Below are positions 1 to 64,000 of a DNA stretch of 64,000 bases, one piece after another. The position numbers and the translations under genes were made by a program. The DNA is from Phaeocystidibacter luteus (GTDB lineage: Bacteria; Bacteroidota; Bacteroidia; Flavobacteriales; Schleiferiaceae): the NCBI RefSeq assembly GCF_008933115.1, contig NZ_WBVO01000001.1, forward strand, positions 1 to 64,000. The letters are read 5' to 3'. The first letter of the stretch is position 1; every line of letters starts with the position of its first letter. Below the pieces are notes generated by a model, which worked only from the letters and a program-made list of their open reading frames with translations, had not been told where the DNA came from and ran no database searches.

Positions 1-5
1 GTTGA

Positions 6-133
6 GAGAATGAACCATGCTTTAGCAGGTTCATTTTGGGTATATGAATGCTTTCGCACATGCGGATGCGTAGGTAATCGTGTAGCTGACGAACAAAGGG
101 GGAATGCTAGGCACGGTGCTTTAGCGCGTGCCG
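6..133 (+). repeat. 128-bp direct repeat, copy 1, with two REP-like hairpins
   Basis: This copy matches 1041-1168 at all but two positions by eye. It carries two hairpins. The first (about 11-33) has outer arms TGAACC/GGTTCA, one unpaired A on the 5' side, inner arms TGC/GCA and loop TTTA. The second (about 111-133) has arms GGCAC/GTGCC, an unpaired G on the 5' side, inner arms GTGC/GCGC with one G-T wobble, and loop TTTA. No coding potential was seen. Both hairpins share their plan with the REP array at 15.9-17.9 kb. The repeat may extend beyond the left edge of the window. Confidence 0.9.
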
Positions 134-214
134 ATTGATCGCAAATAGCCTGGGTTGATGATTCGTTTAAGTCTATATTTAGTCGCTTAATTTCTCAATC
201 TCAATGTACTTGAT

Positions 215-940
215 ATGAAGTCTTACATCTTATTATCAGCATTTATAACTTCATTTTTTGGCTATGCTCAAGATTATGATTTACCTGCCACGTACAACTA
301 TAATCCTTGGTTTACCAGTTCGGAACATTGGAATGATACCTTAGAGGCGCGAAGGTTTCTTGGGGCCGATAGCATTATTGTTGATTACGAGAGACTGACA
401 ACGCAAAAGAAATTACGAATCGAGTATTGGCCGTCTGGAGATATTAAAAGTAAGGCTGTAGTTAGTCAAGTTTTTTTTGCTGATACTGTTTATGTGCTCT
501 CAGCAGATAACCCAACAGATACTCTGGACCTAGAAATTTACTCAGGTTTTAAGGACGTTCTGGATGGTGAGTATATTGAATATTCACATCAGAATCTTTA
601 TTTCGGAACTCCTTATGTTATAACTCATGGATTCTTCAATAATGGACGTCAAGTTGGTAAATGGGAAGTTTGGCAGTCCCAATTTGTAACCTCTATGTTG
701 ACTTTCAACGATGAAGGTTATCTAGACGGTCCCTATTCAGAATACTACTTGTACTTAAATGGTGAAAAAGGCACGATAAGGCTATCAGGTCGATTTCAAC
801 CTAAAAAGCTATCCGAGAATCCTCAAACTTTGAACAGATCAACCGGTCCGATTACTATTTCGCGTCGGATTGGACTATGGAAATTGTACGACCGAGAAGG
901 CGAGGTGATTGAGCAAGTTCAATACGAGAGAGGGGAATAA
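215..940 (+). CDS. Secreted hypothetical protein with MORN-like repeats
   Basis: A protein of 241 residues with an N-terminal signal peptide ending near GYAQ (residue 19), so probably exported to the periplasm or outer membrane. From about residue 135 it has motifs such as GKWEVW, FNDEGYLDGPYSEYY and RIGLWKLYDREGEV, which resemble the MORN-type repeats of YwqK-like secreted proteins common in Bacteroidota. No catalytic residues are recognisable. It stands alone between two 128-bp direct repeats, so it may have been acquired or moved with them. The function is unknown. Confidence 0.75.
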   Translation: MKSYILLSAFITSFFGYAQDYDLPATYNYNPWFTSSEHWNDTLEARRFLGADSIIVDYERLTTQKKLRIEYWPSGDIKSKAVVSQVFFADTVYVLSADNPTDTLDLEIYSGFKDVLDGEYIEYSHQNLYFGTPYVITHGFFNNGRQVGKWEVWQSQFVTSMLTFNDEGYLDGPYSEYYLYLNGEKGTIRLSGRFQPKKLSENPQTLNRSTGPITISRRIGLWKLYDREGEVIEQVQYERGE

Positions 941-1040
941 GCCACTCGCAGAGAAATGAAGAATATGCGTGGTGAAGAGAGAACGCAGGGAGAAAAGACT
1001 TATGGAAAATCAGACTTTTGGACTTATAGACTGGCTTGAG

Positions 1041-1168
1041 GAGAATGAACCATGCTTTAGCAGGTTCATTTTGGGTATATGAATGCTTTTGAACATGCGG
1101 ATGCGTAGGTAATCGTGTAGCTGACGAACAAAGGGGGAATGCTAGGCACGGTGCTTTAGCGCGTGCCG
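1041..1168 (+). repeat. 128-bp direct repeat, copy 2, with two REP-like hairpins
   Basis: Second copy of the element at 6-133, in the same orientation, differing only within the stretch CTTTTGAACA versus CTTTCGCACA. Both hairpins (arms TGAACC/GGTTCA and GGCAC/GTGCC, TTTA loops) are intact. It ends 9 bp before the 3' end of the convergent gene at 1178-2005 and may also work as a transcription stop between the two genes, although no U-run follows. Confidence 0.9.
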
Positions 1169-1177
1169 TTTAACAAC

Positions 1178-2005
1178 CTACTCTGGCATCTCTGACTTTG
1201 CCGGTTTTTGATCGTAGTACCTGAAGTTATAATCTGAGAATCTAGGTCTGACAAGGTTTACAACAACGTTCTTTATTTTTTGGTGATATGGAATTGCACC
1301 GTAGCGGTTATTGCGACCTTCACTAATTTGGACATGAATGTTATAAAAGACGATTTGTCCTTCCTGATATGGACCGTATATTTTTCCGAATTGAGGGCAT
1401 TGTCTCAGTGGACCTAAGTTGATTTTTCCAGATTCTGTAGAATTGGAACCATCAATAAATTCATCGCAAACGGTATCTCCATCAAGTATGATCGCTGCGC
1501 GCATTGAATCTAATTGTCCAAATTCTAAGTCGTCAAATGGATAAACCGCTAGCGTCACTTCCAGAAAGTCTCGTTCAATAATCATAGTGTTCAGCGAGTC
1601 GTATGCATGCAGCCATCGCCGAAAATAATTTAGATATATATCTACGGAATCTCTGAGTATCTGAAATTCGGCGGTTTCACCATTGTAATAGCACTGCAAC
1701 GAAAGTGAATATTCCTCTAAAAGCGGAACTCCAAGTTCAACTTTGTCATTACGATCGAAAGAATACCTTACAGGTATAGTATCGTTAAAGAAGAAGGCCA
1801 CGCTATCAGTAGTAAAGTCAATATCGGACCTACTCGGTAAACAAGGGATGCTGTCAATGTGAATTTTGGTCGGTGCAAAGGGAAAATAGCCGTAATACCA
1901 AGACTGGGCATTTAAAGGGTTTGTGATTGATAACAAGACCAGCGTCATCATTGAAAGTCTCTTTCCAACATCGAATTTTCTGTAAACAGAGGCCATTAGA
2001 TTCAT
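1178..2005 (-). CDS. Secreted hypothetical protein, paralogue of the upstream gene
   Basis: A protein of 275 residues (272 if the Met at 1996 is used) with a hydrophobic N-terminal segment ending near NPLNAQ, suggesting Sec export. It is clearly related to the protein at 2012-2725: compare DIDFTTDSVAFFFNDTIPV with NIDFSNDSLVFLFQDSIVL, then CYYNG, a LDSMR...I.LDGDT stretch and a final IPYH.KI..V. No known domain is recognised. The two genes are 6 bp apart and probably co-transcribed. They look like a tandem duplication that has since diverged. Confidence 0.7.
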   Translation of the reverse strand: MNLMASVYRKFDVGKRLSMMTLVLLSITNPLNAQSWYYGYFPFAPTKIHIDSIPCLPSRSDIDFTTDSVAFFFNDTIPVRYSFDRNDKVELGVPLLEEYSLSLQCYYNGETAEFQILRDSVDIYLNYFRRWLHAYDSLNTMIIERDFLEVTLAVYPFDDLEFGQLDSMRAAIILDGDTVCDEFIDGSNSTESGKINLGPLRQCPQFGKIYGPYQEGQIVFYNIHVQISEGRNNRYGAIPYHQKIKNVVVNLVRPRFSDYNFRYYDQKPAKSEMPE

Positions 2006-2011
2006 AATCTT

Positions 2012-2725
2012 CTACTCTGGTTCATACCGAATTGGGAGACGTACATCTTCAATCCTTCGGTGATACGGAAATGCATTTCGGGAACCTATCACCCGAACAT
2101 GGACAGCGTAGAATATAAGGTATCCTGTTGAGAAAGGTTTCTCGAGCTTTGAAATATTGGAGCAATTGATGAGTGAAGACATGTTAATATAACCTCCCTC
2201 TTCATTTCTTTGTCTTGGTATCTGAACTTCGCATAACGTGTCATCATCTAAAACGAGTGCTATACGCATAGAATCCAGACGACTTGCGTGCATATGATTC
2301 AAGGGATAGTACGCTGGATATGTTTCCAAAGGGAATGCTCCGTTTAGAAGCTTAGAAATTAAATAGCTTGGGAGAGGATTGAATCCTTGAACAGACCTTT
2401 TTAAAAAATTGAGCCTCAGTTCTAAACTATCTCGCGTCAGTTCTACATACGATATCGAACCGTTGTAGTAACACTCAACAAGCAATCTTGGATTGTTCGT
2501 TAGGGGTATCCCAACATCTACTGAATCCGAGACTCGGAAACAGTATCGAAGAACGATTGAATCTTGGAAAAGAAATACCAAACTGTCGTTAGAAAAGTCA
2601 ATATTCTCTTCACTTGGCAAATTTGAAAATTCACTTAATGCGGTCCGCACATCCATGTGAGGCATATATCCTCTCACGTTACATTGACCATAAACAACAT
2701 ATGGTAGTAAGAGCAGAATGCCCAT
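2012..2725 (-). CDS. Secreted hypothetical protein (paralogue pair)
   Basis: The reading frame is open to 2845, but the Met at 2725 is preferred because it is followed at once by a signal peptide (MGILLLLPYVVYGQ); the 40 residues before it are polar and come from a region with a short tandem repeat. The mature protein of about 220 residues matches its neighbour at 1178-2005 along most of its length, with conserved CYYNG and LDSMRIALVLDDDTLC stretches. It lies downstream of a TonB receptor and a small conserved gene on the same strand. No function can be assigned. Confidence 0.68.
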   Translation of the reverse strand: MGILLLLPYVVYGQCNVRGYMPHMDVRTALSEFSNLPSEENIDFSNDSLVFLFQDSIVLRYCFRVSDSVDVGIPLTNNPRLLVECYYNGSISYVELTRDSLELRLNFLKRSVQGFNPLPSYLISKLLNGAFPLETYPAYYPLNHMHASRLDSMRIALVLDDDTLCEVQIPRQRNEEGGYINMSSLINCSNISKLEKPFSTGYLIFYAVHVRVIGSRNAFPYHRRIEDVRLPIRYEPE

Positions 2726-2766
2726 GACAAGTCCCAGCCTGTCGCCTCTTGCCTCTTGCCTCAAGC

Positions 2767-3012
2767 CTATTGAGCCCCCTTCAACGCCAATCCCTTCCAG
2801 TCGCCATACATCGCGTTGAAGTGATCGTGTACCTTGTCTAGCCATTCGTTCGTGAGGGTTGCCTTTACACTTTCAACGCTGGGGTAGACCTCTTTCGCAT
2901 AACGGTAACTCTGACGCATAGGTCCGGCTTCCAACTCAACCATAAAGTGCTTGTCGGTTACGTAAATGACAATTCTGAACGTGGAATGAGGTATCTGTTC
3001 GGCTATTCTCAT
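2767..3012 (-). CDS. Small uncharacterised protein (81 aa) downstream of TonB receptor
   Basis: The preferred start is the Met at 3012 (MRIAEQIPHSTFRIVIYVTD), two bases after the receptor stop codon, which suggests translational coupling. An open extension to 3108 overlaps the receptor C-terminus and is rejected. The 81-residue product has no signal peptide or membrane segment, so it should be cytoplasmic. Its alternating beta pattern (FRIVIYVTDKHFMVELEAG) followed by an amphipathic helix suggests a small alpha/beta fold. The family is not recognised. Confidence 0.6.
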   Translation of the reverse strand: MRIAEQIPHSTFRIVIYVTDKHFMVELEAGPMRQSYRYAKEVYPSVESVKATLTNEWLDKVHDHFNAMYGDWKGLALKGAQ

Positions 3013-3014
3013 GG

Positions 3015-5435
3015 CTAGAAACTTACGTGGACTTTCAAGTTTAGGAGTCGGCTGGTGAGGTAGTTCGGCACAGCGTATTGATTTGCCGAGCTCACATCTC
3101 GAACCCACAAATAACTCACCGTGTTTCTTGATTCAAATACATTGAAGACTTCCAAACTCACCCAAAATTCGTCGATGTTCTTGTAAAAACTGTTCTTGTA
3201 TTCCTTGTCTCTCTCTCGAAATACCTTAATAAATCCCAAGTCCAGTCTTCTGTACATCGGACTTCTAAAGGTGTGTGTAAATCTCGGAGTTTGTGGCGCG
3301 CCAAACGGAAACCCTCCCGTAACCACAAGGTTGACATTCACCCTGAAAGTTGGGTTTTGTGGTAAGTAATCCTGGAAGAATAACGAGAAGTTGAAGCGCT
3401 GATCCGTCGGACGTGGAATGTATCCCGCTCCATCTCCTTCAATATCTTCTTCAACCCTAAAAATGGACAAGCTCGCCCAGCTTTCTACACCCTTTACAAA
3501 TTCTCCATTCAATCGGGTGTCAATTCCATAAGCTCTGCCTCGAGCTTCGTTCACGGCCGAATAGCGAATCCTGACATTGTCGATCTCATACGGAATCAAG
3601 TTATACATGTCCTTGTAGTAGGCCTCCGTGTTCAAAACGAAAGGTCGATCCCACATTTCAAAGGTGTATTTTCCGCCGGCTACGTAGTGAACGGCCAATT
3701 GTGCACGAATGTCTGGGTTGATTTCGCCCTGTAGGTCACGCATCTCGCGATAGAATGCGGGCTGATGATAAAGTCCCGAAGCAAAAGTGAATAACCACTT
3801 ATTCAAATTGGCTGGCCGCCAACTCAAACGCATTCTCGGGCTAGCGGTAAGCTGACCACTCCATGTCCAATACTGACCTCGAACACCGGCATTTAGTCGG
3901 TACTGATGTTCGTTTGATTCCCACGGGATGACATAATCTACATAAGCAGTAGAGCGCCAGCTCGTGACAGCTCCGCGTGTATCAAAATTCTCCCAGACCT
4001 CTAAGTTCTCATCCGGAATGTAGATGGTGTCGCCACCAGCGATCACGATTTGCGTCGGCTGATGCGTAACCGAATAACCAGCGCTGTCGATGTATTCCCA
4101 CTCCTTGTAGCGATCCACAATATCTTCCCTTTGAAGGCGTCCACCCCAGTAGAGACTTCCCTTGTCCATATGCATCACGCCTCGGTGACCCACATTAAAG
4201 ATGATGGCGTCCATGGTATTGCGCGCATACTGGTGAAATCCACCCACCCCACGAACAGAGGCAATTTCACCGAAATCGTCACTTCCCAAATTGGTGTTTA
4301 GATCGCCCAAACGGTAAAGTCCAATTACATCGACGTACTCCGTTTCTACAGTTTGATAGGCCGAAGTGTAAAAGCTCAGCGATAGATCGTCGTGAGGAGC
4401 ATATTCTGTACTTAAGGCGCCAAAGGTGGTGTTGTATTGATAGTTCTCTTGACCTTCGAAGAACACCGTAAGTTGCAATGCTTCTTGGAATGATCCGAAT
4501 TGAGTGTTTCTCGTTCCTGGTTGTACGCGGTAGTCATTCTGCGCGATGTTCCCCAAGAAGTTGAGCTTCCATTCTTCCGTAATGGTGTATCCCAAGAGTA
4601 ATTGAGCATCGAAGAAGTTTGATGTGAAATCACCGTCGGTGTCTAGCGCGCCCAACAAAAGTCTGTTGGTTTGATAGCGAATGCCGCCCATTGCCGTCAG
4701 TCGTTCATCTTTAGATCGGCCACCAAGTGCAAGCTGCCCTCCAAGTAAACTTCCTCTAAACGTGCCCTCGAACTCCTCCGGCTCCTTGTAGGTGATGTCG
4801 AGAACCGATGACATCTTATCCCCATAAATTGCACTGAAACCGCCGGCAGAGAAGGAGATGTTGTCAACCATATCGGGGTTTATGAAAGACAAACCTTCTT
4901 GCTGGCCTGCTCGAACTAGGAATGGACGGTATACTTCGATACCATTGAGATAGACCAGGTTTTCATCAAAGCTCCCGCCTCGTACGTTGTATTGCGAGGA
5001 GAATTCGCTTCTGCCAATTACTCCGGGGAGTGTTCGAATCAATCCTTCTACTGAACTCTGAGGTCCAGCGATGGCTTGGAGGTTTTTCGAATCGAGTTCT
5101 GTGTTGCCTGTCTGCGCGCCACCTTCGCTGCGCACGTCGATTTCCTCGAGATACTCGCTTCGTTGTATGGTTATCGAAACTTCGTATTCTCCTGTTACTT
5201 CTGGGATATAAATCGTGTCGGTTTTGTAACCCACGCGTCCCAAAATGGCATAGCCGGGGAAGTCGGCCGGCGCCGTAATCCTGAATTGACCATTGTCATT
5301 TGAATAGGTGGAGAGGTTGCCAACGACAATAAGAACTTGTTCTACTGGCTCGCCGTCGACATCAGAAACGGTACCCACGATAGTTTGTGCGGTGCCGAGG
5401 AAAGGAAAGAGGAGCAGGAGTAGGAGATACCGCAT
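3015..5435 (-). CDS. TonB-dependent receptor with carboxypeptidase-like N-terminal domain
   Basis: An outer-membrane beta-barrel of 806 residues. The signal peptide ends near GTAQ (17). Residues 18-100 form a CarboxypepD_reg-like beta-sandwich (IVGTVSDVDGEPVEQV...DNGQFRI), residues about 105-215 the plug (YNVRGGSFDENLVYLNG at 149-165), and the rest the barrel, ending in a C-terminal phenylalanine as expected for BamA-assembled proteins. There is no SusD partner next to it, so a glycan-type SusCD role is unlikely; the substrate may be a siderophore or another small ligand but cannot be read from the sequence. It lies 3 bp downstream of another carboxypeptidase-regulatory-domain gene and is probably in the same operon. 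Confidence 0.93.
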   Translation of the reverse strand: MRYLLLLLLFPFLGTAQTIVGTVSDVDGEPVEQVLIVVGNLSTYSNDNGQFRITAPADFPGYAILGRVGYKTDTIYIPEVTGEYEVSITIQRSEYLEEIDVRSEGGAQTGNTELDSKNLQAIAGPQSSVEGLIRTLPGVIGRSEFSSQYNVRGGSFDENLVYLNGIEVYRPFLVRAGQQEGLSFINPDMVDNISFSAGGFSAIYGDKMSSVLDITYKEPEEFEGTFRGSLLGGQLALGGRSKDERLTAMGGIRYQTNRLLLGALDTDGDFTSNFFDAQLLLGYTITEEWKLNFLGNIAQNDYRVQPGTRNTQFGSFQEALQLTVFFEGQENYQYNTTFGALSTEYAPHDDLSLSFYTSAYQTVETEYVDVIGLYRLGDLNTNLGSDDFGEIASVRGVGGFHQYARNTMDAIIFNVGHRGVMHMDKGSLYWGGRLQREDIVDRYKEWEYIDSAGYSVTHQPTQIVIAGGDTIYIPDENLEVWENFDTRGAVTSWRSTAYVDYVIPWESNEHQYRLNAGVRGQYWTWSGQLTASPRMRLSWRPANLNKWLFTFASGLYHQPAFYREMRDLQGEINPDIRAQLAVHYVAGGKYTFEMWDRPFVLNTEAYYKDMYNLIPYEIDNVRIRYSAVNEARGRAYGIDTRLNGEFVKGVESWASLSIFRVEEDIEGDGAGYIPRPTDQRFNFSLFFQDYLPQNPTFRVNVNLVVTGGFPFGAPQTPRFTHTFRSPMYRRLDLGFIKVFRERDKEYKNSFYKNIDEFWVSLEVFNVFESRNTVSYLWVRDVSSANQYAVPNYLTSRLLNLKVHVSF

Positions 5436-5438
5436 CTA

Positions 5439-6131
5439 TTAGTCACTAAAATCGCCTCGCTGAATGGCCTTAAAGAATTCATTCCAAGCGAATGGGTCGG
5501 TAAGTCGACCTAGCAATGCCGCGCCGCCATTGGCGCCATAATATCTTCCCTGGTTGTACAAGTTGTAGTTCTGCGACTTGATAACGTAGTTGCCAATTTC
5601 CCGAGCGTCATAGCCCATTTCTTCGGCACGTTCTTTCAGTTGCTGAATGGCGAGATTGCGCTGGGCAATGTCCATTTCCGTGGTCGGAAGATTCATTGCC
5701 AAGAGCTCGCGTTGAAGGTTTTCCGGGCGCGGCCAAGGATAAAGTATGATTTCCGCAATCTCGTATGCTTTCCATTTCAAGGTTACAATCGAGAGGTAAC
5801 TCTTTCCCTCAAGAGTGTCGGGAACCCAAAGCTTTTGCGATTCGAAACTAAAATGACTGAAGACAATAGTATCATTCGGAAGGGCGGCTATGCTGAAGAA
5901 TCCATCCTCACCACTTTCTGCGAGAGTCGCTTTTCTACCTTTAACATATACCACTGCATTCGGAACGAATTGCGACAAAGAGTCGTTCGTCATAATCGCT
6001 CCAGATACTTGGATGACGTCAGGCCGAGACTGAGCTTTGGTAGTGTCTCTCGACTGCGATTGCTCTTGCTGTGCCATAGACATGACAGATGCAAGCATCA
6101 AAAGCGGAATGAAGAGGTGTTTTAGTTTCAT
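5439..6131 (-). CDS. Secreted carboxypeptidase-regulatory-like domain protein
   Basis: A protein of 230 residues with a signal peptide ending at SMAQ (about residue 21). Residues about 42-125 form a CarboxypepD_reg-like domain (VSGAIMTNDSL...FVPNAVVYVKG, then SGEDGFFSIAALPNDTIVFS), the same fold found at the N-terminus of TonB receptors, but there is no barrel. The C-terminal part is helical. It begins the operon that continues into the TonB receptor 3 bp later, so it may be a periplasmic or outer-membrane accessory of that receptor; this is inference from position. Confidence 0.8.
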   Translation of the reverse strand: MKLKHLFIPLLMLASVMSMAQQEQSQSRDTTKAQSRPDVIQVSGAIMTNDSLSQFVPNAVVYVKGRKATLAESGEDGFFSIAALPNDTIVFSHFSFESQKLWVPDTLEGKSYLSIVTLKWKAYEIAEIILYPWPRPENLQRELLAMNLPTTEMDIAQRNLAIQQLKERAEEMGYDAREIGNYVIKSQNYNLYNQGRYYGANGGAALLGRLTDPFAWNEFFKAIQRGDFSD

Positions 6132-6138
6132 GTAGCGT

Positions 6139-6146
6139 CAAAGTTA
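6139..6146 (-). promoter_or_regulatory. Putative Bacteroidota -7 box for the TonB receptor operon
   Basis: Read on the minus strand this is TAACTTTG, a full match to TAnnTTTG, seven bases before the ATG at 6131. No TTG lies at the expected 17-23 nt upstream. If used, the transcript would be leaderless or nearly so. Confidence 0.4.
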
Positions 6147-6162
6147 CGCAAAACGCGAAGGT

Positions 6163-7890
6163 CTAACGAATCGAATACGAAAACGGTATGCGAACTTCGG
6201 TTTTATTGTTTCTGTCATCTGTAACAATGACTTTGAATTCGTGTTCGCCGTTGGGTATTCGATTTGACAACTCAACCTCGAGCAAGTCGTACTTCGCGTC
6301 GTAGCTCATCAAATGCCATTGTCCGTCGATATAGCAGTCATACGATTGAATGCCCGAAAGGTCGTCTGTCATTTTGAGTTTGATGACGCTTCCGGTAGAC
6401 AGTTGCTGACCCGAACGAATTCCCGAAAGAACACGAACCGCGGGAGGCACAGAGTCCACCATAAGTGTGAAGTTGCCCATGGTTCTTACACGAGCCTCGA
6501 TGAATGGCTGGCTATTGTGAATCTGTACATCTCCATCCCAAGAATCAGGGCTGTTCAAGTTGTCATCCAAAGAAACGACTACCGCTTTACTGTGATATTT
6601 AACAGGCACATCCGCCAATGAAAGTCCCACGCGATAGTGCTTGTGAACAGGAATTCCCGTTCTACCGATTTGATAAATACTCCCGTAGCAGAAGTCAAGT
6701 CCGCTTCTAATCGTCGTATCCACATCTGCAGATTCATAGAGTACATCAATTCCCAAATTGGCGTAAAAGGAGCCCCAATCAATGTTGAAGACAGAGTTAT
6801 GCGGAATCTGTAGGTCGCTTGAGGTGCTAGAGCTATCGGCTAACGCCTCATACCGAATGGATCCATTCAGAAGGGTCACATTGCCGGCAACGTCGGAGAT
6901 TTTCCACTGAAGGTCGTATGAGGAATCTGCCTCGACAGTAAGGATGCCGTTCTGTTCTGTTCCGCTGTACATGCGCAATGCGTTACTCGGTAGAATCCAC
7001 ATGCGATTGATTTTCTTGCTACAGCAATCGTATAGGTCGTAATCGATATGTGCATTTAGGTACCTCGTTTCAGCAAATGCAAATCGCTCTGCACGAAACT
7101 CGTTTGTTTTGGACCCATTTACGAATTGCTCGATTTTAAACGGCCCGTTGGAGTTCCAGGCTCCGTCGAGTCGATCAATCACATCGATGGCAAATCCAAT
7201 TTGACCTGCACCTCGTTGCGTCCAGCGGAACGCATATTCTCCATTGCGAATAGTTCTGAGAGACAGCTCAGTCCGAGCATGCCGTTGGTTAAGGTGAGAT
7301 TCAGCGTTTAGGGGATATGCATATACACCGCGAACTTCGGGTGTTCTATGGTCGTCAATTTCGTACCCAAAGAGCAGCGGGTTAATGGGTTCTTCTGTTC
7401 TCGAATCTCGAATCTCAAAATGGAGGTGAGGACCACCGCTTCCGCCAGAGTTACCGCTCTTTGCGATCACATCGCCTTGCATAACCGGAAAAGTGCCGGC
7501 GGGAGGAAAGAGATTGACATAAAAGGATTTCTGAGCATATTGCTTCTCTTCAACCCATTTCTGGATATCGGCATCGAAAGATTGTAGGTGAGCGTACACG
7601 GTGGTGTACCCATTGGGGTGCCTCACGTATAGCGCATTGCCATACCCATAGGGCGAAACAGCGATGCGTACAACCTCGCCTGATGCGGCGGCGCGTACGT
7701 TCAAGCCTTCTACCCCTTGTGTTTTGATGTCGATTCCGGCATGGAAGTGATTGCTGCGCAGCTCGCCGTAGGTGCCCGATAGAATTAAGGGAATGTCGAG
7801 TGGACTTTGAAAGTAGTTTTGGGGATATTGAGCTTGAATTAAGTTGCTGAATATCAGGGTTAAAACTGTAATACGTAGGTATTGAATCAT
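6163..7890 (-). CDS. Secreted M23 family metallopeptidase
   Basis: The frame is open to 7929, but the Met at 7890 (MIQYLRITVLTLIFSNLIQAQ) gives a clean signal peptide and is preferred, giving 575 residues. The N-terminal catalytic domain has the LytM/M23 signature: HxxxD in HAGID (about 50-54) and HLH in GPHLHFEIRD (about 155-157), the zinc ligands of a peptidoglycan endopeptidase. The long C-terminal half is beta-rich (Ig-like) and ends in IPNGEHEFKVIVTDDRNNK, a common layout in Bacteroidota M23 proteins. It probably trims periplasmic peptidoglycan or regulates amidases. It is divergent from the zapA operon. Confidence 0.93.
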   Translation of the reverse strand: MIQYLRITVLTLIFSNLIQAQYPQNYFQSPLDIPLILSGTYGELRSNHFHAGIDIKTQGVEGLNVRAAASGEVVRIAVSPYGYGNALYVRHPNGYTTVYAHLQSFDADIQKWVEEKQYAQKSFYVNLFPPAGTFPVMQGDVIAKSGNSGGSGGPHLHFEIRDSRTEEPINPLLFGYEIDDHRTPEVRGVYAYPLNAESHLNQRHARTELSLRTIRNGEYAFRWTQRGAGQIGFAIDVIDRLDGAWNSNGPFKIEQFVNGSKTNEFRAERFAFAETRYLNAHIDYDLYDCCSKKINRMWILPSNALRMYSGTEQNGILTVEADSSYDLQWKISDVAGNVTLLNGSIRYEALADSSSTSSDLQIPHNSVFNIDWGSFYANLGIDVLYESADVDTTIRSGLDFCYGSIYQIGRTGIPVHKHYRVGLSLADVPVKYHSKAVVVSLDDNLNSPDSWDGDVQIHNSQPFIEARVRTMGNFTLMVDSVPPAVRVLSGIRSGQQLSTGSVIKLKMTDDLSGIQSYDCYIDGQWHLMSYDAKYDLLEVELSNRIPNGEHEFKVIVTDDRNNKTEVRIPFSYSIR

Positions 7891-7963
7891 AGAGTCACTC
7901 GGGAGTAAAGGGGTGTAAAAGTTCTTCAAATAACGGAAGAAGCGCGAAAATTAGTGGAAATGA

Positions 7964-7994
7964 TTGTGTTCATAAGCCTCCTTCGTTACTTTTG
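7964..7994 (+). promoter_or_regulatory. Promoter of the zapA-6S-rny region
   Basis: TTG at 7964-7966, 20 nt, then TACTTTTG at 7987-7994: a full match to the Bacteroidota consensus TTG-N17-23-TAnnTTTG. The first ATG downstream is at 8022, giving a leader of about 20 nt. Confidence 0.75.
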
Positions 7995-8021
7995 CTCTAG
8001 ACCGGAGCGTTAAACTATTTC

Positions 8022-8315
8022 ATGAACCCAACCCTCCAACTTGCTGATAATGTTCGCCGTAAGTTACAGACACTTGCGGAGAGATACGATGCCCTGAAGG
8101 CTGAGAACGCTGCGTTAAAGTCGGCGGTCGATGAGCTCAAGGCAAATAAGAGCGAGATGGAATCGGAGATGGATGGATTGAAAGAGTCGCTTCGACAGGC
8201 AAGAATGGCTGGCGCCCTACGAGGAGAAACTTCGGAGGCAACAGAAGAAACGAAGGCTACGATTGCCGAGTTAGTGCGAGAAATCGACAAGTGCATCGCG
8301 CTGCTCAATGCTTAG
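8022..8315 (+). CDS. Small coiled-coil protein upstream of ZapA
   Basis: A protein of 97 residues that is almost entirely predicted coiled coil: heptad-like runs from about 10 to 65 (LTLAERYDALKAENAALKSAVDEL region) and a helical tail after residue 75. It has no signal peptide. It is followed directly by zapA, with the preferred zapA start 10 bp after its stop. Its size and coiled-coil character recall ZapB-type division factors, and genes of this sort often precede zapA in Bacteroidota. The division role is inference from position, not from sequence homology. Confidence 0.75.
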   Translation: MNPTLQLADNVRRKLQTLAERYDALKAENAALKSAVDELKANKSEMESEMDGLKESLRQARMAGALRGETSEATEETKATIAELVREIDKCIALLNA

Positions 8316-8325
8316 ACCGGAGGTC

Positions 8326-8616
8326 ATGGATCAAACACTCAAGATAAAAGTCAACATAGCCCAACGCGTTTACCCGCTTACCATCCGTAGAGATGAAGAA
8401 GAGAGGGTACGCAAGGCTGTAGCCGCCATAAATGAGGCCGTAAAACGCTTCGAAGAGCGGTATGCAGTTTCCGATAAACAGGATGTGTTGGCGATGTGTA
8501 CCCTTCAATTTGCCACTCAATACTTAGGATTGAAGCGAGGCGAAGAAGGCGTGATTGCTCCTTTGGAAGAAGCGTTGAAAGGGTTGGAAGAACAACTCGA
8601 TGCAGCTCTGAAGTAG
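8326..8616 (+). CDS. zapA: Cell division protein ZapA
   Basis: A protein of 96 residues from the Met at 8326, which has a GGAGG-like stretch just before it; an in-frame ATG at 8308 overlaps the previous stop codon. The N-terminal IKVNIAQRVYPLTIRRDEEERVRKAVAAIN matches the ZapA globular domain, followed by a helical segment for dimer/tetramer formation. ZapA bundles FtsZ filaments and stabilises the Z-ring in the cytoplasm. It lies after a coiled-coil gene and before a likely 6S RNA, the same zapA-6S neighbourhood found in many bacteria. Confidence 0.92.
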   Translation: MDQTLKIKVNIAQRVYPLTIRRDEEERVRKAVAAINEAVKRFEERYAVSDKQDVLAMCTLQFATQYLGLKRGEEGVIAPLEEALKGLEEQLDAALK

Positions 8617-8651
8617 CAAGCGTTCTTATCATAAACAAGGGTTTAACGATA

Positions 8652-8852
8652 CCCCCGCACTGATGCCCCAATGTGCTAAACTCAACAGTTACACTAATAT
8701 GAGGTGCAACTCGGATAAGTAAGAGCAGGCCGTATCCCGCAATCGCGGGAATGTCATACCGACAACAACGGAAGGTCGAGCTTAGCTGGTCATCTCAGAT
8801 CCTGTCTATTTTGGAGTTTAGACAGTTATGCATCAGTGCGGGCTTTTTTTTT
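8652..8852 (+). ncRNA. ssrS: Probable 6S RNA with intrinsic terminator
   Basis: The space between zapA and rny holds a long hairpin-closed RNA. CCCGCACTGATG at 8654-8665 is exactly complementary to CATCAGTGCGGG at 8831-8842, which is followed by a run of nine T. The enclosed span is about 190 nt, near the usual 6S size. An apical hairpin CCCGC-AATC-GCGGG (8736-8749) lies almost exactly at the centre, as expected of the 6S rod with a central bubble. Location after zapA also fits 6S. The internal bubble was not modelled. 6S binds the RNA polymerase housekeeping holoenzyme in stationary phase. Confidence 0.8.
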
Positions 8853-8867
8853 AATACTACCATCATC

Positions 8868-10406
8868 ATGGATATTACAGTGATTATCGCAGCCATCGCC
8901 GGCCTCGCAGTTGGGGTTGGAATTGGTACGGTTATCTTCAAAGCTGGACTCAAGAAAAAGGGTTCCGCAATCATAACAGAGGCCGAGAAGGAGGCCGAGT
9001 CTATCAAAAAAGACAAGATTCTTCAAGCCAAGGAGAAGTTCCTTGAGCTCAAGTCAGAACACGAGGCGCAAATCGCAAAGCGCGAAGCAAAGATGCAAGA
9101 GCGTCACGATAAGCTTAAGTCACGCGAGCGTTCTGCCTCCCAAATGCTTGAGCAAAATAAGCGCAAGGAGAAGGACGTCGATCGCCTCAAGCAACAGCTC
9201 GAGCGCAAGTTGGAAGCGAATGAGCGTAAAGAGAAAGATCTCGAGCGCATGCACCGCCAGCAGGTAGAACAACTTGAGGTTATTTCAGGCCTTAGCGGTG
9301 AGGACGCAAAAGCACAACTTATGGAAGCGCTTCGCGAAGAGGCGAAGACAGAGGCGGCGGCGTCAATCGCCAACACCATCGAAGAGGCGAAGCTTACCGC
9401 GAATCAGGAGGCAAAGAAAATTGTCATCCAGACGATTCAACGCACTGCTACAGAACAGGCAATCGAGAACGCCGTTTCCGTGTTCAATATTGAGAATGAC
9501 GACGTTAAGGGCCGTATCATCGGTCGCGAAGGTCGTAACATTCGTGCCCTAGAAGCTGCTACAGGTGTGGAGATTATCGTTGACGATACTCCAGAAGCCA
9601 TTATCCTTTCGTGTTTCGATCCAGTTCGACGCGAAATCGCGCGCTTGTCGATGCACAAGTTGGTAACTGACGGGCGTATCCACCCTGCGAGAATTGAAGA
9701 GGTTGTTTCAAAAACATCAAAACAAATCGAGGAAGAGATTGCCGAAATTGGCAAGCGCACAGCTATCGATCTCGGAATTCACGGTCTGCATCCAGAGCTT
9801 ATCCGAATGGTGGGCCGCATGAAATACAGAAGTTCGTACGGACAGAACCTCCTACAACACAGTAGAGAAGTGGCGAACATGTGCGCCGTTATGGCAAGCG
9901 AATTAGGATTGAACCCTAAGCTCGCAAAACGCGCAGGCCTACTACACGATATTGGTAAAGTGCCTAGCGAAGAAACGGATCTTCCACACGCTATCCTCGG
10001 CATGCAAATGGCCGAGAAGTATGGTGAGAAGCCAGACGTATGTAATGCGATCGGTGCTCACCACGACGAAATTGAAATGAAGAGCCTCATTTCACCAATC
10101 ATTCAAGTTTGTGATGCAATCTCAGGTGCTCGTCCAGGTGCTCGCCGCCAAGTGGCTGAATCTTATATTCAGCGCTTGAAGGAACTAGAGGACCTCGCTA
10201 TGAGCTTCCGCGGTGTAGAAAAGGCCTACGCCATCCACGCGGGTAGAGAACTTCGCGTGATTGTTGGAAGTGAGAAAGTTGGAGATGCCGATGCTTCACA
10301 GATTTCATTCGACATCACACAAAAGATTCAGAATGAAATGACCTACCCAGGTCAGGTTAAGGTTACCGTAATCCGCGAAACTAGAGCCGTAAACGTTGCC
10401 AAGTAA
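8868..10406 (+). CDS. rny: Ribonuclease Y
   Basis: A protein of 512 residues from the ATG at 8868. The frame is open further upstream, but that stretch lies inside the 6S RNA and its terminator. Domains in order: one N-terminal membrane anchor ([23 protein letters not shown]), a long charged coiled coil to about residue 195, a KH domain ([20 protein letters not shown]), and an HD phosphohydrolase domain ([16 protein letters not shown]). This is the standard RNase Y layout, a membrane-bound endoribonuclease that starts mRNA decay. It overlaps the nanoRNase gene that follows, so initiation and the last step of RNA decay are encoded together. Confidence 0.97.
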
Positions 10407-11418
10407 TATCGAGCATACACGCATTTTGCAACTGAACGACCTCCGAGAGTTTCTTTCGGGGTCGAGGAACATCGTTATTACCAATCACATCAATCCCGAT
10501 GGCGACGCCATGGGAAGTGCATTGGGACTTCAGCACTTTTTAAAGGGGCGCGGACATGACGTACGCGTTGTTGCTCCGAATGAACCGCCTCCCTTCTTGA
10601 GATGGCTGCCAGGATATGATGATGTGATTATGGCCGATGTCCAAGCAGAACTTGCTCAGAACGCTTTCGAGGAGGCAGACGTGATTTTCGTTCTGGATTA
10701 CAACGCCATTCACCGAGGAGGTGAAGCCATTCAGAACTGGATTCAAGCATCTAAGGCCAGGAAGGTAATGATTGACCATCACCGAGAACCAGATTCGTGG
10801 CCTGATGATATGTACTCTGACACCGCCAAGGGCAGTACGGCCGAGATGGTTTTCGATCTCATACAATGGTGGGATGGAGATAAAGAGTTGTCCTCTGATA
10901 TCGCCAATTCGCTATATGTGGGCATAGTAACCGATTCAGGTTCATTTAGATTTCCCTCCACTACACCCGCAACACACAGGGCTGCAGCGCGATTACTTGA
11001 GGCTGGAGCCGATCCTTCCAATATCCATGACAAAGTATACGACGTCAACACACGTTCTCGTTTGAAGCTCTTGGGTATCATGTTGGATAATATGGAAGTG
11101 CTTGAAGACAAAGGGATTGCTATTCTGCATCTCACGGCTCCAATTATGCAACAATGCAACTATACCAAGGGTGACAGCGAAGGCTTTGTGAATTATGGTT
11201 TGAGTTTGAAAGGCATACGCGTTTCTGTCTTTTTCAGAGAAGATGGCGATAGAACGAAGTGCTCTTTCCGCAGTAAAGGTGATGTTGACGTGAACACTTT
11301 TGCGAGAAATCACTTTAATGGAGGCGGTCACTTAAATGCCGCTGGTGGCATATTCGATGGAAGTGCAACCCAAGCGATTCAGCATTTAAAGAAAGCATTA
11401 GAATCCGACAATTTATGA
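10396..11418 (+). CDS. nrnA: DHH/DHHA1 phosphoesterase, NrnA-type nanoRNase / pAp phosphatase
   Basis: A protein of 340 residues. The DHH domain has [11 protein letters not shown] (31-41), LDYNA (100-104) and DHH (127-129); the C-terminal DHHA1 domain has [10 protein letters not shown]. The family degrades 2-5 nt RNAs and in many members dephosphorylates pAp. The likely start is TTG at 10396, overlapping rny by 11 bp; TTG at 10426 is an alternative, and there is no ATG before the first motif. It is followed by a 4-bp overlap with the GldI-like gene. Confidence 0.92.
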
Positions 11419-11939
11419 GACTATTTCTCTTCGCATTTTTGGGATTGATGATGAGTTGTCAGTCTACCCAAGAGAAGGGTAGAACCGGCAATCAAAGTGA
11501 TCAACTATCTCCAAGCGAAAGAAGAGAATTGTTGATTGAGCAGAATCTTGGAAGAGTTCAAGAGGAAAAGGCTCAGATTGAAACCTATATCGATTCAAGT
11601 GGCATTGCATGGGAAGAAACCGGAACCGGTCTTCGCTTTGTAATTGTGGAAAGAGGAGAAGAGGCGCAAATTGCAGAATCGGACATCGTTCAACTCAATT
11701 ATAACTTACGATTGCTTGACGGAACGGAACTCGCCTCAAGTAAAGAGGACGGACTATACACCGTCAGAGCGAATAAGGATAACAATGCGGTAATTGGACT
11801 TCATGAAGCTTTGATGAACTTGCATCGAGGCGACTCTGCAATTGTTCTAATTCCAAGCCACTTGGCATTTGGAATTGCTGGAGAGGGCAATGTTCCTCCA
11901 ATGAGTTCAGTACTGTATTATATGAGAATTTTGAAATAG
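11415..11939 (+). CDS. gldI: FKBP-type peptidyl-prolyl isomerase lipoprotein, GldI-like
   Basis: A lipoprotein of 174 residues: hydrophobic leader and lipobox MMSC, with the lipidated cysteine at residue 15. Residues about 75-174 form an FKBP domain (VQLNYNLRLLDGTELASS; VIGLHEALMNLHRGDSAIVLIPSHLAFG), so it should act as a periplasmic prolyl isomerase/chaperone. The order nrnA-FKBP lipoprotein-PPIase resembles the gldI neighbourhood of gliding flavobacteria; GldI is needed for gliding there. Whether this organism glides is unknown, and the symbol rests on size, lipobox and context. Its ATG overlaps the nrnA stop by 4 bp (ATGA). Confidence 0.75.
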   Translation: MRLFLFAFLGLMMSCQSTQEKGRTGNQSDQLSPSERRELLIEQNLGRVQEEKAQIETYIDSSGIAWEETGTGLRFVIVERGEEAQIAESDIVQLNYNLRLLDGTELASSKEDGLYTVRANKDNNAVIGLHEALMNLHRGDSAIVLIPSHLAFGIAGEGNVPPMSSVLYYMRILK

Positions 11940-11950
11940 AATAATCATCA

Positions 11951-13249
11951 ATGAAGACGAATATGAATTACCTACGTCTGATTAGCTTGAGCCTCCTTCT
12001 AGGTATGGGCTCGGCTTGCAACGGAAACAGTGAGAGTGCTTCAAGCGAAGCGTCGAACAATGAGTCGGCTGACGCTACCACGCAGGTGGAAGAAAAGGCA
12101 AATGAGCCGTATGAGCGTTACATCACCACGCGTGTTGATACCAATTTCATGGTAAATGGAACCGAAGTAGGCGTTCCAAATGGCGTTTACGCTTTCTTCA
12201 AAACAAGCCAAGGAGAAATCCTCGTTCGCTTGTATCACAATGCTACTCCGCTCACAGTTGGAAACTTTGTTTCTCTTGCGGAAGGAACGAACACTATGAC
12301 CAACGTAAAGCAGGGTCAACCTTACTACGACGGTATCGTTTTCCACCGTGTTATTCCTGACTTCATGATTCAAGGTGGAGATCCACAAGGAAACGGAAGC
12401 GGTGGTCCTGGATATAGCTTCCCTGACGAGTTTGTGGATACTTTGATTCACGACCGCGCAGGTATTCTTTCTATGGCGAATGCAGGTCCTGGCACGAACG
12501 GCTCGCAGTTTTTCATTACAGATAAGCCGACGCCACACTTGAACGGCAGACATACCGTGTTTGGAGAAGTGATGGGCGGATTGGATATCGTCGCTAAAAT
12601 CGCTCGCGTACCGAGAGGTCGTAACGATCGTCCAAACACACCTGTTGTTATGGAGTCGGTTAAGATTTACCGTATAGGCGAGGACGCAAAAGAGTTCAAC
12701 GGTGCAGAGGCACTTGAGGATGGAATCGCTGAAATTGAGGCTGCAAAGAGAAGAAAAGAAATGCTTCGTGTTGAGCTTGGTAAGAACTGGACAAGAGCAT
12801 TTGACTGGTACGATGACGGCGTTCTTGATCAGGAAGAGTTCAAGGAAGAGTACGTTGAGTGGAGAGAAGACGACATGGAGAAAACGGAAAGTGGCTTGGG
12901 GTATATCGTACTCGATGAAGGCGATGGTCCTGAAGTACGCATGGGAGACCTTTTGGAGATTGATTATGTTGGCTACACAACCGACGGAAAGATCTTTGAC
13001 AGTTCACTTGAAGAAATGGCTGTGATGGCCGGAGTGTACAATCCACAACGTCCTTATCAGCCTTTGCGACTTTCTGCAGGTACTGGTCAGGTTATCCAAG
13101 GTTGGATTGAAGCTACGCTCATGTTCAAGAAAGGAACTCACATTCGCCTAATCATCCCGCCAAACTTGGCGTGGGGTAGTCGTGAAGCTGCTGGTGGTGC
13201 CATTCCACCAAATTCGACCGTAATTTTTGATATGTACATCCACGAGTAA
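11951..13249 (+). CDS. Cyclophilin-FKBP fusion lipoprotein (dual-family immunophilin)
   Basis: A lipoprotein of 432 residues with lipobox GSAC (Cys 23) and a Ser/Glu/Ala-rich linker. A cyclophilin domain covers about 70-245 ([39 protein letters not shown]) and an FKBP domain about 320-432 ([41 protein letters not shown] region). Both active-site cores look intact. Such fusions are known as dual-family immunophilins and occur in some Bacteroidota and spirochaetes. It would assist folding of proteins in the periplasm or at the membrane surface. One base separates it from its cytosolic-type paralogue. Confidence 0.93.
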
Positions 13250-13250
13250 G

Positions 13251-14186
13251 ATGACAAACCCAGGATTATACGTAACCTTCGAAACTTCTAAGGGCAACAT
13301 CGTTGCCGAGTTGTTTTACGATAAGACGCCTCTAACCGTAGCCAACTTTGTTGGACTCGCAAAAGGGGAGCTAGAGAATAAGGTGAAACAAATGGGAGAG
13401 CCGTACTACGACGGCCTCACGTTTCACCGTGTTATTGCCGACTTCATGATTCAAGGTGGAGATCCACAAGGAACAGGAGTAGGTGGACCAGGTTATCAGT
13501 TTGGGGATGAGTTTCATCCTGAGCTCAAGCACGATGGACCTGGGAAACTGAGTATGGCCAATGCAGGTCCGGGAACTAACGGAAGCCAGTTCTTCATCAC
13601 ACATGGAGCTACAGAGTGGCTCGACAACAAGCATACGATTTTTGGTCAGGTAATTGAAGGTCAGGATGTAGTTGACGCCATCGCTCAAGGTGACACCATG
13701 GATAAATTGGTAATTACCGCCGTAGGTTCAGACGCTGAGAGCTTCGAAGCCGCTAAGGTTTTTAATGAAGCTATGGAGTCTAAAAAGAAGGCTGAAGAAG
13801 ATAAGCGCAAAGCCGAAGCTGAAGCCTTGAAGGATTTGGTGGCAGGAATGAAGCAGACGGATTCAGGTTTGTTCTACAAGACCCTAAAAGAGGGTTCGGG
13901 CAAAGTTCCAACCAAAGGTCAGCTTGTTTCCGTGCATTACACTGGAAAGTTGAAGAATGGAACCATGTTCGACAGCTCTTATCAAAGAGGTCAGCCTATT
14001 CGCTTCCCGGTTGGAGTTGGACAAGTTATCCCCGGGTGGGATGAAGGAATCATGCTCCTCAAGGAAGGTGAGCGCGCGAAGTTTGTAATTCCAAGTGAAC
14101 TTGGATACGGATCGCGTGGTGCAGGCGGCGTTATTCCGCCAAATGCAACCTTAGTATTTGAGGTTGAATTGGTTCAGATTCACTAG
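13251..14186 (+). CDS. Cyclophilin-FKBP fusion without export signal (dual-family immunophilin)
   Basis: A protein of 311 residues starting at the ATG at 13251, one base after the preceding stop (TAAGATG). It lacks a signal peptide, so it should be cytosolic. The cyclophilin domain is at about 5-165 ([40 protein letters not shown]), then a Lys/Glu/Ala-rich helical linker (about 175-200), then an FKBP domain ([47 protein letters not shown]). It is a duplicate of the lipoprotein next door adapted to another compartment. Gene order with the GldI-like FKBP makes a cluster of three immunophilins. Confidence 0.93.
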
Positions 14187-14190
14187 AACA

Positions 14191-14979
14191 TCAATCTTCC
14201 GTTTTGTACGGAATCGTCTTTAACACGTGCTCGATTGCTTTCAATCGGGCACTTGTTTTTTCATCTGCTTCGATTCGTATCCACGGGGCCAAATCGGTGC
14301 TCGTTTCTTTGAACATTCGTTGCTTGTAGACCGTGTATTTGTCCCATAAATGCTGGGCCTTCTCATCTACAGGTGTCATTTTCCAACGTTTGAGCGGGTT
14401 GCTCTTTATGTCATCGAACCTCCGTGCCTGCTCCTCTTTTGTGATCGAGAAGTAAAACTTGATCAAGTGGGTGTTTGATTCGATTAACATCCGTTCGAAG
14501 TCGTTCACTTGCGACATGAATCTCTCGTACTCCAACTCGGTACAAAAACCGTTCACAGGCTCAACTACTGCCCGGTTGTACCAGCTGCGGTCAAAGAATA
14601 CAATCTCACCCGGTTTGGGAAGGTGATTGATGTACCGCTGGAAGAACCATTGTCGACTTTCGTCCTCTGTCGGTTTATCTAAAGCGATGATGCGATAGTG
14701 ACGAGGGTTGATATGCTTCGTGATCCTGCGAATAGCTCCGCCTTTGCCGGCGGCATCCCTTCCTTCAAAAAGGATAACAACCTTTTCTCCATTTTCAATC
14801 ACCCAGTGTTGAAGCTTGATTAGCTCTTCTTGAAGATGACGAAGAATGAGCTCATAGCGCGCTTCATGGAGTGCTTTCCATACATCCGTATGCTTGGATT
14901 TGAGTAAGAAGTACTTCCCAATTTTGGAGTTGAGGATATCCAGATCCTCTTTGGTAAGTGTTTTTTCGGCTGTGTTCAT
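14191..14979 (-). CDS. Polyphosphate kinase 2 family protein (second of pair)
   Basis: A single-domain PPK2 protein of 262 residues. Walker A is FEGRDAAGKGG (71-81) and the Walker B region is FFDRSWYNRAVVEP (128-141); a lid-like RR...KRWK segment follows. PPK2 enzymes transfer phosphate between polyphosphate and nucleotides; the sub-class (NDP, NMP or both) cannot be decided by eye. Its ATG shares a base with the stop codon of the upstream PPK2 gene (TGATG), so the two are translationally coupled and about equally long. It ends 4 bp from the convergent immunophilin gene. Confidence 0.93.
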   Translation of the reverse strand: MNTAEKTLTKEDLDILNSKIGKYFLLKSKHTDVWKALHEARYELILRHLQEELIKLQHWVIENGEKVVILFEGRDAAGKGGAIRRITKHINPRHYRIIALDKPTEDESRQWFFQRYINHLPKPGEIVFFDRSWYNRAVVEPVNGFCTELEYERFMSQVNDFERMLIESNTHLIKFYFSITKEEQARRFDDIKSNPLKRWKMTPVDEKAQHLWDKYTVYKQRMFKETSTDLAPWIRIEADEKTSARLKAIEHVLKTIPYKTED

Positions 14980-15836
14980 CAGATATCAATTTGAACGGCA
15001 CCTCTGTGGTAACGCACTATTATGTTGGGGTCAGGAAGTAGGTTTATGCCCGATTCACCCTTTCCGTCATATTCGAATTGCGACAATACATAGCGCATGC
15101 TTTCAAGACGAGCTTCGCGTTTGTCGTTCGTTTTTACAATCATCCAAGGGCAGAAGTTGGTGTGTGACTTGCTGAACATCTGTTCTTTGAAGTGTGTGTA
15201 CTTATCCCAAAGCTCCTGTCCTTTCATGTCAACCGGACTAAATTTCCAACGCTTCAGCGGATTCTCAAGTCGGGATTCGAAGCGGCGCTTTTGTTCGTCC
15301 TTCGAAATGGAGAACCAAAACTTTATGATCTTCACATTGTCTTCGTAGAGTAGGTGTTCGAACTCGGAAACCTGTTCGATAAACTTTTGATACAGCTCTT
15401 GGGTGCAAAAGCCCATTACTGGTTCTACAACAGCGCGGTTATACCAGCTTCGATCAAAGAAGACGATTTCCCCAGGGTTTGGTAACTCTTTGATATATCG
15501 TCGAAAATACCATTGCCCGCTTTCTACTTCTGTAGGCTTAGACAAGGCTACTACTCTCGATGTTCTGGGGTTCAAATGCTCTTTGAATCGTTTGATGGAA
15601 CCTCCTTTTCCGGCGGCATCTCGACCTTCAAAAATCACGGCAACGCGCATTTTGTTTTGGGCCACCCACTTTTGAAGGTTAACCAGTTCGGTTTGCAGCA
15701 GATTCAGTTCTTTCTCGTATCGAATATTCCGAACGGCTTTTGATATATCGATATCGTTTTCTTCAGCAATGCTCATTAACTCCTTTCGCGAAGAAGCATT
15801 GAGCAGCTGTTCGGCGGTGAATTTTGCCATTTTCAA
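14979..15836 (-). CDS. Polyphosphate kinase 2 family protein (first of pair)
   Basis: A PPK2 protein of 285 residues with Walker A GRDAAGKGG (71-79) and the same FFDRSWYNRAVVEP Walker B motif as its neighbour. It carries an extra N-terminal helical stretch of about 25 residues (FTAEQLLNASSRKELMSIAE) and a C-terminal tail ending in NIIVRYHRGAVQIDI. The start may be the Met at 15836 or at 15830. The two copies differ throughout, so this is an old duplication. They may differ in nucleotide preference or form a hetero-oligomer; that is inference. The REP array begins 112 bp upstream. Confidence 0.93.
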   Translation of the reverse strand: MKMAKFTAEQLLNASSRKELMSIAEENDIDISKAVRNIRYEKELNLLQTELVNLQKWVAQNKMRVAVIFEGRDAAGKGGSIKRFKEHLNPRTSRVVALSKPTEVESGQWYFRRYIKELPNPGEIVFFDRSWYNRAVVEPVMGFCTQELYQKFIEQVSEFEHLLYEDNVKIIKFWFSISKDEQKRRFESRLENPLKRWKFSPVDMKGQELWDKYTHFKEQMFSKSHTNFCPWMIVKTNDKREARLESMRYVLSQFEYDGKGESGINLLPDPNIIVRYHRGAVQIDI

Positions 15837-15947
15837 ATAGAATCGATGGTTGATGATTCGCGTGTATACAAGGATAAGGAATTGAGGGGAGGTGGGGGAT
15901 GATATTCGTCATGTGGGAGATGGGGGTGGGAGGCGACAAACTTGATA

Positions 15948-16637
15948 GCGGCATGGGCTAAAGCCACAAGCGTGTCATCGAGGAAGGGTCCAAGGTCACG
16001 GGCTTTAGCCCTGACCGCTATTGATTTAGGATTTTGTTGCAGGTTGGTTTGAGCGGCATGGGCTAAAGCCACATGCCTGAAATCGGGGATTTGGTCGGTG
16101 GTAGTTATTTATGATTTCTTGTGTGTTTCGGATGAAGGTGATGGAATGCCCTATACTTTGACTAGGCAACCTGAACGATCACATGAAGGGTAGATCTAAG
16201 GTCACGGGCTTTAGCCCTGACCGCTATTGATTTAGGTTTTTGTTGGAGGTTGGTTTGAGCGGCATGGGCTAAAGCCACATGCCTGGAATCGGGGATTTGG
16301 TCGGTGGTAGTTATTTATGATTTCTTGTGTATTTCTGGTGAAGGTGATTGAATGCCCTATACTTTGACTAGGCAACCTGATCGATCACATGAAGGGTGGG
16401 ATCCAAGGTCACGGGCTTTAGCCCTGACCGCTTGTGATTTAGGATTTTGTTGCAGGTTGGTTTGAGCGGCATGGGCTAAAGCCACATGCCTGGAATCGGG
16501 GATTTGGTCGGTGGTAGTTGTTTATGATTTCTGGTGTGTTTCGGAAGAAGGTGATGGAATGATCTAGGCTTTGACTAGGCGACCTGATCAATCACATGAA
16601 GGGGGGATCTAAGGTCACGGGCTTTAGCCCTGACCGC
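15948..16637. repeat. Left REP array: four inverted hairpin pairs
   Basis: Two hairpin types alternate. Type A (starts 15948, 16053, 16259, 16466) has arms GGCATG/CATGCC, inner GGC/GCC and loop TAAA. Type B (starts 15994, 16200, 16407, 16613) has arms GGTCA/TGACC, an unpaired C, inner GGGC/GCCC and loop TTTA. Type A is the reverse-complement plan of type B, so each A-B pair is a BIME-like inverted pair. The first pair is short (71 bp, with a weakened outer stem in A); the other three are 172-173 bp. Pairs are always 34 bp apart, giving a period of about 207 bp. The long spacers are themselves conserved. Confidence 0.93.
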
Positions 16638-16723
16638 CCCGTTATTAATTATGGCCGTTCAGGCTAAATTAAAATACGCATGTTATTTGGCTGTGAGATT
16701 CGGCACTTTGAATTTCCACATGG

Positions 16724-16731
16724 TAGTTTTG
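16724..16731 (+). promoter_or_regulatory. Putative -7 box for the REP-associated transposase
   Basis: TAGTTTTG is a full TAnnTTTG match 19 bp before the transposase ATG. The nearest TTG (16708-16710) is only 13 nt upstream, short of the usual 17-23, so the assignment is weak. Confidence 0.35.
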
Positions 16732-16750
16732 CCTTTACCAAACCTTTCAT

Positions 16751-17158
16751 ATGTCCAGAAACTCCAAATCAGAAATGGTGTACCACATTGTGTGGAGCAC
16801 CAAGAACCGTTTACCGTTCATTGATCAGAACAACTTCAAGATAATTGAAGATTCAGTTTTTCAGATAGCAATCGAGAATCATTGCTATCTCTATGCATGT
16901 GACGGATGGAATGAGCACGTGCATGTGGTTATCAGGGTATTGCCTGAAATACAACCTTCCTCTTTAATCGGTCAGCTTAAAGGGAAATCTGCGTTCCTTG
17001 TCAATAAAATTCTTGAACCCATACCGAAGTTTAAATGGCAGAATGGATACTACATTCGCACGGTTGGCTATGGCGAACTGAAATCGGTCATACGATATGT
17101 GAAAAATCAACGGAATCATCATGGGAATGGTGATACCGGTGAGAGCGGCATGGGCTAA
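16751..17158 (+). CDS. REP-associated tyrosine transposase (IS200-like Y1/HUH)
   Basis: A protein of 135 residues of the Y1_Tnp family. The metal-binding HUH motif is HVH at 56-58 in NEHVHVVIRV, and the nucleophile is probably Y116 in VIRYVKNQRNHH; both are intact, so the enzyme may be active. RAYT-type enzymes bind and cleave single-stranded REP hairpins. Only one copy exists in this window, in a 507-bp island between two REP blocks, which fits a domesticated RAYT rather than a mobile IS. The stop codon TAA (17156-17158) and the last four residues (SGMG) are encoded inside the type A hairpin that begins at 17145. The ATG at 16751 is the only plausible start. Confidence 0.92.
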   Translation: MSRNSKSEMVYHIVWSTKNRLPFIDQNNFKIIEDSVFQIAIENHCYLYACDGWNEHVHVVIRVLPEIQPSSLIGQLKGKSAFLVNKILEPIPKFKWQNGYYIRTVGYGELKSVIRYVKNQRNHHGNGDTGESGMG

Positions 17159-17940
17159 AGCCACAAGCGTGTTATCGAGGAAGGATCCAAGGTCACGGGC
17201 TTTAGCCCTGACCGCTTGTGATTTAGGATTTTGTTGCAGGTTGGCTTGAGCGGCATGGGCTAAAGCCACATGCCTGGAATCGGGTATTTGGTTGGTGGTA
17301 TTTGTTTATAATTTCTTGTGTGTTTCGGATGAAGGTGATGGAATGCCCTATACTTTGACTAGGAAACCTGATTGATTACATGAAGGGTAGATCCAAGGTC
17401 ACAGGCTTTAGCCCTGACCGCTATTGATTTAGGTTTTTGTTGGAGGTTGGTTTGAGCGGCATGGGCTAAAGCCACATGCCTGGAATCGGTAATTTGGTTG
17501 GTTATAGTTATTAATGATTTCTTGTGTATTTCTGGTGAAGGTGATTGAACGCCCTATACATTGACTAGGCAACCTGATCGATCACATGAAGGGTGGGATC
17601 CAAGGTCACGGGCTTTAGCCCTGACCGCTATTGATTTAGGTTTTTGTTGGAGGTTGGTTTGAGCGGCATGGGCTAAAGCCACATGCCTGTTATCGGAGAT
17701 TTGGTCGGTGGTAGTTGTTTATAATTTCTTGTGTGTTTCGGATGAAGGTGATTGAATGCCCTATACTTTGACTAGGCAACCTGATCGATCACATGAAGGG
17801 TGGGATCCAAGGTCACGGGCTTTAGCCCTGACCGCTATTGATTTAGGTTTTTGTTGCAGGTTTGTTTGAGCGGCGTGGGCTAAAGCCACAAGCGTGTCAT
17901 CGAGGAAGGATCCTAGCTCACAGGCCTCATCCCTGACCGC
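17145..17940. repeat. Right REP array: five inverted hairpin pairs
   Basis: Same elements as the left array. Type A starts: 17145, 17250, 17456, 17663, 17870. Type B starts: 17191, 17397, 17604, 17811 and a degenerate one near 17915. Order is short, long, long, long, short; pairs are again 34 bp apart. The first four pairs lie 1197-1198 bp from the corresponding left pairs, and the first three share pair-specific variants with them (for example GATGGAATG in both second pairs and CTGGTGAAGGTGATTGAA in both third pairs). That means block duplication. The first hairpin overlaps the transposase 3' end. No other gene lies here up to 17971. Confidence 0.93.
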
Positions 17941-17971
17941 TACAAACAACAATTATCCATGAAGCCCCCTC

Positions 17972-18682
17972 TCAAAACGGCACCACCAACAACCTCTGAA
18001 CCAATTCATCCTCACGGAAAACCCATGTTAGGTCATAACCCCCAGCGCCATCGCTGCACGGTTTTGTGAAGATGTAGTAGGGTGGGTAGTAGGCAGTGGA
18101 GTATTCGTCGTGATGAGTCTCGTAAATATCTGAAGATAAGTGCGTTGGGATGAGAGAGCGGTTTCCAAAGTACACGAGGGTGATTGAATCCACTTGAGAG
18201 CGTGGCAAAGTTCCGTCGGTGCCCCAATGTGGCTCATCCAAATAGGAATAATCCGTCCAGTTTTTCATGATGGATACAATCGCGTGTCCTGAAGAATCAA
18301 AATCGGAAGTGTATTCGAGTAAATTGACCTGATCTGGTGTCATTAAATCATCAATGTACCATAGGTCCTCCTTGGAGATATAGCCTTTGTAAGTTGTGGT
18401 TTTGACAGAAGTGTCAACTCTAGCTCGAGAGAGGGTGTCATTGTCGTACTCCACGATATGCCAATCCTCATACTCCTCTGCATCCCAATCGTAGATGTAG
18501 ATGGCAAAGCCCACTTCCAGCTTGTCCAACACCTCTGAGTCTTCATTAGGTGCTGCACGAAGGGCTGTCGGATTTACGATAATCGCAACCTGGCCCTTTC
18601 CGTTAATCGATAACATGGAGAACGCAATTAACATCATCCATGTGGCGAATCCGGCCTCAAACCTGTAGCCTGACTTTCTCAC
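17972..18682 (-). CDS. Secreted SH3-domain-like hypothetical protein
   Basis: A protein of 236 residues. The start is GTG at 18682, overlapping the uvrB stop by 4 bp (GTGA); a later ATG at residue 16 would leave a shorter signal peptide. After the hydrophobic segment ending near INGKGQ, residues about 33-110 match a bacterial SH3 domain (ALRAAPNEDSEVLDKLEVG). The C-terminal half is not recognised. The protein is probably periplasmic. It is last in the DUF349-uvrB operon, and its 3' end adjoins the REP array. No functional link to UvrB is evident. Confidence 0.75.
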   Translation of the reverse strand: MRKSGYRFEAGFATWMMLIAFSMLSINGKGQVAIIVNPTALRAAPNEDSEVLDKLEVGFAIYIYDWDAEEYEDWHIVEYDNDTLSRARVDTSVKTTTYKGYISKEDLWYIDDLMTPDQVNLLEYTSDFDSSGHAIVSIMKNWTDYSYLDEPHWGTDGTLPRSQVDSITLVYFGNRSLIPTHLSSDIYETHHDEYSTAYYPPYYIFTKPCSDGAGGYDLTWVFREDELVQRLLVVPF

Positions 18683-20688
18683 CCTTTAACTGTACTACGT
18701 TTAGATTCCAACTCCATCATAATATCGCGAAGCCGCGCAGCCTCAATGAAGTCCAATGCCTTTGCCGCTTTTTCCATTCGCTTGCGGGTATCGTCAATGG
18801 CTTTTTGAAGATCTTCCTTAGTGTCGTATTGAATAGGCTTCTCACTAAAGTCAATGCGCTCTACCTCATCCATGACAGTGCTCTTAGCAACGCGGCTGCC
18901 TGCGAGGACACTATCCACGCTCTTTTTCAGCGCTTTTGGTTCAATGCCGTGTGCTTTATTATAGGCTTCCTGAGTCTCTCTACGGCGCTCTGTTTCGTCG
19001 ATGGTTTTTCGCATGCTGTCGGTGATCTTATCCGCATACATAATTGCCAATCCATTCACGTTACGAGCGGCACGACCAATCGTCTGCACTAGGCTTCGTT
19101 CCGACCTCAAGAATCCTTCTTTATCAGCATCCATAATAGCTACGAGTGAAACCTCTGGGAAATCCAGTCCCTCGCGAAGTAGGTTTACTCCAATGAGGAC
19201 ATCAAATATTCCCAAACGCAAATCACGCATAATTTCTACGCGTTCAAGCGTGTCAACATCACTGTGGATGTAGCGACAACGCACGCCATGGCGCGTGAGG
19301 TACTTCGTGAGTTCCTCAGCCATTCGTTTCGTTAGTGTGGTGACAAGAACTCGTTCGTCAATTTCCGCCCGCTTGTTGATTTCCTCCATGAGGTCGTCAA
19401 CCTGACCTTCACTAGGTCGGATTTCTATTCGCGGATCGAGTAGGCCAGTCGGACGAATAAGTTGTTCTGTATATACTCCACCTGTCTTCTCCATTTCGTA
19501 CTCAGCCGGAGTCGCACTCACGTAGAGTACTTGGTTCTGAAGCATTTCAAACTCCTCGAACTTGAGTGGACGGTTATCCATGGCTGCTGGTAAACGGAAT
19601 CCATACTCCACGAGGTTTTCCTTTCTGCTTCTATCTCCGCCATACATGGCACGCACTTGGGGCACAGTAACGTGGCTTTCATCTATCACCATGAGGAAAT
19701 CCTCTGGGAAGTAATCGAGAAGGCAGAACGGTCGAGTACCGGGCTTGCGACCATCCAAGTAGCGAGAGTAGTTCTCAATTCCCGAACAGTAGCCCAATTC
19801 CCGAATCATCTCTAAGTCAAACTCAGTGCGCTCTTGCAGACGTTTTGCCTCAAGTGGACGTTGCTCATTCTTGAAAAATTGAATCTGATCCATCAAATCA
19901 TCTTGAATCTGATGTATCGCTTGATTTAGCTTGTCCTTTCCCGTAACAAAGATGTTCGCAGGAAATAGCCGCAAGTGCTCAAATAGCTCAATTCTCTCGT
20001 TGGTATCAGGGTCCCAGCTTTCAATTCGCTCGATTTCATCACCCCAAAAATGAAGTCGGTAGTAGATGTCGGCATACGCCGGAAATACATCAACCGTATC
20101 CCCTTTAACTCTAAAGTTACCGCGCTTAAACTCGGCAGTAGTTCTAGAATACAAGGATGAAACGAGCATGTGTAAGAATTGATTTCGCGGGATTACTGTC
20201 CCAACCGAAATCTCAATAATAGAGTTGTTGAATTCTTCGGGGTTACCTATACCGTACAGACAACTCACCGACGCAACCACGAGGACATCGCGCCGACCAG
20301 AGAGCAGGGAAGAGGTGGTACTCAGACGTAGCTTTTCAATTTCGTCGTTGATGCTCAGGTCTTTCTCGATGTACGTTCCACTCGTGGGAATGTAAGCTTC
20401 GGGCTGATAGTAGTCGTAATAACTCACAAAATACTCAACCGCATTGTTTGGAAAGAATTGCTTGAATTCCCCGTAAAGCTGTGCGGCAAGTGTCTTGTTG
20501 TGACTAAGTATGAGCGTGGGCCTTTGAACCTCCTGAATCACGTTGGCTACGGTAAATGTTTTACCTGAACCCGTAACACCAAGAAGCGTCTGAAACTTGT
20601 CGCCCGAATTTATTCCAGCCGACAATTCCTTTATAGCCTGCGGCTGATCGCCTGTGGGCGAGTACTCACTGACGATTTTAAAGTCCAT
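18679..20688 (-). CDS. uvrB: Excinuclease ABC subunit B
   Basis: A protein of 669 residues, the usual UvrB length. Walker A is GVTGSGKT (37-44), the damage-probing beta-hairpin region has YYDYYQPEAYIP, the helicase motifs include MVIDESHVTVPQVRAMYGGD and IGRAARN, and the C-terminus has a UVR domain (KAIDDTRKRMEKAAKALDF) that contacts UvrC. UvrB verifies DNA damage after UvrA loading in nucleotide excision repair. Its ATG overlaps the stop of the DUF349 gene (TAATG), so translation is coupled. Confidence 0.98.
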   Translation of the reverse strand: MDFKIVSEYSPTGDQPQAIKELSAGINSGDKFQTLLGVTGSGKTFTVANVIQEVQRPTLILSHNKTLAAQLYGEFKQFFPNNAVEYFVSYYDYYQPEAYIPTSGTYIEKDLSINDEIEKLRLSTTSSLLSGRRDVLVVASVSCLYGIGNPEEFNNSIIEISVGTVIPRNQFLHMLVSSLYSRTTAEFKRGNFRVKGDTVDVFPAYADIYYRLHFWGDEIERIESWDPDTNERIELFEHLRLFPANIFVTGKDKLNQAIHQIQDDLMDQIQFFKNEQRPLEAKRLQERTEFDLEMIRELGYCSGIENYSRYLDGRKPGTRPFCLLDYFPEDFLMVIDESHVTVPQVRAMYGGDRSRKENLVEYGFRLPAAMDNRPLKFEEFEMLQNQVLYVSATPAEYEMEKTGGVYTEQLIRPTGLLDPRIEIRPSEGQVDDLMEEINKRAEIDERVLVTTLTKRMAEELTKYLTRHGVRCRYIHSDVDTLERVEIMRDLRLGIFDVLIGVNLLREGLDFPEVSLVAIMDADKEGFLRSERSLVQTIGRAARNVNGLAIMYADKITDSMRKTIDETERRRETQEAYNKAHGIEPKALKKSVDSVLAGSRVAKSTVMDEVERIDFSEKPIQYDTKEDLQKAIDDTRKRMEKAAKALDFIEAARLRDIMMELESKRSTVKG

Positions 20689-22805
20689 TATTCCTTCTCT
20701 CCTTCCTCAGCGTTATTCTCAGTTTCTGTGGCTGAATCATCAGCTTTAGGTTCTTCAGCTGGTGCCTCTTCCTCCGCTGGTGCTTCATCGATCTTTCTGA
20801 GCAATTTTAGTTTGTCTTTCAACAATTCAACTTGCTCTTTTTGTCGGTCGATATTCTTTTGCGCCTCCTTAACCAGTGGGTTATCTGGATTGCTGTGTGC
20901 GAAGAAGCCCATGTTGTTTTCAAGCTGACGAAGTTCTTTCATGGCCTCGTCAATTTTACGACGTAAGGCATCCTGTTCGCGCTCCATGGCTCTATCGTCT
21001 CCATCTTGAGCGATGTGTTGAACTCGATTCTCGAAACGAATCATTGCGCTCTCTTTCTTGTCGATTTTGAGCGTTTTGAAATGCTTGTCAAGTACAGTAT
21101 TGAACTTGCCCTCGATGTCTTTTTTGTCTCTTGGAACCGGACCAATAGCCTTCCATTCTTCAATGAACTCTTTGAGTGTATCCACACCTTTCTTGCCCTT
21201 AGGCTCAAATGCTTCAACTTTCTCGAGAAGTTTCACTTTCGATTCAAAATGACCTTCGAATTCCTTGTCGCGTTCAGAGTTCTTTGACTTCAATCTTTCA
21301 AAGAAGTGATTACATGCTGCTCGGAATTCGTTCCAAACTTTGTCGCTTTCGGCGCGCGGTGCAAAACCGATGGTTTTCCATTCGCGCTGGAGTTTTTTCA
21401 ACTCGTTTGCCGCATCTCTCCAGTTGTCGCTTTCCTTCAGTTCCTCAGCTCTGGCAAGAAGTGCCTTTTTCTTATCTAGATTTTCACGCTGTTCGCGCTT
21501 CAACTCTTTGTAAAAGGCATTCTTGGTTCTGTTGAACTTGCGATTGATTTCGCTGTATCGCACCCAAAGCTCATCGTTACCAGGTAGATTAATTCTGCCC
21601 TGCTTTTTGAAGGCATCGCGCAATTGGTTCATAGCCTGAATTGCAGACTGCCAATGGCGGTGGGTCTTGAATTTACTCAGGTCTAACGCTTCCATTTCAT
21701 CCACAAACTGCTTCTTCTGGGCGAGGCGTTCTTCGCGAGAAGCCTTGAGTTCCTCATAGTATGCGTGTCTCTTTTCGTGGATGAGCTTGGTGGATTCAGA
21801 GAACTTCTCCCACATCGCATCGCGGATGTCACGTTCAACCGGACCAATCTCCTTCCACGACTTGTGGAGGCGTTGAAGCTCGGTGAATGTTTCCGGACTT
21901 ACTTCCGTTTTGGCGAGCTCTTCTGCTTTCGTAATAAGCTCTTCCTTAGCTGTTTGATTCTTCTTGAAATCTAGTTCGCGAAGTTCATTGCTGATACGCA
22001 GGAAGTCGTAGAACTGGTCTACATGGAAGTGGTAGTTATTGTAAAGGTCACGAGACTCCGCTCTTGGAACTGGGCCCGTATTTCTCCAGCGTTCTTGGAG
22101 GTCTCGGAACTGCTTGTATTTGTCTTGAGCAGAACCTTCGGCACCAGGAATCTCCTTGATGGTCTCAATGATATTCTTTTTCACTTGAAGGTTGAGCTGT
22201 AGCTCTTCTTCGAGTTTTTTCCTGTAGTTGCGACGACGATCTCTGAACTCGCCATAAAACTGGCGGAACTTGTTGCGATCTGGTTGATCGTAGTGAAAGT
22301 CGATTTCCACTCCACCATTGGCCAGAAACTCTTCTTTCTTTTCATCGCGCTCGGCATCTAGTCTTTTGAGTAGGGCCGTTCGGATAGCCTCGATGTGGTT
22401 CTTGGCTTTGCGAATGTCGTCTTGCTTCGACCAATGTTCGGCGGCTGTGAGGAGCTCTTCGTTCTTTTGATGGTCGTAGTCTGGAAGTTCCTCGTGCTGA
22501 TCGGCATATTGATCATCCTCTTCATGCTCATCGGTATGAGGGTCATCCTCATCAGAATCCTCTTCAGAGGCCTCCGCTTCGGTTTCCGCTTGCACCGCTT
22601 GGGGAGTTTCCTCTTCGTTCGGCTCTTCAGCTTTCACTTCGGGCGTTTCTGCTTCGCTTTCGCTTGAATCTTCGTCAGGAACATTACTCGTTTCCTCGGC
22701 TGAATTTGTTTCCTCAGCACGTTCCTCTACACGCTCATTTTGAGGTGTTTCGGGGTTCTGCTCCGACGATTCGTTTTTCGTTTCGTCGTTCTTGTTTTCC
22801 AACAT
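20688..22805 (-). CDS. DUF349-repeat protein with acidic N-terminus
   Basis: About 705 residues from the ATG at 22805 (an in-frame ATG exists at 22820). The first 120 residues are very acidic and low in complexity. At about 190-560 there are four to five DUF349 repeats, marked by WRNTGPVPRAESRDLY, WKEIGPVERDIRDAMW, WKTIGFAPRAESDKVW and WKAIGPVPRDKKD. A coiled coil follows (about 580-680), then an acidic tail. There is no signal peptide. Members are widespread in Bacteroidota; the function is not established. It is first in the operon with uvrB. Confidence 0.88.
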   Translation of the reverse strand: MLENKNDETKNESSEQNPETPQNERVEERAEETNSAEETSNVPDEDSSESEAETPEVKAEEPNEEETPQAVQAETEAEASEEDSDEDDPHTDEHEEDDQYADQHEELPDYDHQKNEELLTAAEHWSKQDDIRKAKNHIEAIRTALLKRLDAERDEKKEEFLANGGVEIDFHYDQPDRNKFRQFYGEFRDRRRNYRKKLEEELQLNLQVKKNIIETIKEIPGAEGSAQDKYKQFRDLQERWRNTGPVPRAESRDLYNNYHFHVDQFYDFLRISNELRELDFKKNQTAKEELITKAEELAKTEVSPETFTELQRLHKSWKEIGPVERDIRDAMWEKFSESTKLIHEKRHAYYEELKASREERLAQKKQFVDEMEALDLSKFKTHRHWQSAIQAMNQLRDAFKKQGRINLPGNDELWVRYSEINRKFNRTKNAFYKELKREQRENLDKKKALLARAEELKESDNWRDAANELKKLQREWKTIGFAPRAESDKVWNEFRAACNHFFERLKSKNSERDKEFEGHFESKVKLLEKVEAFEPKGKKGVDTLKEFIEEWKAIGPVPRDKKDIEGKFNTVLDKHFKTLKIDKKESAMIRFENRVQHIAQDGDDRAMEREQDALRRKIDEAMKELRQLENNMGFFAHSNPDNPLVKEAQKNIDRQKEQVELLKDKLKLLRKIDEAPAEEEAPAEEPKADDSATETENNAEEGEKE

Positions 22806-23110
22806 GGGTCTCAGTTTCAATCTAAGCTGAAAAGATAGGGAAACTCGGTGGGCTGAGAAAAGGTATCGTTAGGCTTAATGGGGATTTTAACTGGTGTTAA
22901 CTTGAAGTGATTCTCATTCGGAGTAAACGTTCAGTTGCTAAATGATTGATAAATAGCCCGTTTGCTGACTGTGTTGTCGCAATGTTGAAGCTTCAATCAG
23001 CGCCGATTTTATGGGGTGCCTGGCGTATTATCGACTGCCATTACGCTCGGAAATAGCAAAATGAGAATTGGAGTTGTGAATGGATTGTATAGAACCCCGA
23101 CAAAGTTTCC
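22806..23110. other. Intergenic region without a gene
   Basis: No coding sequence, tRNA or known RNA was recognised in these 305 bp. The only structure noted is a perfect 12-bp palindrome, TTGAAGCTTCAA, at 22985-22996. A near match to the -7 box (TATCTTTT on the minus strand, 22830-22837) could drive the DUF349-uvrB operon. Confidence 0.4.
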
Positions 23111-23842
23111 TCACTTCCCCTCATTCCAAATCCTCCAGCTTTCATCCGCTTGATGATGAAGCATGCTCAGTCCATTCAAGGTTCTAGAGCCATGGGCCAT
23201 TCCAACTTGTAAGAAGATGGTCGCCTCTGGATTGTAAATCAAATCCACTAGAAAGTGAGTCGATTCAATGAGTTCGAAGGGGACAGGAGGATGAGCATCG
23301 GCATTTGGATACATTCCAATCGGTGTGGTGTTGATGATCATCTGAACATAGGGCATCACCGAGCCCGTGAGTTGATCATAAGAAAGTTGACCGGCCTGTG
23401 GGTTACGCGAGACGAATGCGTAGTTGATTCCTCTGCGCTTTAACGCGTATGCAACGGCTTTACTGGCGCCACCGGTTCCCAGAATTAGGGCTTTCTGATC
23501 TGATGGCTCCAGGAAGGGGAGTAGGCTTCTCTCAAAACCGATGTGATCTGTATTAAATCCCTTAAGTGTCTTCCCCCGCTTTACGATGGTGTTGACCGCA
23601 CCTATGGCGCGTGCATCCTCGTCAAGTTCATCCAAATAAGGGAGGATAGCTTCCTTGTAAGGGACGGTGACGTTCCATCCGATGAAGTCCTGGTCTTTGA
23701 GCGATTGGAAGTCCGAGATTTCGTTCAGTTCGCAAGTGACATATTCCGCATCTGTTATTCCTTCTTTTTCAAACTTAGTACTGAAATAATCGGGAGAGAA
23801 GCTGTGCGAAAGTGACTTGCCGATGAGTCCGAATCTGCGCAT
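23111..23842 (-). CDS. aroE: Shikimate dehydrogenase
   Basis: A protein of 243 residues. The N-terminal substrate domain has SLSHSFSP and NVTVPYKEAILPYLD with the catalytic lysine; NTDHIGFERSL follows with the substrate-binding Asp. The NADP-binding domain has GTGGASKAVAYAL, and NTTPIGMYP is also present. It reduces 3-dehydroshikimate to shikimate in aromatic amino acid synthesis. The ATG overlaps the stop of the upstream DUF368 gene by one base. It is slightly shorter than the E. coli enzyme, as is common in Bacteroidota. Confidence 0.96.
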   Translation of the reverse strand: MRRFGLIGKSLSHSFSPDYFSTKFEKEGITDAEYVTCELNEISDFQSLKDQDFIGWNVTVPYKEAILPYLDELDEDARAIGAVNTIVKRGKTLKGFNTDHIGFERSLLPFLEPSDQKALILGTGGASKAVAYALKRRGINYAFVSRNPQAGQLSYDQLTGSVMPYVQMIINTTPIGMYPNADAHPPVPFELIESTHFLVDLIYNPEATIFLQVGMAHGSRTLNGLSMLHHQADESWRIWNEGK

Positions 23843-24834
23843 TACTCTGGGTTTACTTCGCTTGAGCTGCCAAATTTCTCAAGAGCGAAAATGAGGATTG
23901 CTCCGCCAACAGCTAGGCCGATAGCCATCCAGAGTTGAGGATCGGCGGTAACTTGTCCAACCACCTCGCCATTCAAAACTTCTGGCGTGGTAAAGTCTGA
24001 AGGAAGAACCGTTCTTTCGACCACATTTACAATCTCTTCATCAACCTCACCAGCGTGCTTTACCATCACTTCATCAACCCTTTTCCAAGGCCAAATCTTA
24101 TTCAAGGATCCAAGTAAGAATCCAGAGAGTAGTGCAATAGTCAAGTCGTGATACTTGGCAAACATCACCTTTAAAACGCGTGCGAAAGAGAGTAGTCCTA
24201 CTACAGCTCCAACTCCAAATACGGCAATAATGACAAGGTTTCGTTCGTGAATTGCTTCGAGCACAACCGCATAGCTTCCAAGAAGGACGAGAATAAAGGA
24301 TCCTGAAATACCTGGTAGAATCATTGCACAAATAGCAATGCTACCGCTCAACAAGATGTACCAGAGGGCTGAGTTGGCCCCTGAGGCCGGAAGTATGGTG
24401 ATCCAATAGGCGATTACCGCGCCGAGGATAAACGAAACAACGGGAGGTAAGCCCCATTTTTTAACCTGTTTACCGACGAAGAAGATACTGGCGAATACCA
24501 ATCCAAAGAAGAAGCTCCACAACAATACGGGCTCATTTACGAGCAGCCACGAAATTCCTTTTGCAAGAGAGGCGATTGAAATGCCAATACCCACGAACAG
24601 TGAAACGAAAAACCAGCCATTGATATAATCCCAAGCGGCTTTTAGTCCATCCTTTTTCAATGTTCTAAGTGCCTCGAGATTTACGCGATTGATACTTTCA
24701 ATCAGTTCCTCATAAATGCCCGTGATAAAGGCAATTGTGCCTCCAGACACCCCTGGTACTACATCTGCAGCGCCCATTGCAAGACCTTTGAGGGTGATCA
24801 TGGCGTATTGTGGGAAAGTACGTTTGCTATTCAC
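23842..24834 (-). CDS. DUF368 membrane protein, PopT-type undecaprenyl-phosphate translocase
   Basis: A polytopic membrane protein of 330 residues with eight or more hydrophobic segments. The signature GAADVVPGVSGGTIAFITGIYE near the N-terminus and the related MILPGISGSFILVLLGSY in the second half show the two inverted DUF368 repeats. Members of this family (PopT) return undecaprenyl phosphate to the cytoplasmic face for envelope synthesis. The start appears to be GTG at 24834. It is coupled to aroE by overlap. A charged insert of about 50 residues (VDEVMVKHAGEVDEEIVNVV) lies before the last membrane segment. Confidence 0.9.
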   Translation of the reverse strand: MNSKRTFPQYAMITLKGLAMGAADVVPGVSGGTIAFITGIYEELIESINRVNLEALRTLKKDGLKAAWDYINGWFFVSLFVGIGISIASLAKGISWLLVNEPVLLWSFFFGLVFASIFFVGKQVKKWGLPPVVSFILGAVIAYWITILPASGANSALWYILLSGSIAICAMILPGISGSFILVLLGSYAVVLEAIHERNLVIIAVFGVGAVVGLLSFARVLKVMFAKYHDLTIALLSGFLLGSLNKIWPWKRVDEVMVKHAGEVDEEIVNVVERTVLPSDFTTPEVLNGEVVGQVTADPQLWMAIGLAVGGAILIFALEKFGSSSEVNPE

Positions 24835-24879
24835 AGGGTGGTTGTTTGAGGGCTAATATAGGGTGATTATCTAATGTGA

Positions 24880-25126
24880 TTCTCGCAAAAACGCAAATAG
24901 CAAAAACGCGATTTGTGGTGGCGAGCTGTATGGGGTTCCCCCGCCGGCTGGCGGGCAAGCTGCAAAAAAAATGCAAAAAGTAAATACGCGATTACTTTTT
25001 ATAGAATTTTGATGATTATGCCTGAACTAACGATGTGCCTGAAATCAGGGAATAATTGATAGTTAGGAGCTTTGAATGTGAAAACACACACACGTTTCAA
25101 TATTGCACTTTGCGTTTTTGCGAGAA
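24880..25126. repeat. 247-bp element with 18-bp terminal inverted repeats
   Basis: TTCTCGCAAAAACGCAAA at 24880-24897 is the exact reverse complement of TTTGCGTTTTTGCGAGAA at 25109-25126. Between them are more GCAAAAA/ACGCGATT-like motifs and a GC-rich hairpin CCCGCC-GGCT-GGCGGG. No ORF lies inside. This may be a small non-autonomous element (MITE-like) in the 321-bp gap between the DUF368 and TPR genes, or a paired regulatory structure. No clear target-site duplication was seen. Confidence 0.5.
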
Positions 25127-25155
25127 CCAAGTCACACAAAAGCGCGAGAATCGCC

Positions 25156-26547
25156 TCACGGCTTGTACTTCTGCAAAACCTGCATCAACTCAAAGTCATC
25201 CATTAAGTGTGGGAAGTAGTTGATGATGGCTTCGCCAACGGTAGAGCCGTTTTCCAATCCTTTTGTGAGAATGCTAAAGGCTTCATCTCGTTCGTCCAGA
25301 CTGAATAAATATCCAGCCATAACCGCGTGAAGCTCATCACTGTCGGGGTTAAACTTGATACCTTCTTCCAACTGCGCCATTGCCTGGTCAACCATATCGA
25401 GGTCTAGCAACAGCTCCGCGTAATCGATGAAGATATCAGGCTCATGGAACCCTAATTGCAAAATAGATTTGTAACATTCTTCCGCTTCGAGCAACATGCC
25501 TACCTTTTTATAGATGTCGGCGGCAATGACATAGTAGTCCGGATTCTCCTTGTCGAGAGAAACGGCCTTTTTAATCGCGTGAATGCTTTCGTAGTATCTC
25601 TCTTGGTCGAGGTAGATCAACGCCAACTCCAAGTGCGCTTCGTCTAACTCCTCATCCAACTGAATGGCATGCTTGAAGGCGCGAAGAGCTTCGTCTTGCT
25701 GACCCATTTGACGGTAGCAATTGCCGATTCGGTAGTAACTATAGCCTGTAGGCTCGTCACTTTCGAAGGATGCTCTAAGCGTATCTGCAGCCTCTTGGAA
25801 CAGTCCCATTCGTTCGAGCACGCGAGCCTTCTCATAGTAGGCGGCTGTGAACGAATCGTCAATGACCAAGGCATAATCCAAAGCCCAAACAGCCTTTTCG
25901 AAGTTGTTCATCTTCGAATACGTAATGCCTAAGTGGTACCAAGCAATTTCGTGATATGGATTCTTTTCGATGTACTGCGTAAAGAACTCAATGGCCTTCT
26001 CGCCTTGGTTCAACATATCAAAACATACGGCGAGGTTGTAGAGCAACAACTCGTCGTCTGGGAATTCATCTATGGAGAGCTTGAGGAACTTTACAGCCTC
26101 TTCATATCGACCTAAACTCTGGTATTCTGCGGCAATCATCGGATAGATGTCGCCTCCGTCTTGAGCTGTTTTAATGGCAGATTTAAACAAACGGATAGCC
26201 TGCGAGTGCAACCCTTGCTTAGAGGCAATGGTAGCTCGTGCGATGAGCATGTCGGCATTGAACGGGTCTAGCGACTCCGCGCGATCAAGCTCTTGCTCCG
26301 CCAAATCGATTTTATCCATCGCCACGAGGTACTGCGCACGTTTCAAAGGAAACGCTGCTACCTGCGGGTGCTGGCTAGAAGCGATGTCAATAGCATGTAG
26401 GGCTTTCTGGTAGCGACCTGTTTCCAGGTAGTATTCGGCTATGTACTCGAATTCCTCTACGTCGAAGAACCTCACATCCTCTTCCTTCATCATTCTTTCA
26501 AACCGCTGTATGAGGAGCTCGGTATCGGGTTGTTCTGCGTCAAACAT
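25156..26547 (-). CDS. Tetratricopeptide repeat protein
   Basis: A protein of 463 residues made almost wholly of tandem TPR units of 34 residues, about eleven from residue 45 on (for example AWYHLGITYSKMNNFEKAVWALDYALVID and GYSYYRIGNCYRQMGQQDEALRAFKHA regions). There is no signal peptide or membrane segment, so it should be a cytoplasmic scaffold. Its partner is unknown. It is a single-gene transcript with its own good promoter. Confidence 0.88.
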   Translation of the reverse strand: MFDAEQPDTELLIQRFERMMKEEDVRFFDVEEFEYIAEYYLETGRYQKALHAIDIASSQHPQVAAFPLKRAQYLVAMDKIDLAEQELDRAESLDPFNADMLIARATIASKQGLHSQAIRLFKSAIKTAQDGGDIYPMIAAEYQSLGRYEEAVKFLKLSIDEFPDDELLLYNLAVCFDMLNQGEKAIEFFTQYIEKNPYHEIAWYHLGITYSKMNNFEKAVWALDYALVIDDSFTAAYYEKARVLERMGLFQEAADTLRASFESDEPTGYSYYRIGNCYRQMGQQDEALRAFKHAIQLDEELDEAHLELALIYLDQERYYESIHAIKKAVSLDKENPDYYVIAADIYKKVGMLLEAEECYKSILQLGFHEPDIFIDYAELLLDLDMVDQAMAQLEEGIKFNPDSDELHAVMAGYLFSLDERDEAFSILTKGLENGSTVGEAIINYFPHLMDDFELMQVLQKYKP

Positions 26548-26593
26548 GAATGATTGTTTTGAACCTATCTCAAGGTATCTTTTTCAATCGCTG

Positions 26594-26623
26594 CAAAGAT
26601 ACTGTGCCTCAAGCGATTTTCAA
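26594..26623 (-). promoter_or_regulatory. Promoter of the TPR gene
   Basis: On the minus strand: TTG (26621-26623), 19 nt, then TATCTTTG (26594-26601), a full match to the Bacteroidota consensus. The ATG at 26547 lies about 46 nt downstream of the -7 box. Confidence 0.75.
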
Positions 26624-26693
26624 CAGAGTAATCAACATGCTTTCAAAGCCGTCTAACAATGCTTTATTTTGAAGCTCAAATTATCATCAGCCC

Positions 26694-28823
26694 TTGGAAA
26701 AGAAGCTTGAAATCCTCGCGCAATCGCAAGGTATATCTATAAAACGTACAGAATCGATAATCCGTTTGATCGACGATGGTGCAACCTTGCCATTTATGGC
26801 CAGATACCGGAAAGAAGCGACCGGCGGACTGGATGAAGTGCAGCTCGGAAGTTTCATCGATGAGCTAAATCGTCTCAATGAACTCGAGAAGAGAAAGAAA
26901 TCTATCCTGAAATCAATCGATGAACAGGGTAAGCTCACTCCCGAATTATCGGCACAAATTGAAGCGTGCTGGGATCTATCCACTCTAGAGGATATCTATC
27001 TCCCCTATAAATCCAAAAGAAAGACAAAGGCCGACGTAGCCATTGAGGCGGGGTTACTTCCCTTAGCCAAACAGATTATGGCCCAGAATCAGTCGGACCT
27101 AGAGGCCGTGGTACTTCGAACCGCGCCTTCGCACTTGGATTATGAAGAAGCGTTAGCCGGTGCAAAGCACATTATCGCTGAGTGGGTCAACGAACGAATC
27201 GCGCTAAGAAATCACTTTCGCAAAGCAATTGAACGCGAAGGTCAACTTGTTTCAAAATTAAAGAGAGGGAAAGACGCCTCAACAGAAGAAGCGCAGACCT
27301 ACCTCGATTATCATTCTCATTCTGAATCAGTTCGACGTGTACCGTCACACAGGTTCCTCGCCATGAGACGTGGCGAAAAAGTAGGAGTGCTTTCACTCTC
27401 CATCGAAATTAGCGACCATTCCATCGAAAATGCATTGAATCGTTTCATTGTAAAAGGAAGTGGTGAGCTTTCCGCAGCGGTGCTTGACGCAGGACAAGAT
27501 GCCTGGAAGAGACTTCTCCTCCCATCGTTGTCGTCCGAAGTGTTTACCGAACTAGATGCGAAGGCTCAAGAGGCAGCTATCGACGTATTCGCCTTAAACC
27601 TTGAACCTCTCTTACTTCAACCTCCGGTTGGAAACGTCCGAACACTTGCCATAGACCCCGGCTTTAGAACGGGTTGTAAGGTAGTCTGCCTCGATGAATA
27701 CGGTCGGCTTCTTCACAATGAAACCATCTATCCGCATCCTCCCCAGAAGGAATGGGCCGAGGCTCAAAAGAAGTTGCGCACTCTAGTTTCAGCGTATAAA
27801 ATCCAAGCGATTTCAATAGGAAACGGAACTGCTGGCAGAGAGACCGAACAATTGGTTCGAAATACTCGATTTGATTCTGAGATTCAAGTGTACGTTGTCA
27901 ACGAGGACGGCGCATCCATATACAGTGCTTCTAAGATCGCTCGTGCTGAGTTTCCCGATAAGGACGTGACCGTTCGAGGTGCGGTGAGCATTGGTCGACG
28001 CCTTCAAGATCCGTTAGCCGAACTCGTAAAGATTGAACCACAGCACATCGGCGTTGGTCAGTATCAGCATGATCTCAACCCAAAAAGACTCGAAGAGCGA
28101 TTGAGCCGAGTAGTGGAGAAGTGCGTGAATGCGGTCGGAGTAGAACTCAACTCAGCTTCTGCATCGCTGCTAGAAAAGGTGGCGGGATTAGGTCCCTCAC
28201 TAAGCACAGCCATTGTGAACTACAGAAATGAGAACGGCGCATTTAAATCGAGAAAGGACCTTTTGAAGGTGCCAAGGCTCGGCGCTAAGGCTTACGAACA
28301 GGCCGCAGGTTTTCTTCGCGTTTCAAACTCAGAAAACATACTGGATACAACAGGTGTGCACCCGGAGCGATATGCGTTAGTGACTCAAATAGCGCGTTCC
28401 GTGAAGTTGAAACCGGCAGATGTTGTTCGAAATTCAGAAGCAATTCGTTCCATCAATTGGAGCAGCTTTACGAGCGACGATGTTGGGTTGCCAACGTTGG
28501 AGGATATAAAAAATGAACTGCTTCAACCTGCGCGTGATCCTCGAGGTTCGGTGAAGGTGTTCGAGTTCGCCAACATCCGTTCCATCTCGGAGCTTTCTAT
28601 TGGTATGGAGCTGCCGGGTATCGTGACCAACCTAACGGATTTTGGAGCTTTTGTCGACCTGGGAATCAAGCAAAATGGGCTTATTCACATATCTCGACTA
28701 AAAGACGGCTACGTAGCCCATCCAAGCGAGGTGCTGCAAGTTCAGAATCACGTAAAGGTGCGAGTTGAAGAAGTTGATGAGCGCCGAAACCGCATTGGAT
28801 TGAGATTAATTGACAGGATTTGA
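26694..28823 (+). CDS. tex: Tex family transcription accessory / RNA-binding protein
   Basis: A protein of 709 residues with the Tex domain order: N-terminal helical domain, YqgF-like RNase H fold (LAIDPGFRTGCKVVCLDEYG, about 321-340), a helix-hairpin-helix pair (LEKVAGLGPSLSTAIVNYR; LLKVPRLGAKAYEQAAGFLR) and a C-terminal S1 domain (GMELPGIVTNLTDFGAFVDL). Tex binds nucleic acid and affects transcription; its exact role is not settled. The likely start is TTG at 26694, directly before EKKLEILAQSQGIS, which begins the conserved region. Confidence 0.95.
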   Translation: MEKKLEILAQSQGISIKRTESIIRLIDDGATLPFMARYRKEATGGLDEVQLGSFIDELNRLNELEKRKKSILKSIDEQGKLTPELSAQIEACWDLSTLEDIYLPYKSKRKTKADVAIEAGLLPLAKQIMAQNQSDLEAVVLRTAPSHLDYEEALAGAKHIIAEWVNERIALRNHFRKAIEREGQLVSKLKRGKDASTEEAQTYLDYHSHSESVRRVPSHRFLAMRRGEKVGVLSLSIEISDHSIENALNRFIVKGSGELSAAVLDAGQDAWKRLLLPSLSSEVFTELDAKAQEAAIDVFALNLEPLLLQPPVGNVRTLAIDPGFRTGCKVVCLDEYGRLLHNETIYPHPPQKEWAEAQKKLRTLVSAYKIQAISIGNGTAGRETEQLVRNTRFDSEIQVYVVNEDGASIYSASKIARAEFPDKDVTVRGAVSIGRRLQDPLAELVKIEPQHIGVGQYQHDLNPKRLEERLSRVVEKCVNAVGVELNSASASLLEKVAGLGPSLSTAIVNYRNENGAFKSRKDLLKVPRLGAKAYEQAAGFLRVSNSENILDTTGVHPERYALVTQIARSVKLKPADVVRNSEAIRSINWSSFTSDDVGLPTLEDIKNELLQPARDPRGSVKVFEFANIRSISELSIGMELPGIVTNLTDFGAFVDLGIKQNGLIHISRLKDGYVAHPSEVLQVQNHVKVRVEEVDERRNRIGLRLIDRI

Positions 28824-28875
28824 CCATTTCTGGTACGTAGTTCCGAAATTTGGACACCCAAAACCGAATATAGAT

Positions 28876-30270
28876 ATGACACTCATAAAGTCGATTTCAG
28901 GAATCAGAGGAACCATTGGTGGAGCACCAGGTGACGCACTCACCCCAGTAGACGCAGTCCAATTTGCTGCTGCCTATGGCACATGGCTTCAACGTCGAAA
29001 TAATGCTGGCGCACACCTAAAGGTGATGATTGGCCGCGATGCTCGTCCGAGTGGCGAAATGGTTTCAAATCTGGTTTCATCCACTTTGGTTGGACTCGGA
29101 ATCGATGTTGTTGATTTGGGATTGAGCACAACGCCAACCGTCGAAATGATGGTTCCCGAGTTCGGAGCAGATGGCGGAATCATCCTTACTGCTTCGCATA
29201 ACCCAATCAACTGGAATGCACTCAAGCTGCTCAACGAAAAGGGCGAGTTTGTAAATGCTGAAGATGGCGCGCAAATCCTCAAAATTGCCGAGGAAGCCGA
29301 CATGAACTTCGCTGAGGTAGAGAAACTGGGGAAGTTGACTACCTACGAGCATGCGATTTCGGATCACATTAAAATGATTCTCGACCTCGATGAGGTTGAC
29401 GTTGACGCCATAAAAGCAGCGAATTTTAAAGTTGCGATTGATGCAGTAAACAGCACTGGTGGAATTTCTATTCCGCCACTGTTGAAGGCACTTGGTGTAA
29501 ATGATGTGGTTGAGCTTTACTGCGAACCAACGGGTATTTTCCCGCATAACCCAGAGCCGCTAGAGAAGCACCTTCAGGATATCATGAAGGCAGTTCCTGA
29601 ATCTGGAGCAGATTTCGGTGTTGTTGTAGATCCAGACGTTGATCGTCTGGCGCTGATCTCCGAAGATGGTAGCATGTTCGGCGAAGAGTATACACTTGTC
29701 GCTGTGGCAGATTACCTACTCGAGCGTACAAATGGTCACGCTGTGAGCAACTTGAGCTCTTCGCGTGCGCTGCGTGACATTTGCGACAAGCACAATAGCA
29801 CGTACTCAGCCTCAGCCGTTGGGGAGGTGAACGTGGTTACAGAGATGAAGGCAAAGGATGCCGTAATCGGTGGCGAAGGCAACGGAGGAATCATTTTTCC
29901 CAAGCTTCACTATGGCCGCGACAGCCTCGTTGGAATCGCATTGTTTCTCACTCACCTAGCCAACAAAAAAATGAAGGTGTCAGAGCTCAGAGCTTCGTAT
30001 CCGGATTATTTCATGGCTAAAGAAAAGATTCAACTCACGCCAGAATTGGATGTAGATGCTATCCTCGAAAAGGCGGCAGCTGCATATCAGAATGAAGATG
30101 TGAGCACTATCGATGGGGTGAAGATCAACTTCGCTAAAAGCTGGGTTCACTTGAGAAAATCGAACACAGAGCCTATCATCCGAGTATACACTGAGGCTCC
30201 TTCAAAATCAGAAGCAGACGAACTGGCTCAACGCTTCATTGGAGAGCTTGGAGAGTTTGCAAAATCATAG
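28876..30270 (+). CDS. glmM: Phosphoglucosamine mutase
   Basis: A protein of 464 residues from the ATG at 28876; upstream in-frame codons overlap tex and are rejected. Key motifs are the active serine in LTASHNPINWNALK, the metal loop DPDVDRLAL, the sugar loop GGEGNGGIIFP and the phosphate loop SNTEPIIRVYTEA. These fit the phosphohexomutase family, and the length and start SISGIRGTIGG fit the Bacteroidota GlmM group, which makes glucosamine-1-phosphate for peptidoglycan. A general phosphoglucomutase/phosphomannomutase role is possible. Confidence 0.88.
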   Translation: MTLIKSISGIRGTIGGAPGDALTPVDAVQFAAAYGTWLQRRNNAGAHLKVMIGRDARPSGEMVSNLVSSTLVGLGIDVVDLGLSTTPTVEMMVPEFGADGGIILTASHNPINWNALKLLNEKGEFVNAEDGAQILKIAEEADMNFAEVEKLGKLTTYEHAISDHIKMILDLDEVDVDAIKAANFKVAIDAVNSTGGISIPPLLKALGVNDVVELYCEPTGIFPHNPEPLEKHLQDIMKAVPESGADFGVVVDPDVDRLALISEDGSMFGEEYTLVAVADYLLERTNGHAVSNLSSSRALRDICDKHNSTYSASAVGEVNVVTEMKAKDAVIGGEGNGGIIFPKLHYGRDSLVGIALFLTHLANKKMKVSELRASYPDYFMAKEKIQLTPELDVDAILEKAAAAYQNEDVSTIDGVKINFAKSWVHLRKSNTEPIIRVYTEAPSKSEADELAQRFIGELGEFAKS

Positions 30271-30286
30271 AGACAAAGTCCATTTG

Positions 30287-30294
30287 TATCTTTG
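30287..30294 (+). promoter_or_regulatory. Putative -7 box for the aminotransferase operon
   Basis: TATCTTTG matches TAnnTTTG in full, 18 bp before the ATG at 30313. No TTG at 17-23 nt upstream; the nearest is about 27 nt away. Confidence 0.4.
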
Positions 30295-30312
30295 CTATCT
30301 AACAGAATTGCC

Positions 30313-31797
30313 ATGAGTACAACCGCACAGCTTTCGCAATTAGAAACCGAGTTCTCGGAATTTCGTGAGAACATTTTGGGAATCAATGAGTCAATTGACA
30401 CTCCTTTTGGCCAAAAGCCTTTGATTTACGCCGACTGGATTGCGAGTGGACGGCTTTACGGTCCAATTGAGGATAAAATGCGAGAGATGGGGGCGTATGT
30501 GGCGAATACACATACCGAAACGTCTTACACCGGTGCGGTTATGACATTGGCCTACGCCAAGGCGAGAAAGGTCATCAAGAAGCATGTGAACGCTTCCAAG
30601 GATGATGTTCTTCTCACCGTGGGGACAGGAATGACGGGTGCGGTTTTGAAATTCCAACGTATTCTAGGTCTCAAAATCAACGACAAGTTCCGCGCTCAAG
30701 TAAGTATTAAAGAGGATGATAAGCCGATTGTGTTTGTCACCCACATGGAGCACCATTCCAATCAAGTTTCATGGCTCGAAACTATAGCCGATGTGGTTGT
30801 GGTTCCATGTAAAGACGACGGCTTGGTCTGTCTTGATACGTGGCAGGAGACAATCGACAAATACGCTCACAGAACGTGGAAGATTGCTGCGATAACGGCG
30901 GCTTCAAATGTGACGGGCATAGAAACACCGTACCACGAAATCGCCAAGATGATTCACAAAGCCGATGGTTGGTGTTTCGTTGATTTTGCGTGCAGCGCGC
31001 CATATGTGGACATCAATATGCATCCAGAAGACCACGACGAGCGTTTGGATGCAATCTTCTTTTCTCCACACAAGTTCTTAGGAGGTCCAGGTAGTAGTGG
31101 CGTTGTGATTTTCCACAACTCACTTTACAACAATAAGCAGCCAGACCACCCCGGTGGAGGTACAGTGATGTACACGAATCCATGGGGCGAGCACATTTAT
31201 ATCGATGACATTGAAGTGCGTGAGGACGGTGGAACCCCGGGTTTCTTGCAAGCTATTCGCACTGCTCTCTCAATCGAGTTGAAAGAGGAAATGGGCGTGG
31301 ATAGAATCATGAAGCGTGAGCATGAGCTTGTATCGTACATGATGGAGCGCTTATCGGCGCATCAGAATATTGAAATTCTTGCTTCGCCACACCAAGAGCG
31401 ACTTGGAGCGATTTCACTAGTGATTAAAGATCTTCACTACAATCTCGGTTCGAGATTGATGAATGACCACTTTGGCGTGCAGGTTCGTGGCGGTTGTTCT
31501 TGCGCGGGAACGTACGGTCACCTTTTGTTGAGTGTAGACCGAGACCACAGTGATATCATCAAGAATGAGATTTTGTCGGGAGACGTTTCACACCGTCCGG
31601 GATGGATTCGTGTGAGTCTGCATCCAACGATGACAAATCAAGACGTAGAGTACATCTGTACCGCTATTGAAGGTGTGGCAGACAACCACGTGGAGTGGGG
31701 GAAGGACTATGATTACGATCCTTCGCACAACGAGTTTGTACACAAAACCTACAAGTACGACGTACAAGACCGTGTAAACGGCTGGTTCAATAGCTAA
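30313..31797 (+). CDS. Class V aminotransferase-fold PLP enzyme
   Basis: A protein of 494 residues from the ATG at 30313. It is of the cysteine desulfurase / selenocysteine lyase fold: the PLP lysine lies in FFSPHKFLGGPG (Lys 254), with HMEHHSNQVSW and TAASNVTGIETP before it. RGGCSCAGTYGH near the C-terminus holds two cysteines that might serve as the sulfur acceptor. It is about 90 residues longer than SufS. The substrate is unknown. Its stop overlaps the ATG of a typical cysteine desulfurase (TAATG), so the two enzymes are made together. Confidence 0.85.
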   Translation: MSTTAQLSQLETEFSEFRENILGINESIDTPFGQKPLIYADWIASGRLYGPIEDKMREMGAYVANTHTETSYTGAVMTLAYAKARKVIKKHVNASKDDVLLTVGTGMTGAVLKFQRILGLKINDKFRAQVSIKEDDKPIVFVTHMEHHSNQVSWLETIADVVVVPCKDDGLVCLDTWQETIDKYAHRTWKIAAITAASNVTGIETPYHEIAKMIHKADGWCFVDFACSAPYVDINMHPEDHDERLDAIFFSPHKFLGGPGSSGVVIFHNSLYNNKQPDHPGGGTVMYTNPWGEHIYIDDIEVREDGGTPGFLQAIRTALSIELKEEMGVDRIMKREHELVSYMMERLSAHQNIEILASPHQERLGAISLVIKDLHYNLGSRLMNDHFGVQVRGGCSCAGTYGHLLLSVDRDHSDIIKNEILSGDVSHRPGWIRVSLHPTMTNQDVEYICTAIEGVADNHVEWGKDYDYDPSHNEFVHKTYKYDVQDRVNGWFNS

Positions 31798-32939
31798 TGA
31801 ATACCAATACGATTTACCTCGATAATGCCGCTACAACACCCATTGCGCCTAGTGTAAAGGAGGCAATGATTAAAGCGATGGAGGTGTTTGGAAATCCGTC
31901 ATCCACCCATGGCTACGGGCGTGAATCGAGGATATTAATCGAACAGACGAGAAAGAAGATTGCCAAAGAGCTCAATTGTGAGCCAGGTGAGATATTCTTC
32001 ACTTCTGGAGGAACGGAGGCGGATAACCTGGCCATTCAATCTTCTGTACGCGATTTAGGTGTAGAGCGTATTATTACCCTTCCTACGGAACACCACGCAG
32101 TCGTTTATCCTGCTGAACACTTGCGGGATAGGTTCGGCGTTGAGCTCGTTTTCCTGAAGGTGAATGAGTTCGGTGATATCGATTTGAATGAACTTGAAGC
32201 GTTGCTCACGAGTTCGAGCAAAAAGACTCTTGTTTCCGTTATGCACGGGAATAATGAGATTGGAAACTTGATGGATATTGACGCGATTGGTGATATCTGT
32301 AAGACCCATGAAGCTCTATTTCACAGTGATACAGTGCAAACCATCGGTCACTTTAAAATCGATTTGGCCGTAACGAAGATTGATTTTATCACATGCTCTG
32401 CCCACAAGTTTAACGGCCCCAAGGGAGTTGGATTTTTGTTTGCTAGAGGCGGAGTGAAAATCCATCCACAGAATTTTGGAGGAGGTCAGGAGCGTAACAT
32501 GCGCTCTGGGACAGAAAACATCATCGGGATTGCTGGTTTAGGTGCAGCCTTTGAGCTTGTTTGCTCAGATCGAGAAGAGGAAGAGACTCGTCTCAATGGC
32601 TTCAAGCAGGACTTGATAGAAGGTATTCGAAAGGTTCGATCCGATGCAATGTTCAACGGCCGTAGTGCCGACATTGGGAAGAGTCTTTACACTGTTCTCA
32701 GCGTCGCATTGCCACAGGATGGAAAGAATGACATGCTCCTTTTTCAATTCGATATGAAAGGCATTGCCATCTCAGGAGGAAGTGCGTGTAACTCCGGAGC
32801 TCAAAAGGGGTCGCACGTGATTGAATCTATTCGACCTGATGTTCCTACCCAAAACTTAAGAATCTCTACCGGGCGGTACACCACCACAGCAGAGATTCAG
32901 AGTTTCTTGGAAGCTTTTGCTGAATTGACTCAGCAATAG
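31797..32939 (+). CDS. Cysteine desulfurase (IscS/NifS family)
   Basis: A protein of 380 residues. LDNAATTPIAPSV at the N-terminus, SGGTEADNLAI, the PLP lysine K204 in CSAHKFNGPKGVG, and the sulfur-accepting Cys 331 in GGSACNSGAQKG are all present. It takes sulfur from cysteine for iron-sulfur clusters or tRNA thiolation. No iscU, iscA or suf genes are adjacent. It is coupled to the class V enzyme before it and converges on the carbonic anhydrase gene 3 bp downstream. Confidence 0.94.
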   Translation: MNTNTIYLDNAATTPIAPSVKEAMIKAMEVFGNPSSTHGYGRESRILIEQTRKKIAKELNCEPGEIFFTSGGTEADNLAIQSSVRDLGVERIITLPTEHHAVVYPAEHLRDRFGVELVFLKVNEFGDIDLNELEALLTSSSKKTLVSVMHGNNEIGNLMDIDAIGDICKTHEALFHSDTVQTIGHFKIDLAVTKIDFITCSAHKFNGPKGVGFLFARGGVKIHPQNFGGGQERNMRSGTENIIGIAGLGAAFELVCSDREEEETRLNGFKQDLIEGIRKVRSDAMFNGRSADIGKSLYTVLSVALPQDGKNDMLLFQFDMKGIAISGGSACNSGAQKGSHVIESIRPDVPTQNLRISTGRYTTTAEIQSFLEAFAELTQQ

Positions 32940-32942
32940 GTA

Positions 32943-33572
32943 CTATACAAAACGGTACATTTCGGTAAGGTCTTCTTGACCTTTCACGATGCTGTCGAGT
33001 ACAGAAAGCTCTCCTGTTCCCACATCGTATACCCAACCATGAACGGAAGGTCCTTCGCCTTCCTTCCAGCTGTCTTGCAAGAATGGAATGCGAGCCATGT
33101 TTTGCACTTGTTCCTTCACGTTGATTTCAACCATCTTGCGATTCTTCTCCTCTCCCGAGAATTTATCGACTTCGTCTTTGTGTATGCGATAGATGTCAGT
33201 AATGTGATTTAACCAAGTATCAATAATGCCATGAGACGCTCCACTTAGCGCGGCAGCAACACCACCACATCCGTAGTGTCCGCAAATTACAACGTGCTTA
33301 ACCTTGAGTACTTTAACGGCGTAGAAAACGACAGACAGAAGGTTCATATCTGTGTGAACCACCACGTTGGCAATGTTTCGGTGAACGAATATTGTACCTG
33401 GCTTTGAATCGGTAAGTTGGTTTACAGGAACGCGGCTATCGGCGCAGCCAATCCATAGAACTTCGGGACTTTGACCTTTACCTAGAGCATCAAAAAGCTC
33501 GGGAAAGTTCTCATTAATGTTCTTGATGTACTGCTTGTTACCCTCTAGCAGGGCGTCTAGAGTATGTGACAT
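32943..33572 (-). CDS. Beta-class carbonic anhydrase
   Basis: A protein of 209 residues. Zinc ligands Cys 43 (WIGCADSRVP, with the Asp-Arg dyad D45/R47), His 99 and Cys 102 (HVVICGHYGCGG) are intact. It interconverts CO2 and bicarbonate and can feed carboxylases such as the biotin carboxylase encoded at 45.4 kb; that link is inference. There is no signal peptide, so it is cytosolic. The size and NIANVVVHTDMNLLSV fit the Can/plant-type branch. Confidence 0.95.
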   Translation of the reverse strand: MSHTLDALLEGNKQYIKNINENFPELFDALGKGQSPEVLWIGCADSRVPVNQLTDSKPGTIFVHRNIANVVVHTDMNLLSVVFYAVKVLKVKHVVICGHYGCGGVAAALSGASHGIIDTWLNHITDIYRIHKDEVDKFSGEEKNRKMVEINVKEQVQNMARIPFLQDSWKEGEGPSVHGWVYDVGTGELSVLDSIVKGQEDLTEMYRFV

Positions 33573-33629
33573 AGGGTCTAATGTTTATAAGGTACAAGAT
33601 AATAGACGCCAACCTGAATCCGCAGTATA

Positions 33630-36600
33630 TCACGGAATAATTGTCACATAGCCCTTGCGCTCGCCGTCTTCAGAATAGAATACATACACGTAGGTATCCT
33701 GCTTGATGTTTCCATCTTTAAAGCGACCATCCCAGAATTCTGAGAATGGAGTATCGGTCACGAAGACCTCTTGACCCCATCTGTTCATAATCACGAAGCG
33801 CGTATTTCGCAAACACGTATTGCCCTTGAGTAGCAAGACGTCATTTACACCATCGCCATTCGGGGAGAAGGCGTTTGGTATGTATATCCTATTGTCAATT
33901 CTGTCGATATCAAGCTCGAATTCGTAATTCCAAATCGAATTACACACGTCGTCAACAATGGTAAGTTTTACGGTTTGAACTCCAGATCGCGGGGCTTTGG
34001 TGTCGGGGAATTTATCCCACTCAACCGTTCCATCTTCCCATTCCCAGCGATAGCGGTAGTAAGAGGAATCGTTTTCATACCTCACGTCAAATCGCCCATT
34101 CTTGCAATCGGACGGCGTGATGTGCACCACCGGAGCTTCTATATCGGTAACAAAATTGACCACCGCTCTAGTCGTATCGAACTTATTGCAAGCGGTATCC
34201 TCCGCGATCATCGTAATGGTGTACTGTCCTTCTTGAGGGTAGGAGTATGCGGGTTCGAAGCCAGTCAGAATGTCTCCATTACCCATGTTCCAAGTGTAGT
34301 TGGTCGATTTCCGACTTTGATTTGTGAGGTACACTGTGCGAGTTGCATCACAAACGGTGTAGTCAACCTCAAAGCCTGCTTTAGGTGCAATTCCTGTGTC
34401 GTGCACGATTGTCAAGTATGCGGTGTCGGAAATGTCGCAGATCGTGTCTATCGCTACTAGGCGGATTTGATACGTTCCGAAATTCACGTAGTTAACGATA
34501 GGCTCGGAAAGAGGGGAAGCGACCCCGTTGCCAAACTCCCATTCATACACGTTAGCGTTACGTGAGTTGTTTGTAAACTGAACAGTAAGCGTGTTACAAA
34601 CCGTGTCAACATCCACTGTGTAATCAATATCTGCCGCAGCTTCAATGCTCACGTCGAAATTGAACTTAACCGATCCCAGATTACAGTTGCTGCTTCGGTT
34701 CGTTTGGCTGTAAGCACCCGCTGTGGTTGGGAATGAATTACTTCCTCCGCAACCTGCGCAAACAGCCTGGTAAATTTGTCCATCCGGACTAAAGCGACTT
34801 GTTCCGCCATCAACGTGTTCACTTACGCTACCTCCAAAATACGTGGCGTAGGATAGGGATTGACCGTTTGCGCTGAGTGACATGAAGTAGAAATCACTTC
34901 CGTCGGTGCTTGTCTGTTCTGCATCACTTGTGGTTGGCAATCCGCGTACATTTCCCCCTAAGAATCCAGCTTGTGAATTCACGGAACCACCCCATCCACT
35001 CAAAAGGATATTCAGGCATTCATCTACATTGAAGGCCGTAGGTACGAGGTTCATGTTATTATTAGCCGAGCTGCCAAAGGCTGTGGAGAAGATAGAGGAG
35101 GATAGGTCGTTGTTAAACTTGTGAATGAACTGTCGGCTAGAACCGTAGCTCCAAGCTCCTGAAGTCTTGGGATAGTTACCTGAAGATTGCCCGAATACGT
35201 AAATGGCGTTGTACTTATCCGAATCAATCAAAAAGCTTTGGTCGTAAGTTGATGTTCCGAGATAGGTAGCAACGGTAAGCGCTCCATTGGCGTCGAATCG
35301 TGCGATATATCCGTCTGTGTTGTTGTTGTATGTTGGGTCGAACCCATTGGTGGTTCCCGGAATAGATTGACTGTTGGTGCCGCCCGTGATGAAAACGAAT
35401 CCATTGTCTGCCACCTCAATTCCATAGCCTTGGTCGGCGCCAGTGCCACCATACATCGTGCTCCATATGAAGCTTGATGCATTCGAGTTCAGCTTCGTAA
35501 TTCCCGCGTCACACTGGCCCGCAATGCCACCGACATTTGAATTTACTAGAGGATAATCGCTACTGAAAGTGGTGGTGACCACATAAATGTTGTCGTTTGG
35601 ATCTACGATTACTTCTCCACGAGAACCATCGCCGTAATTGCGTTGGATAGCTGTGTTAATGGCTTCTCTTCCCGAGCCGCCGATATAGGTTGAACCCACG
35701 AGGTTGCTACCGTTTTGGGAGAATACCGCGATGAATGCGTCGGTCCCTGCAGGGAATCCGTAAAATGGATTGTTGAGAGGGTAGAAGCTGAAAGGCACTG
35801 TGTTTGGACCACCGCCAAAGGTGTTGTCTGCTGAGTTGGCCGAGGTAGGGAAGTTTGATGACCCTGTAACTCCATAGACGATGAGTTGACCTTGGCTATT
35901 CACAATCATAGAATGGGGCTGGTCGCTCTCACTGCCACCGAGGTAGGTAGCGTAGAGAAGTGACTTTCCATCTGGACTGAATTTGGAAATGGTCGCGTCT
36001 ACATAAGTGAGATTCGGACTAGGTCCATCGGTGAAGTTAGGATCATAGACACCGTTAGTGGTCGGATATCCCGTGCCAAAGCAAATCCCAGAACCATAGA
36101 GACCGCCATTCAAATCGTAAGTAGCAGAAAATCCCCAATTATCTGATGTGGAGCCTGAAAATGTTGAAAATACGACGGTTGGATCAATGATGAGCGGTAG
36201 AGAGGAATCATATGCTCCAACATCGAAGCTTGCGACCCCGTTGCTCAACTGAAAGGAAGATGGGATGATTACTTTTTCGCCATTCACAATCTGATAAACG
36301 ACAGGTGCCCATTCAACAACATCGCCAAAAGGGGCCTTGTAATGCAGTTCACCTTCGATAATTTCCATTTCGGTTCCCACAACACTCCATTGGATTGCAG
36401 TGGGGTTACCTCCAGGATTTACGATAAAGTCGTATTTGAAATGGTCGTCTTTCGAGTAGTACCGGATATCGATGTTCGGATAGAAGTCGTTGTAAGTGAC
36501 AGAGCCGTAGAGTGGGACCTCGGAAGCCCATTTGCTTTCGTCGTTGCCTCTGAAATAATTCCTATGATACGGGGCTTTATGCCCACCGCTACTTGGAGCC

Positions 36601-36944
36601 ATCTTATTTGCGCCGACATACTCGACCGTATATGCGATGCTCTGAATGCGATTGAACGGCACAACAGGTTCATGATGATGACCTTCATGGTCGTGGGCAT
36701 GGTGCTGGTGTTGGCCGCGTGAAAGTTGTTCTGGATTGAGAAGGTGAACGGAATAGCCACCTGGCTCGAAGAAAACACCGCCGTTGTTGAGGTTCAGGCT
36801 ATAGTCGAATGGACCTTCCCATTGACCTTGATTTGCTTCAAAAATGGCGTGCACACTCATTCGCTCTGCTTCAATTTGAGCAAAGCCGCCAAGTGATAGC
36901 AGGGTGGCTATCAGCATGTAAAGCGAAGAATAGAGTTTGCGCAT
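33630..36944 (-). CDS. Large secreted protein with PKD domains and T9SS type B sorting domain
   Basis: About 1104 residues from the Met at 36944 (MRKLYSSLYMLIATLLSLGGFAQ signal peptide); the frame is open to 36995. After an N-terminal region with a His-rich patch (HQHHAHDHEGHHHEP) comes a beta-propeller-like stretch of SBBP-type repeats (ATYLGGSESDQPHSMIVN, then TYFGGSVSEHVDGG). Three or four PKD-like domains follow (YEWEFGNG, YTWNMGNGD, YRWEWEDG). The last 85 residues are a gliding-motility-associated type B sorting domain (IPNAFSPNGDGVNDVLLL, MNRWGQEVF, WDG). It is probably exported by T9SS and held at the cell surface; it may be an adhesin. Confidence 0.92.
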   Translation of the reverse strand: MRKLYSSLYMLIATLLSLGGFAQIEAERMSVHAIFEANQGQWEGPFDYSLNLNNGGVFFEPGGYSVHLLNPEQLSRGQHQHHAHDHEGHHHEPVVPFNRIQSIAYTVEYVGANKMAPSSGGHKAPYHRNYFRGNDESKWASEVPLYGSVTYNDFYPNIDIRYYSKDDHFKYDFIVNPGGNPTAIQWSVVGTEMEIIEGELHYKAPFGDVVEWAPVVYQIVNGEKVIIPSSFQLSNGVASFDVGAYDSSLPLIIDPTVVFSTFSGSTSDNWGFSATYDLNGGLYGSGICFGTGYPTTNGVYDPNFTDGPSPNLTYVDATISKFSPDGKSLLYATYLGGSESDQPHSMIVNSQGQLIVYGVTGSSNFPTSANSADNTFGGGPNTVPFSFYPLNNPFYGFPAGTDAFIAVFSQNGSNLVGSTYIGGSGREAINTAIQRNYGDGSRGEVIVDPNDNIYVVTTTFSSDYPLVNSNVGGIAGQCDAGITKLNSNASSFIWSTMYGGTGADQGYGIEVADNGFVFITGGTNSQSIPGTTNGFDPTYNNNTDGYIARFDANGALTVATYLGTSTYDQSFLIDSDKYNAIYVFGQSSGNYPKTSGAWSYGSSRQFIHKFNNDLSSSIFSTAFGSSANNNMNLVPTAFNVDECLNILLSGWGGSVNSQAGFLGGNVRGLPTTSDAEQTSTDGSDFYFMSLSANGQSLSYATYFGGSVSEHVDGGTSRFSPDGQIYQAVCAGCGGSNSFPTTAGAYSQTNRSSNCNLGSVKFNFDVSIEAAADIDYTVDVDTVCNTLTVQFTNNSRNANVYEWEFGNGVASPLSEPIVNYVNFGTYQIRLVAIDTICDISDTAYLTIVHDTGIAPKAGFEVDYTVCDATRTVYLTNQSRKSTNYTWNMGNGDILTGFEPAYSYPQEGQYTITMIAEDTACNKFDTTRAVVNFVTDIEAPVVHITPSDCKNGRFDVRYENDSSYYRYRWEWEDGTVEWDKFPDTKAPRSGVQTVKLTIVDDVCNSIWNYEFELDIDRIDNRIYIPNAFSPNGDGVNDVLLLKGNTCLRNTRFVIMNRWGQEVFVTDTPFSEFWDGRFKDGNIKQDTYVYVFYSEDGERKGYVTIIP

Positions 36945-37014
36945 ACTATCTAAAATACGATGGATTAACGACTTTGTTGCCTGTGGGTCAACCATCGTGC
37001 CATCTTTTCTCGTG

Positions 37015-38166
37015 TTAGGTCACTCTCGTCGCGTGAATGAAAAGGGAGGTCTTTTTACCTTTTCCTAGCGCGAAGAGAAAATCTGAATCGCTCTCCTGAA
37101 CTTTAAGTCGTTTCCGAATTTCTTCTGGTCGTTCATAATAGTAACGCGACACAATGGCCAAACGTTGCGGTAAATTCTTCATTTTGTAAGGTTTACCGAT
37201 ATCATATATACGAAAAACTCTACCTGGAAAGGCCTCATGTGGCTCATCGGATGTGTAAAGATTTACCTCCTTCAACGGTTTAACCAATCCATTTTGGAAT
37301 GCCCACTCATCCGCTAGATTGGCTTTTATAAGCGCTGCTGAAGGATCATATAAGAATTCTCCCCACTCTCCTTGCTCGGGTTTTCTGAATTCGGTCGATG
37401 TGAACTTCCACCCATCTTCGTGCAATTCCACGGCTGAAATGTCTACTTCTTCAGTTGATTGCCTGTTCGCAAAAACCAACACTTCCTTCACTTCACCTCT
37501 CACGGCTACAACCTCGATGCGGACAACGTTGGAGAGTTCATTAATGATGGCTGAAAGGTCGAATAACGGGGATAGTTTCACACAAATATGCTGACCATAC
37601 TCGAGAAGTGAAGGCCAGAGTTCCGTGAGGTTTGGGGTCATTCGATGCAGGGCAACCGTTCGTTTTCCATCTTCGTTTCTCCTTGAAGGATCGAGGTAAA
37701 TCCAATCGTACTTCTCCGAGTTCGATTTCATGAATTCCTCAGCCGTTGAAACATGAAGGTGGATATCTACGCCAAGCGACTTTAAGTTGTGAACGGTTCT
37801 TTCCGCGAGTTCTGCGTTTGGTTCTATACCGGTGAGCTTGGTACTTTTTTGTCCAATTTGCCACGAGTCAATTCCACTGCCGAGCGTAAGGTCCAGGACA
37901 TTTCCGGACATCTCCGTCGCTTTATATTTGGCTGTTATTGTGCTGCTGGCCTGCGAGAGATTCTCGACAGGAGGGAGGTGTAGTCCAAAATTACCAGCCC
38001 ATTCGGGAACTTTTGTTTCAAGCTTCTTTCTTGTCGAAACCTGCTCGATCATCCACTTGACTTTCTCTCTATCCTCAGGCTTGGCTTTCAGCAAGAGATC
38101 AGCGGCATGGGTATGCTTGTGCTCCTCGTAAAAGGCACGTATGTCATCTTCAGCAAAAGGAAGCAT
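37015..38166 (-). CDS. Class I SAM-dependent methyltransferase with THUMP-like C-terminal domain
   Basis: A protein of 383 residues. The SAM-binding region is at about 92-115 (VLDLTLGSGIDSWQIGQ; GIEPNAELAERTV), and the family motif YLDPSRRNEDGKR occurs where other family members have DPARR. The C-terminal 80 residues resemble the THUMP-like domain, which suggests an RNA substrate, but this is inference. It is cytosolic. The start (38166) is 2 bp after the AI-2E gene stop, so it ends the DUF4159-AI-2E operon. Confidence 0.85.
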   Translation of the reverse strand: MLPFAEDDIRAFYEEHKHTHAADLLLKAKPEDREKVKWMIEQVSTRKKLETKVPEWAGNFGLHLPPVENLSQASSTITAKYKATEMSGNVLDLTLGSGIDSWQIGQKSTKLTGIEPNAELAERTVHNLKSLGVDIHLHVSTAEEFMKSNSEKYDWIYLDPSRRNEDGKRTVALHRMTPNLTELWPSLLEYGQHICVKLSPLFDLSAIINELSNVVRIEVVAVRGEVKEVLVFANRQSTEEVDISAVELHEDGWKFTSTEFRKPEQGEWGEFLYDPSAALIKANLADEWAFQNGLVKPLKEVNLYTSDEPHEAFPGRVFRIYDIGKPYKMKNLPQRLAIVSRYYYERPEEIRKRLKVQESDSDFLFALGKGKKTSLFIHATRVT

Positions 38167-38168
38167 AG

Positions 38169-39293
38169 CTACGCGTTTTTACTGAGCGTCTGGATGAATT
38201 TGACGTTGACTTCAAACTCCTTAGCTACAATTCTGAGAATGGAGTACAATGGTACGGCCACGACCATACCAGCAATGCCTGAAAGCGTACCGGCAATAGA
38301 GATGACGATGAAAATCTCCAGCGGGTGAGCATTGATGCTGTTACTGAAGATGAGCGGTTGAGAAACCACATTATCAATGAGTTGCACTATGGTAAAGACA
38401 CCAAGAATCTGACCTGACAGCAACAAGAAGTTGAGGTCGGGTTCGGCTGCAAGCTCCTGACCTAAGCCCAGCACAAGTCCGAAGGCAATGCCTACGATTG
38501 GTCCAATGTATGGGATGACATTCATGGTTGCGGCGAACAGCGCGATGATGACTGCATTTTCGAAGCCGATCAAGGTGAGTCCTAGGTAAACCATAAGGAA
38601 GATGGAGGAAAGTTGGATAACAAGCCCAACGATATACCGGGTAAGTGTTTTCTTCACTTTTGGAACGATATGGCGGATTTTCTCGGTGTACTTATCATTG
38701 ATGAAGTTATCGATGATGGTATCTGCCAGTTTCTCTTCCTTCAAGAAGAAGAATAGGATGAAGGTGACGGAGAAAATGGCGATGGCAATGTTGCCCATGC
38801 CGGACACAAGTGATCCGAAGGTGGATTGAACCGTATCGATACTGATGATATTAGTCAACGTTCGAGGTCCTTCCTCCCCTTGAGTAGAGGAGCCATCTGT
38901 ATTCAGCACGTCCTCTAAGATTTCCCAATCACCCGCGAATTCTTGCAGATAGGTAAACTCATTTTCGAATCGGTGGAAGAGATGTTGGTAGTCGATTTTA
39001 CCAAGGACGCCAATTTCATGAACTACAGCAGGTGCTAGAAGACTAATGGCTCCGGCAAAAGTGCCGAACATAACGATGATGGTAATCATGGACCGTAGCC
39101 AAATAGGCATGGGTTTGCCTTTGATTTGGATGCGATTCAGAATGCGGACAATTGGTTTGCCTAAGAACGTGAGGATACCTGCGATAATGAGGTACACAAT
39201 CATCGCTTTCACGGTATACAATAGCCAAGCGATTCCACAAATAAGCAGTAGCCATCCAATGAGTTGGAAAGCGTTCTTCACGAAATCATTCAT
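38169..39293 (-). CDS. AI-2E family transporter / PerM-like permease
   Basis: A protein of 374 residues from the Met at 39293 (an alternative Met lies at 39302). About eight membrane segments in the pattern of the AI-2E exporter family: two N-terminal helices, a soluble part (about 100-170), then helices including NVIPYIGPIVGIAFGLVLGLG and GIAGMVVAVPLYSILRIV. Substrates range from autoinducer-2 to sodium/protons, so the substrate here is unknown. It overlaps the DUF4159 gene by several bases and precedes the methyltransferase. Confidence 0.9.
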   Translation of the reverse strand: MNDFVKNAFQLIGWLLLICGIAWLLYTVKAMIVYLIIAGILTFLGKPIVRILNRIQIKGKPMPIWLRSMITIIVMFGTFAGAISLLAPAVVHEIGVLGKIDYQHLFHRFENEFTYLQEFAGDWEILEDVLNTDGSSTQGEEGPRTLTNIISIDTVQSTFGSLVSGMGNIAIAIFSVTFILFFFLKEEKLADTIIDNFINDKYTEKIRHIVPKVKKTLTRYIVGLVIQLSSIFLMVYLGLTLIGFENAVIIALFAATMNVIPYIGPIVGIAFGLVLGLGQELAAEPDLNFLLLSGQILGVFTIVQLIDNVVSQPLIFSNSINAHPLEIFIVISIAGTLSGIAGMVVAVPLYSILRIVAKEFEVNVKFIQTLSKNA

Positions 39294-39969
39294 CTTGAAC
39301 ATAGACCGAACCGTTAAATGCGTAACTAATCAAATTTGCTCCCATTTGGAGGGCTTTGAGGCGAACAGACTCTGGGTCGTTGTGAATTTCAGGATCTTCC
39401 CAGCCATCTCCAAGATCCGCTTCAAAGGTGTAGAAAACGGCAAGCCTGCCATCAATGAAAATTCCAAATGCTTTGGGACTTCCACCGTCGTGCTCGTGAA
39501 TCTTAGGTAACCCTTCTTCTAGGAGGTAGGGAGCTTTAAAGATGGGGTGAGTGGCGGAGATTTCTGTGAGTTCGAATTCTGGGAAGAGCGATTCTAGCTG
39601 GGGACGGATATAGGGATCCATGCCGTAATTATCGTCCACATGCAAAAAACCACCCGCCTTGAGCCACGTTCGAATGTTGTTCAATTCAGCCTCATTCCAT
39701 TCTATGTTTCCATGCCCCGTCAGGTGAACGAAAGGATAATTCAGTAGGTCGGGAGACCCAGCTTCAACCACCTGATATTCTGGTGATAAGTCCATGTTCA
39801 GGTTGTCATTACAGAACGAAATCAAATTCGTTAACGAACTGGGGTTGCCATACCAATCGCCTCCTCCGCGGTACTTCATAACCGCCAATTCATAGGTAGG
39901 TGACGCGTTTGAAATGAAGAGAAACGCAGTGGTAATCAGAAGAATAGCTGTAGAGAGTCTTTTGAACAT
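39286..39969 (-). CDS. DUF4159 domain protein, secreted
   Basis: A protein of 227 residues with a signal peptide (about 1-22). The remainder matches DUF4159: AVMKYRGGGDWYGNPSSL, LTGHGNIEWNEAELNNIRTWL and GGFLHVDDNYGMDP, a flavodoxin/GATase-like fold of unknown function that is common in Bacteroidota. It begins the operon with the AI-2E permease and the methyltransferase. Confidence 0.88.
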   Translation of the reverse strand: MFKRLSTAILLITTAFLFISNASPTYELAVMKYRGGGDWYGNPSSLTNLISFCNDNLNMDLSPEYQVVEAGSPDLLNYPFVHLTGHGNIEWNEAELNNIRTWLKAGGFLHVDDNYGMDPYIRPQLESLFPEFELTEISATHPIFKAPYLLEEGLPKIHEHDGGSPKAFGIFIDGRLAVFYTFEADLGDGWEDPEIHNDPESVRLKALQMGANLISYAFNGSVYVQDE

Positions 39970-39973
39970 ATTT

Positions 39974-39981
39974 CAAAGGTA
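39974..39981 (-). promoter_or_regulatory. Putative -7 box for the DUF4159 operon
   Basis: On the minus strand TACCTTTG, a full TAnnTTTG match four to five bases before the ATG at 39969, implying a leaderless transcript. No TTG at the usual distance upstream. Confidence 0.4.
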
Positions 39982-40058
39982 AGCGTTTCGATTATCCTGT
40001 TCTATTGATTTTCAATCAACTATTCAAGTCTGTAACTCATTGAGGCAACCTTTCATGT

Positions 40059-43000
40059 GTGAATATGCGTACATTGTGTAAAACAAAAACACACCTGGTG
40101 AAGAGAGCGCTACCCCTATTACTTTTTGCACTCTATGCCGTTTCTGGATTTGGGCAATGTATTGAGAGCATGCCTTACTTCGAAGATTTTTCTTCGTCGA
40201 GCTTTGTTGTACCCGCAACAGACCCAGCGGCTGGGAGCATACCTACGTGCTGGACAAGAAGTCACACAGCTGGCTTTTATTGGCGTCCAGATCAAGGAAC
40301 TACAGGAACATTTAACTCCGGACCAAGCGGAGATAAAACTACCGGATCGGGAAAATACCTCGTTTGTGAGGCCGATTTTTCTGCACAGCATACGCTGACA
40401 AGTGCTCTGACGCCTTACGTCGACTTGAGCAGTGCTACCAGCCCAGAAGTGCGATTCTGGCGTCACATGTTTGGGTTCCAAATCACCAACCTCATCGTTC
40501 AAGTTCAAGAGTTCGGGTCAACCTCGTGGACGAACATTGGAACTTTCGGCAGTAATCAGACATCGAGTACTTCTGCATGGACAGAGGGAGTAGGGTCTTT
40601 GGCTGCGTACGCGGGCGATACCATTCGTCTCAGGTTCGTTGCCAGCCGAAACAGTGGTTTCGGAACGCGCGTTCAAACGGCCATCGACGATATTCTCATT
40701 GCAGAATCTACCACTTGTGCACCGCCAAATAACCTCAACGTTCAATCGAAGACGGCTACGTCTGTTACTCTCAACTGGTTCACTTCAAATAGTACACCTT
40801 CAGCTGAGATCCGATACGTAGAAGCTGGCCAGCCCATCAGCAGCGCAACCATTATCAACACAAATTCTGTACGACCATTTACAGTAACGGGATTAAATCC
40901 GAGTACTACGTATTTATTCTGGGTGAGAGACAGTTGCCAAACAGGACAAAGAAGTCCGTGGATTGGACCTCTCAGCGAAACTACAGTTTGTGGAGTGGTT
41001 AATGCTCCTTGGACCGAAGGCTTTGAATCGACAGCTTTTGGAAACCCAATAAACTTCAACGATGCGGGTTCAATTAATCCATGTTGGATAAGGGTGCCAT
41101 CTTCGAATGGGTACCTGTTTTATCCTGGGCCAGGAGCCTTCACGACCAACTTTTCTGGTCCGAGTGGGGCGAAATCGGGTACTAAGTGGATACAGGCTGA
41201 CCGTTCGGGATTTGGTGCAAACACGAGCGCTTCATTCCGTAGTCCACAAATCAGCTTAAGCCCATTGACGAATCCAGAGCTCAGCTTCTGGTACCACATG
41301 TACGGTTCGAACATCAACAAACTTGAAATTGAGGTTAAATCGGCTACGGGACCTTGGACCCTCGTTCGTACAATTAACGGACAGCAGCAGAGTAGTAAAA
41401 CTCAGGCTTGGGAAGAGGATGTGATTTCACTCTCATCATTCGCAAATAACAATATTTTCATCCGTTTCACAGCATATCATTCTGGGAGCAATTTCAATGC
41501 TATAATTGCTTTGGATGATGTGAGTGTCCGTGAGGCACCGCCTTGTCCACGTCCGAATCCGTTTACCCTGTCATCCGTTACTTCAACCTCAGCGACCTTT
41601 GCCTTTACTTCGGGAGGAACATCACCATGGCAAATCGAATATGGCACCCCTGGATTCACTCCAGGTTCCGGCACGCTCGTAACCGTAACGACTAATCCAG
41701 CTACGATTACCGGCTTGACTCCTCAAACGAGTTATGACTTTTACATTCGGGATACATGCGGCACCTTTGGAGTGAGCCAATGGACTGGCCCTGTGCCGGT
41801 GACTACCGACTGTGCACCGACATCGGCGCCGTATGTTGAAAATTTCGATGGATCCACCTGGTCCCCAGGGACTTTTGGAGTCCAAGGAACGCTAGATCCG
41901 TGCTGGTCAGCAACCGATGATGCCAACGACTATTTCTGGACGCCATCACCACCGGCATTCGTCAATGCGAATTCTGGTCCACAGGCAGATCACACAACGG
42001 GAGTAGGCGACTATCTGTATACCGACGGAGGATTCTTTGGGACGTCAAATGACACCGCTCTTGCGGAATCACCGCTCATAGATTTATCACCGCTTACCAC
42101 TCCAGAATTGACATTCTGGTATCACATGTTCGGTGCCAATATTTCATCGCTCCGCTTGTATGTAGATGACGGTACAGGTTGGCAGTTGGAATGGTCAAAA
42201 ACGGGACAACAACAAACGGGCGGAGGAGATGCCTGGAAGGAAGCTGTTGTAAACCTCAGCTCGTATGCGGGGTCAACAATCAAACTGAGATTTGTTGGAA
42301 AGCGTACAGCGACAATAGGTAATCAAATGCGAATTGCCATTGATGATGTGGACATTCACGAAGAACCACCTTGCCCAAAGCCAACACAGCTTTCCGTTGG
42401 AAATGCCACACTTACAACTCTAGATGTTTCATGGAATACCGCGGGAGGATCAGCGTGGATTATTGAATACGGTCCTAGTGGATTCCCAATAGGAACGGGA
42501 ACAACAGTAAATACAACTGCTTCACCAACAACAATTACCGGATTGTTACCATCTACCACTTACGATGTTTACATCTACAATGATTGTGGCACGAACGGAA
42601 CAAGTGATGAGGAAGGTCCAGAATCCGCCACTACACTATGCGGAGTAGTTCCTGCTCCATTTACGGAGACGTTCGAAAGCCCGGGATGGGTGGTTTCACC
42701 TCAATTCAATGGCATAGGTGATATTGAGAGCTGTTGGTTTAGATCGGATACGGTGAATTACGTTTGGAAGGTAGAGAACAAGCAAACCTTCCCTACGAAT
42801 TCTGGTCCGACCGTAGACCACACCACAGGTAGCGGTAAGTACGCGTACACAGATGACATCGGGTTCTCGGCCAATATTTCGAGTCTCCGCACTCCAGAAA
42901 TTGATCTTGCTCCGTTGGATACACCGGAACTCCGTTTCTGGTATTACATGTACGGTAATAACATCACGTCACTCCAAGTTCAAGTTCGAGAAGGAGGCAC

Positions 43001-45281
43001 CACTGGCTGGAGCACTGTTCGCACTATTTCTGGTCAGCAGCAAACCAACGCAACCCAACCTTGGCAGGAGTCGATTGTAGATTTGTCGGCCTACACAAAC
43101 AAAACCGTGTTCATTCGATTTGTAGGGAATAAATCCGGTTTCGGAGGTACGGATGTAGCGATTGATGACATTCGAGTCGATGAAAAACCAAATTGCCCCG
43201 GACCATCGAATTTGACGGCAACCGGAGTTTCGGAGTCTTCCATAGAAGTAAGTTGGACTTCCGGAGGCGGAACCACGTGGCTTATTGAATATGGTCCTGC
43301 CGGATTCATACCGGGCACGGGAACTACTATCTCTGTTCTAAACAATCCGTACATCGTTACAGGATTGAATACCAACACGGCGTATGATTTCTACGTTCAG
43401 GATTCGTGTACCAACGGTGGAGTTTCCTGGTCGGAAGGTCCGGCTACGGGCATCACCTATCCATGTCCTGATGCGTGTTTGTACGAATTGAAATTAGAAG
43501 ACCAATTCTCAAATGGATGGAGCGTAGGAACATCTTTCCACTGGGTTGATATCGTTGTCGACGGAACAGTTCGTTTATACACATTGAGAACGGGTGGAGT
43601 GGAAACGTTCTTCGTTCCTGTATGCGATAGTAGCACGGTTGACTTGAATTTTAGAAGCGCTGGATTTGGAACAAACCAGGTAGGCTTCGAATTGCGAGAT
43701 GCAGATGGCGTACTTCTCTACGATCAGAACTTTGGGTCGTTTACGCTTACCACAGGTAACCAGTTTACGACAACTGCCGTTTGTAATCCGGTTTGTAATG
43801 ATCCGGTCGGATTAACCATTCAAAACATTGGTCCGAATAGTGCCGATGCCTTCTGGAGCAGTATTTCGGGTGATTCACAAATCGCCTGGGGTACAGCTGG
43901 ATTCACACCGGGAACACCGAATCAAAGTGGAATTGCATCTGGGCAGGCAGTACTTACGGGATTGACGCCAAACACGACGTACGACGTGTACATTCAGGAC
44001 ACTTGTGACAATGGACTCTTGAGCGGATGGGTTGGACCTGTGACGTTCACAACGGTGAATTGCGCGGCTCCTTCTGCTTCGTTTACGTTCACAACAACGG
44101 GACTACAGGCGAGCTTCGACGGCAGTACATCGAGTGCCAACGCAACCACGTATACTTGGGATTATGGCGATGGAAACAATGGGTTCGCACAGAATACGGC
44201 GAATACATACACAACGCCGGGGATCTACACCGTACAACTAATTGTGGCAAATGCATGTGGTGATACCGATACGGCAACTCAACAGGTTGTGGTATGTGGC
44301 GCACCATCTTCGGTACTTATTTGGAGTACATCGGGATTAGATGTGAACCTCGATGCATCAACATCTGCGGGAATAGGAAACTCGTACAGCTGGGACTTTG
44401 GCGATGGTAACAATGGAACAGGGGCGATATTGACCCACTCGTACGGTACTGCGGGGACCTACAATCTTTCACTTTTTGTGACAGACACATGCGGAACAAC
44501 GGATACACTCATTTTGCCAATCACAGTTTGTGATGCTCCTGTAGCGTCATTTACCTACACGGTTACAGGATTCCAGGTTGACTTTGATGCTAGCGCGTCG
44601 GCGAATGCCACGCAGTTCTTCTGGGACTTCGACGATGGGAATACGGCAAACGGGGTGAACGTCAGTAACACCTATGCGGTCAACCAGAACTATGATGTCA
44701 TTCTATATGCCATCAATGCTTGTGGCGATACGATTTCGGATACGCAGACTATTGCATTGTGTTCGGATCCGAAAGCAGAGTGGACGTACACCGTAATTTC
44801 ATCAGGAGGAAATGGTATGCTGGTTCAGTTCGATGCTACGGCTAGTATTGGCAACAATTACTGGTGGGATTTCGGCGATGGACAAACCGCTACGGGTACT
44901 AATTTCCCTACCCACTTGTATGCGGTGCCAGGCTTGTTCTACCGAGTAACTTTAGTCGTTTCGAATGATTGTGGAGATGATGATACGCTTCAATATAGGC
45001 TGAGTAACATCGGACTAGAAGAAGAGGAAGCGCCATCTTTAATCGTCTATCCAAATCCTAATGACGGTTCGTTTGTGATTGATTTGAGCGAGGTGCAACA
45101 AGATGTTACGCACTGTTCGCTGGAAGATATGCAGGGCAGAACGGTCTACGAACATCCGAACGAAATCGATGCATTGGAAGACGAAGTAGCCATTCAGACC
45201 ACTCTGAATGCTGGAGTGTATGTGGTAAGAATCAGGTTCGAGAACGGAACTCAGCAAACAGAATACGTCGTCATTCGATAG
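40059..45281 (+). CDS. Giant secreted protein with tandem MAM-like/FN3 units, PKD domains and T9SS type A sorting domain
   Basis: A protein of 1740 residues (start at 40059 or the Met at 40065) with a signal peptide ending near SGFGQ (32). There are four repeat units of about 275 residues, beginning near 33, 309, 584 and 860; each has a jelly-roll domain (ENF/EGFES...CW...FWYHMYG...IDDV) and a fibronectin type III domain (SVTLNWFTSN; TSYDFYIRDTCG). A fifth jelly-roll begins near 1136, then another FN3, four PKD domains (WDYGDGNNG, WDFGDGNNG, WDFDDGNT, WDFGDGQT; about 1330-1645), and a type A sorting domain (LIVYPNPNDGSFVIDL to the end). It is probably a surface adhesin or released matrix protein. 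Confidence 0.93.
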   Translation: MNMRTLCKTKTHLVKRALPLLLFALYAVSGFGQCIESMPYFEDFSSSSFVVPATDPAAGSIPTCWTRSHTAGFYWRPDQGTTGTFNSGPSGDKTTGSGKYLVCEADFSAQHTLTSALTPYVDLSSATSPEVRFWRHMFGFQITNLIVQVQEFGSTSWTNIGTFGSNQTSSTSAWTEGVGSLAAYAGDTIRLRFVASRNSGFGTRVQTAIDDILIAESTTCAPPNNLNVQSKTATSVTLNWFTSNSTPSAEIRYVEAGQPISSATIINTNSVRPFTVTGLNPSTTYLFWVRDSCQTGQRSPWIGPLSETTVCGVVNAPWTEGFESTAFGNPINFNDAGSINPCWIRVPSSNGYLFYPGPGAFTTNFSGPSGAKSGTKWIQADRSGFGANTSASFRSPQISLSPLTNPELSFWYHMYGSNINKLEIEVKSATGPWTLVRTINGQQQSSKTQAWEEDVISLSSFANNNIFIRFTAYHSGSNFNAIIALDDVSVREAPPCPRPNPFTLSSVTSTSATFAFTSGGTSPWQIEYGTPGFTPGSGTLVTVTTNPATITGLTPQTSYDFYIRDTCGTFGVSQWTGPVPVTTDCAPTSAPYVENFDGSTWSPGTFGVQGTLDPCWSATDDANDYFWTPSPPAFVNANSGPQADHTTGVGDYLYTDGGFFGTSNDTALAESPLIDLSPLTTPELTFWYHMFGANISSLRLYVDDGTGWQLEWSKTGQQQTGGGDAWKEAVVNLSSYAGSTIKLRFVGKRTATIGNQMRIAIDDVDIHEEPPCPKPTQLSVGNATLTTLDVSWNTAGGSAWIIEYGPSGFPIGTGTTVNTTASPTTITGLLPSTTYDVYIYNDCGTNGTSDEEGPESATTLCGVVPAPFTETFESPGWVVSPQFNGIGDIESCWFRSDTVNYVWKVENKQTFPTNSGPTVDHTTGSGKYAYTDDIGFSANISSLRTPEIDLAPLDTPELRFWYYMYGNNITSLQVQVREGGTTGWSTVRTISGQQQTNATQPWQESIVDLSAYTNKTVFIRFVGNKSGFGGTDVAIDDIRVDEKPNCPGPSNLTATGVSESSIEVSWTSGGGTTWLIEYGPAGFIPGTGTTISVLNNPYIVTGLNTNTAYDFYVQDSCTNGGVSWSEGPATGITYPCPDACLYELKLEDQFSNGWSVGTSFHWVDIVVDGTVRLYTLRTGGVETFFVPVCDSSTVDLNFRSAGFGTNQVGFELRDADGVLLYDQNFGSFTLTTGNQFTTTAVCNPVCNDPVGLTIQNIGPNSADAFWSSISGDSQIAWGTAGFTPGTPNQSGIASGQAVLTGLTPNTTYDVYIQDTCDNGLLSGWVGPVTFTTVNCAAPSASFTFTTTGLQASFDGSTSSANATTYTWDYGDGNNGFAQNTANTYTTPGIYTVQLIVANACGDTDTATQQVVVCGAPSSVLIWSTSGLDVNLDASTSAGIGNSYSWDFGDGNNGTGAILTHSYGTAGTYNLSLFVTDTCGTTDTLILPITVCDAPVASFTYTVTGFQVDFDASASANATQFFWDFDDGNTANGVNVSNTYAVNQNYDVILYAINACGDTISDTQTIALCSDPKAEWTYTVISSGGNGMLVQFDATASIGNNYWWDFGDGQTATGTNFPTHLYAVPGLFYRVTLVVSNDCGDDDTLQYRLSNIGLEEEEAPSLIVYPNPNDGSFVIDLSEVQQDVTHCSLEDMQGRTVYEHPNEIDALEDEVAIQTTLNAGVYVVRIRFENGTQQTEYVVIR

Positions 45282-45407
45282 GCTTCCATTGACTTTTAGG
45301 TAGTTGAGTGTCCACAATCCGAGGTTGATAAACCATCGGGTAGGAGGGCGTTGCGAATAGCTAGATAGTCTTGCATTCCCTATCTTCGCAAGACCTAAAT
45401 TATCTGT

Positions 45408-46901
45408 ATGAAATCGATTAGCAAACTACTCGTTGCCAACCGAGGTGAAATAGCATTGCGCGTAATGCGTACTGCCAAGGAAATGGGAATCAAGACCGTA
45501 GCCGTTTATTCGGAAGCGGACAGAAATGCACTTCACGTGCGTTACGCCGATGAGGCCGTGCTTCTTGGCCCGCCACCGAGCAACCAGAGTTATTTGCTAG
45601 CAGATAAGATTATTGAAGAATCACTTCGCCTAGGCGTGGATGCCATCCACCCAGGTTATGGCTTCCTCTCTGAGAATGCAGAGTTCTCGAGAAAGGTTCG
45701 AGAAGCGGGAATCTTGTTTCTAGGACCGAAACCAGATGCCATTTCTACCATGGGTGATAAGCTCATGGCAAAGCAAGCTGTTAAATCCTACGATGTACCC
45801 TTGGTTCCAGGTCTTGATGAAGCCATCGAAGACGTTCCAGCCGCGAAGAAGTTGGCGGAGGAAATTGGGTATCCTGTACTGATTAAAGCCGCAGCTGGCG
45901 GTGGCGGTAAGGGGATGAGAATCGTACACGATACGAAGGATTTCGAGGAACAAATGCAACTCGCCGTCAGTGAGGCTACTTCTGCATTTGGCGATGGAAG
46001 TGTCTTCGTTGAGAAGTATGTCGATTCTCCCCGTCACATCGAAATTCAACTTATAGCCGACCAACACGGCAACGTGGTTCACTTGTTTGAGCGCGAGTGT
46101 AGTGTTCAACGTCGACATCAGAAAGTTGTAGAGGAAGCTCCTTCTGCAGTATTGACTCCAGAGACTCGTAAGGCTATGGGTGAGGCTGCCGTTAACGTGG
46201 CCAAAGCTTGTAATTATGAAGGTGCGGGTACGGTAGAATTCATCTACGATGCTAGCGGCGCATTCTACTTCTTGGAAATGAATACGCGTCTTCAAGTTGA
46301 ACACCCGGTTTCAGAATTGATTACTGGAGTTGATTTAGTTCGTGAGCAAATACGAATTGCCGAAGGTCACGAATTGTCATTCAAGCAAGAGGATCTTCAG
46401 ATTCACGGTCACTCTATTGAAGTCCGTGTTTACGCCGAGGACCCAAGAGAGAACTTCGTGCCTGATATCGGAAATCTAAAGGTGTATCAGCGTCCGCAAG
46501 GTCCTGGCATTCGCGTAGACGATGGCCTTGAAGAGGGTATGGATGTGCCCATTTATTACGATCCGATGATTGCCAAACTGATTGTGCATGCGGGAGATCG
46601 TGAGCAAGCAATGGATCGAATGATTCGCGCCATTGACGAATACAGAATTGCGGGTGTGAAGACAACGCTCCCTTTCTGCCGATTTACCCTTGAGCACGAG
46701 GCTTTCCGTTCGGGGAACTTCGATACGCACTTCGTTCAGAAGCACTATGAGCCTCAGATGTTGGATCGCCGTGATGAATCTGGCGAGAAAGTTGCAGCAC
46801 TCCTGGGAGCATGGTTACTTCAGAATCAAAAAGAAAGCACTTCACAATCCACAGCACAAAGCTCCGTTGGAAATGCATGGAAGCGAAATCGCACAATGTG
46901 A
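45408..46901 (+). CDS. accC: Biotin carboxylase subunit of acyl-CoA carboxylase
   Basis: A protein of 497 residues. N-terminal ISKLLVANRGEIALRVMRTAKEMG, the ATP-grasp glycine loop AAAGGGGKGMRIV, EMNTRLQVEHPVSELITGVDL and the C-terminal domain YDPMIAKLIVHAGDRE are all present, so it is a complete biotin carboxylase. No biotin carrier or carboxyltransferase is adjacent, and there is no fused biotinyl domain, so acetyl-CoA and propionyl-CoA carboxylase cannot be told apart. It is about 45 residues longer than E. coli AccC, with a polar C-terminal tail that overlaps the next gene. Confidence 0.85.
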   Translation: MKSISKLLVANRGEIALRVMRTAKEMGIKTVAVYSEADRNALHVRYADEAVLLGPPPSNQSYLLADKIIEESLRLGVDAIHPGYGFLSENAEFSRKVREAGILFLGPKPDAISTMGDKLMAKQAVKSYDVPLVPGLDEAIEDVPAAKKLAEEIGYPVLIKAAAGGGGKGMRIVHDTKDFEEQMQLAVSEATSAFGDGSVFVEKYVDSPRHIEIQLIADQHGNVVHLFERECSVQRRHQKVVEEAPSAVLTPETRKAMGEAAVNVAKACNYEGAGTVEFIYDASGAFYFLEMNTRLQVEHPVSELITGVDLVREQIRIAEGHELSFKQEDLQIHGHSIEVRVYAEDPRENFVPDIGNLKVYQRPQGPGIRVDDGLEEGMDVPIYYDPMIAKLIVHAGDREQAMDRMIRAIDEYRIAGVKTTLPFCRFTLEHEAFRSGNFDTHFVQKHYEPQMLDRRDESGEKVAALLGAWLLQNQKESTSQSTAQSSVGNAWKRNRTM

Positions 46902-47596
46902 TAGCACGGTTACTCCTCATAGCATGCCTTCTTTCAACATCAGTATTTGCACAATTAGATACTGCTGAGGGTAAAGTTATTGAGGTAGACTACATTCCGA
47001 CATACAACGATACCCTTGTCGTATTTAAATACGTGAAGAATGGGGAAATTCGCACTGCCACTATTATTGAAGGTGATACTGTCCGATGGATGGTGCTCGA
47101 CGAAGTACTGCTAATTGATAAGCCAACGTTCGATTCTGACGAAGCGAGACGTCGTTACTTCATCCTTAAGAGAAAAGTGATGCACGTGTACCCATATGCC
47201 GTGCTGGCAGGGAATCGGTTGGACTCTCTGAACTTGCGTTTGGATACACTTTCAGATGATGACGATAAGGATGACTACATCGAAGAATACAATGATTTTC
47301 TCAGGGAACGCTTCGAGCCAGAGCTTAGAAAACTTACCAGAAGTGAAGGTCAGATTCTCTGTAAGCTCATCTACCGCGAAACGGGAATGTCGGTTTACGA
47401 TTTGATTTCTGATTACCGCAGTGGGTGGACAGCCTTTTGGTGGAACGTGAATGCGAATTGGTACGACATCAGTTTGAAGCAACCGTATCTGCCGGAGGAA
47501 GATGATGAGGATCAGCTCATTGAACAGATTCTTCAGCGCGCTTTTCAACAAGGACTACTTCAAGAACGTGTGCCGTTCTATCCTCCTTCTGAATAA
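46877..47596 (+). CDS. DUF4294 protein, secreted
   Basis: About 239 residues from the ATG at 46877; GTG at 46898, which overlaps the biotin carboxylase stop by 4 bp (GTGA), is an equally good start. The frame is open to 46811, but that part is out-of-frame overlap with the carboxylase. A signal peptide (RLLLIACLLSTSVFAQ) is followed by the DUF4294 core (VMHVYPYAVLAGNRLDSL; LTRSEGQILCKLIYRETG; SGWTAFWWNVNANWYD) and an acidic, then helical, tail. It is a Bacteroidota family of unknown function. Confidence 0.87.
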   Translation: MEAKSHNVIARLLLIACLLSTSVFAQLDTAEGKVIEVDYIPTYNDTLVVFKYVKNGEIRTATIIEGDTVRWMVLDEVLLIDKPTFDSDEARRRYFILKRKVMHVYPYAVLAGNRLDSLNLRLDTLSDDDDKDDYIEEYNDFLRERFEPELRKLTRSEGQILCKLIYRETGMSVYDLISDYRSGWTAFWWNVNANWYDISLKQPYLPEEDDEDQLIEQILQRAFQQGLLQERVPFYPPSE

Positions 47597-47628
47597 TTGT
47601 AGTTACAACATCGAAACTGTTACCTTTG
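47597..47628 (+). promoter_or_regulatory. Promoter of bshC
   Basis: TTG at 47597-47599, 21 nt, then TACCTTTG at 47621-47628: a full consensus match. The ATG at 47634 lies only five bases after the -7 box, so the mRNA is probably leaderless. Confidence 0.7.
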
Positions 47629-47633
47629 TGGGC

Positions 47634-49226
47634 ATGCAGCATAAACCTGTACCTATCTTCTCTACCGGGCGATTCTCCAAACTCATGGAGGATTATGTAA
47701 ATGAAGACTCGAAGCTACGTCCGCTTTACAATCGTCCTCACAAGAGAAGCTCCTACGAAGCTCAACTACAAGAGAAATCACAGCATTTAGTAGATAGAGC
47801 GCTTCTAGCCGAAGTGCTCACTGATCAGTATGCTAGCCTCGATATAGCTAAGCGATATCCACTCGTTCACGAAGCTATCGATCAACTCGCATTGCCAGAG
47901 TCTTTTACGGTCACTACGGGCCATCAAGTGTGTTTGTTCACCGGACCACTTTATTTCATCTATAAAATTGTCAACACTATTCGCCTAGCGGAAGAGTTGA
48001 CGGAATCTCTGAAGAAGCCCGTGCTACCAATCTTCTGGATGGCTACAGAGGATCACGACTTTGAAGAAGTGAACCATGTGTGGTACGGCGACATAAAGTA
48101 TCGCTGGGAGCGACCATTTGGTGGCGGTGTTGGAAGAATGAATACAGATGGAGTTGAAGAGGTTGTAGATCAGTTGCAGCATGCCGTAGGTGAAAGTCCG
48201 AGTGCAAATGAACTACTCGACTTGTTCCGACGATGTTACCGACCGGGGAATAGCCTCGCTCAGGCGACTCGTGAGCTTGCTACATCGCTTTTCGGACATA
48301 AGGGTCTGATTGTATTGGATGCTGATGACGCTCGTCTGAAATCGAAAATGACGGGCTATTTTAAAGATGAGTTGCTCAATAGAAGCAGCAGCGAAATCAT
48401 TGAGCCGGCTTCTCAGGTGCTGAATGAGTACTATTTCACTCAAGTGAACCCCAGGGAAATCAACCTTTTCTACCTGAATAATGAAACTCGCTATAGACTT
48501 GATATTGAAGATGGCGTGTTCAAAACAGTAGATGGTCCCTACACATGGAGCGCAGAAGAGATTACCGCTGAACTTGAGCAATTCCCAGAGCGCTTTAGCC
48601 CTAATGTGATTCTCCGTCCACTATACCAAGAAGTGATATTGCCAAACCTCGCCTACATTGGCGGCGGAGGTGAATTAGCGTATTGGCTTCAGCTTAAGCC
48701 ACTGTTCGACCGACACATGGTTCCTTTTCCAATCTTGAGACTGAGGAATTCTGTTGGATTCATGCGAAGAAAGTTCGTGCATAAAATGGAGAGCCTTAAT
48801 TTGAGTTTGCAAGACATCTGTGAGCCTGTATTTGAACAGCGTCGCAATCACTTCAAGAAAGAACTCGAATTGAATGGTCAAATTGATAGCCTAAAAGCGG
48901 AGGCCTCCGTTCTCTTCCAACAGATGCACGAGCTGGCTGATAAGATTGACCCTACGCTCAAAGGAACGGCTGAAGCCTATAATGCGAGACAGACACACTT
49001 AATTGAGAACTTCGAAAAGAAGATACTTCGGGCTATCCAGCGCCGAGAATCGGAAGTCTCACGGATGTTTGATGAAATCCATGCGGAGGCGTTCCCAAGT
49101 GGGGGCTTACAGGAAAGGCGAGATACCTATCTGACTTTGGTAGAGCGATTTGGAGGCGGGGTGATGAACATCTTATTCGATGAGATTGATCCTTTTGCCC
49201 ATGACTTCAGCTGGTTTATTGAATAA
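47634..49226 (+). CDS. bshC: Bacillithiol biosynthesis cysteine-adding enzyme BshC
   Basis: A protein of 530 residues from the ATG at 47634, chosen because the promoter lies just before it; the frame is open to 47502 inside the previous gene. The Rossmann-like N-terminal part has the BshC signature TVTTGHQVCLFTGPLYFIYKI, and ATEDHDFEEVNHVW follows. The C-terminal half is a coiled coil (about 405-490). BshC joins cysteine to GlcN-malate in the last step of making bacillithiol, the low-molecular-weight thiol of many Firmicutes and Bacteroidota. Genes bshA and bshB are not in this window. Confidence 0.94.
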   Translation: MQHKPVPIFSTGRFSKLMEDYVNEDSKLRPLYNRPHKRSSYEAQLQEKSQHLVDRALLAEVLTDQYASLDIAKRYPLVHEAIDQLALPESFTVTTGHQVCLFTGPLYFIYKIVNTIRLAEELTESLKKPVLPIFWMATEDHDFEEVNHVWYGDIKYRWERPFGGGVGRMNTDGVEEVVDQLQHAVGESPSANELLDLFRRCYRPGNSLAQATRELATSLFGHKGLIVLDADDARLKSKMTGYFKDELLNRSSSEIIEPASQVLNEYYFTQVNPREINLFYLNNETRYRLDIEDGVFKTVDGPYTWSAEEITAELEQFPERFSPNVILRPLYQEVILPNLAYIGGGGELAYWLQLKPLFDRHMVPFPILRLRNSVGFMRRKFVHKMESLNLSLQDICEPVFEQRRNHFKKELELNGQIDSLKAEASVLFQQMHELADKIDPTLKGTAEAYNARQTHLIENFEKKILRAIQRRESEVSRMFDEIHAEAFPSGGLQERRDTYLTLVERFGGGVMNILFDEIDPFAHDFSWFIE

Positions 49227-49232
49227 ACGAGT

Positions 49233-50012
49233 ATGAGTACTCCAGAATTGATATTGGTGTGTGTCGTAGCATTTGGCGCAAGCTGGCTCACCTTGATATC
49301 TGGATTCGGATTGGGTACGTTACTTCTGCCCGCATTCATCCTTTTTTTTGATCCTATTGAGGCTGTTATGATGACGGCCATCGTTCATTTGTTGAACAAC
49401 ATATTCAAGTTCTCCCTTCTTTTTAAATCGATAAATGGAAAGGTGTTGCTTTGGTTTGGTGTGCCTGGAATAGCGGGTGCACTCCTTGGTTCCAATCTTG
49501 CTACTTCGTTGGATGAATCGATTGCCTATACCTCGAAATTTGGTGGCAGCTACAGCGAAGTTACTTGGTTTTCCGTGGCCGTTGGTATTTTGATGATACT
49601 GTTCGCACTTCAGGAGCTGCTCTTCGGACGATTTAGCTTCAAAACCAAACCTGCCGTGCTGTTGCCCGGTGGTGTGGTAAGCGGATTTTTTGGTGGGTTG
49701 ACAGGACACCAAGGTGCATTGCGTTCAATGTTTCTTCTCAAATCGGGGCTGACCTCCCTAGGGTATGTGGCCACGGGAACGGCTATAGCTTTGCTCATCG
49801 ACCTTACGCGTATTCCAGTCTATCTATCGAGTATGGATACGGCAGTATTGACAAATGTTTGGCAGGAACTCACATTTGCAACGCTTTCGGCGTTCATTGG
49901 GGCTTATATTGGGAAGAGAATGATGAAGAAAGTCACATTCCGCGCGGTTCAGTGGGTTGTCGGAATACTGATGATTCTTATTGGGTTGGCCTTAATCTTC
50001 GGTTTGATTTGA
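49233..50012 (+). CDS. TauE/SafE family membrane permease
   Basis: A protein of 259 residues with seven or eight membrane segments. The two related halves, GASWLTLISGFGLGTLLLPAFILFFDP and GGVVSGFFGGLTGHQGALRSMFLLKSG, mark the TauE/SafE (DUF81) family of sulfite/sulfonate or organic anion exporters; the substrate is not readable. It starts 6 bp after bshC, possibly co-transcribed. Its last 21 bp overlap the convergent methyltransferase gene. Confidence 0.9.
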   Translation: MSTPELILVCVVAFGASWLTLISGFGLGTLLLPAFILFFDPIEAVMMTAIVHLLNNIFKFSLLFKSINGKVLLWFGVPGIAGALLGSNLATSLDESIAYTSKFGGSYSEVTWFSVAVGILMILFALQELLFGRFSFKTKPAVLLPGGVVSGFFGGLTGHQGALRSMFLLKSGLTSLGYVATGTAIALLIDLTRIPVYLSSMDTAVLTNVWQELTFATLSAFIGAYIGKRMMKKVTFRAVQWVVGILMILIGLALIFGLI

Positions 50013-50777
50013 GATAGGCATTCCAACGAACATTGTTGCAGGCGACTTTTCTGATTTCACATATTCCCAGTTGAACTTTCCTTCGGGGTCGGCCGCTTCT
50101 GAAAGTCCCTCTAATTCAGGTTTTGAATAGGTTCGAAGTACGCTTACGATTCCATCCCACATGATGAGGAGCGGAAGAATAGGGATGAGGTATGTGAAGA
50201 GGAGTCGCGATAATTTAAACGGCTTTATAAACGGCGTAACGAGAAGTGTGGTGATCGGAGAGAACAGCATTCCTATCATACTCGGCACATTCCGGGATTG
50301 ACCTTCGACGATAACAATGGGTGTGTTGGCTTCAACGGCGTTTTTCAAGATGGCAGTTGCATCGGCGGGTTTAAAATGATGGAGAGAAAGAAATTGTGTT
50401 CGAATTGCGTTTTCATGTGTTTTTACTTGCCGGGCATCCACCGATTCAGCAATAAAATCCACGCTGTTCGGAAATTGACTTTCAAGCTTTTCGAAAGCTC
50501 TGATATTCGGGTAGAAATCGGAAAGGGTCACTTTCGATTTAGGGTTTGCATCGGTAAGTACGGGAAGTACTTGACGCCAAGGGCCGCCGCCACCACTGCC
50601 TAGATCGAGGATGTGATTTTTGTTGGAAGACTTCATCACTTCAGCAAGTTTCGATGGCACACCGCGGTGAAGCTTAGAGGCGTGTGACACAAACTCGAGG
50701 AAGTCAGTCATGTAATTGCGAAGGAAAGATGGAAACCAGAGTTGATCTTCCCATTCAAATAGATGTATACGTGCCAT
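49992..50777 (-). CDS. Class I SAM methyltransferase with a hydrophobic C-terminal segment
   Basis: A protein of 261 residues. The SAM-binding glycine motif is ILDLGSGGGGPWRQVLPVL (about 55-73), followed by VTLSDFYPN. A strongly hydrophobic region at about 165-215 (MIGMLFSPITTLLV; LLFTYLIPILPLLIMWDGIV) suggests membrane association. The substrate is unknown, perhaps a lipid or quinone. It is the last gene of the kinase-MBL operon, 2 bp after the previous methyltransferase, and overlaps the convergent TauE gene by 21 bp. Confidence 0.82.
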   Translation of the reverse strand: MARIHLFEWEDQLWFPSFLRNYMTDFLEFVSHASKLHRGVPSKLAEVMKSSNKNHILDLGSGGGGPWRQVLPVLTDANPKSKVTLSDFYPNIRAFEKLESQFPNSVDFIAESVDARQVKTHENAIRTQFLSLHHFKPADATAILKNAVEANTPIVIVEGQSRNVPSMIGMLFSPITTLLVTPFIKPFKLSRLLFTYLIPILPLLIMWDGIVSVLRTYSKPELEGLSEAADPEGKFNWEYVKSEKSPATMFVGMPISNQTED

Positions 50778-50779
50778 AG

Positions 50780-51391
50780 CTATCGCTTTTTGAGGTGAAT
50801 GACGCGAAAGGTTCGTCCGAGAAGAACACCGTCGTCACTTAAGACTTCCCAATTTGTTGGAATGTATTCTTCAAACTTTCGATTGATGTCCGTAAACATG
50901 AACTTAATAATCGGATTTAAGATTCTTCTCACAATGCTAGGTCTATTGGATTCTCTGAATTTATCGAGTACCGAGATTTCTCCTCCCGCCTTCAAAACGC
51001 GATTCGCTTCATCAATACAGGATTGAGGGTCTGGAATGACTGCGACGATAAGGTGGAGTACAACTGCATCGAAGGTATTATCGGTAAAGGATAGGTTTGC
51101 GCCGTCTTCTACCTGAAAGGTTGCGGAAACGCCATCACGTAACACAATTTTCTGGGCGCGGCGCACCATTTCGGGCGTGTAATCCGTGAAGGTGATGTTC
51201 ACGGGGGAGTCGAAAAACGGCAGGTCAAGACCAGTTCCACCGCCTACGATTAGAACTTTGGCGTTGGGAGGGAGGGATAAATTGGAAATGGCTCGAGCTC
51301 GAGCGGGACCGAATGCCGGACGTATGACGTTGTAAATGGGGGCATACAACGTGTACCTAATCGCATTCCACTTCTTCCAATTCATCGCCAA
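50780..51391 (-). CDS. UbiE-like class I SAM methyltransferase
   Basis: A protein of 203 residues. Motif I is VLIVGGGTGLDLPFF (about 45-60), then the acidic motif TFTDYTPEMVRRAQ, and FDAVVLHLIVAVIPDP at the post-I/II position. This is the UbiE/COQ5-like fold that methylates quinones or other small lipids; the N-terminal YTLYAPIYNVIRPAFG fits. The start at 51391 lies inside the 3' end of the beta-lactamase gene (35-bp overlap; 29 bp if the Met two codons later is used). It is followed 2 bp later by a second methyltransferase. Confidence 0.86.
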   Translation of the reverse strand: MAMNWKKWNAIRYTLYAPIYNVIRPAFGPARARAISNLSLPPNAKVLIVGGGTGLDLPFFDSPVNITFTDYTPEMVRRAQKIVLRDGVSATFQVEDGANLSFTDNTFDAVVLHLIVAVIPDPQSCIDEANRVLKAGGEISVLDKFRESNRPSIVRRILNPIIKFMFTDINRKFEEYIPTNWEVLSDDGVLLGRTFRVIHLKKR

Positions 51392-52094
51392 GTTCTTCTT
51401 CTACAAGTTCCAATGTTCTGTCAAAGGCACCGTCATCTGCCGAGCCATGTCCGGGGATGATCCAAACGGCCCGCTCCGCGACGTCGGTGAGTCGATTTAA
51501 TGCGCAATACCAAGAGCGAATATCTGCATCTCCCGTATAGCCTAAGTTCTTGCTGTATGCACTTTTTAAAAAGCACCCGCCGTAAAATCCGTGTCGACCA
51601 ATCAAAACAACCAAATTCCCCGGTGCATGTCCGTCGCCAGGATACAGCACATTGATCTTGAGATTGCCAAGGTCAAATCCTCGAGGAGTGGTGAGCACTT
51701 CTTTAGCAGGGGAGAAATCGGTGTTTGCTTCTTGGGCTTTTGAATGGATATAGGTTTTGATTCCTCTGTTGTGCAGTGCATCGATACCGCCCATTCTATC
51801 GTTGTGGGCATGGGAGATGATTGCTGTGCTAATGGGCACTTTTAGGGAGGAATCCGCCCATGCTAGAAGCTCTTCTGTCTGCTCATTATTCCAAGGAGTA
51901 TCTAGGAGAATTGATGTTGAATCTCCCTCAAGAATGAGATAATTCGCTGGAATACACTCGCCGTTAATGGTGTCGTAGGCGACAATGAGCGTTGTTCTAT
52001 TGTCAATTTGGTTGAAGGAAAGAGGAGGGCATGAAGTCGATTGAGCGAAACTGAAGAGTGGTGCGGATAGTAGAAGAATGGAAATCGGACGCAT
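51357..52094 (-). CDS. Subclass B1 metallo-beta-lactamase
   Basis: A protein of 245 residues, the usual B1 length, with a signal peptide ending near FAQS (19). All six zinc ligands of subclass B1 are visible: His 95, His 97 and Asp 99 in SHAHNDRMGG, His 156 in GDGHAPGN, Cys 174 in GGCFLKS, and His 216 in IPGHG. LLDTPWNNEQTEELL and LGYTGDADIRSW closely resemble flavobacterial enzymes of the BlaB/IND kind. It should hydrolyse beta-lactams, including carbapenems, in the periplasm; activity is inferred from motifs. Its ATG shares a base with the kinase stop codon (TAATG), so it is not a captured cassette but part of a native-looking operon. Confidence 0.9.
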   Translation of the reverse strand: MRPISILLLSAPLFSFAQSTSCPPLSFNQIDNRTTLIVAYDTINGECIPANYLILEGDSTSILLDTPWNNEQTEELLAWADSSLKVPISTAIISHAHNDRMGGIDALHNRGIKTYIHSKAQEANTDFSPAKEVLTTPRGFDLGNLKINVLYPGDGHAPGNLVVLIGRHGFYGGCFLKSAYSKNLGYTGDADIRSWYCALNRLTDVAERAVWIIPGHGSADDGAFDRTLELVEEELGDELEEVECD

Positions 52095-54769
52095 TATGCT
52101 TTTTCTTTGGCCAGATAAAGGTGCAACTTTTCCCTTAGATCATTCGGTTGGAATGGCTTGGTGATGTAGTCGTTCATTCCCGCCTCTTTTGCGCGGTCAA
52201 TCGTATCTATCATAGCACTAGCAGTAAGTGCAATGATGGGTGTTTTAGTCCCAAGTGAGCGCAGTGCCTTGGTTGCTTCGTAGCCATCCATAATTGGCAT
52301 TTGAAGGTCCATGAGGATTAAATCCACTTCGTTCTCTTTGCAGAAATCTACCGCTTCTTGTCCGTTATATGCTGCGTGTGTTGTGATACCCCATTTCGTG
52401 AGCATGGCATTTACAATCGTGTAGTTCACCTTGTTGTCTTCTACAATCAAGATGGTGCCCGATAAATCAGCTTTCTTCTTTTGTGTTTCGGCTTTTTGAA
52501 CATTGCGACTGTCCGTGAGCACATTGGTAAGCTCAAATGAGAAGGTGCTGCCTACTCCTAATTCAGACTGAACTAGAAGCTTAGAATTCATAAGTTCGAT
52601 TAGTTTTCTTGAAATACTCAGGCCAAGTCCGGTGCCAGAATGCTCTCTGTCGTTGCCCATGTAGGCTTGGGTAAATTCTTCGAAGATTTTCTTTTGGTCC
52701 TCCTGACTAATGCCAATGCCAGAGTCTTTGACGGAGAATTTCAACCCACCCGAATCTGTTTCTTTGAGACTGACGATTACTTTTCCGCCATCCGTATACT
52801 TAATCGCGTTATTGATGAGGTTGTTCATCACTTGTCCGAGTCGAAGTTGATCGGCCAAGATGATTCTATCAGCCTGTACATCGAGCTCCAAACTCAAGTC
52901 AATTCCTTTGTCAATCGCCCATTCTTTATAAGTGCCAATAACCGATTTCATGAAGGATTCAATGTGAATTTCACGCTTCGTCAGTTCGAGGAATCCACCT
53001 TCAATTTTACTGAAATCGAGGATGTCGTCAACTAATCCCTTGAGGTGTTTAGAGGCGTGGATGAGTGCGCTCTTGTGTTCTTCAAAATCGGCCTCTTTCT
53101 CATCTTGTTCTAGGATGTTGGAAATTCCGATGATGGCATTCAGAGGAGTACGGATTTCATGCGACATCATGGATAGAAACTCCGTTTTCGCCTTACTCGC
53201 TTTTACTGCGGTTTCCTTTGCCACGACTGTTTCATGGAAGTAATCTTCTCTCGTGATGGCGGAGTTTAGCAGTTCAGAGATTAGACTTAATGCGTTCAGA
53301 GAAGGACCGTCTGGAATCGCATCAAGCCAAATGTGCGTCCAAATTCCCCACACCTTTCCTTTTCGCGTAAATGGATGAGCGAGTAAGAACGCATTCAATG
53401 AGTTGTCTGAAATCTGGAGTGCTCCGCCTTCAAGGAGTGTTTTTTCATTTTGTTTCAAGAATCGGTCGAACCCAATCTGACTCGTAATGTCGAGTATCTC
53501 AGCGGAGGCTAGAATACTAGGCTGCGAGCGGACATGAATATCTTGATCTTCAATCGACCAAATAAAGGAGTAATCCACGTTGAAGCCCTCCACAATCCTC
53601 TTTGTGATGAACTTCATTTTACGCTCCCAAGTCCCTTCTTGAAGCAACTCTTTGGCAATAGAATTGACTTTCTCTAACTCATCGGCGGTTCGAGCAATAC
53701 GCTCCTGATTCGCTTTAGTCTGGGTCACCTCACGCGCTGTGATTAGTAGATTGACATTGTTTCGGTCATTCTGAATTACTGGGGATGCAGACACAGCTAG
53801 CCAGGCGATGTCGCCAGAATCTAGAGTAACATCAAACTCAAGGGTATTTAAATCGGTGGGCTTGGCGTGCTGAGCAGCTATAAGAAACTCCATTAACCTT
53901 TCTGCGGTCTGCTCTGGCAGCCCACTCATAAGTTTGTTTACGTTCGTCCCTCGCCACTCGCGACCATTCAGCATTTTTTCTCCACTAGCATTGATGTCAA
54001 TCACAGTGAAATCGCTGCTGATGAGGAATGCAGCATCGCGCATGGAGTGGAAAAGAGTTGCGTAGGCTACTGGAATAACCTCGAAGAGGCGTTTTTTGAA
54101 AACGACAGAGATGCTGATTGCTCCTACAGCAACGAAGGCCAAGGGTGTAAGGTCGAAGCCCACCACGGGATTCAGTTTCAATAAATATGCGGCGTTTCCT
54201 GCCCAAGGGAGAAAAGCTCCGATGATGAGCTGTACGATTTGAGAGCGGAAGAGTTGACTCGAATTTACCGCGGTACGGATGAGCATTACGGTAGATAGGA
54301 CGAGCATCAAATACGTGCATCCGACCCAACTCCAAAACAGAGGACCATAGCTAAATACAGGCCCGTAGTCGCCAGGAGTAAACACTACTTCTTTGTAGAG
54401 TAGGTGGTGCACATCGTTCGTGAGTGCCCCCAATAAAACAGCCATTCCGAGGATAAACACGCCGTTTCGCGGGAGCGCGTAATCTTTTATTTGGATGCCG
54501 GCATAGCTGAGAACGAAGGAAAGCCAGGCAACTGGGGTAGATACAATTCCCAGATACGCGGCCTGAGCAAGGAATGTTTTTGTTTCCAGTGAATCGAAAA
54601 ATGGGGAGATTCCGTCCATTGTGGCCCACCAAGCAACTCCAGACATCAATATCACGAAGTTCCAGCCTCCTGGGGCTTGCCGGAATTTAAATGCATAGAA
54701 TAACAGTCCCACGGCCACCAGAGCGGCTATGAGCAAGGATACTTGCAACAGGAGGATAGTTGATTCCAT
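52094..54769 (-). CDS. Hybrid sensor histidine kinase with 7TM-type input and receiver domain
   Basis: About 891 residues from the Met at 54769 (MESTILLLQVSLLI); the frame is open to 54802. Order: seven or eight membrane helices (1-230) of the histidine-kinase 7TM type; PAS (about 240-350); a GAF-like region (about 370-520); HisKA with the phospho-accepting His in MSHEIRTPLNAIIGIS; HATPase (NNLINNAIKYTDGG, DSGIGIS, SGTGLGLSISR); and a receiver with the Asp in LILMDLQMPIMDGYEA. No DNA-binding output is fused and no separate regulator is adjacent. It is coupled to the metallo-beta-lactamase gene downstream. Confidence 0.93.
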   Translation of the reverse strand: MESTILLLQVSLLIAALVAVGLLFYAFKFRQAPGGWNFVILMSGVAWWATMDGISPFFDSLETKTFLAQAAYLGIVSTPVAWLSFVLSYAGIQIKDYALPRNGVFILGMAVLLGALTNDVHHLLYKEVVFTPGDYGPVFSYGPLFWSWVGCTYLMLVLSTVMLIRTAVNSSQLFRSQIVQLIIGAFLPWAGNAAYLLKLNPVVGFDLTPLAFVAVGAISISVVFKKRLFEVIPVAYATLFHSMRDAAFLISSDFTVIDINASGEKMLNGREWRGTNVNKLMSGLPEQTAERLMEFLIAAQHAKPTDLNTLEFDVTLDSGDIAWLAVSASPVIQNDRNNVNLLITAREVTQTKANQERIARTADELEKVNSIAKELLQEGTWERKMKFITKRIVEGFNVDYSFIWSIEDQDIHVRSQPSILASAEILDITSQIGFDRFLKQNEKTLLEGGALQISDNSLNAFLLAHPFTRKGKVWGIWTHIWLDAIPDGPSLNALSLISELLNSAITREDYFHETVVAKETAVKASKAKTEFLSMMSHEIRTPLNAIIGISNILEQDEKEADFEEHKSALIHASKHLKGLVDDILDFSKIEGGFLELTKREIHIESFMKSVIGTYKEWAIDKGIDLSLELDVQADRIILADQLRLGQVMNNLINNAIKYTDGGKVIVSLKETDSGGLKFSVKDSGIGISQEDQKKIFEEFTQAYMGNDREHSGTGLGLSISRKLIELMNSKLLVQSELGVGSTFSFELTNVLTDSRNVQKAETQKKKADLSGTILIVEDNKVNYTIVNAMLTKWGITTHAAYNGQEAVDFCKENEVDLILMDLQMPIMDGYEATKALRSLGTKTPIIALTASAMIDTIDRAKEAGMNDYITKPFQPNDLREKLHLYLAKEKA

Positions 54770-54809
54770 AGGCTGGGAACTAAATTTAGACAATCCCAGC
54801 AACTAATTT

Positions 54810-55172
54810 TTATCTGCGGAAAAATTCTCCGTCTGCGGATTGGCTAGATGTTGACCTATACCCCTCGAGTAGCATGTGTTTTTGCTCAGACAACATGAGG
54901 ACTGGATACTCGAGTTCTCCAAAGCCGGCATTGGATGGGTCGGTGAAGATTACAACTCCTCGATCGCCATCGGTGCGGTAGATAATTGTATCTGTAACCC
55001 CATCAATAGTGCGAATAAGCGAGCCGTTGCCACGAAACGTTAAGACGTCAGAATATGGTTCAGCTTCGACCCAAGTTCCAACAAGATCTTCTTTGTTTGG
55101 GAATCCGTCGAGATTACAAGAAATAGCAGAGAGAAGGACAGCGCTTAGCAGTGTAGTGCGAAGTAGTGACAT
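54810..55172 (-). CDS. Small lipoprotein, lipocalin-like
   Basis: A protein of 120 residues with a leader and lipobox AISC (Cys 19). The remaining 100 residues are beta-rich with LVGTWVEAEPYSDVLTFRGNGSL, the pattern of lipocalin-like Bacteroidota lipoproteins. The function is unknown. It lies 40 bp before the kinase gene on the same strand and may begin that operon, possibly as an envelope sensor; this is inference. Confidence 0.7.
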   Translation of the reverse strand: MSLLRTTLLSAVLLSAISCNLDGFPNKEDLVGTWVEAEPYSDVLTFRGNGSLIRTIDGVTDTIIYRTDGDRGVVIFTDPSNAGFGELEYPVLMLSEQKHMLLEGYRSTSSQSADGEFFRR

Positions 55173-55223
55173 TGAAGTTTGTTTGCATTCAATTATCTAA
55201 GCGACAAAGGTCATCAAAATCCA

Positions 55224-56501
55224 CTAAGATTCCTTAGAAATACTGTTTTGAGGAGCGTTTTTGAGGTAAAGCGAGATGAGTGCTACAACGCCAAGTCCGA
55301 TTGCCGTAAAGAGAAAGGTGTAGACGCCAATGGTGTCGTACAGTATTCCGCCCAGTAGTAAGCCCACTACACTGGCAAATGCTCCTGCGCTTGAGCCATA
55401 GCCTTGTATTGTTCCTTGTCGTTTCGGACCAGCAACCTTGCTCATGAATCCGAGAAAAGAAGGCCACATTGTGCCATTTCCCAACGCGAAGAAAACAAGT
55501 CCGAGGTAGAGTATGGCAGTATTCTCGGACAGTGCGAGGTAGAAGTAAAGAGAAAGAATCAGAAGGCCGCCGACGATAAGCGTCACCGGTTTGACTCTCT
55601 TGCTAACGCGTGGAAGGACGAAGAGTTGAATGACGAACATTAATGATGACAAGGTGGCGAAGTACACACCGACTTGTGAAACTGACCACTCTAGGCCGCC
55701 CTCGGCATGGACTGGGAATGCAGTATAGAAGAAGTTAAACGCGAGATACACCAAGAAATAGAGCAGGAGCAATAGAGGAATGTACTTGATTTTGAGTGCT
55801 TCGGTGAAGGTGGTTTTCGTCGACTTTTGTTCCTCCACGTAACCGTGGCAATCCTCTAGGGAAAGGTTGAGGTCTTTACGAACTGATTCTGCATCTTTCA
55901 TAAAGAACAAAAAGATGAGTCCGATACCCGATATACCCATGGCTACTAACACGGGAAGGAGATAGCCAAGGGAAGTCTCGCCCAAGAAACCTGAGAGTGC
56001 GGGGCCGATAATGAAGCCCAATCCTCCTGCTGCGGCCATTTGTCCGAAGCTGTCGGATGTCTTGTCATCTGGTGTTATATCTGAAAGGTAGGAATTGGCC
56101 ACGGCAATGTTACCTCCGGTGATTCCATCTAAAACTCGGGCACAGAATATGACGAATAGCGGAAGCGAAAGTCCGAGTACGGTGTTGGTTTCAGGGTTTA
56201 CAAAGAAGGCTAATGCAAAGATGCCCCAACTGATGAAGGAGCCGGTATGACTGATGATGAGGACCTTTTTTCGTCCGATTTTATCGCTCCAGGCACCGAG
56301 AAGTGGGGCGCCAATCATTTCGAACAGGGCGTAGGTAGCTCCCAGGATTCCGAAAACGACCCCAATATCTCCCCATACGAATTCAGATCCTCGAAAATCC
56401 TCCACAACATAAATGAGGAAGGGTAGAATGGTGCTCATGCTGAAGGAGGTGATGAAACCGATGAAGAGGATGGGGAGTAGGGCGCGTTGTTGGGCCGACA
56501 T
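55224..56501 (-). CDS. MFS transporter, drug/proton antiporter type
   Basis: A protein of 425 residues from the Met at 56501 (the frame is open to 56534). Twelve membrane segments are expected. The motif A of drug-H+ antiporters is GAWSDKIGRKKVLI (about 65-80), followed by FCARVLDGITGGNIAVANSYLSDITP, as in TetA-like exporters. A central charged loop (about 200-225) divides the two halves. The substrate cannot be read. It is divergent from dinB. Confidence 0.9.
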   Translation of the reverse strand: MSAQQRALLPILFIGFITSFSMSTILPFLIYVVEDFRGSEFVWGDIGVVFGILGATYALFEMIGAPLLGAWSDKIGRKKVLIISHTGSFISWGIFALAFFVNPETNTVLGLSLPLFVIFCARVLDGITGGNIAVANSYLSDITPDDKTSDSFGQMAAAGGLGFIIGPALSGFLGETSLGYLLPVLVAMGISGIGLIFLFFMKDAESVRKDLNLSLEDCHGYVEEQKSTKTTFTEALKIKYIPLLLLLYFLVYLAFNFFYTAFPVHAEGGLEWSVSQVGVYFATLSSLMFVIQLFVLPRVSKRVKPVTLIVGGLLILSLYFYLALSENTAILYLGLVFFALGNGTMWPSFLGFMSKVAGPKRQGTIQGYGSSAGAFASVVGLLLGGILYDTIGVYTFLFTAIGLGVVALISLYLKNAPQNSISKES

Positions 56502-56522
56502 AGCGGTGTAGGTTGATGTCTG

Positions 56523-56552
56523 TTGAAGGTACAAAAAGCGGTGTTACCTTAG
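56523..56552 (+). promoter_or_regulatory. Putative promoter of dinB
   Basis: TTG at 56523-56525, 19 nt, then TACCTTAG at 56545-56552, which matches TAnnTTTG at all but one defined base. The start codon GTG at 56557 is four bases later, so the transcript would be leaderless. Confidence 0.5.
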
Positions 56553-56556
56553 TCCT

Positions 56557-57630
56557 GTGGAAGAGGAAAGGCCCATTCGGAAAATCATTCATGTGGACAT
56601 GGATGCGTTCTACGCGAGCGTTGAGCAGCGCGATAATCCCGATTTACGGGGTTTGCCGGTTGCAGTGGGTGGGTCTGCCGAACGAGGCGTGGTTGCCGCG
56701 GCGAGTTACGAAGCTAGGAAATATGGAGTGAGGTCCGCAATGCCTAGTGCCATAGCTGCGCGAAGGTGTCCGGACCTGATATTCGTCAAACCTCATTTTG
56801 AAAAGTATCGCGAGGTGAGTCATCAAATCAGGGATATCTTCTTTGAGTATACTGATAAGGTTGAGCCTTTGAGTTTAGATGAAGCGTATTTGGATGTGAC
56901 GACGAACCATAAGGGCTTGCCTTCTGCGACGCTCATTGCCAAGGAAATCAGGGAGCGAATTTGGGACACGACGAATTTGAGAGCAAGTGCAGGAATCAGC
57001 ATAAACAAATTCTTGGCAAAGGTAGCCTCGGATGTGAATAAGCCGAATGGACAAAAGACCATCCCGCCGGAGGAGGTGGACGCATTTTTAGCCACATTGC
57101 CGATCGAGCGATTTTTTGGGGTTGGTGCAAAGACTGCGGAGAAGTTCCATCGTTTGGGTGTACGCACTGGAGCCGATTTACGCTTAGTGGAGCTTCCTCT
57201 TTTGCTTTCGAGATTTGGTAAGGCAGGTAGGCATTACTATCAGATTGCAAGGGGAATACAACACAGTGAGGTCCAAAGTGATAGGCAGAGAAAGAGTGTA
57301 GGAGTGGAGGAAACATTCTCGACGGATTTGGATGGCCCGGAATCGATGATGTCGGCACTTTGGAAACTCGGTGAACGATTGGAGTACAGAATTTCCAAGG
57401 CTAAAATCAAGGGACGAACGATCACGCTTAAGATCAAATCGGCTGATTTCGAAACGATAACAAGGAGTCAATCTGTTTCGGAGCCGATAGATGACATTCA
57501 CGAAATCATGGAGATTGCGCAACAGTTGTTGCAGGCAAATATGCCATCGTACAGCGTTCGACTGTTAGGAATTACACTTGGCAACTTGGGAGAGAAGGAG
57601 GTGAGTGAGCAGTTGACGTTGCGGTTTTAG
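56557..57630 (+). CDS. dinB: DNA polymerase IV
   Basis: A protein of 357 residues with a GTG start at 56557. Catalytic motifs of Y-family polymerases are DMDAFYASVEQRDNP (metal Asp) and VEPLSLDEAYLDVT (the DE pair). A helix-hairpin-helix follows (FFGVGAKTAEKFHRLGV), then the little-finger domain (KSVGVEETFSTDLD onward). It carries out translesion synthesis. It lacks an obvious C-terminal beta-clamp tail of the QLxLF type, but the last residues EQLTLRF could serve as one. Confidence 0.95.
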   Translation: MEEERPIRKIIHVDMDAFYASVEQRDNPDLRGLPVAVGGSAERGVVAAASYEARKYGVRSAMPSAIAARRCPDLIFVKPHFEKYREVSHQIRDIFFEYTDKVEPLSLDEAYLDVTTNHKGLPSATLIAKEIRERIWDTTNLRASAGISINKFLAKVASDVNKPNGQKTIPPEEVDAFLATLPIERFFGVGAKTAEKFHRLGVRTGADLRLVELPLLLSRFGKAGRHYYQIARGIQHSEVQSDRQRKSVGVEETFSTDLDGPESMMSALWKLGERLEYRISKAKIKGRTITLKIKSADFETITRSQSVSEPIDDIHEIMEIAQQLLQANMPSYSVRLLGITLGNLGEKEVSEQLTLRF

Positions 57631-57722
57631 GAGCGATTCTGATGCGATTTTTGAGGCTTATACAATGGGTTTTATTTCCCCCACCACCCATGGGACAAGA
57701 TACGCCCGCGGATTCAGATTAG

Positions 57723-57750
57723 CCGTTTTTAAACGGATACAAACGTTTGT
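57723..57750. promoter_or_regulatory. Two adjacent palindromes upstream of guaA
   Basis: CCGTTTTTAAACGG (57723-57736, six-base arms) and ACAAACGTTTGT (57739-57750, perfect 12-bp palindrome) lie 113 bp before guaA in the dinB-guaA gap. They may be operator sites or a dinB terminator-like structure; no T-run follows. Confidence 0.35.
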
Positions 57751-57850
57751 AAGCGTTTGCGTCGCTTCCCATTTTTCGTCTATCCAAACCAAATCAATAT
57801 CCTGTTGATATTCCATTGCTGTTCGCGTTTCTCCGTTCCCCCATTTACAC

Positions 57851-57858
57851 TACTTTTG
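57851..57858 (+). promoter_or_regulatory. Putative -7 box for guaA
   Basis: TACTTTTG matches TAnnTTTG in full and ends four bases before the guaA ATG, implying a leaderless mRNA. The nearest upstream TTG (57816-57818) is 32 nt away, farther than usual. Confidence 0.45.
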
Positions 57859-57862
57859 CAGC

Positions 57863-59395
57863 ATGACACCCGATACGATTCTCATTCTAGATTTCGGCTC
57901 GCAATACACACAGCTTATTGCTCGCCGAGTGCGCGAACTCAACGTTTATTGTGAAATCCATCCCTACAACAAGATTCCAGAGCTCACTCCGGAAATCAAA
58001 GGGGTAATCCTCAGCGGTAGTCCACATTCTACCCTAGATCACAATGCTCCTCATCCAGATTTGACAGAAATCAAAGGAAAACTACCACTTCTAGGGGTTT
58101 GCTACGGTGCACAGTACCTAGCTCTCAACTTCGGTGGTAAAGTTGAGAAATCGAAGCACAGGGAGTACGGGCGCGCCAATTTGAGCTTTATTGAAGAAGG
58201 TTCCGATCTTTTTAAAGGCGTTTTCAAAGGGTCGCAAGTCTGGATGAGCCACGGTGATACCATCATGGATCTTCCTGAGAATTATCACGTGGAAGCATCA
58301 ACCAAAGATGTGCGCGTGGCAGGTTACCGTATCGAAGGCGAAACTACCTACGGGATTCAGTTCCACCCAGAGGTGTATCACAGCACCGACGGTAAGACGA
58401 TCCTAAGCAATTTTGTGGTTGACATCGCAGGTGCTTCCGCAGATTGGACACCCGCATCCTTCATTGAGGATACTGTATCCCAATTGAAAGCCAAGATTGG
58501 AGACGATCAAGTTGTCCTCGGCTTGTCGGGAGGTGTAGATAGTACCGTTACTGCAGTTCTACTTTCTGAAGCCATCGGCGACAATCTTCACTGCATCTTC
58601 GTGAATAACGGTCTCCTTCGAAAGAACGAATTCGAAAACGTTCTCAAGCAATATGAAGGAATGGGCCTCAATGTAACGGGTGTCGACGCCTCTGATCGAT
58701 TCCTAGATCAGCTCGCTGGCAAGAAAGACCCTGAAGAAAAGAGAAAAATCATCGGCCGTGTGTTTATCGAAGTATTCGATCACGAGGCTATGCGCATCAA
58801 GGATGTAAATTGGCTTGCACAAGGCACTATCTATCCAGATGTGATCGAGAGTGTGAGCGTGAATGGTCCTTCAGCGACTATCAAAAGCCACCACAATGTG
58901 GGCGGTTTGCCTGACTTCATGAAATTGAAGATTGTTGAGCCAATGAATACACTCTTCAAAGATGAAGTAAGAAGAGTGGGTAAAGAATTGGGCATTGCTG
59001 ATGAATTGTTGGGCAGACATCCTTTCCCAGGACCAGGCCTAGCCATTCGTATTTTAGGTGATATCACCCAAGAGAAGGTTGAAATCCTCCAGGAAGTTGA
59101 CCATATCTTTATCGAAGGACTCAAGGAGCATGGTCTGTATGACGATGTTTGGCAGGCAGGAGCAATCTTATTACCTGTGCAATCGGTAGGTGTAATGGGC
59201 GATGAGCGTACTTATGAACAGGTTGTTGCGTTAAGAGCTGTGGAAAGCACTGACGGAATGACGGCAGATTGGGTACATTTACCTTACACTTTCCTCGCGG
59301 AAATCAGCAACAAGATCATCAACCGCGTAAGAGGAGTTAACCGTGTGGTTTATGACATCAGCTCTAAGCCACCTGCAACGATTGAATGGGAATAA
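57863..59395 (+). CDS. guaA: GMP synthase (glutamine-hydrolysing)
   Basis: A protein of 510 residues. The N-terminal class I glutamine amidotransferase has Cys 80 in [10 protein letters not shown] and its His/Glu in [10 protein letters not shown]. The ATP-pyrophosphatase domain has the P-loop [13 protein letters not shown], and the C-terminal dimerisation domain ends in [17 protein letters not shown], the canonical GuaA end. It converts XMP to GMP. Two bases separate it from the LysM gene, so the two may be co-transcribed. Confidence 0.98.
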
Positions 59396-59397
59396 AC

Positions 59398-61395
59398 ATG
59401 CGTAAATGGATTCTGCTTCTCCTGATTTTTATCGGGGGAGTTATCAATGCTCAAGAACGTACCCACCATGTGGAGAAGGGAGAAACGCTGTACAGCATCT
59501 CTCGAACCTATGGGGTGACGATCGAAAGATTGATAGAGTCGAATCCATTTCTTTCCGAAGGTTTGAAGGAAGGACAAGATCTTGTCATTCCTGCGTCTGA
59601 CGTATCTAGAACCAGACCTTCTCTTCCCACCATTGATACCACACGTTTCGATTATCACACCGTTCAAGCCGGAGAAACAATCTATTCCCTTACACGCGAA
59701 TGGGGAATCACGTACGAGAGACTTCTCGAGCTAAATCCTGAACTGTCTGAAGGCCTCAAGGTAAATCAGAAATTGAAGCTGCCGAAAGGCACACTGGATG
59801 AAACGGTCGGGGATGTTCCCGCCGTAAAAGAGGGCTTCATTCAGCACAATGTGAGAAGAGGGGAGACCGTTTACAGCCTCACCAAATCAATACATTGGCC
59901 AGCGGCAGAGCTTTATGAAGCAAATCCAAACCTGCTTGAAGAAGGCCTGAAGGCAGGCACCATGGTTTGGATTCCAGACAATGCCGTAAGTCGACTTTAT
60001 ACCAAGCGCGATTCATTATTGGGAATAGAACAGGTGGCGATTGTCGATACTACTCCGAACGACTCCACAGAAGTTGAGGAGGAAGAGGACGAGCCAGTGT
60101 CGAAGTACATGGTGGTGCGGACAGGTAGAGACGAAGATCTTACCGATCTGATGGAGAAGTATAACGTGACGTTTGATGAACTTACACGTTTGAATCCCGA
60201 GCTGGTTGGAGGAACGGTTCAGCCAAATAGAAATATCATCGTGCCACGACCAAAAGCTGACACGGCTTCATCACCTCTTCTGGAGAGTTTGGAGGGGCTT
60301 GATGGAATGCAGCTTTTATCGGGACAAAAGATTCACATTGCAGTAGCACTGCCGCTTTATCTCGAGGAAAACGACAGCCTAGCCATGCGCTACAACATGG
60401 GCGAGGCGCTGCCTCAAGTCTACAGCCGCTCAAGATTCGCGTTCGATTTCTATTCCGGATTGAAGTTGGCCATTGATACACTTCTAGGGTACGGTTTGGA
60501 TGTCGAAATTGACATCTACGACACGCGCAATGATCAGGTTCGAGTGAGGGAGATTGCAAGAGAAATTAGAGAGAATAAGCCGGATGTAGTGATTGGACCT
60601 CTCTATTCTCAAAATGCAGAAACCTTGGCTAGAGAGCTCGAAGATACGTGGATTGTATCGCCGCTTTCTAGAACCATCAACAATTCAAACACCCCTAAAC
60701 TAGTACAAGCTGTAACACCGATGCGCGAAGAGCACTTAGCTCTTGCAAAGTGGGTGAACGACAGCGCCAAGGATGCAAACATCATTTTCGTACGCCGAAT
60801 CAATGATGCCGAAAAGGTGAACATCCAACACTTCATGCAGTACCTTGAGGCCTCAGAAACTCGTACGTTATCAACCCTAGAAATGGGAGAAGATCTGTTC
60901 TCTCGCTCTATGGTGCGCAACAAAATGGCCGCCGGTAGAAGAGATGTGTTCGTCATTCTAGATAGCGACCCAGTGCTGCTCACAAGCTTCATAAACAGCA
61001 TCGCGTCTTTGAATGATTCAAGCGCTACTGTTTTGTGTACCAGTAGGTTGCTCGGCAATAAAACCATTGAGATTGAGAAGCTGAATAAGGTCGATCTTTA
61101 CATTTCTGATGTGGAATATGTCGACTATTCATCACCAAACACCAACTCGTTCATCGCAAGGTACCGTGAAGATATGGGCACCGAGCCTCCTCGCTTTGCT
61201 TATCACGGGTATGATGTTGGAATGTACTTCTTGCCTTTGTTTACGTTGAATAAGACCTATGAAACCGACCTATGGGGTGGGAATCAAGGTATCATGAAGA
61301 TTCATAGATTCACTCAGAACGACGAGAGTGTGATGGTGAATTCCGGCGTATTCCTCTTGCACTTAGAAAATTTCCGCTGGACGAGAATTTATTGA
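59398..61395 (+). CDS. LysM and periplasmic ligand-binding domain protein
   Basis: A protein of 665 residues from the ATG at 59398 with a signal peptide ending near INAQ (18). It has four LysM domains, near 22-65 (HHVEKGETLYSISRTYGV), 88-130 (HTVQAGETIYSLTREWGI), 148-190 (HNVRRGETVYSLTKSIHW) and 240-282 (MVVRTGRDEDLTDLMEKYNV). The C-terminal part from about 305 is a type I periplasmic-binding-protein fold (KIHIAVALPLYLEENDS; SGLKLAIDTLLGYGLDVEIDIYDTRND; PDVVIGPLYSQNA). It is exported and probably bound to peptidoglycan. The combination recurs in Bacteroidota; its ligand is unknown. Confidence 0.9.
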   Translation: MRKWILLLLIFIGGVINAQERTHHVEKGETLYSISRTYGVTIERLIESNPFLSEGLKEGQDLVIPASDVSRTRPSLPTIDTTRFDYHTVQAGETIYSLTREWGITYERLLELNPELSEGLKVNQKLKLPKGTLDETVGDVPAVKEGFIQHNVRRGETVYSLTKSIHWPAAELYEANPNLLEEGLKAGTMVWIPDNAVSRLYTKRDSLLGIEQVAIVDTTPNDSTEVEEEEDEPVSKYMVVRTGRDEDLTDLMEKYNVTFDELTRLNPELVGGTVQPNRNIIVPRPKADTASSPLLESLEGLDGMQLLSGQKIHIAVALPLYLEENDSLAMRYNMGEALPQVYSRSRFAFDFYSGLKLAIDTLLGYGLDVEIDIYDTRNDQVRVREIAREIRENKPDVVIGPLYSQNAETLARELEDTWIVSPLSRTINNSNTPKLVQAVTPMREEHLALAKWVNDSAKDANIIFVRRINDAEKVNIQHFMQYLEASETRTLSTLEMGEDLFSRSMVRNKMAAGRRDVFVILDSDPVLLTSFINSIASLNDSSATVLCTSRLLGNKTIEIEKLNKVDLYISDVEYVDYSSPNTNSFIARYREDMGTEPPRFAYHGYDVGMYFLPLFTLNKTYETDLWGGNQGIMKIHRFTQNDESVMVNSGVFLLHLENFRWTRIY

Positions 61396-61463
61396 GCCTG
61401 AATACAAGATAATCGGTTGATTCGCATTAACTTAAATGGGTCCAACATTATCTCAATTTCATC

Positions 61464-64000
61464 ATGCGTCATTCTCTCCGGATTCTCTCAATCCTACTAT
61501 CTCTCTTCGTCCTAATCTCTTGTGATTCAACCCCGGAAATTCCGGAAAACGACCCAGGTTTTAGCGATTACATCGCAGCGCACACCGCTGGCGTGGTCTC
61601 TTCCAGTTCAAGTGTTCAGTTTCACCTCATGCAGGATTTCAATCCAGGTGTTGAGCCGGGAACAGCAATCGAAGCCGAACTTATTGAGTTCGAACCTGAA
61701 ATTGAAGGTACCCTGATTTGGGCCGACGCTAGCACCATCGTTTTTACACCGGCTGAGCCACTTCAATCTGGCGAGAGTTATGCAGGAAAGTTCCATTTAG
61801 GTGCACTCATGGAAGTTCCTTCCGCATTGCAAACTTTTGAATTTCTAATCCAAGTAATTGAGCAAGATTTCAGCGTACTAAGCTACCAGCTCAATAGCAT
61901 GTCTAACACCAACACCAAACTCAACAAGTTGGAAGGTGTGGTGCAATCTGCAGATGTTTCGAATATCGATGAGCTGTCTGAAAGCATCACGTTTTCTGGA
62001 TTAGATGGTCTAACAGCAAAATGGGAAACAACAAATCAAACGAACCGATTCACATTTACCATTGACTCCGTGGAGCGAAGAGAGGAAGGTTATGAAGTTG
62101 AAGCTGACTTCAAAGGAGAGATCCTCGAAACGATGCGGATCCCTGGACTTGCAGAATTCACGGTCATCAATGTGTCCGTTGAGCAAAGTCCGCAACAACT
62201 AGTCCGCGTTTCCTTCTCGGACCCGCTAAAGACAGGTCAAGCTACGCAAGGATTATTCACACTAAATGGACAGGATGTAACCAGCGTGAACATTGAAGGT
62301 TCTGTCGCTACACTTTATCCTTCATCAAGATTGAATGGTGAAGTGCCGCTCATCATTCGTGAAGGTGTGAAGAATGCGATGGGGTATTCGTTTCCCAAAG
62401 ACTTCACTACCACTGTACAGTTCGAAGCACGAAAGCCGGAAATTAAGTTCGTAGATGACGGGAACATCGTTCCTATGACCGGTAAGGTGAGCATTCCTTT
62501 TCAAGCCGTTGGACTTAAGGCGGTAGATGTTCGAGTGTATAAAATCTATACTTCGAACGTACATCAGTTCCTTCAAGTGAATAGCCTAGATGGAAGTAAC
62601 GAACTTCGCCGTGTTGCCCGACCTATTCATCAACAGCGAGTAGACCTCACGGGTGAGGGTATCAATTATTCAGAATGGACAAGCTTCGCAATCGATTTGG
62701 ATAAGATGATTCAACGCGATCCAGGGGCTATCTATCGAATTGAACTGAGCTTCAGAAAGTCGTACAGCCTTTATCCGTGCTCAGAGGATGAAACAAATGC
62801 GATGTCGACGTCCGACGATGGCGGGTATGAACCAAACCCTGATCAATTCTACGCCCATTACAATGATTACTACTACGTTCAAGGTTACGACTACCGCGAA
62901 CGCGATAATCCTTGCCACGTTTCATACTACAATTCCAGCCGAATCATTCGCAAGAATGTATTGGCGACAGACCTAGGCTTAATCGTGAAGGGAAATGACG
63001 GTGATTACGAGGCGTATGTTACTTCGTTAACGAATGCCACCGGAATCAGCGGAGCCGAAGTTGTGTTCTTCAACTACCAAGGGTTAGAAATTGCAAAAGC
63101 AACCACAAATGGAGATGGAGTCGCCCGAATCAATATGGACGGAGTGCCTTTCCGTGCCGAAGCTCGTAAGGGTGGTCAAAGAGCGTATCTCACTTTAGAA
63201 ACATCACGCGCACTGTCCGTTTCAAACTTTGATGTATCGGGTGTCGATGTTTCAGACGGAATTCAAGCCTTTATGTATGGCGAAAGAGGCGTATGGCGTC
63301 CAGGCGATACAGTTTTCCTCAATGCCATTCTAAATGACAAAGCGAATCCACTTCCAGAGAATCATCCGCTCACTCTAACCGTGTTTAATCCGGAAGGGAA
63401 ACAGATTTACAGAACAACAGCTAGAAGAGGAACGAATACCATCTTTGACTTTCCATTTGTCACAAGCCGCGAGGCACTTACCGGTTCGTATCGAGCTCAG
63501 TTAACCGTAGGAGGGAAGTCTTTTACCAAGTATTTGTCCATTGAGACGATACTGCCCAACCGTTATGATATTGAAGTCGAGGCGACAGACGAGGTGGTTG
63601 TGGCTGGAACCCAATCCTATCTAGACGTTCATGCGGAATGGCTTACGGGAGCTAAAGCATCTGGTGCTAAGGTCACAATGGAGGGACGACTGACGAGAGA
63701 CTATGGTGCCTTCAGTGAGTTTGAAGGCTATACCTTCTTTGATCAAACCCGAGACGTTCCCAACCTGAGCAATCATCAGTTCTTTGATGGAAGCCTGGAT
63801 CAGGAGGGGAATGCACGCGTACTGCCACAGCTGGGCAACCTGCGGTATGCACCGGGAATGCTTCGTTTGAACATCGGAACACGCGTATTCGAACCAGGTG
63901 GTCGATTCAGTATCAACAGCACCAGCGTTCAAGTAGCACCTTTCACCTCATTCGTCGGTGTGAAAATGCCAGAGACAAATGACTACGGGTACCTTGAAAC
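61464..64000 (+). CDS. Alpha-2-macroglobulin-like lipoprotein, 3' end outside the window
   Basis: The ORF runs open from the ATG at 61464 through the right edge (845 codons seen). A lipobox LISC gives a lipidated Cys 20. The visible part has a helical/Ig-like N-terminus and macroglobulin-type domains, including the bait/MG region TSRALSVSNFDVSGVDVSDG and IQAFMYGERGVWRPGDTVFL, the signature of bacterial A2M of the YfhM type. Such proteins trap proteases in the periplasm. The thioester motif would lie beyond the window, so its presence is unknown. Confidence 0.9.
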   Translation, partial: MRHSLRILSILLSLFVLISCDSTPEIPENDPGFSDYIAAHTAGVVSSSSSVQFHLMQDFNPGVEPGTAIEAELIEFEPEIEGTLIWADASTIVFTPAEPLQSGESYAGKFHLGALMEVPSALQTFEFLIQVIEQDFSVLSYQLNSMSNTNTKLNKLEGVVQSADVSNIDELSESITFSGLDGLTAKWETTNQTNRFTFTIDSVERREEGYEVEADFKGEILETMRIPGLAEFTVINVSVEQSPQQLVRVSFSDPLKTGQATQGLFTLNGQDVTSVNIEGSVATLYPSSRLNGEVPLIIREGVKNAMGYSFPKDFTTTVQFEARKPEIKFVDDGNIVPMTGKVSIPFQAVGLKAVDVRVYKIYTSNVHQFLQVNSLDGSNELRRVARPIHQQRVDLTGEGINYSEWTSFAIDLDKMIQRDPGAIYRIELSFRKSYSLYPCSEDETNAMSTSDDGGYEPNPDQFYAHYNDYYYVQGYDYRERDNPCHVSYYNSSRIIRKNVLATDLGLIVKGNDGDYEAYVTSLTNATGISGAEVVFFNYQGLEIAKATTNGDGVARINMDGVPFRAEARKGGQRAYLTLETSRALSVSNFDVSGVDVSDGIQAFMYGERGVWRPGDTVFLNAILNDKANPLPENHPLTLTVFNPEGKQIYRTTARRGTNTIFDFPFVTSREALTGSYRAQLTVGGKSFTKYLSIETILPNRYDIEVEATDEVVVAGTQSYLDVHAEWLTGAKASGAKVTMEGRLTRDYGAFSEFEGYTFFDQTRDVPNLSNHQFFDGSLDQEGNARVLPQLGNLRYAPGMLRLNIGTRVFEPGGRFSINSTSVQVAPFTSFVGVKMPETNDYGYLE

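Follow-up and report, generated by a model that had tools for sequence, protein, structure and literature searches.

A single-copy IS200-like HUH endonuclease gene within tandem arrays of inverted hairpin pairs in Phaeocystidibacter luteus: a probable REPtron-like locus

Introduction

In the parts of the literature drawn on here, RAYT proteins are marked by an NP(L/V)(R/K)xG motif beside the Tyr and by a conserved threonine near the N-terminus, and in E. coli BIMEs lie on both sides of the rayt gene, with rayt 3′ ends captured in BIMEs (PMC2817692). Because flanking BIMEs are known there, a two-sided array layout is not in itself new. Another group of Y1 enzymes, TnpA-Y1 subclass 1.2, was characterised in 2018 as resembling IS200 but lacking both IS properties and REPs, and is entered as ‘REP: no’ in the table of Quentin et al. 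2018, in the sections consulted (PMC6006769). In Bacteroidetes, CGTC palindromes were found without a dedicated transposase, according to the part of the source that treats them (PMC3733652), and a Chryseobacterium gene has been named ‘RayT’, in passages that make no mention of hairpins (PMC11194056). Our literature search, which covered few subscription papers and preprints, found no report of a subclass 1.2 enzyme with cognate hairpins or REPs. Here we describe a locus of Phaeocystidibacter luteus at which such an enzyme and such hairpins probably occur together.

Results

Layout of the nine-pair array

The window, a stretch of 64,000 nucleotides (contig NZ_WBVO01000001.1, positions 1 to 64,000), contains nine inverted A–B hairpin pairs, three short (S, 71 bp) and six long (L, 172–173 bp), arranged as two tandem blocks on either side of a single open HUH/Y1 gene, tnpA, in the order S-L-L-L, tnpA, S-L-L-L-S. 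The initial annotation had described the same pairs, and their coordinates were confirmed. The array lies between a ppk2-like gene (14979–15836) and a small ORF adjoining uvrB. Its left block comprises pair 1 (S1, 15948–16018), with an A hairpin whose lower stem is weakened and a B hairpin, pair 2 (L1, 16053–16224), pair 3 (L2, 16259–16431) and pair 4 (L3, 16466–16637), the final pair 5′ of tnpA. The gene itself (16751–17158, + strand) encodes a protein of 135 aa and occupies the space between pairs 4 and 5, its final 14 bases lying inside pair 5 (S2, 17145–17215), which thus overlaps the tnpA 3′ end. The right block continues with pair 6 (R1, 17250–17421), pair 7 (R2, 17456–17628), pair 8 (R3, 17663–17835) and pair 9 (S3, 17870–17940), in which the B arm is degenerate; none of the nine pairs is assigned a strand. 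Two ppk2-like genes stand side by side at 14191–15836. T9SS sorting domains score above the cut-off in two proteins of the window, and T9SS is a hallmark of Bacteroidota.

Adjacent pairs are joined by linkers of 33–34 bp, the exact value varying with the placement of the hairpin foot, which accommodates the 34-bp spacing given at the outset, and the linkers form part of a 206–207-bp tandem unit. Each repeat holds two inverted hairpins and is tandemly iterated, as in a REPIN or BIME module. The six long pairs are mutually 87–95% identical (8–23 differences in 173–174 positions), and the sole match of the 206-bp unit beyond the array, at E 0.001 against the whole genome, is one 28-bp A hairpin. 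Because of this identity and the otherwise unmatched unit, a chance origin of the array is excluded.

A hairpins on the + strand and B hairpins on the − strand both begin AGC-GG in 17 of 18 cases, one B reading GGC-GG, and the apex GGC-TAAA-GCC is present in every hairpin apart from the degenerate last B (17912–17940). Computed folding as ssDNA gave −8.0 kcal/mol for the long-pair A and −7.4 kcal/mol for the long-pair B, with a one-nucleotide bulge on the 3′ side, and these values were matched by 3 of 200 shuffles in each case. The short-pair A, which has lost its lower stem, and the last B reached −3.1 kcal/mol each, with 123/200 and 53/200 shuffles as good, so that neither folds better than shuffled sequence. 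The four bases ahead of the foot C are ATAG, TGAG, AGAG, CAAG or GGGG; GTAG occurs solely at the degenerate last B (1/18), and the array does not carry the RAYT-type GT(A/G)G head at its hairpin feet. The long-pair A and B hairpins are nearly invariant, and the spacers are variable. An Rfam search of 15800–18100 returned a single match of 21.5 bits, far under the gathering score of 80 bits.

Each short pair corresponds to a long pair from which about 101–102 bp of spacer are missing, in line with the loss of about 100 bp first proposed, and carries in addition substitutions common to the three S and absent from every L. Because one deletion and these private substitutions are common to all three, the short pairs are one inherited deletion lineage and not three fresh products. 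The earlier suggestion that they are processing products was discarded on the same grounds, S1 and S2 differing at 2 of 72 positions. At diagnostic positions L1 is like R1 and L2 like R2, and this likeness, together with the near-identity of S1 and S2, makes pairs 1–4 and 5–8 look like copies of one S-L-L-L block. Support for such a block duplication is modest: the differing sites number 12 for L1–R1, 8 for L1–L2 and 9 for L1–R3.

The TnpA enzyme

The translated ORF scores 80.8 bits against Pfam Y1_Tnp and 78.5 bits against the NCBIfam IS200/IS605 transposase family (cut-off 55). The HVH motif and Tyr 116 noted in the initial annotation were confirmed (H56-V57-H58, Tyr116), and H56, H58, W96, Q97, Y116, Q120 and H124 are invariant in a 62-protein alignment. 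The Tyr motif, YVKNQRNHH (Y116 VKN Q120 RN HH124), contains the Y---Q--HH signature of subclass 1.2, and the WQ of that subclass is present at 96–97; the HUH motif is EHVH versus DH[IV]H in subclass 1.2. An HUH/Y1 domain with a catalytic Tyr and a gene delimited by inverted REPs are both features of RAYTs, and both are found here; the RAYT NP motif does not follow the Tyr, and Q120 is invariant in the alignment. Judged by motif, the enzyme is a subclass 1.2-like member of the IS200-like class and no canonical RAYT.

The stop codon of tnpA (TAA, 17156–17158) is the TAA in the loop of the next A hairpin, and for this reason the protein lacks a C-terminal tail: the subclass 1.2-specific C-terminal domain of about 30 aa is missing, and most of the relatives aligned have a longer tail. 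The stop of another tnpA of this genome, on contig C11 (L002 1429–1431), likewise falls in the TAAA loop of an adjoining, apparently degenerate hairpin.

An AlphaFold2 model of the protein had a pLDDT of 89.6. In a structure comparison that re-ranked Foldseek’s best chains, the model gave Z 15.8 against IS608 TnpA (107 residues aligned, rmsd 1.9) and Z 11.6 against E. coli TnpAREP (116 residues aligned, rmsd 2.9). A sequence search of solved structures had IS200-type transposases among its matches and, at E up to 1, returned no TnpAREP chain.

Paralogues and dispersed hairpins in the host genome

The window genome (27 contigs, 3.2 Mb) carries three Y1 genes that are mutually 27–40% identical, a low copy number as in subclass 1.2, and near-identical tnpA copies of the kind expected for IS200/IS605 elements were absent from it. 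WQ and the Tyr signature of subclass 1.2 are present in all three, in the C11 copy as Y---Q--KH, with KH for HH. Each gene has, on either side, repeats of hairpins that are its own and differ from those of the other two (3/3).

The 206–207-bp unit of the window is confined to the array in this genome, and a search of 87 other genomes of the host family did not find the 206-bp unit. One lone A hairpin lies elsewhere, at C24:129520; this copy (L058 1350–1600, C24:129376–129547) is about 125 bp from a C11-family hairpin. The gene is single-copy, and the unit has no further copies beyond that one A hairpin. An abundant cognate REP, as known for RAYTs, is accordingly not seen for the window hairpin and is seen for the hairpin of the C11 paralogue: its pattern gave 79 matches with at most two mismatches, 56 of them exact, against 0 for the reversed-pattern control, and 47 of the 56 exact sites lie outside the C11 tnpA array. 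The proposal that such hairpins are packed into arrays and not scattered therefore holds for the window family and fails for the C11 family.

Several of the two-mismatch C11-pattern sites belong to GGGCTAAAGCC families; the core GGGCTAAAGCC occurs at 64 sites in the genome, 17 of them in the array, against 3 for the control. The outer stems of GCTAAAGC hairpins vary between families yet remain paired. They pair at 5.6 of 7 positions versus 4.1 with shuffled partners, a value reached by 0 of 500 shuffles, in a comparison of 105 distinct but related sites from own-genome stretches in which the best of four bulge choices was taken for real and shuffled partners alike.

Four further arrays (C11:9987–10679, C25:138602–139241, C1:204646–205030 and C23:196691–197021) have spacings of about 183, 213, 192 and 160 bp, and none adjoins any of the three Y1 genes. 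Hairpin sites also lie near contig ends (C1:112, C2:121, C7:57, C21:181, C26:109 and C23:197021), and because of this the assembly probably breaks at hairpin repeats and copy numbers may be lower bounds.

Hairpins flanking related genes

Relatives were found with an alignment of ten subclass 1.2 proteins, and 165 of the 392 genomes sampled from the phylum matched at E 1e-30 or better. The flank set started from 101 loci, 99 of which had a gene; Y...Q..xH was present in 97 of these 99. Seven loci had flanks too short to keep, among them one (L074) with visible hairpins on both sides, and the rest yielded 80 distinct proteins, including the three of the window genome and one from a Nitrospinota contig (L080).

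At least five 12-mers were common to the left and right 1200-bp flanks at 46 of these 80 loci, which are best-scoring matches, many of them related, and not a random draw, versus 2 of 60 control windows; 34 loci had fewer than five. A hairpin common to both flanks was found at 28/80 loci, versus 0/60 control windows and 7/400 swapped-flank pairs. The swapped-flank control is the fairer of the two, because the 60 control windows come from 20 regions at round coordinates, within which they overlap, and contain more coding DNA than the tnpA flanks. With the window genome excluded, the counts were 43/77 for 12-mers and 25/77 for hairpins. By the strict test, 52 of the 80 loci had no common two-sided hairpin, so the flanking hairpins looked for in other genomes accompany part of the enzyme’s relatives. 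Hairpin repeats here and at the 28 loci run against the absence of an associated REP entered for subclass 1.2 in 2018.

Four or more repeated hairpins were present at 16 of the 50 best-ranked loci. One genome (G459) has another hairpin family with 19 sites spread over 7 contigs; 15 of these sites lie away from its tnpA, mostly in close groups of at least two. Counts in three others were 5 sites with 4 beside tnpA (G005), 8 sites with 5 beside the gene (G383) and 5 sites (G397). Upstream of one subclass 1.2 gene (L103), a CATCAGGCTAGCGCCTGATG-type hairpin is repeated five times at an exact 66-bp spacing.

In a survey of the 11-base GGGCTAAAGCC, tnpA was present in 22 of 27 enriched genomes versus 143 of 365 others (Fisher p = 2e-5), and in 21 of 26 enriched genomes without the window genome (p = 4e-5), host relatedness being uncontrolled. 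‘Enriched’ meant a count of 10 or more that also exceeded the control more than threefold, judged by eye with a cut set after the counts were seen; two genomes that carry the gene and reach 10 or more copies (G110 and G141) were excluded by the ratio rule.

An empty-site comparison of six relatives identified no empty site: the ppk2 pair was present in two (G001 and G010), with no tnpA and no adjoining uvrB or small ORF within the 6.5-kb stretches.

Hairpin type and enzyme identity

Hairpin sharing was assessed among 66 loci with hairpins within 600 bp. Between different host families, pairs of loci sharing hairpins numbered 27/1215 where the enzymes were <40% identical, 8/340 at 40–50%, 30/243 at 50–60% and 22/118 at ≥60%. 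Of the 87 sharing pairs, 52 had enzymes at least 50% identical versus 17 expected, a figure reached in 0 of 2000 label permutations. Within a genus, hairpins were shared by 26/26 pairs at enzyme identity ≥60% and by 0/67 below; between genera of the same family the count was 11/124, and same-genome paralogue pairs shared none (0/12). One enzyme clade (bootstrap 100, SH-aLRT 98) drawn from three host families has GGCTAAAGCC on both flanks at 6/6 loci, and among the other 74 loci the ten-base GGCTAAAGCC core occurs within 600 bp in the window alone. Mapped onto the enzyme tree, the ‘shared’ label required 24 changes versus a shuffled mean of 25.9, a scatter about equal to that of shuffled labels; long branches lead to the window and C11 enzymes in this tree, hence their place is unsure.

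Because sharing follows enzyme identity and paralogues share none, the hairpins go with the enzyme locus and not with the host, and in these sequence comparisons hairpin type is tied more closely to the enzyme than to the host. Such tracking can reflect co-evolution or plain joint inheritance of the enzyme with its flanks.

Discussion

We consider it probable that the locus is REPtron-like, a single-copy IS200-like HUH endonuclease of TnpA-Y1 subclass 1.2 residing inside tandem arrays of its own cognate hairpin pairs. This reading builds on the anatomy of the array, the folding potential of its hairpins, the paired changes between hairpin families, the predicted fold of the enzyme, the flank association seen among some of the relatives and the tracking of the enzyme by hairpin type. 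By analogy with IS608 and the TnpAREP families, A and B would fold into imperfect hairpins, with their GGC-TAAA-GCC apex and one-nucleotide bulge, when the DNA is single-stranded, for example on the lagging-strand template. A dimer of the enzyme would bind these hairpins, Tyr116 would cut beside the foot and the cut ends would be rejoined. Repeated cutting and joining of adjacent pairs, or unequal recombination, could make the array longer or shorter, and an occasional freed pair might be mobilised and seed dispersed copies.

An ordinary insertion sequence of the IS200/IS605 type, the subterminal hairpins of which were multiplied by chance tandem duplication, would suit the family score of the enzyme and a fold nearest to IS608 TnpA. 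We regard this explanation as improbable: the genome holds one copy of the gene, its other two Y1 genes are distant in sequence and carry other hairpins, and hairpins are present without the gene. Elsewhere, 25 within-genome pairs from 15 genomes sampled at two or three loci each are 27–58% identical; near-identical copies may still occur in the genomes with most matches (up to 10). It is equally hard to credit that an intergenic terminator or mRNA-stabilising hairpin was simply duplicated in tandem, with the enzyme as an unrelated passenger. REP-like hairpins elsewhere do affect transcription and mRNA stability, the hairpins here are intergenic and the window unit is nearly confined to one place; however, an identical layout recurs at all three Y1 genes of the genome, common hairpins exceed the swapped-flank expectation among the relatives, and across host families the kind of hairpin tracks the identity of the enzyme.

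A REPtron in decay, its array and enzyme being inactive remnants, is compatible with the REPtron-like identity and differs from it on present activity. The enzyme ends inside a REP, the short pairs and the last B arm are degenerate, the long pairs differ by 5–13% and one dispersed copy was found, but the catalytic residues are intact, the frame is open and the long-pair A and B hairpins have stayed nearly invariant while the spacers vary; we hold complete inactivity to be possible, though unlikely. Present activity of the window locus is itself doubtful, given the missing tail, the degenerate outer pairs and the one dispersed hairpin. On the reading we favour, REPtron-like systems of the IS200 branch are common among subclass 1.2 enzymes, and the window holds a locally amplified, possibly decaying example. 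The initial annotation had proposed a Bacteroidota version of the RAYT/REP system; the REP-like inverted pairs, the single-copy Y1 gene and a genome with T9SS domains agree with this, and the RAYT identity does not stand, the enzyme lacking the NP motif and fitting subclass 1.2.

We lean towards a broader view in which IS200-like transposases gave rise to REP systems on at least two occasions. Alongside the RAYTs, subclass 1.2 of Bacteroidota would constitute a widespread REPtron lineage of its own, whose hairpins are lineage-specific, often bulged and, in some clades, tipped by the GGC-TAAA-GCC apex. These hairpins would move and evolve together with the enzyme and, as in the window, could expand into tandem arrays around it. 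The role of subclass 1.2 has been open since 2018, because it was described as IS200-like yet without IS properties or REPs, and cognate hairpins, if true, close this gap. Part of the intergenic palindromes in the matching genomes of the phylum (165 of 392 sampled) would then gain a named enzyme, and a second case of transposase domestication would be available for comparison with the RAYTs. Array loci like the present one make the match of enzyme and hairpin directly testable in vitro.

Among known systems, IS608 and ISDra2 (IS200/IS605) resemble the window enzyme in fold, in HUH and Tyr, and in hairpin substrates; unlike the window locus, they are mobile as a unit with two ends and are not known to form arrays. 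Features described for REPtrons also recur here (PMC2817692, PMC8266576): a Y1 gene between inverted imperfect hairpins in tandem modules, with BIME-2 on both sides in E. coli; a gene 3′ end captured in a module; enzyme and hairpins that track each other; and several enzymes in one genome, each paired with hairpins of its own. Unlike in REPtrons, the window enzyme is IS200-like (Y---Q--HH, no NP motif), the heads are not GT(A/G)G (1/18) and the family is hardly dispersed. The REPIN clusters of P. fluorescens SBW25 are likewise tandem, with a different cluster beside each RAYT, but in the passages considered their enzymes are RAYTs and the largest ordered cluster has four REPINs and one REP, versus nine pairs in two blocks here (PMC3116915).

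With subclass 1.2, as characterised in the sections consulted, the locus shares Y---Q--HH, WQ, low copy number and occurrence in Bacteroidota, and it differs in the flanking hairpin repeats, seen at a good part of the loci, and, in the window, in EHVH for DH[IV]H and the absent C-terminal tail (PMC6006769). The Y1 genes of TnpA-Y1 class 3 and subclass 2.6 in the same source likewise have atypical, non-GTAG hairpins at their flanks, further copies of which lie at other genomic sites, but the enzyme motifs differ (Y----Q with a longer core in class 3, Y---NP in subclass 2.6; PMC6006769). TIRtrons, going by their description, are similar in that Y1 genes are bordered by inverted repeats of other kinds, some of which are self-complementary and some of which belong to repeated families, and dissimilar in that TIRYTs are RAYT-like proteins (PMC3733652). 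Flanking BIMEs, captured 3′ ends, tandem REPINs and atypical hairpins are all known, and what appears new, within the literature searched, is a set of probable cognate hairpins for subclass 1.2, which was listed without REPs in 2018.
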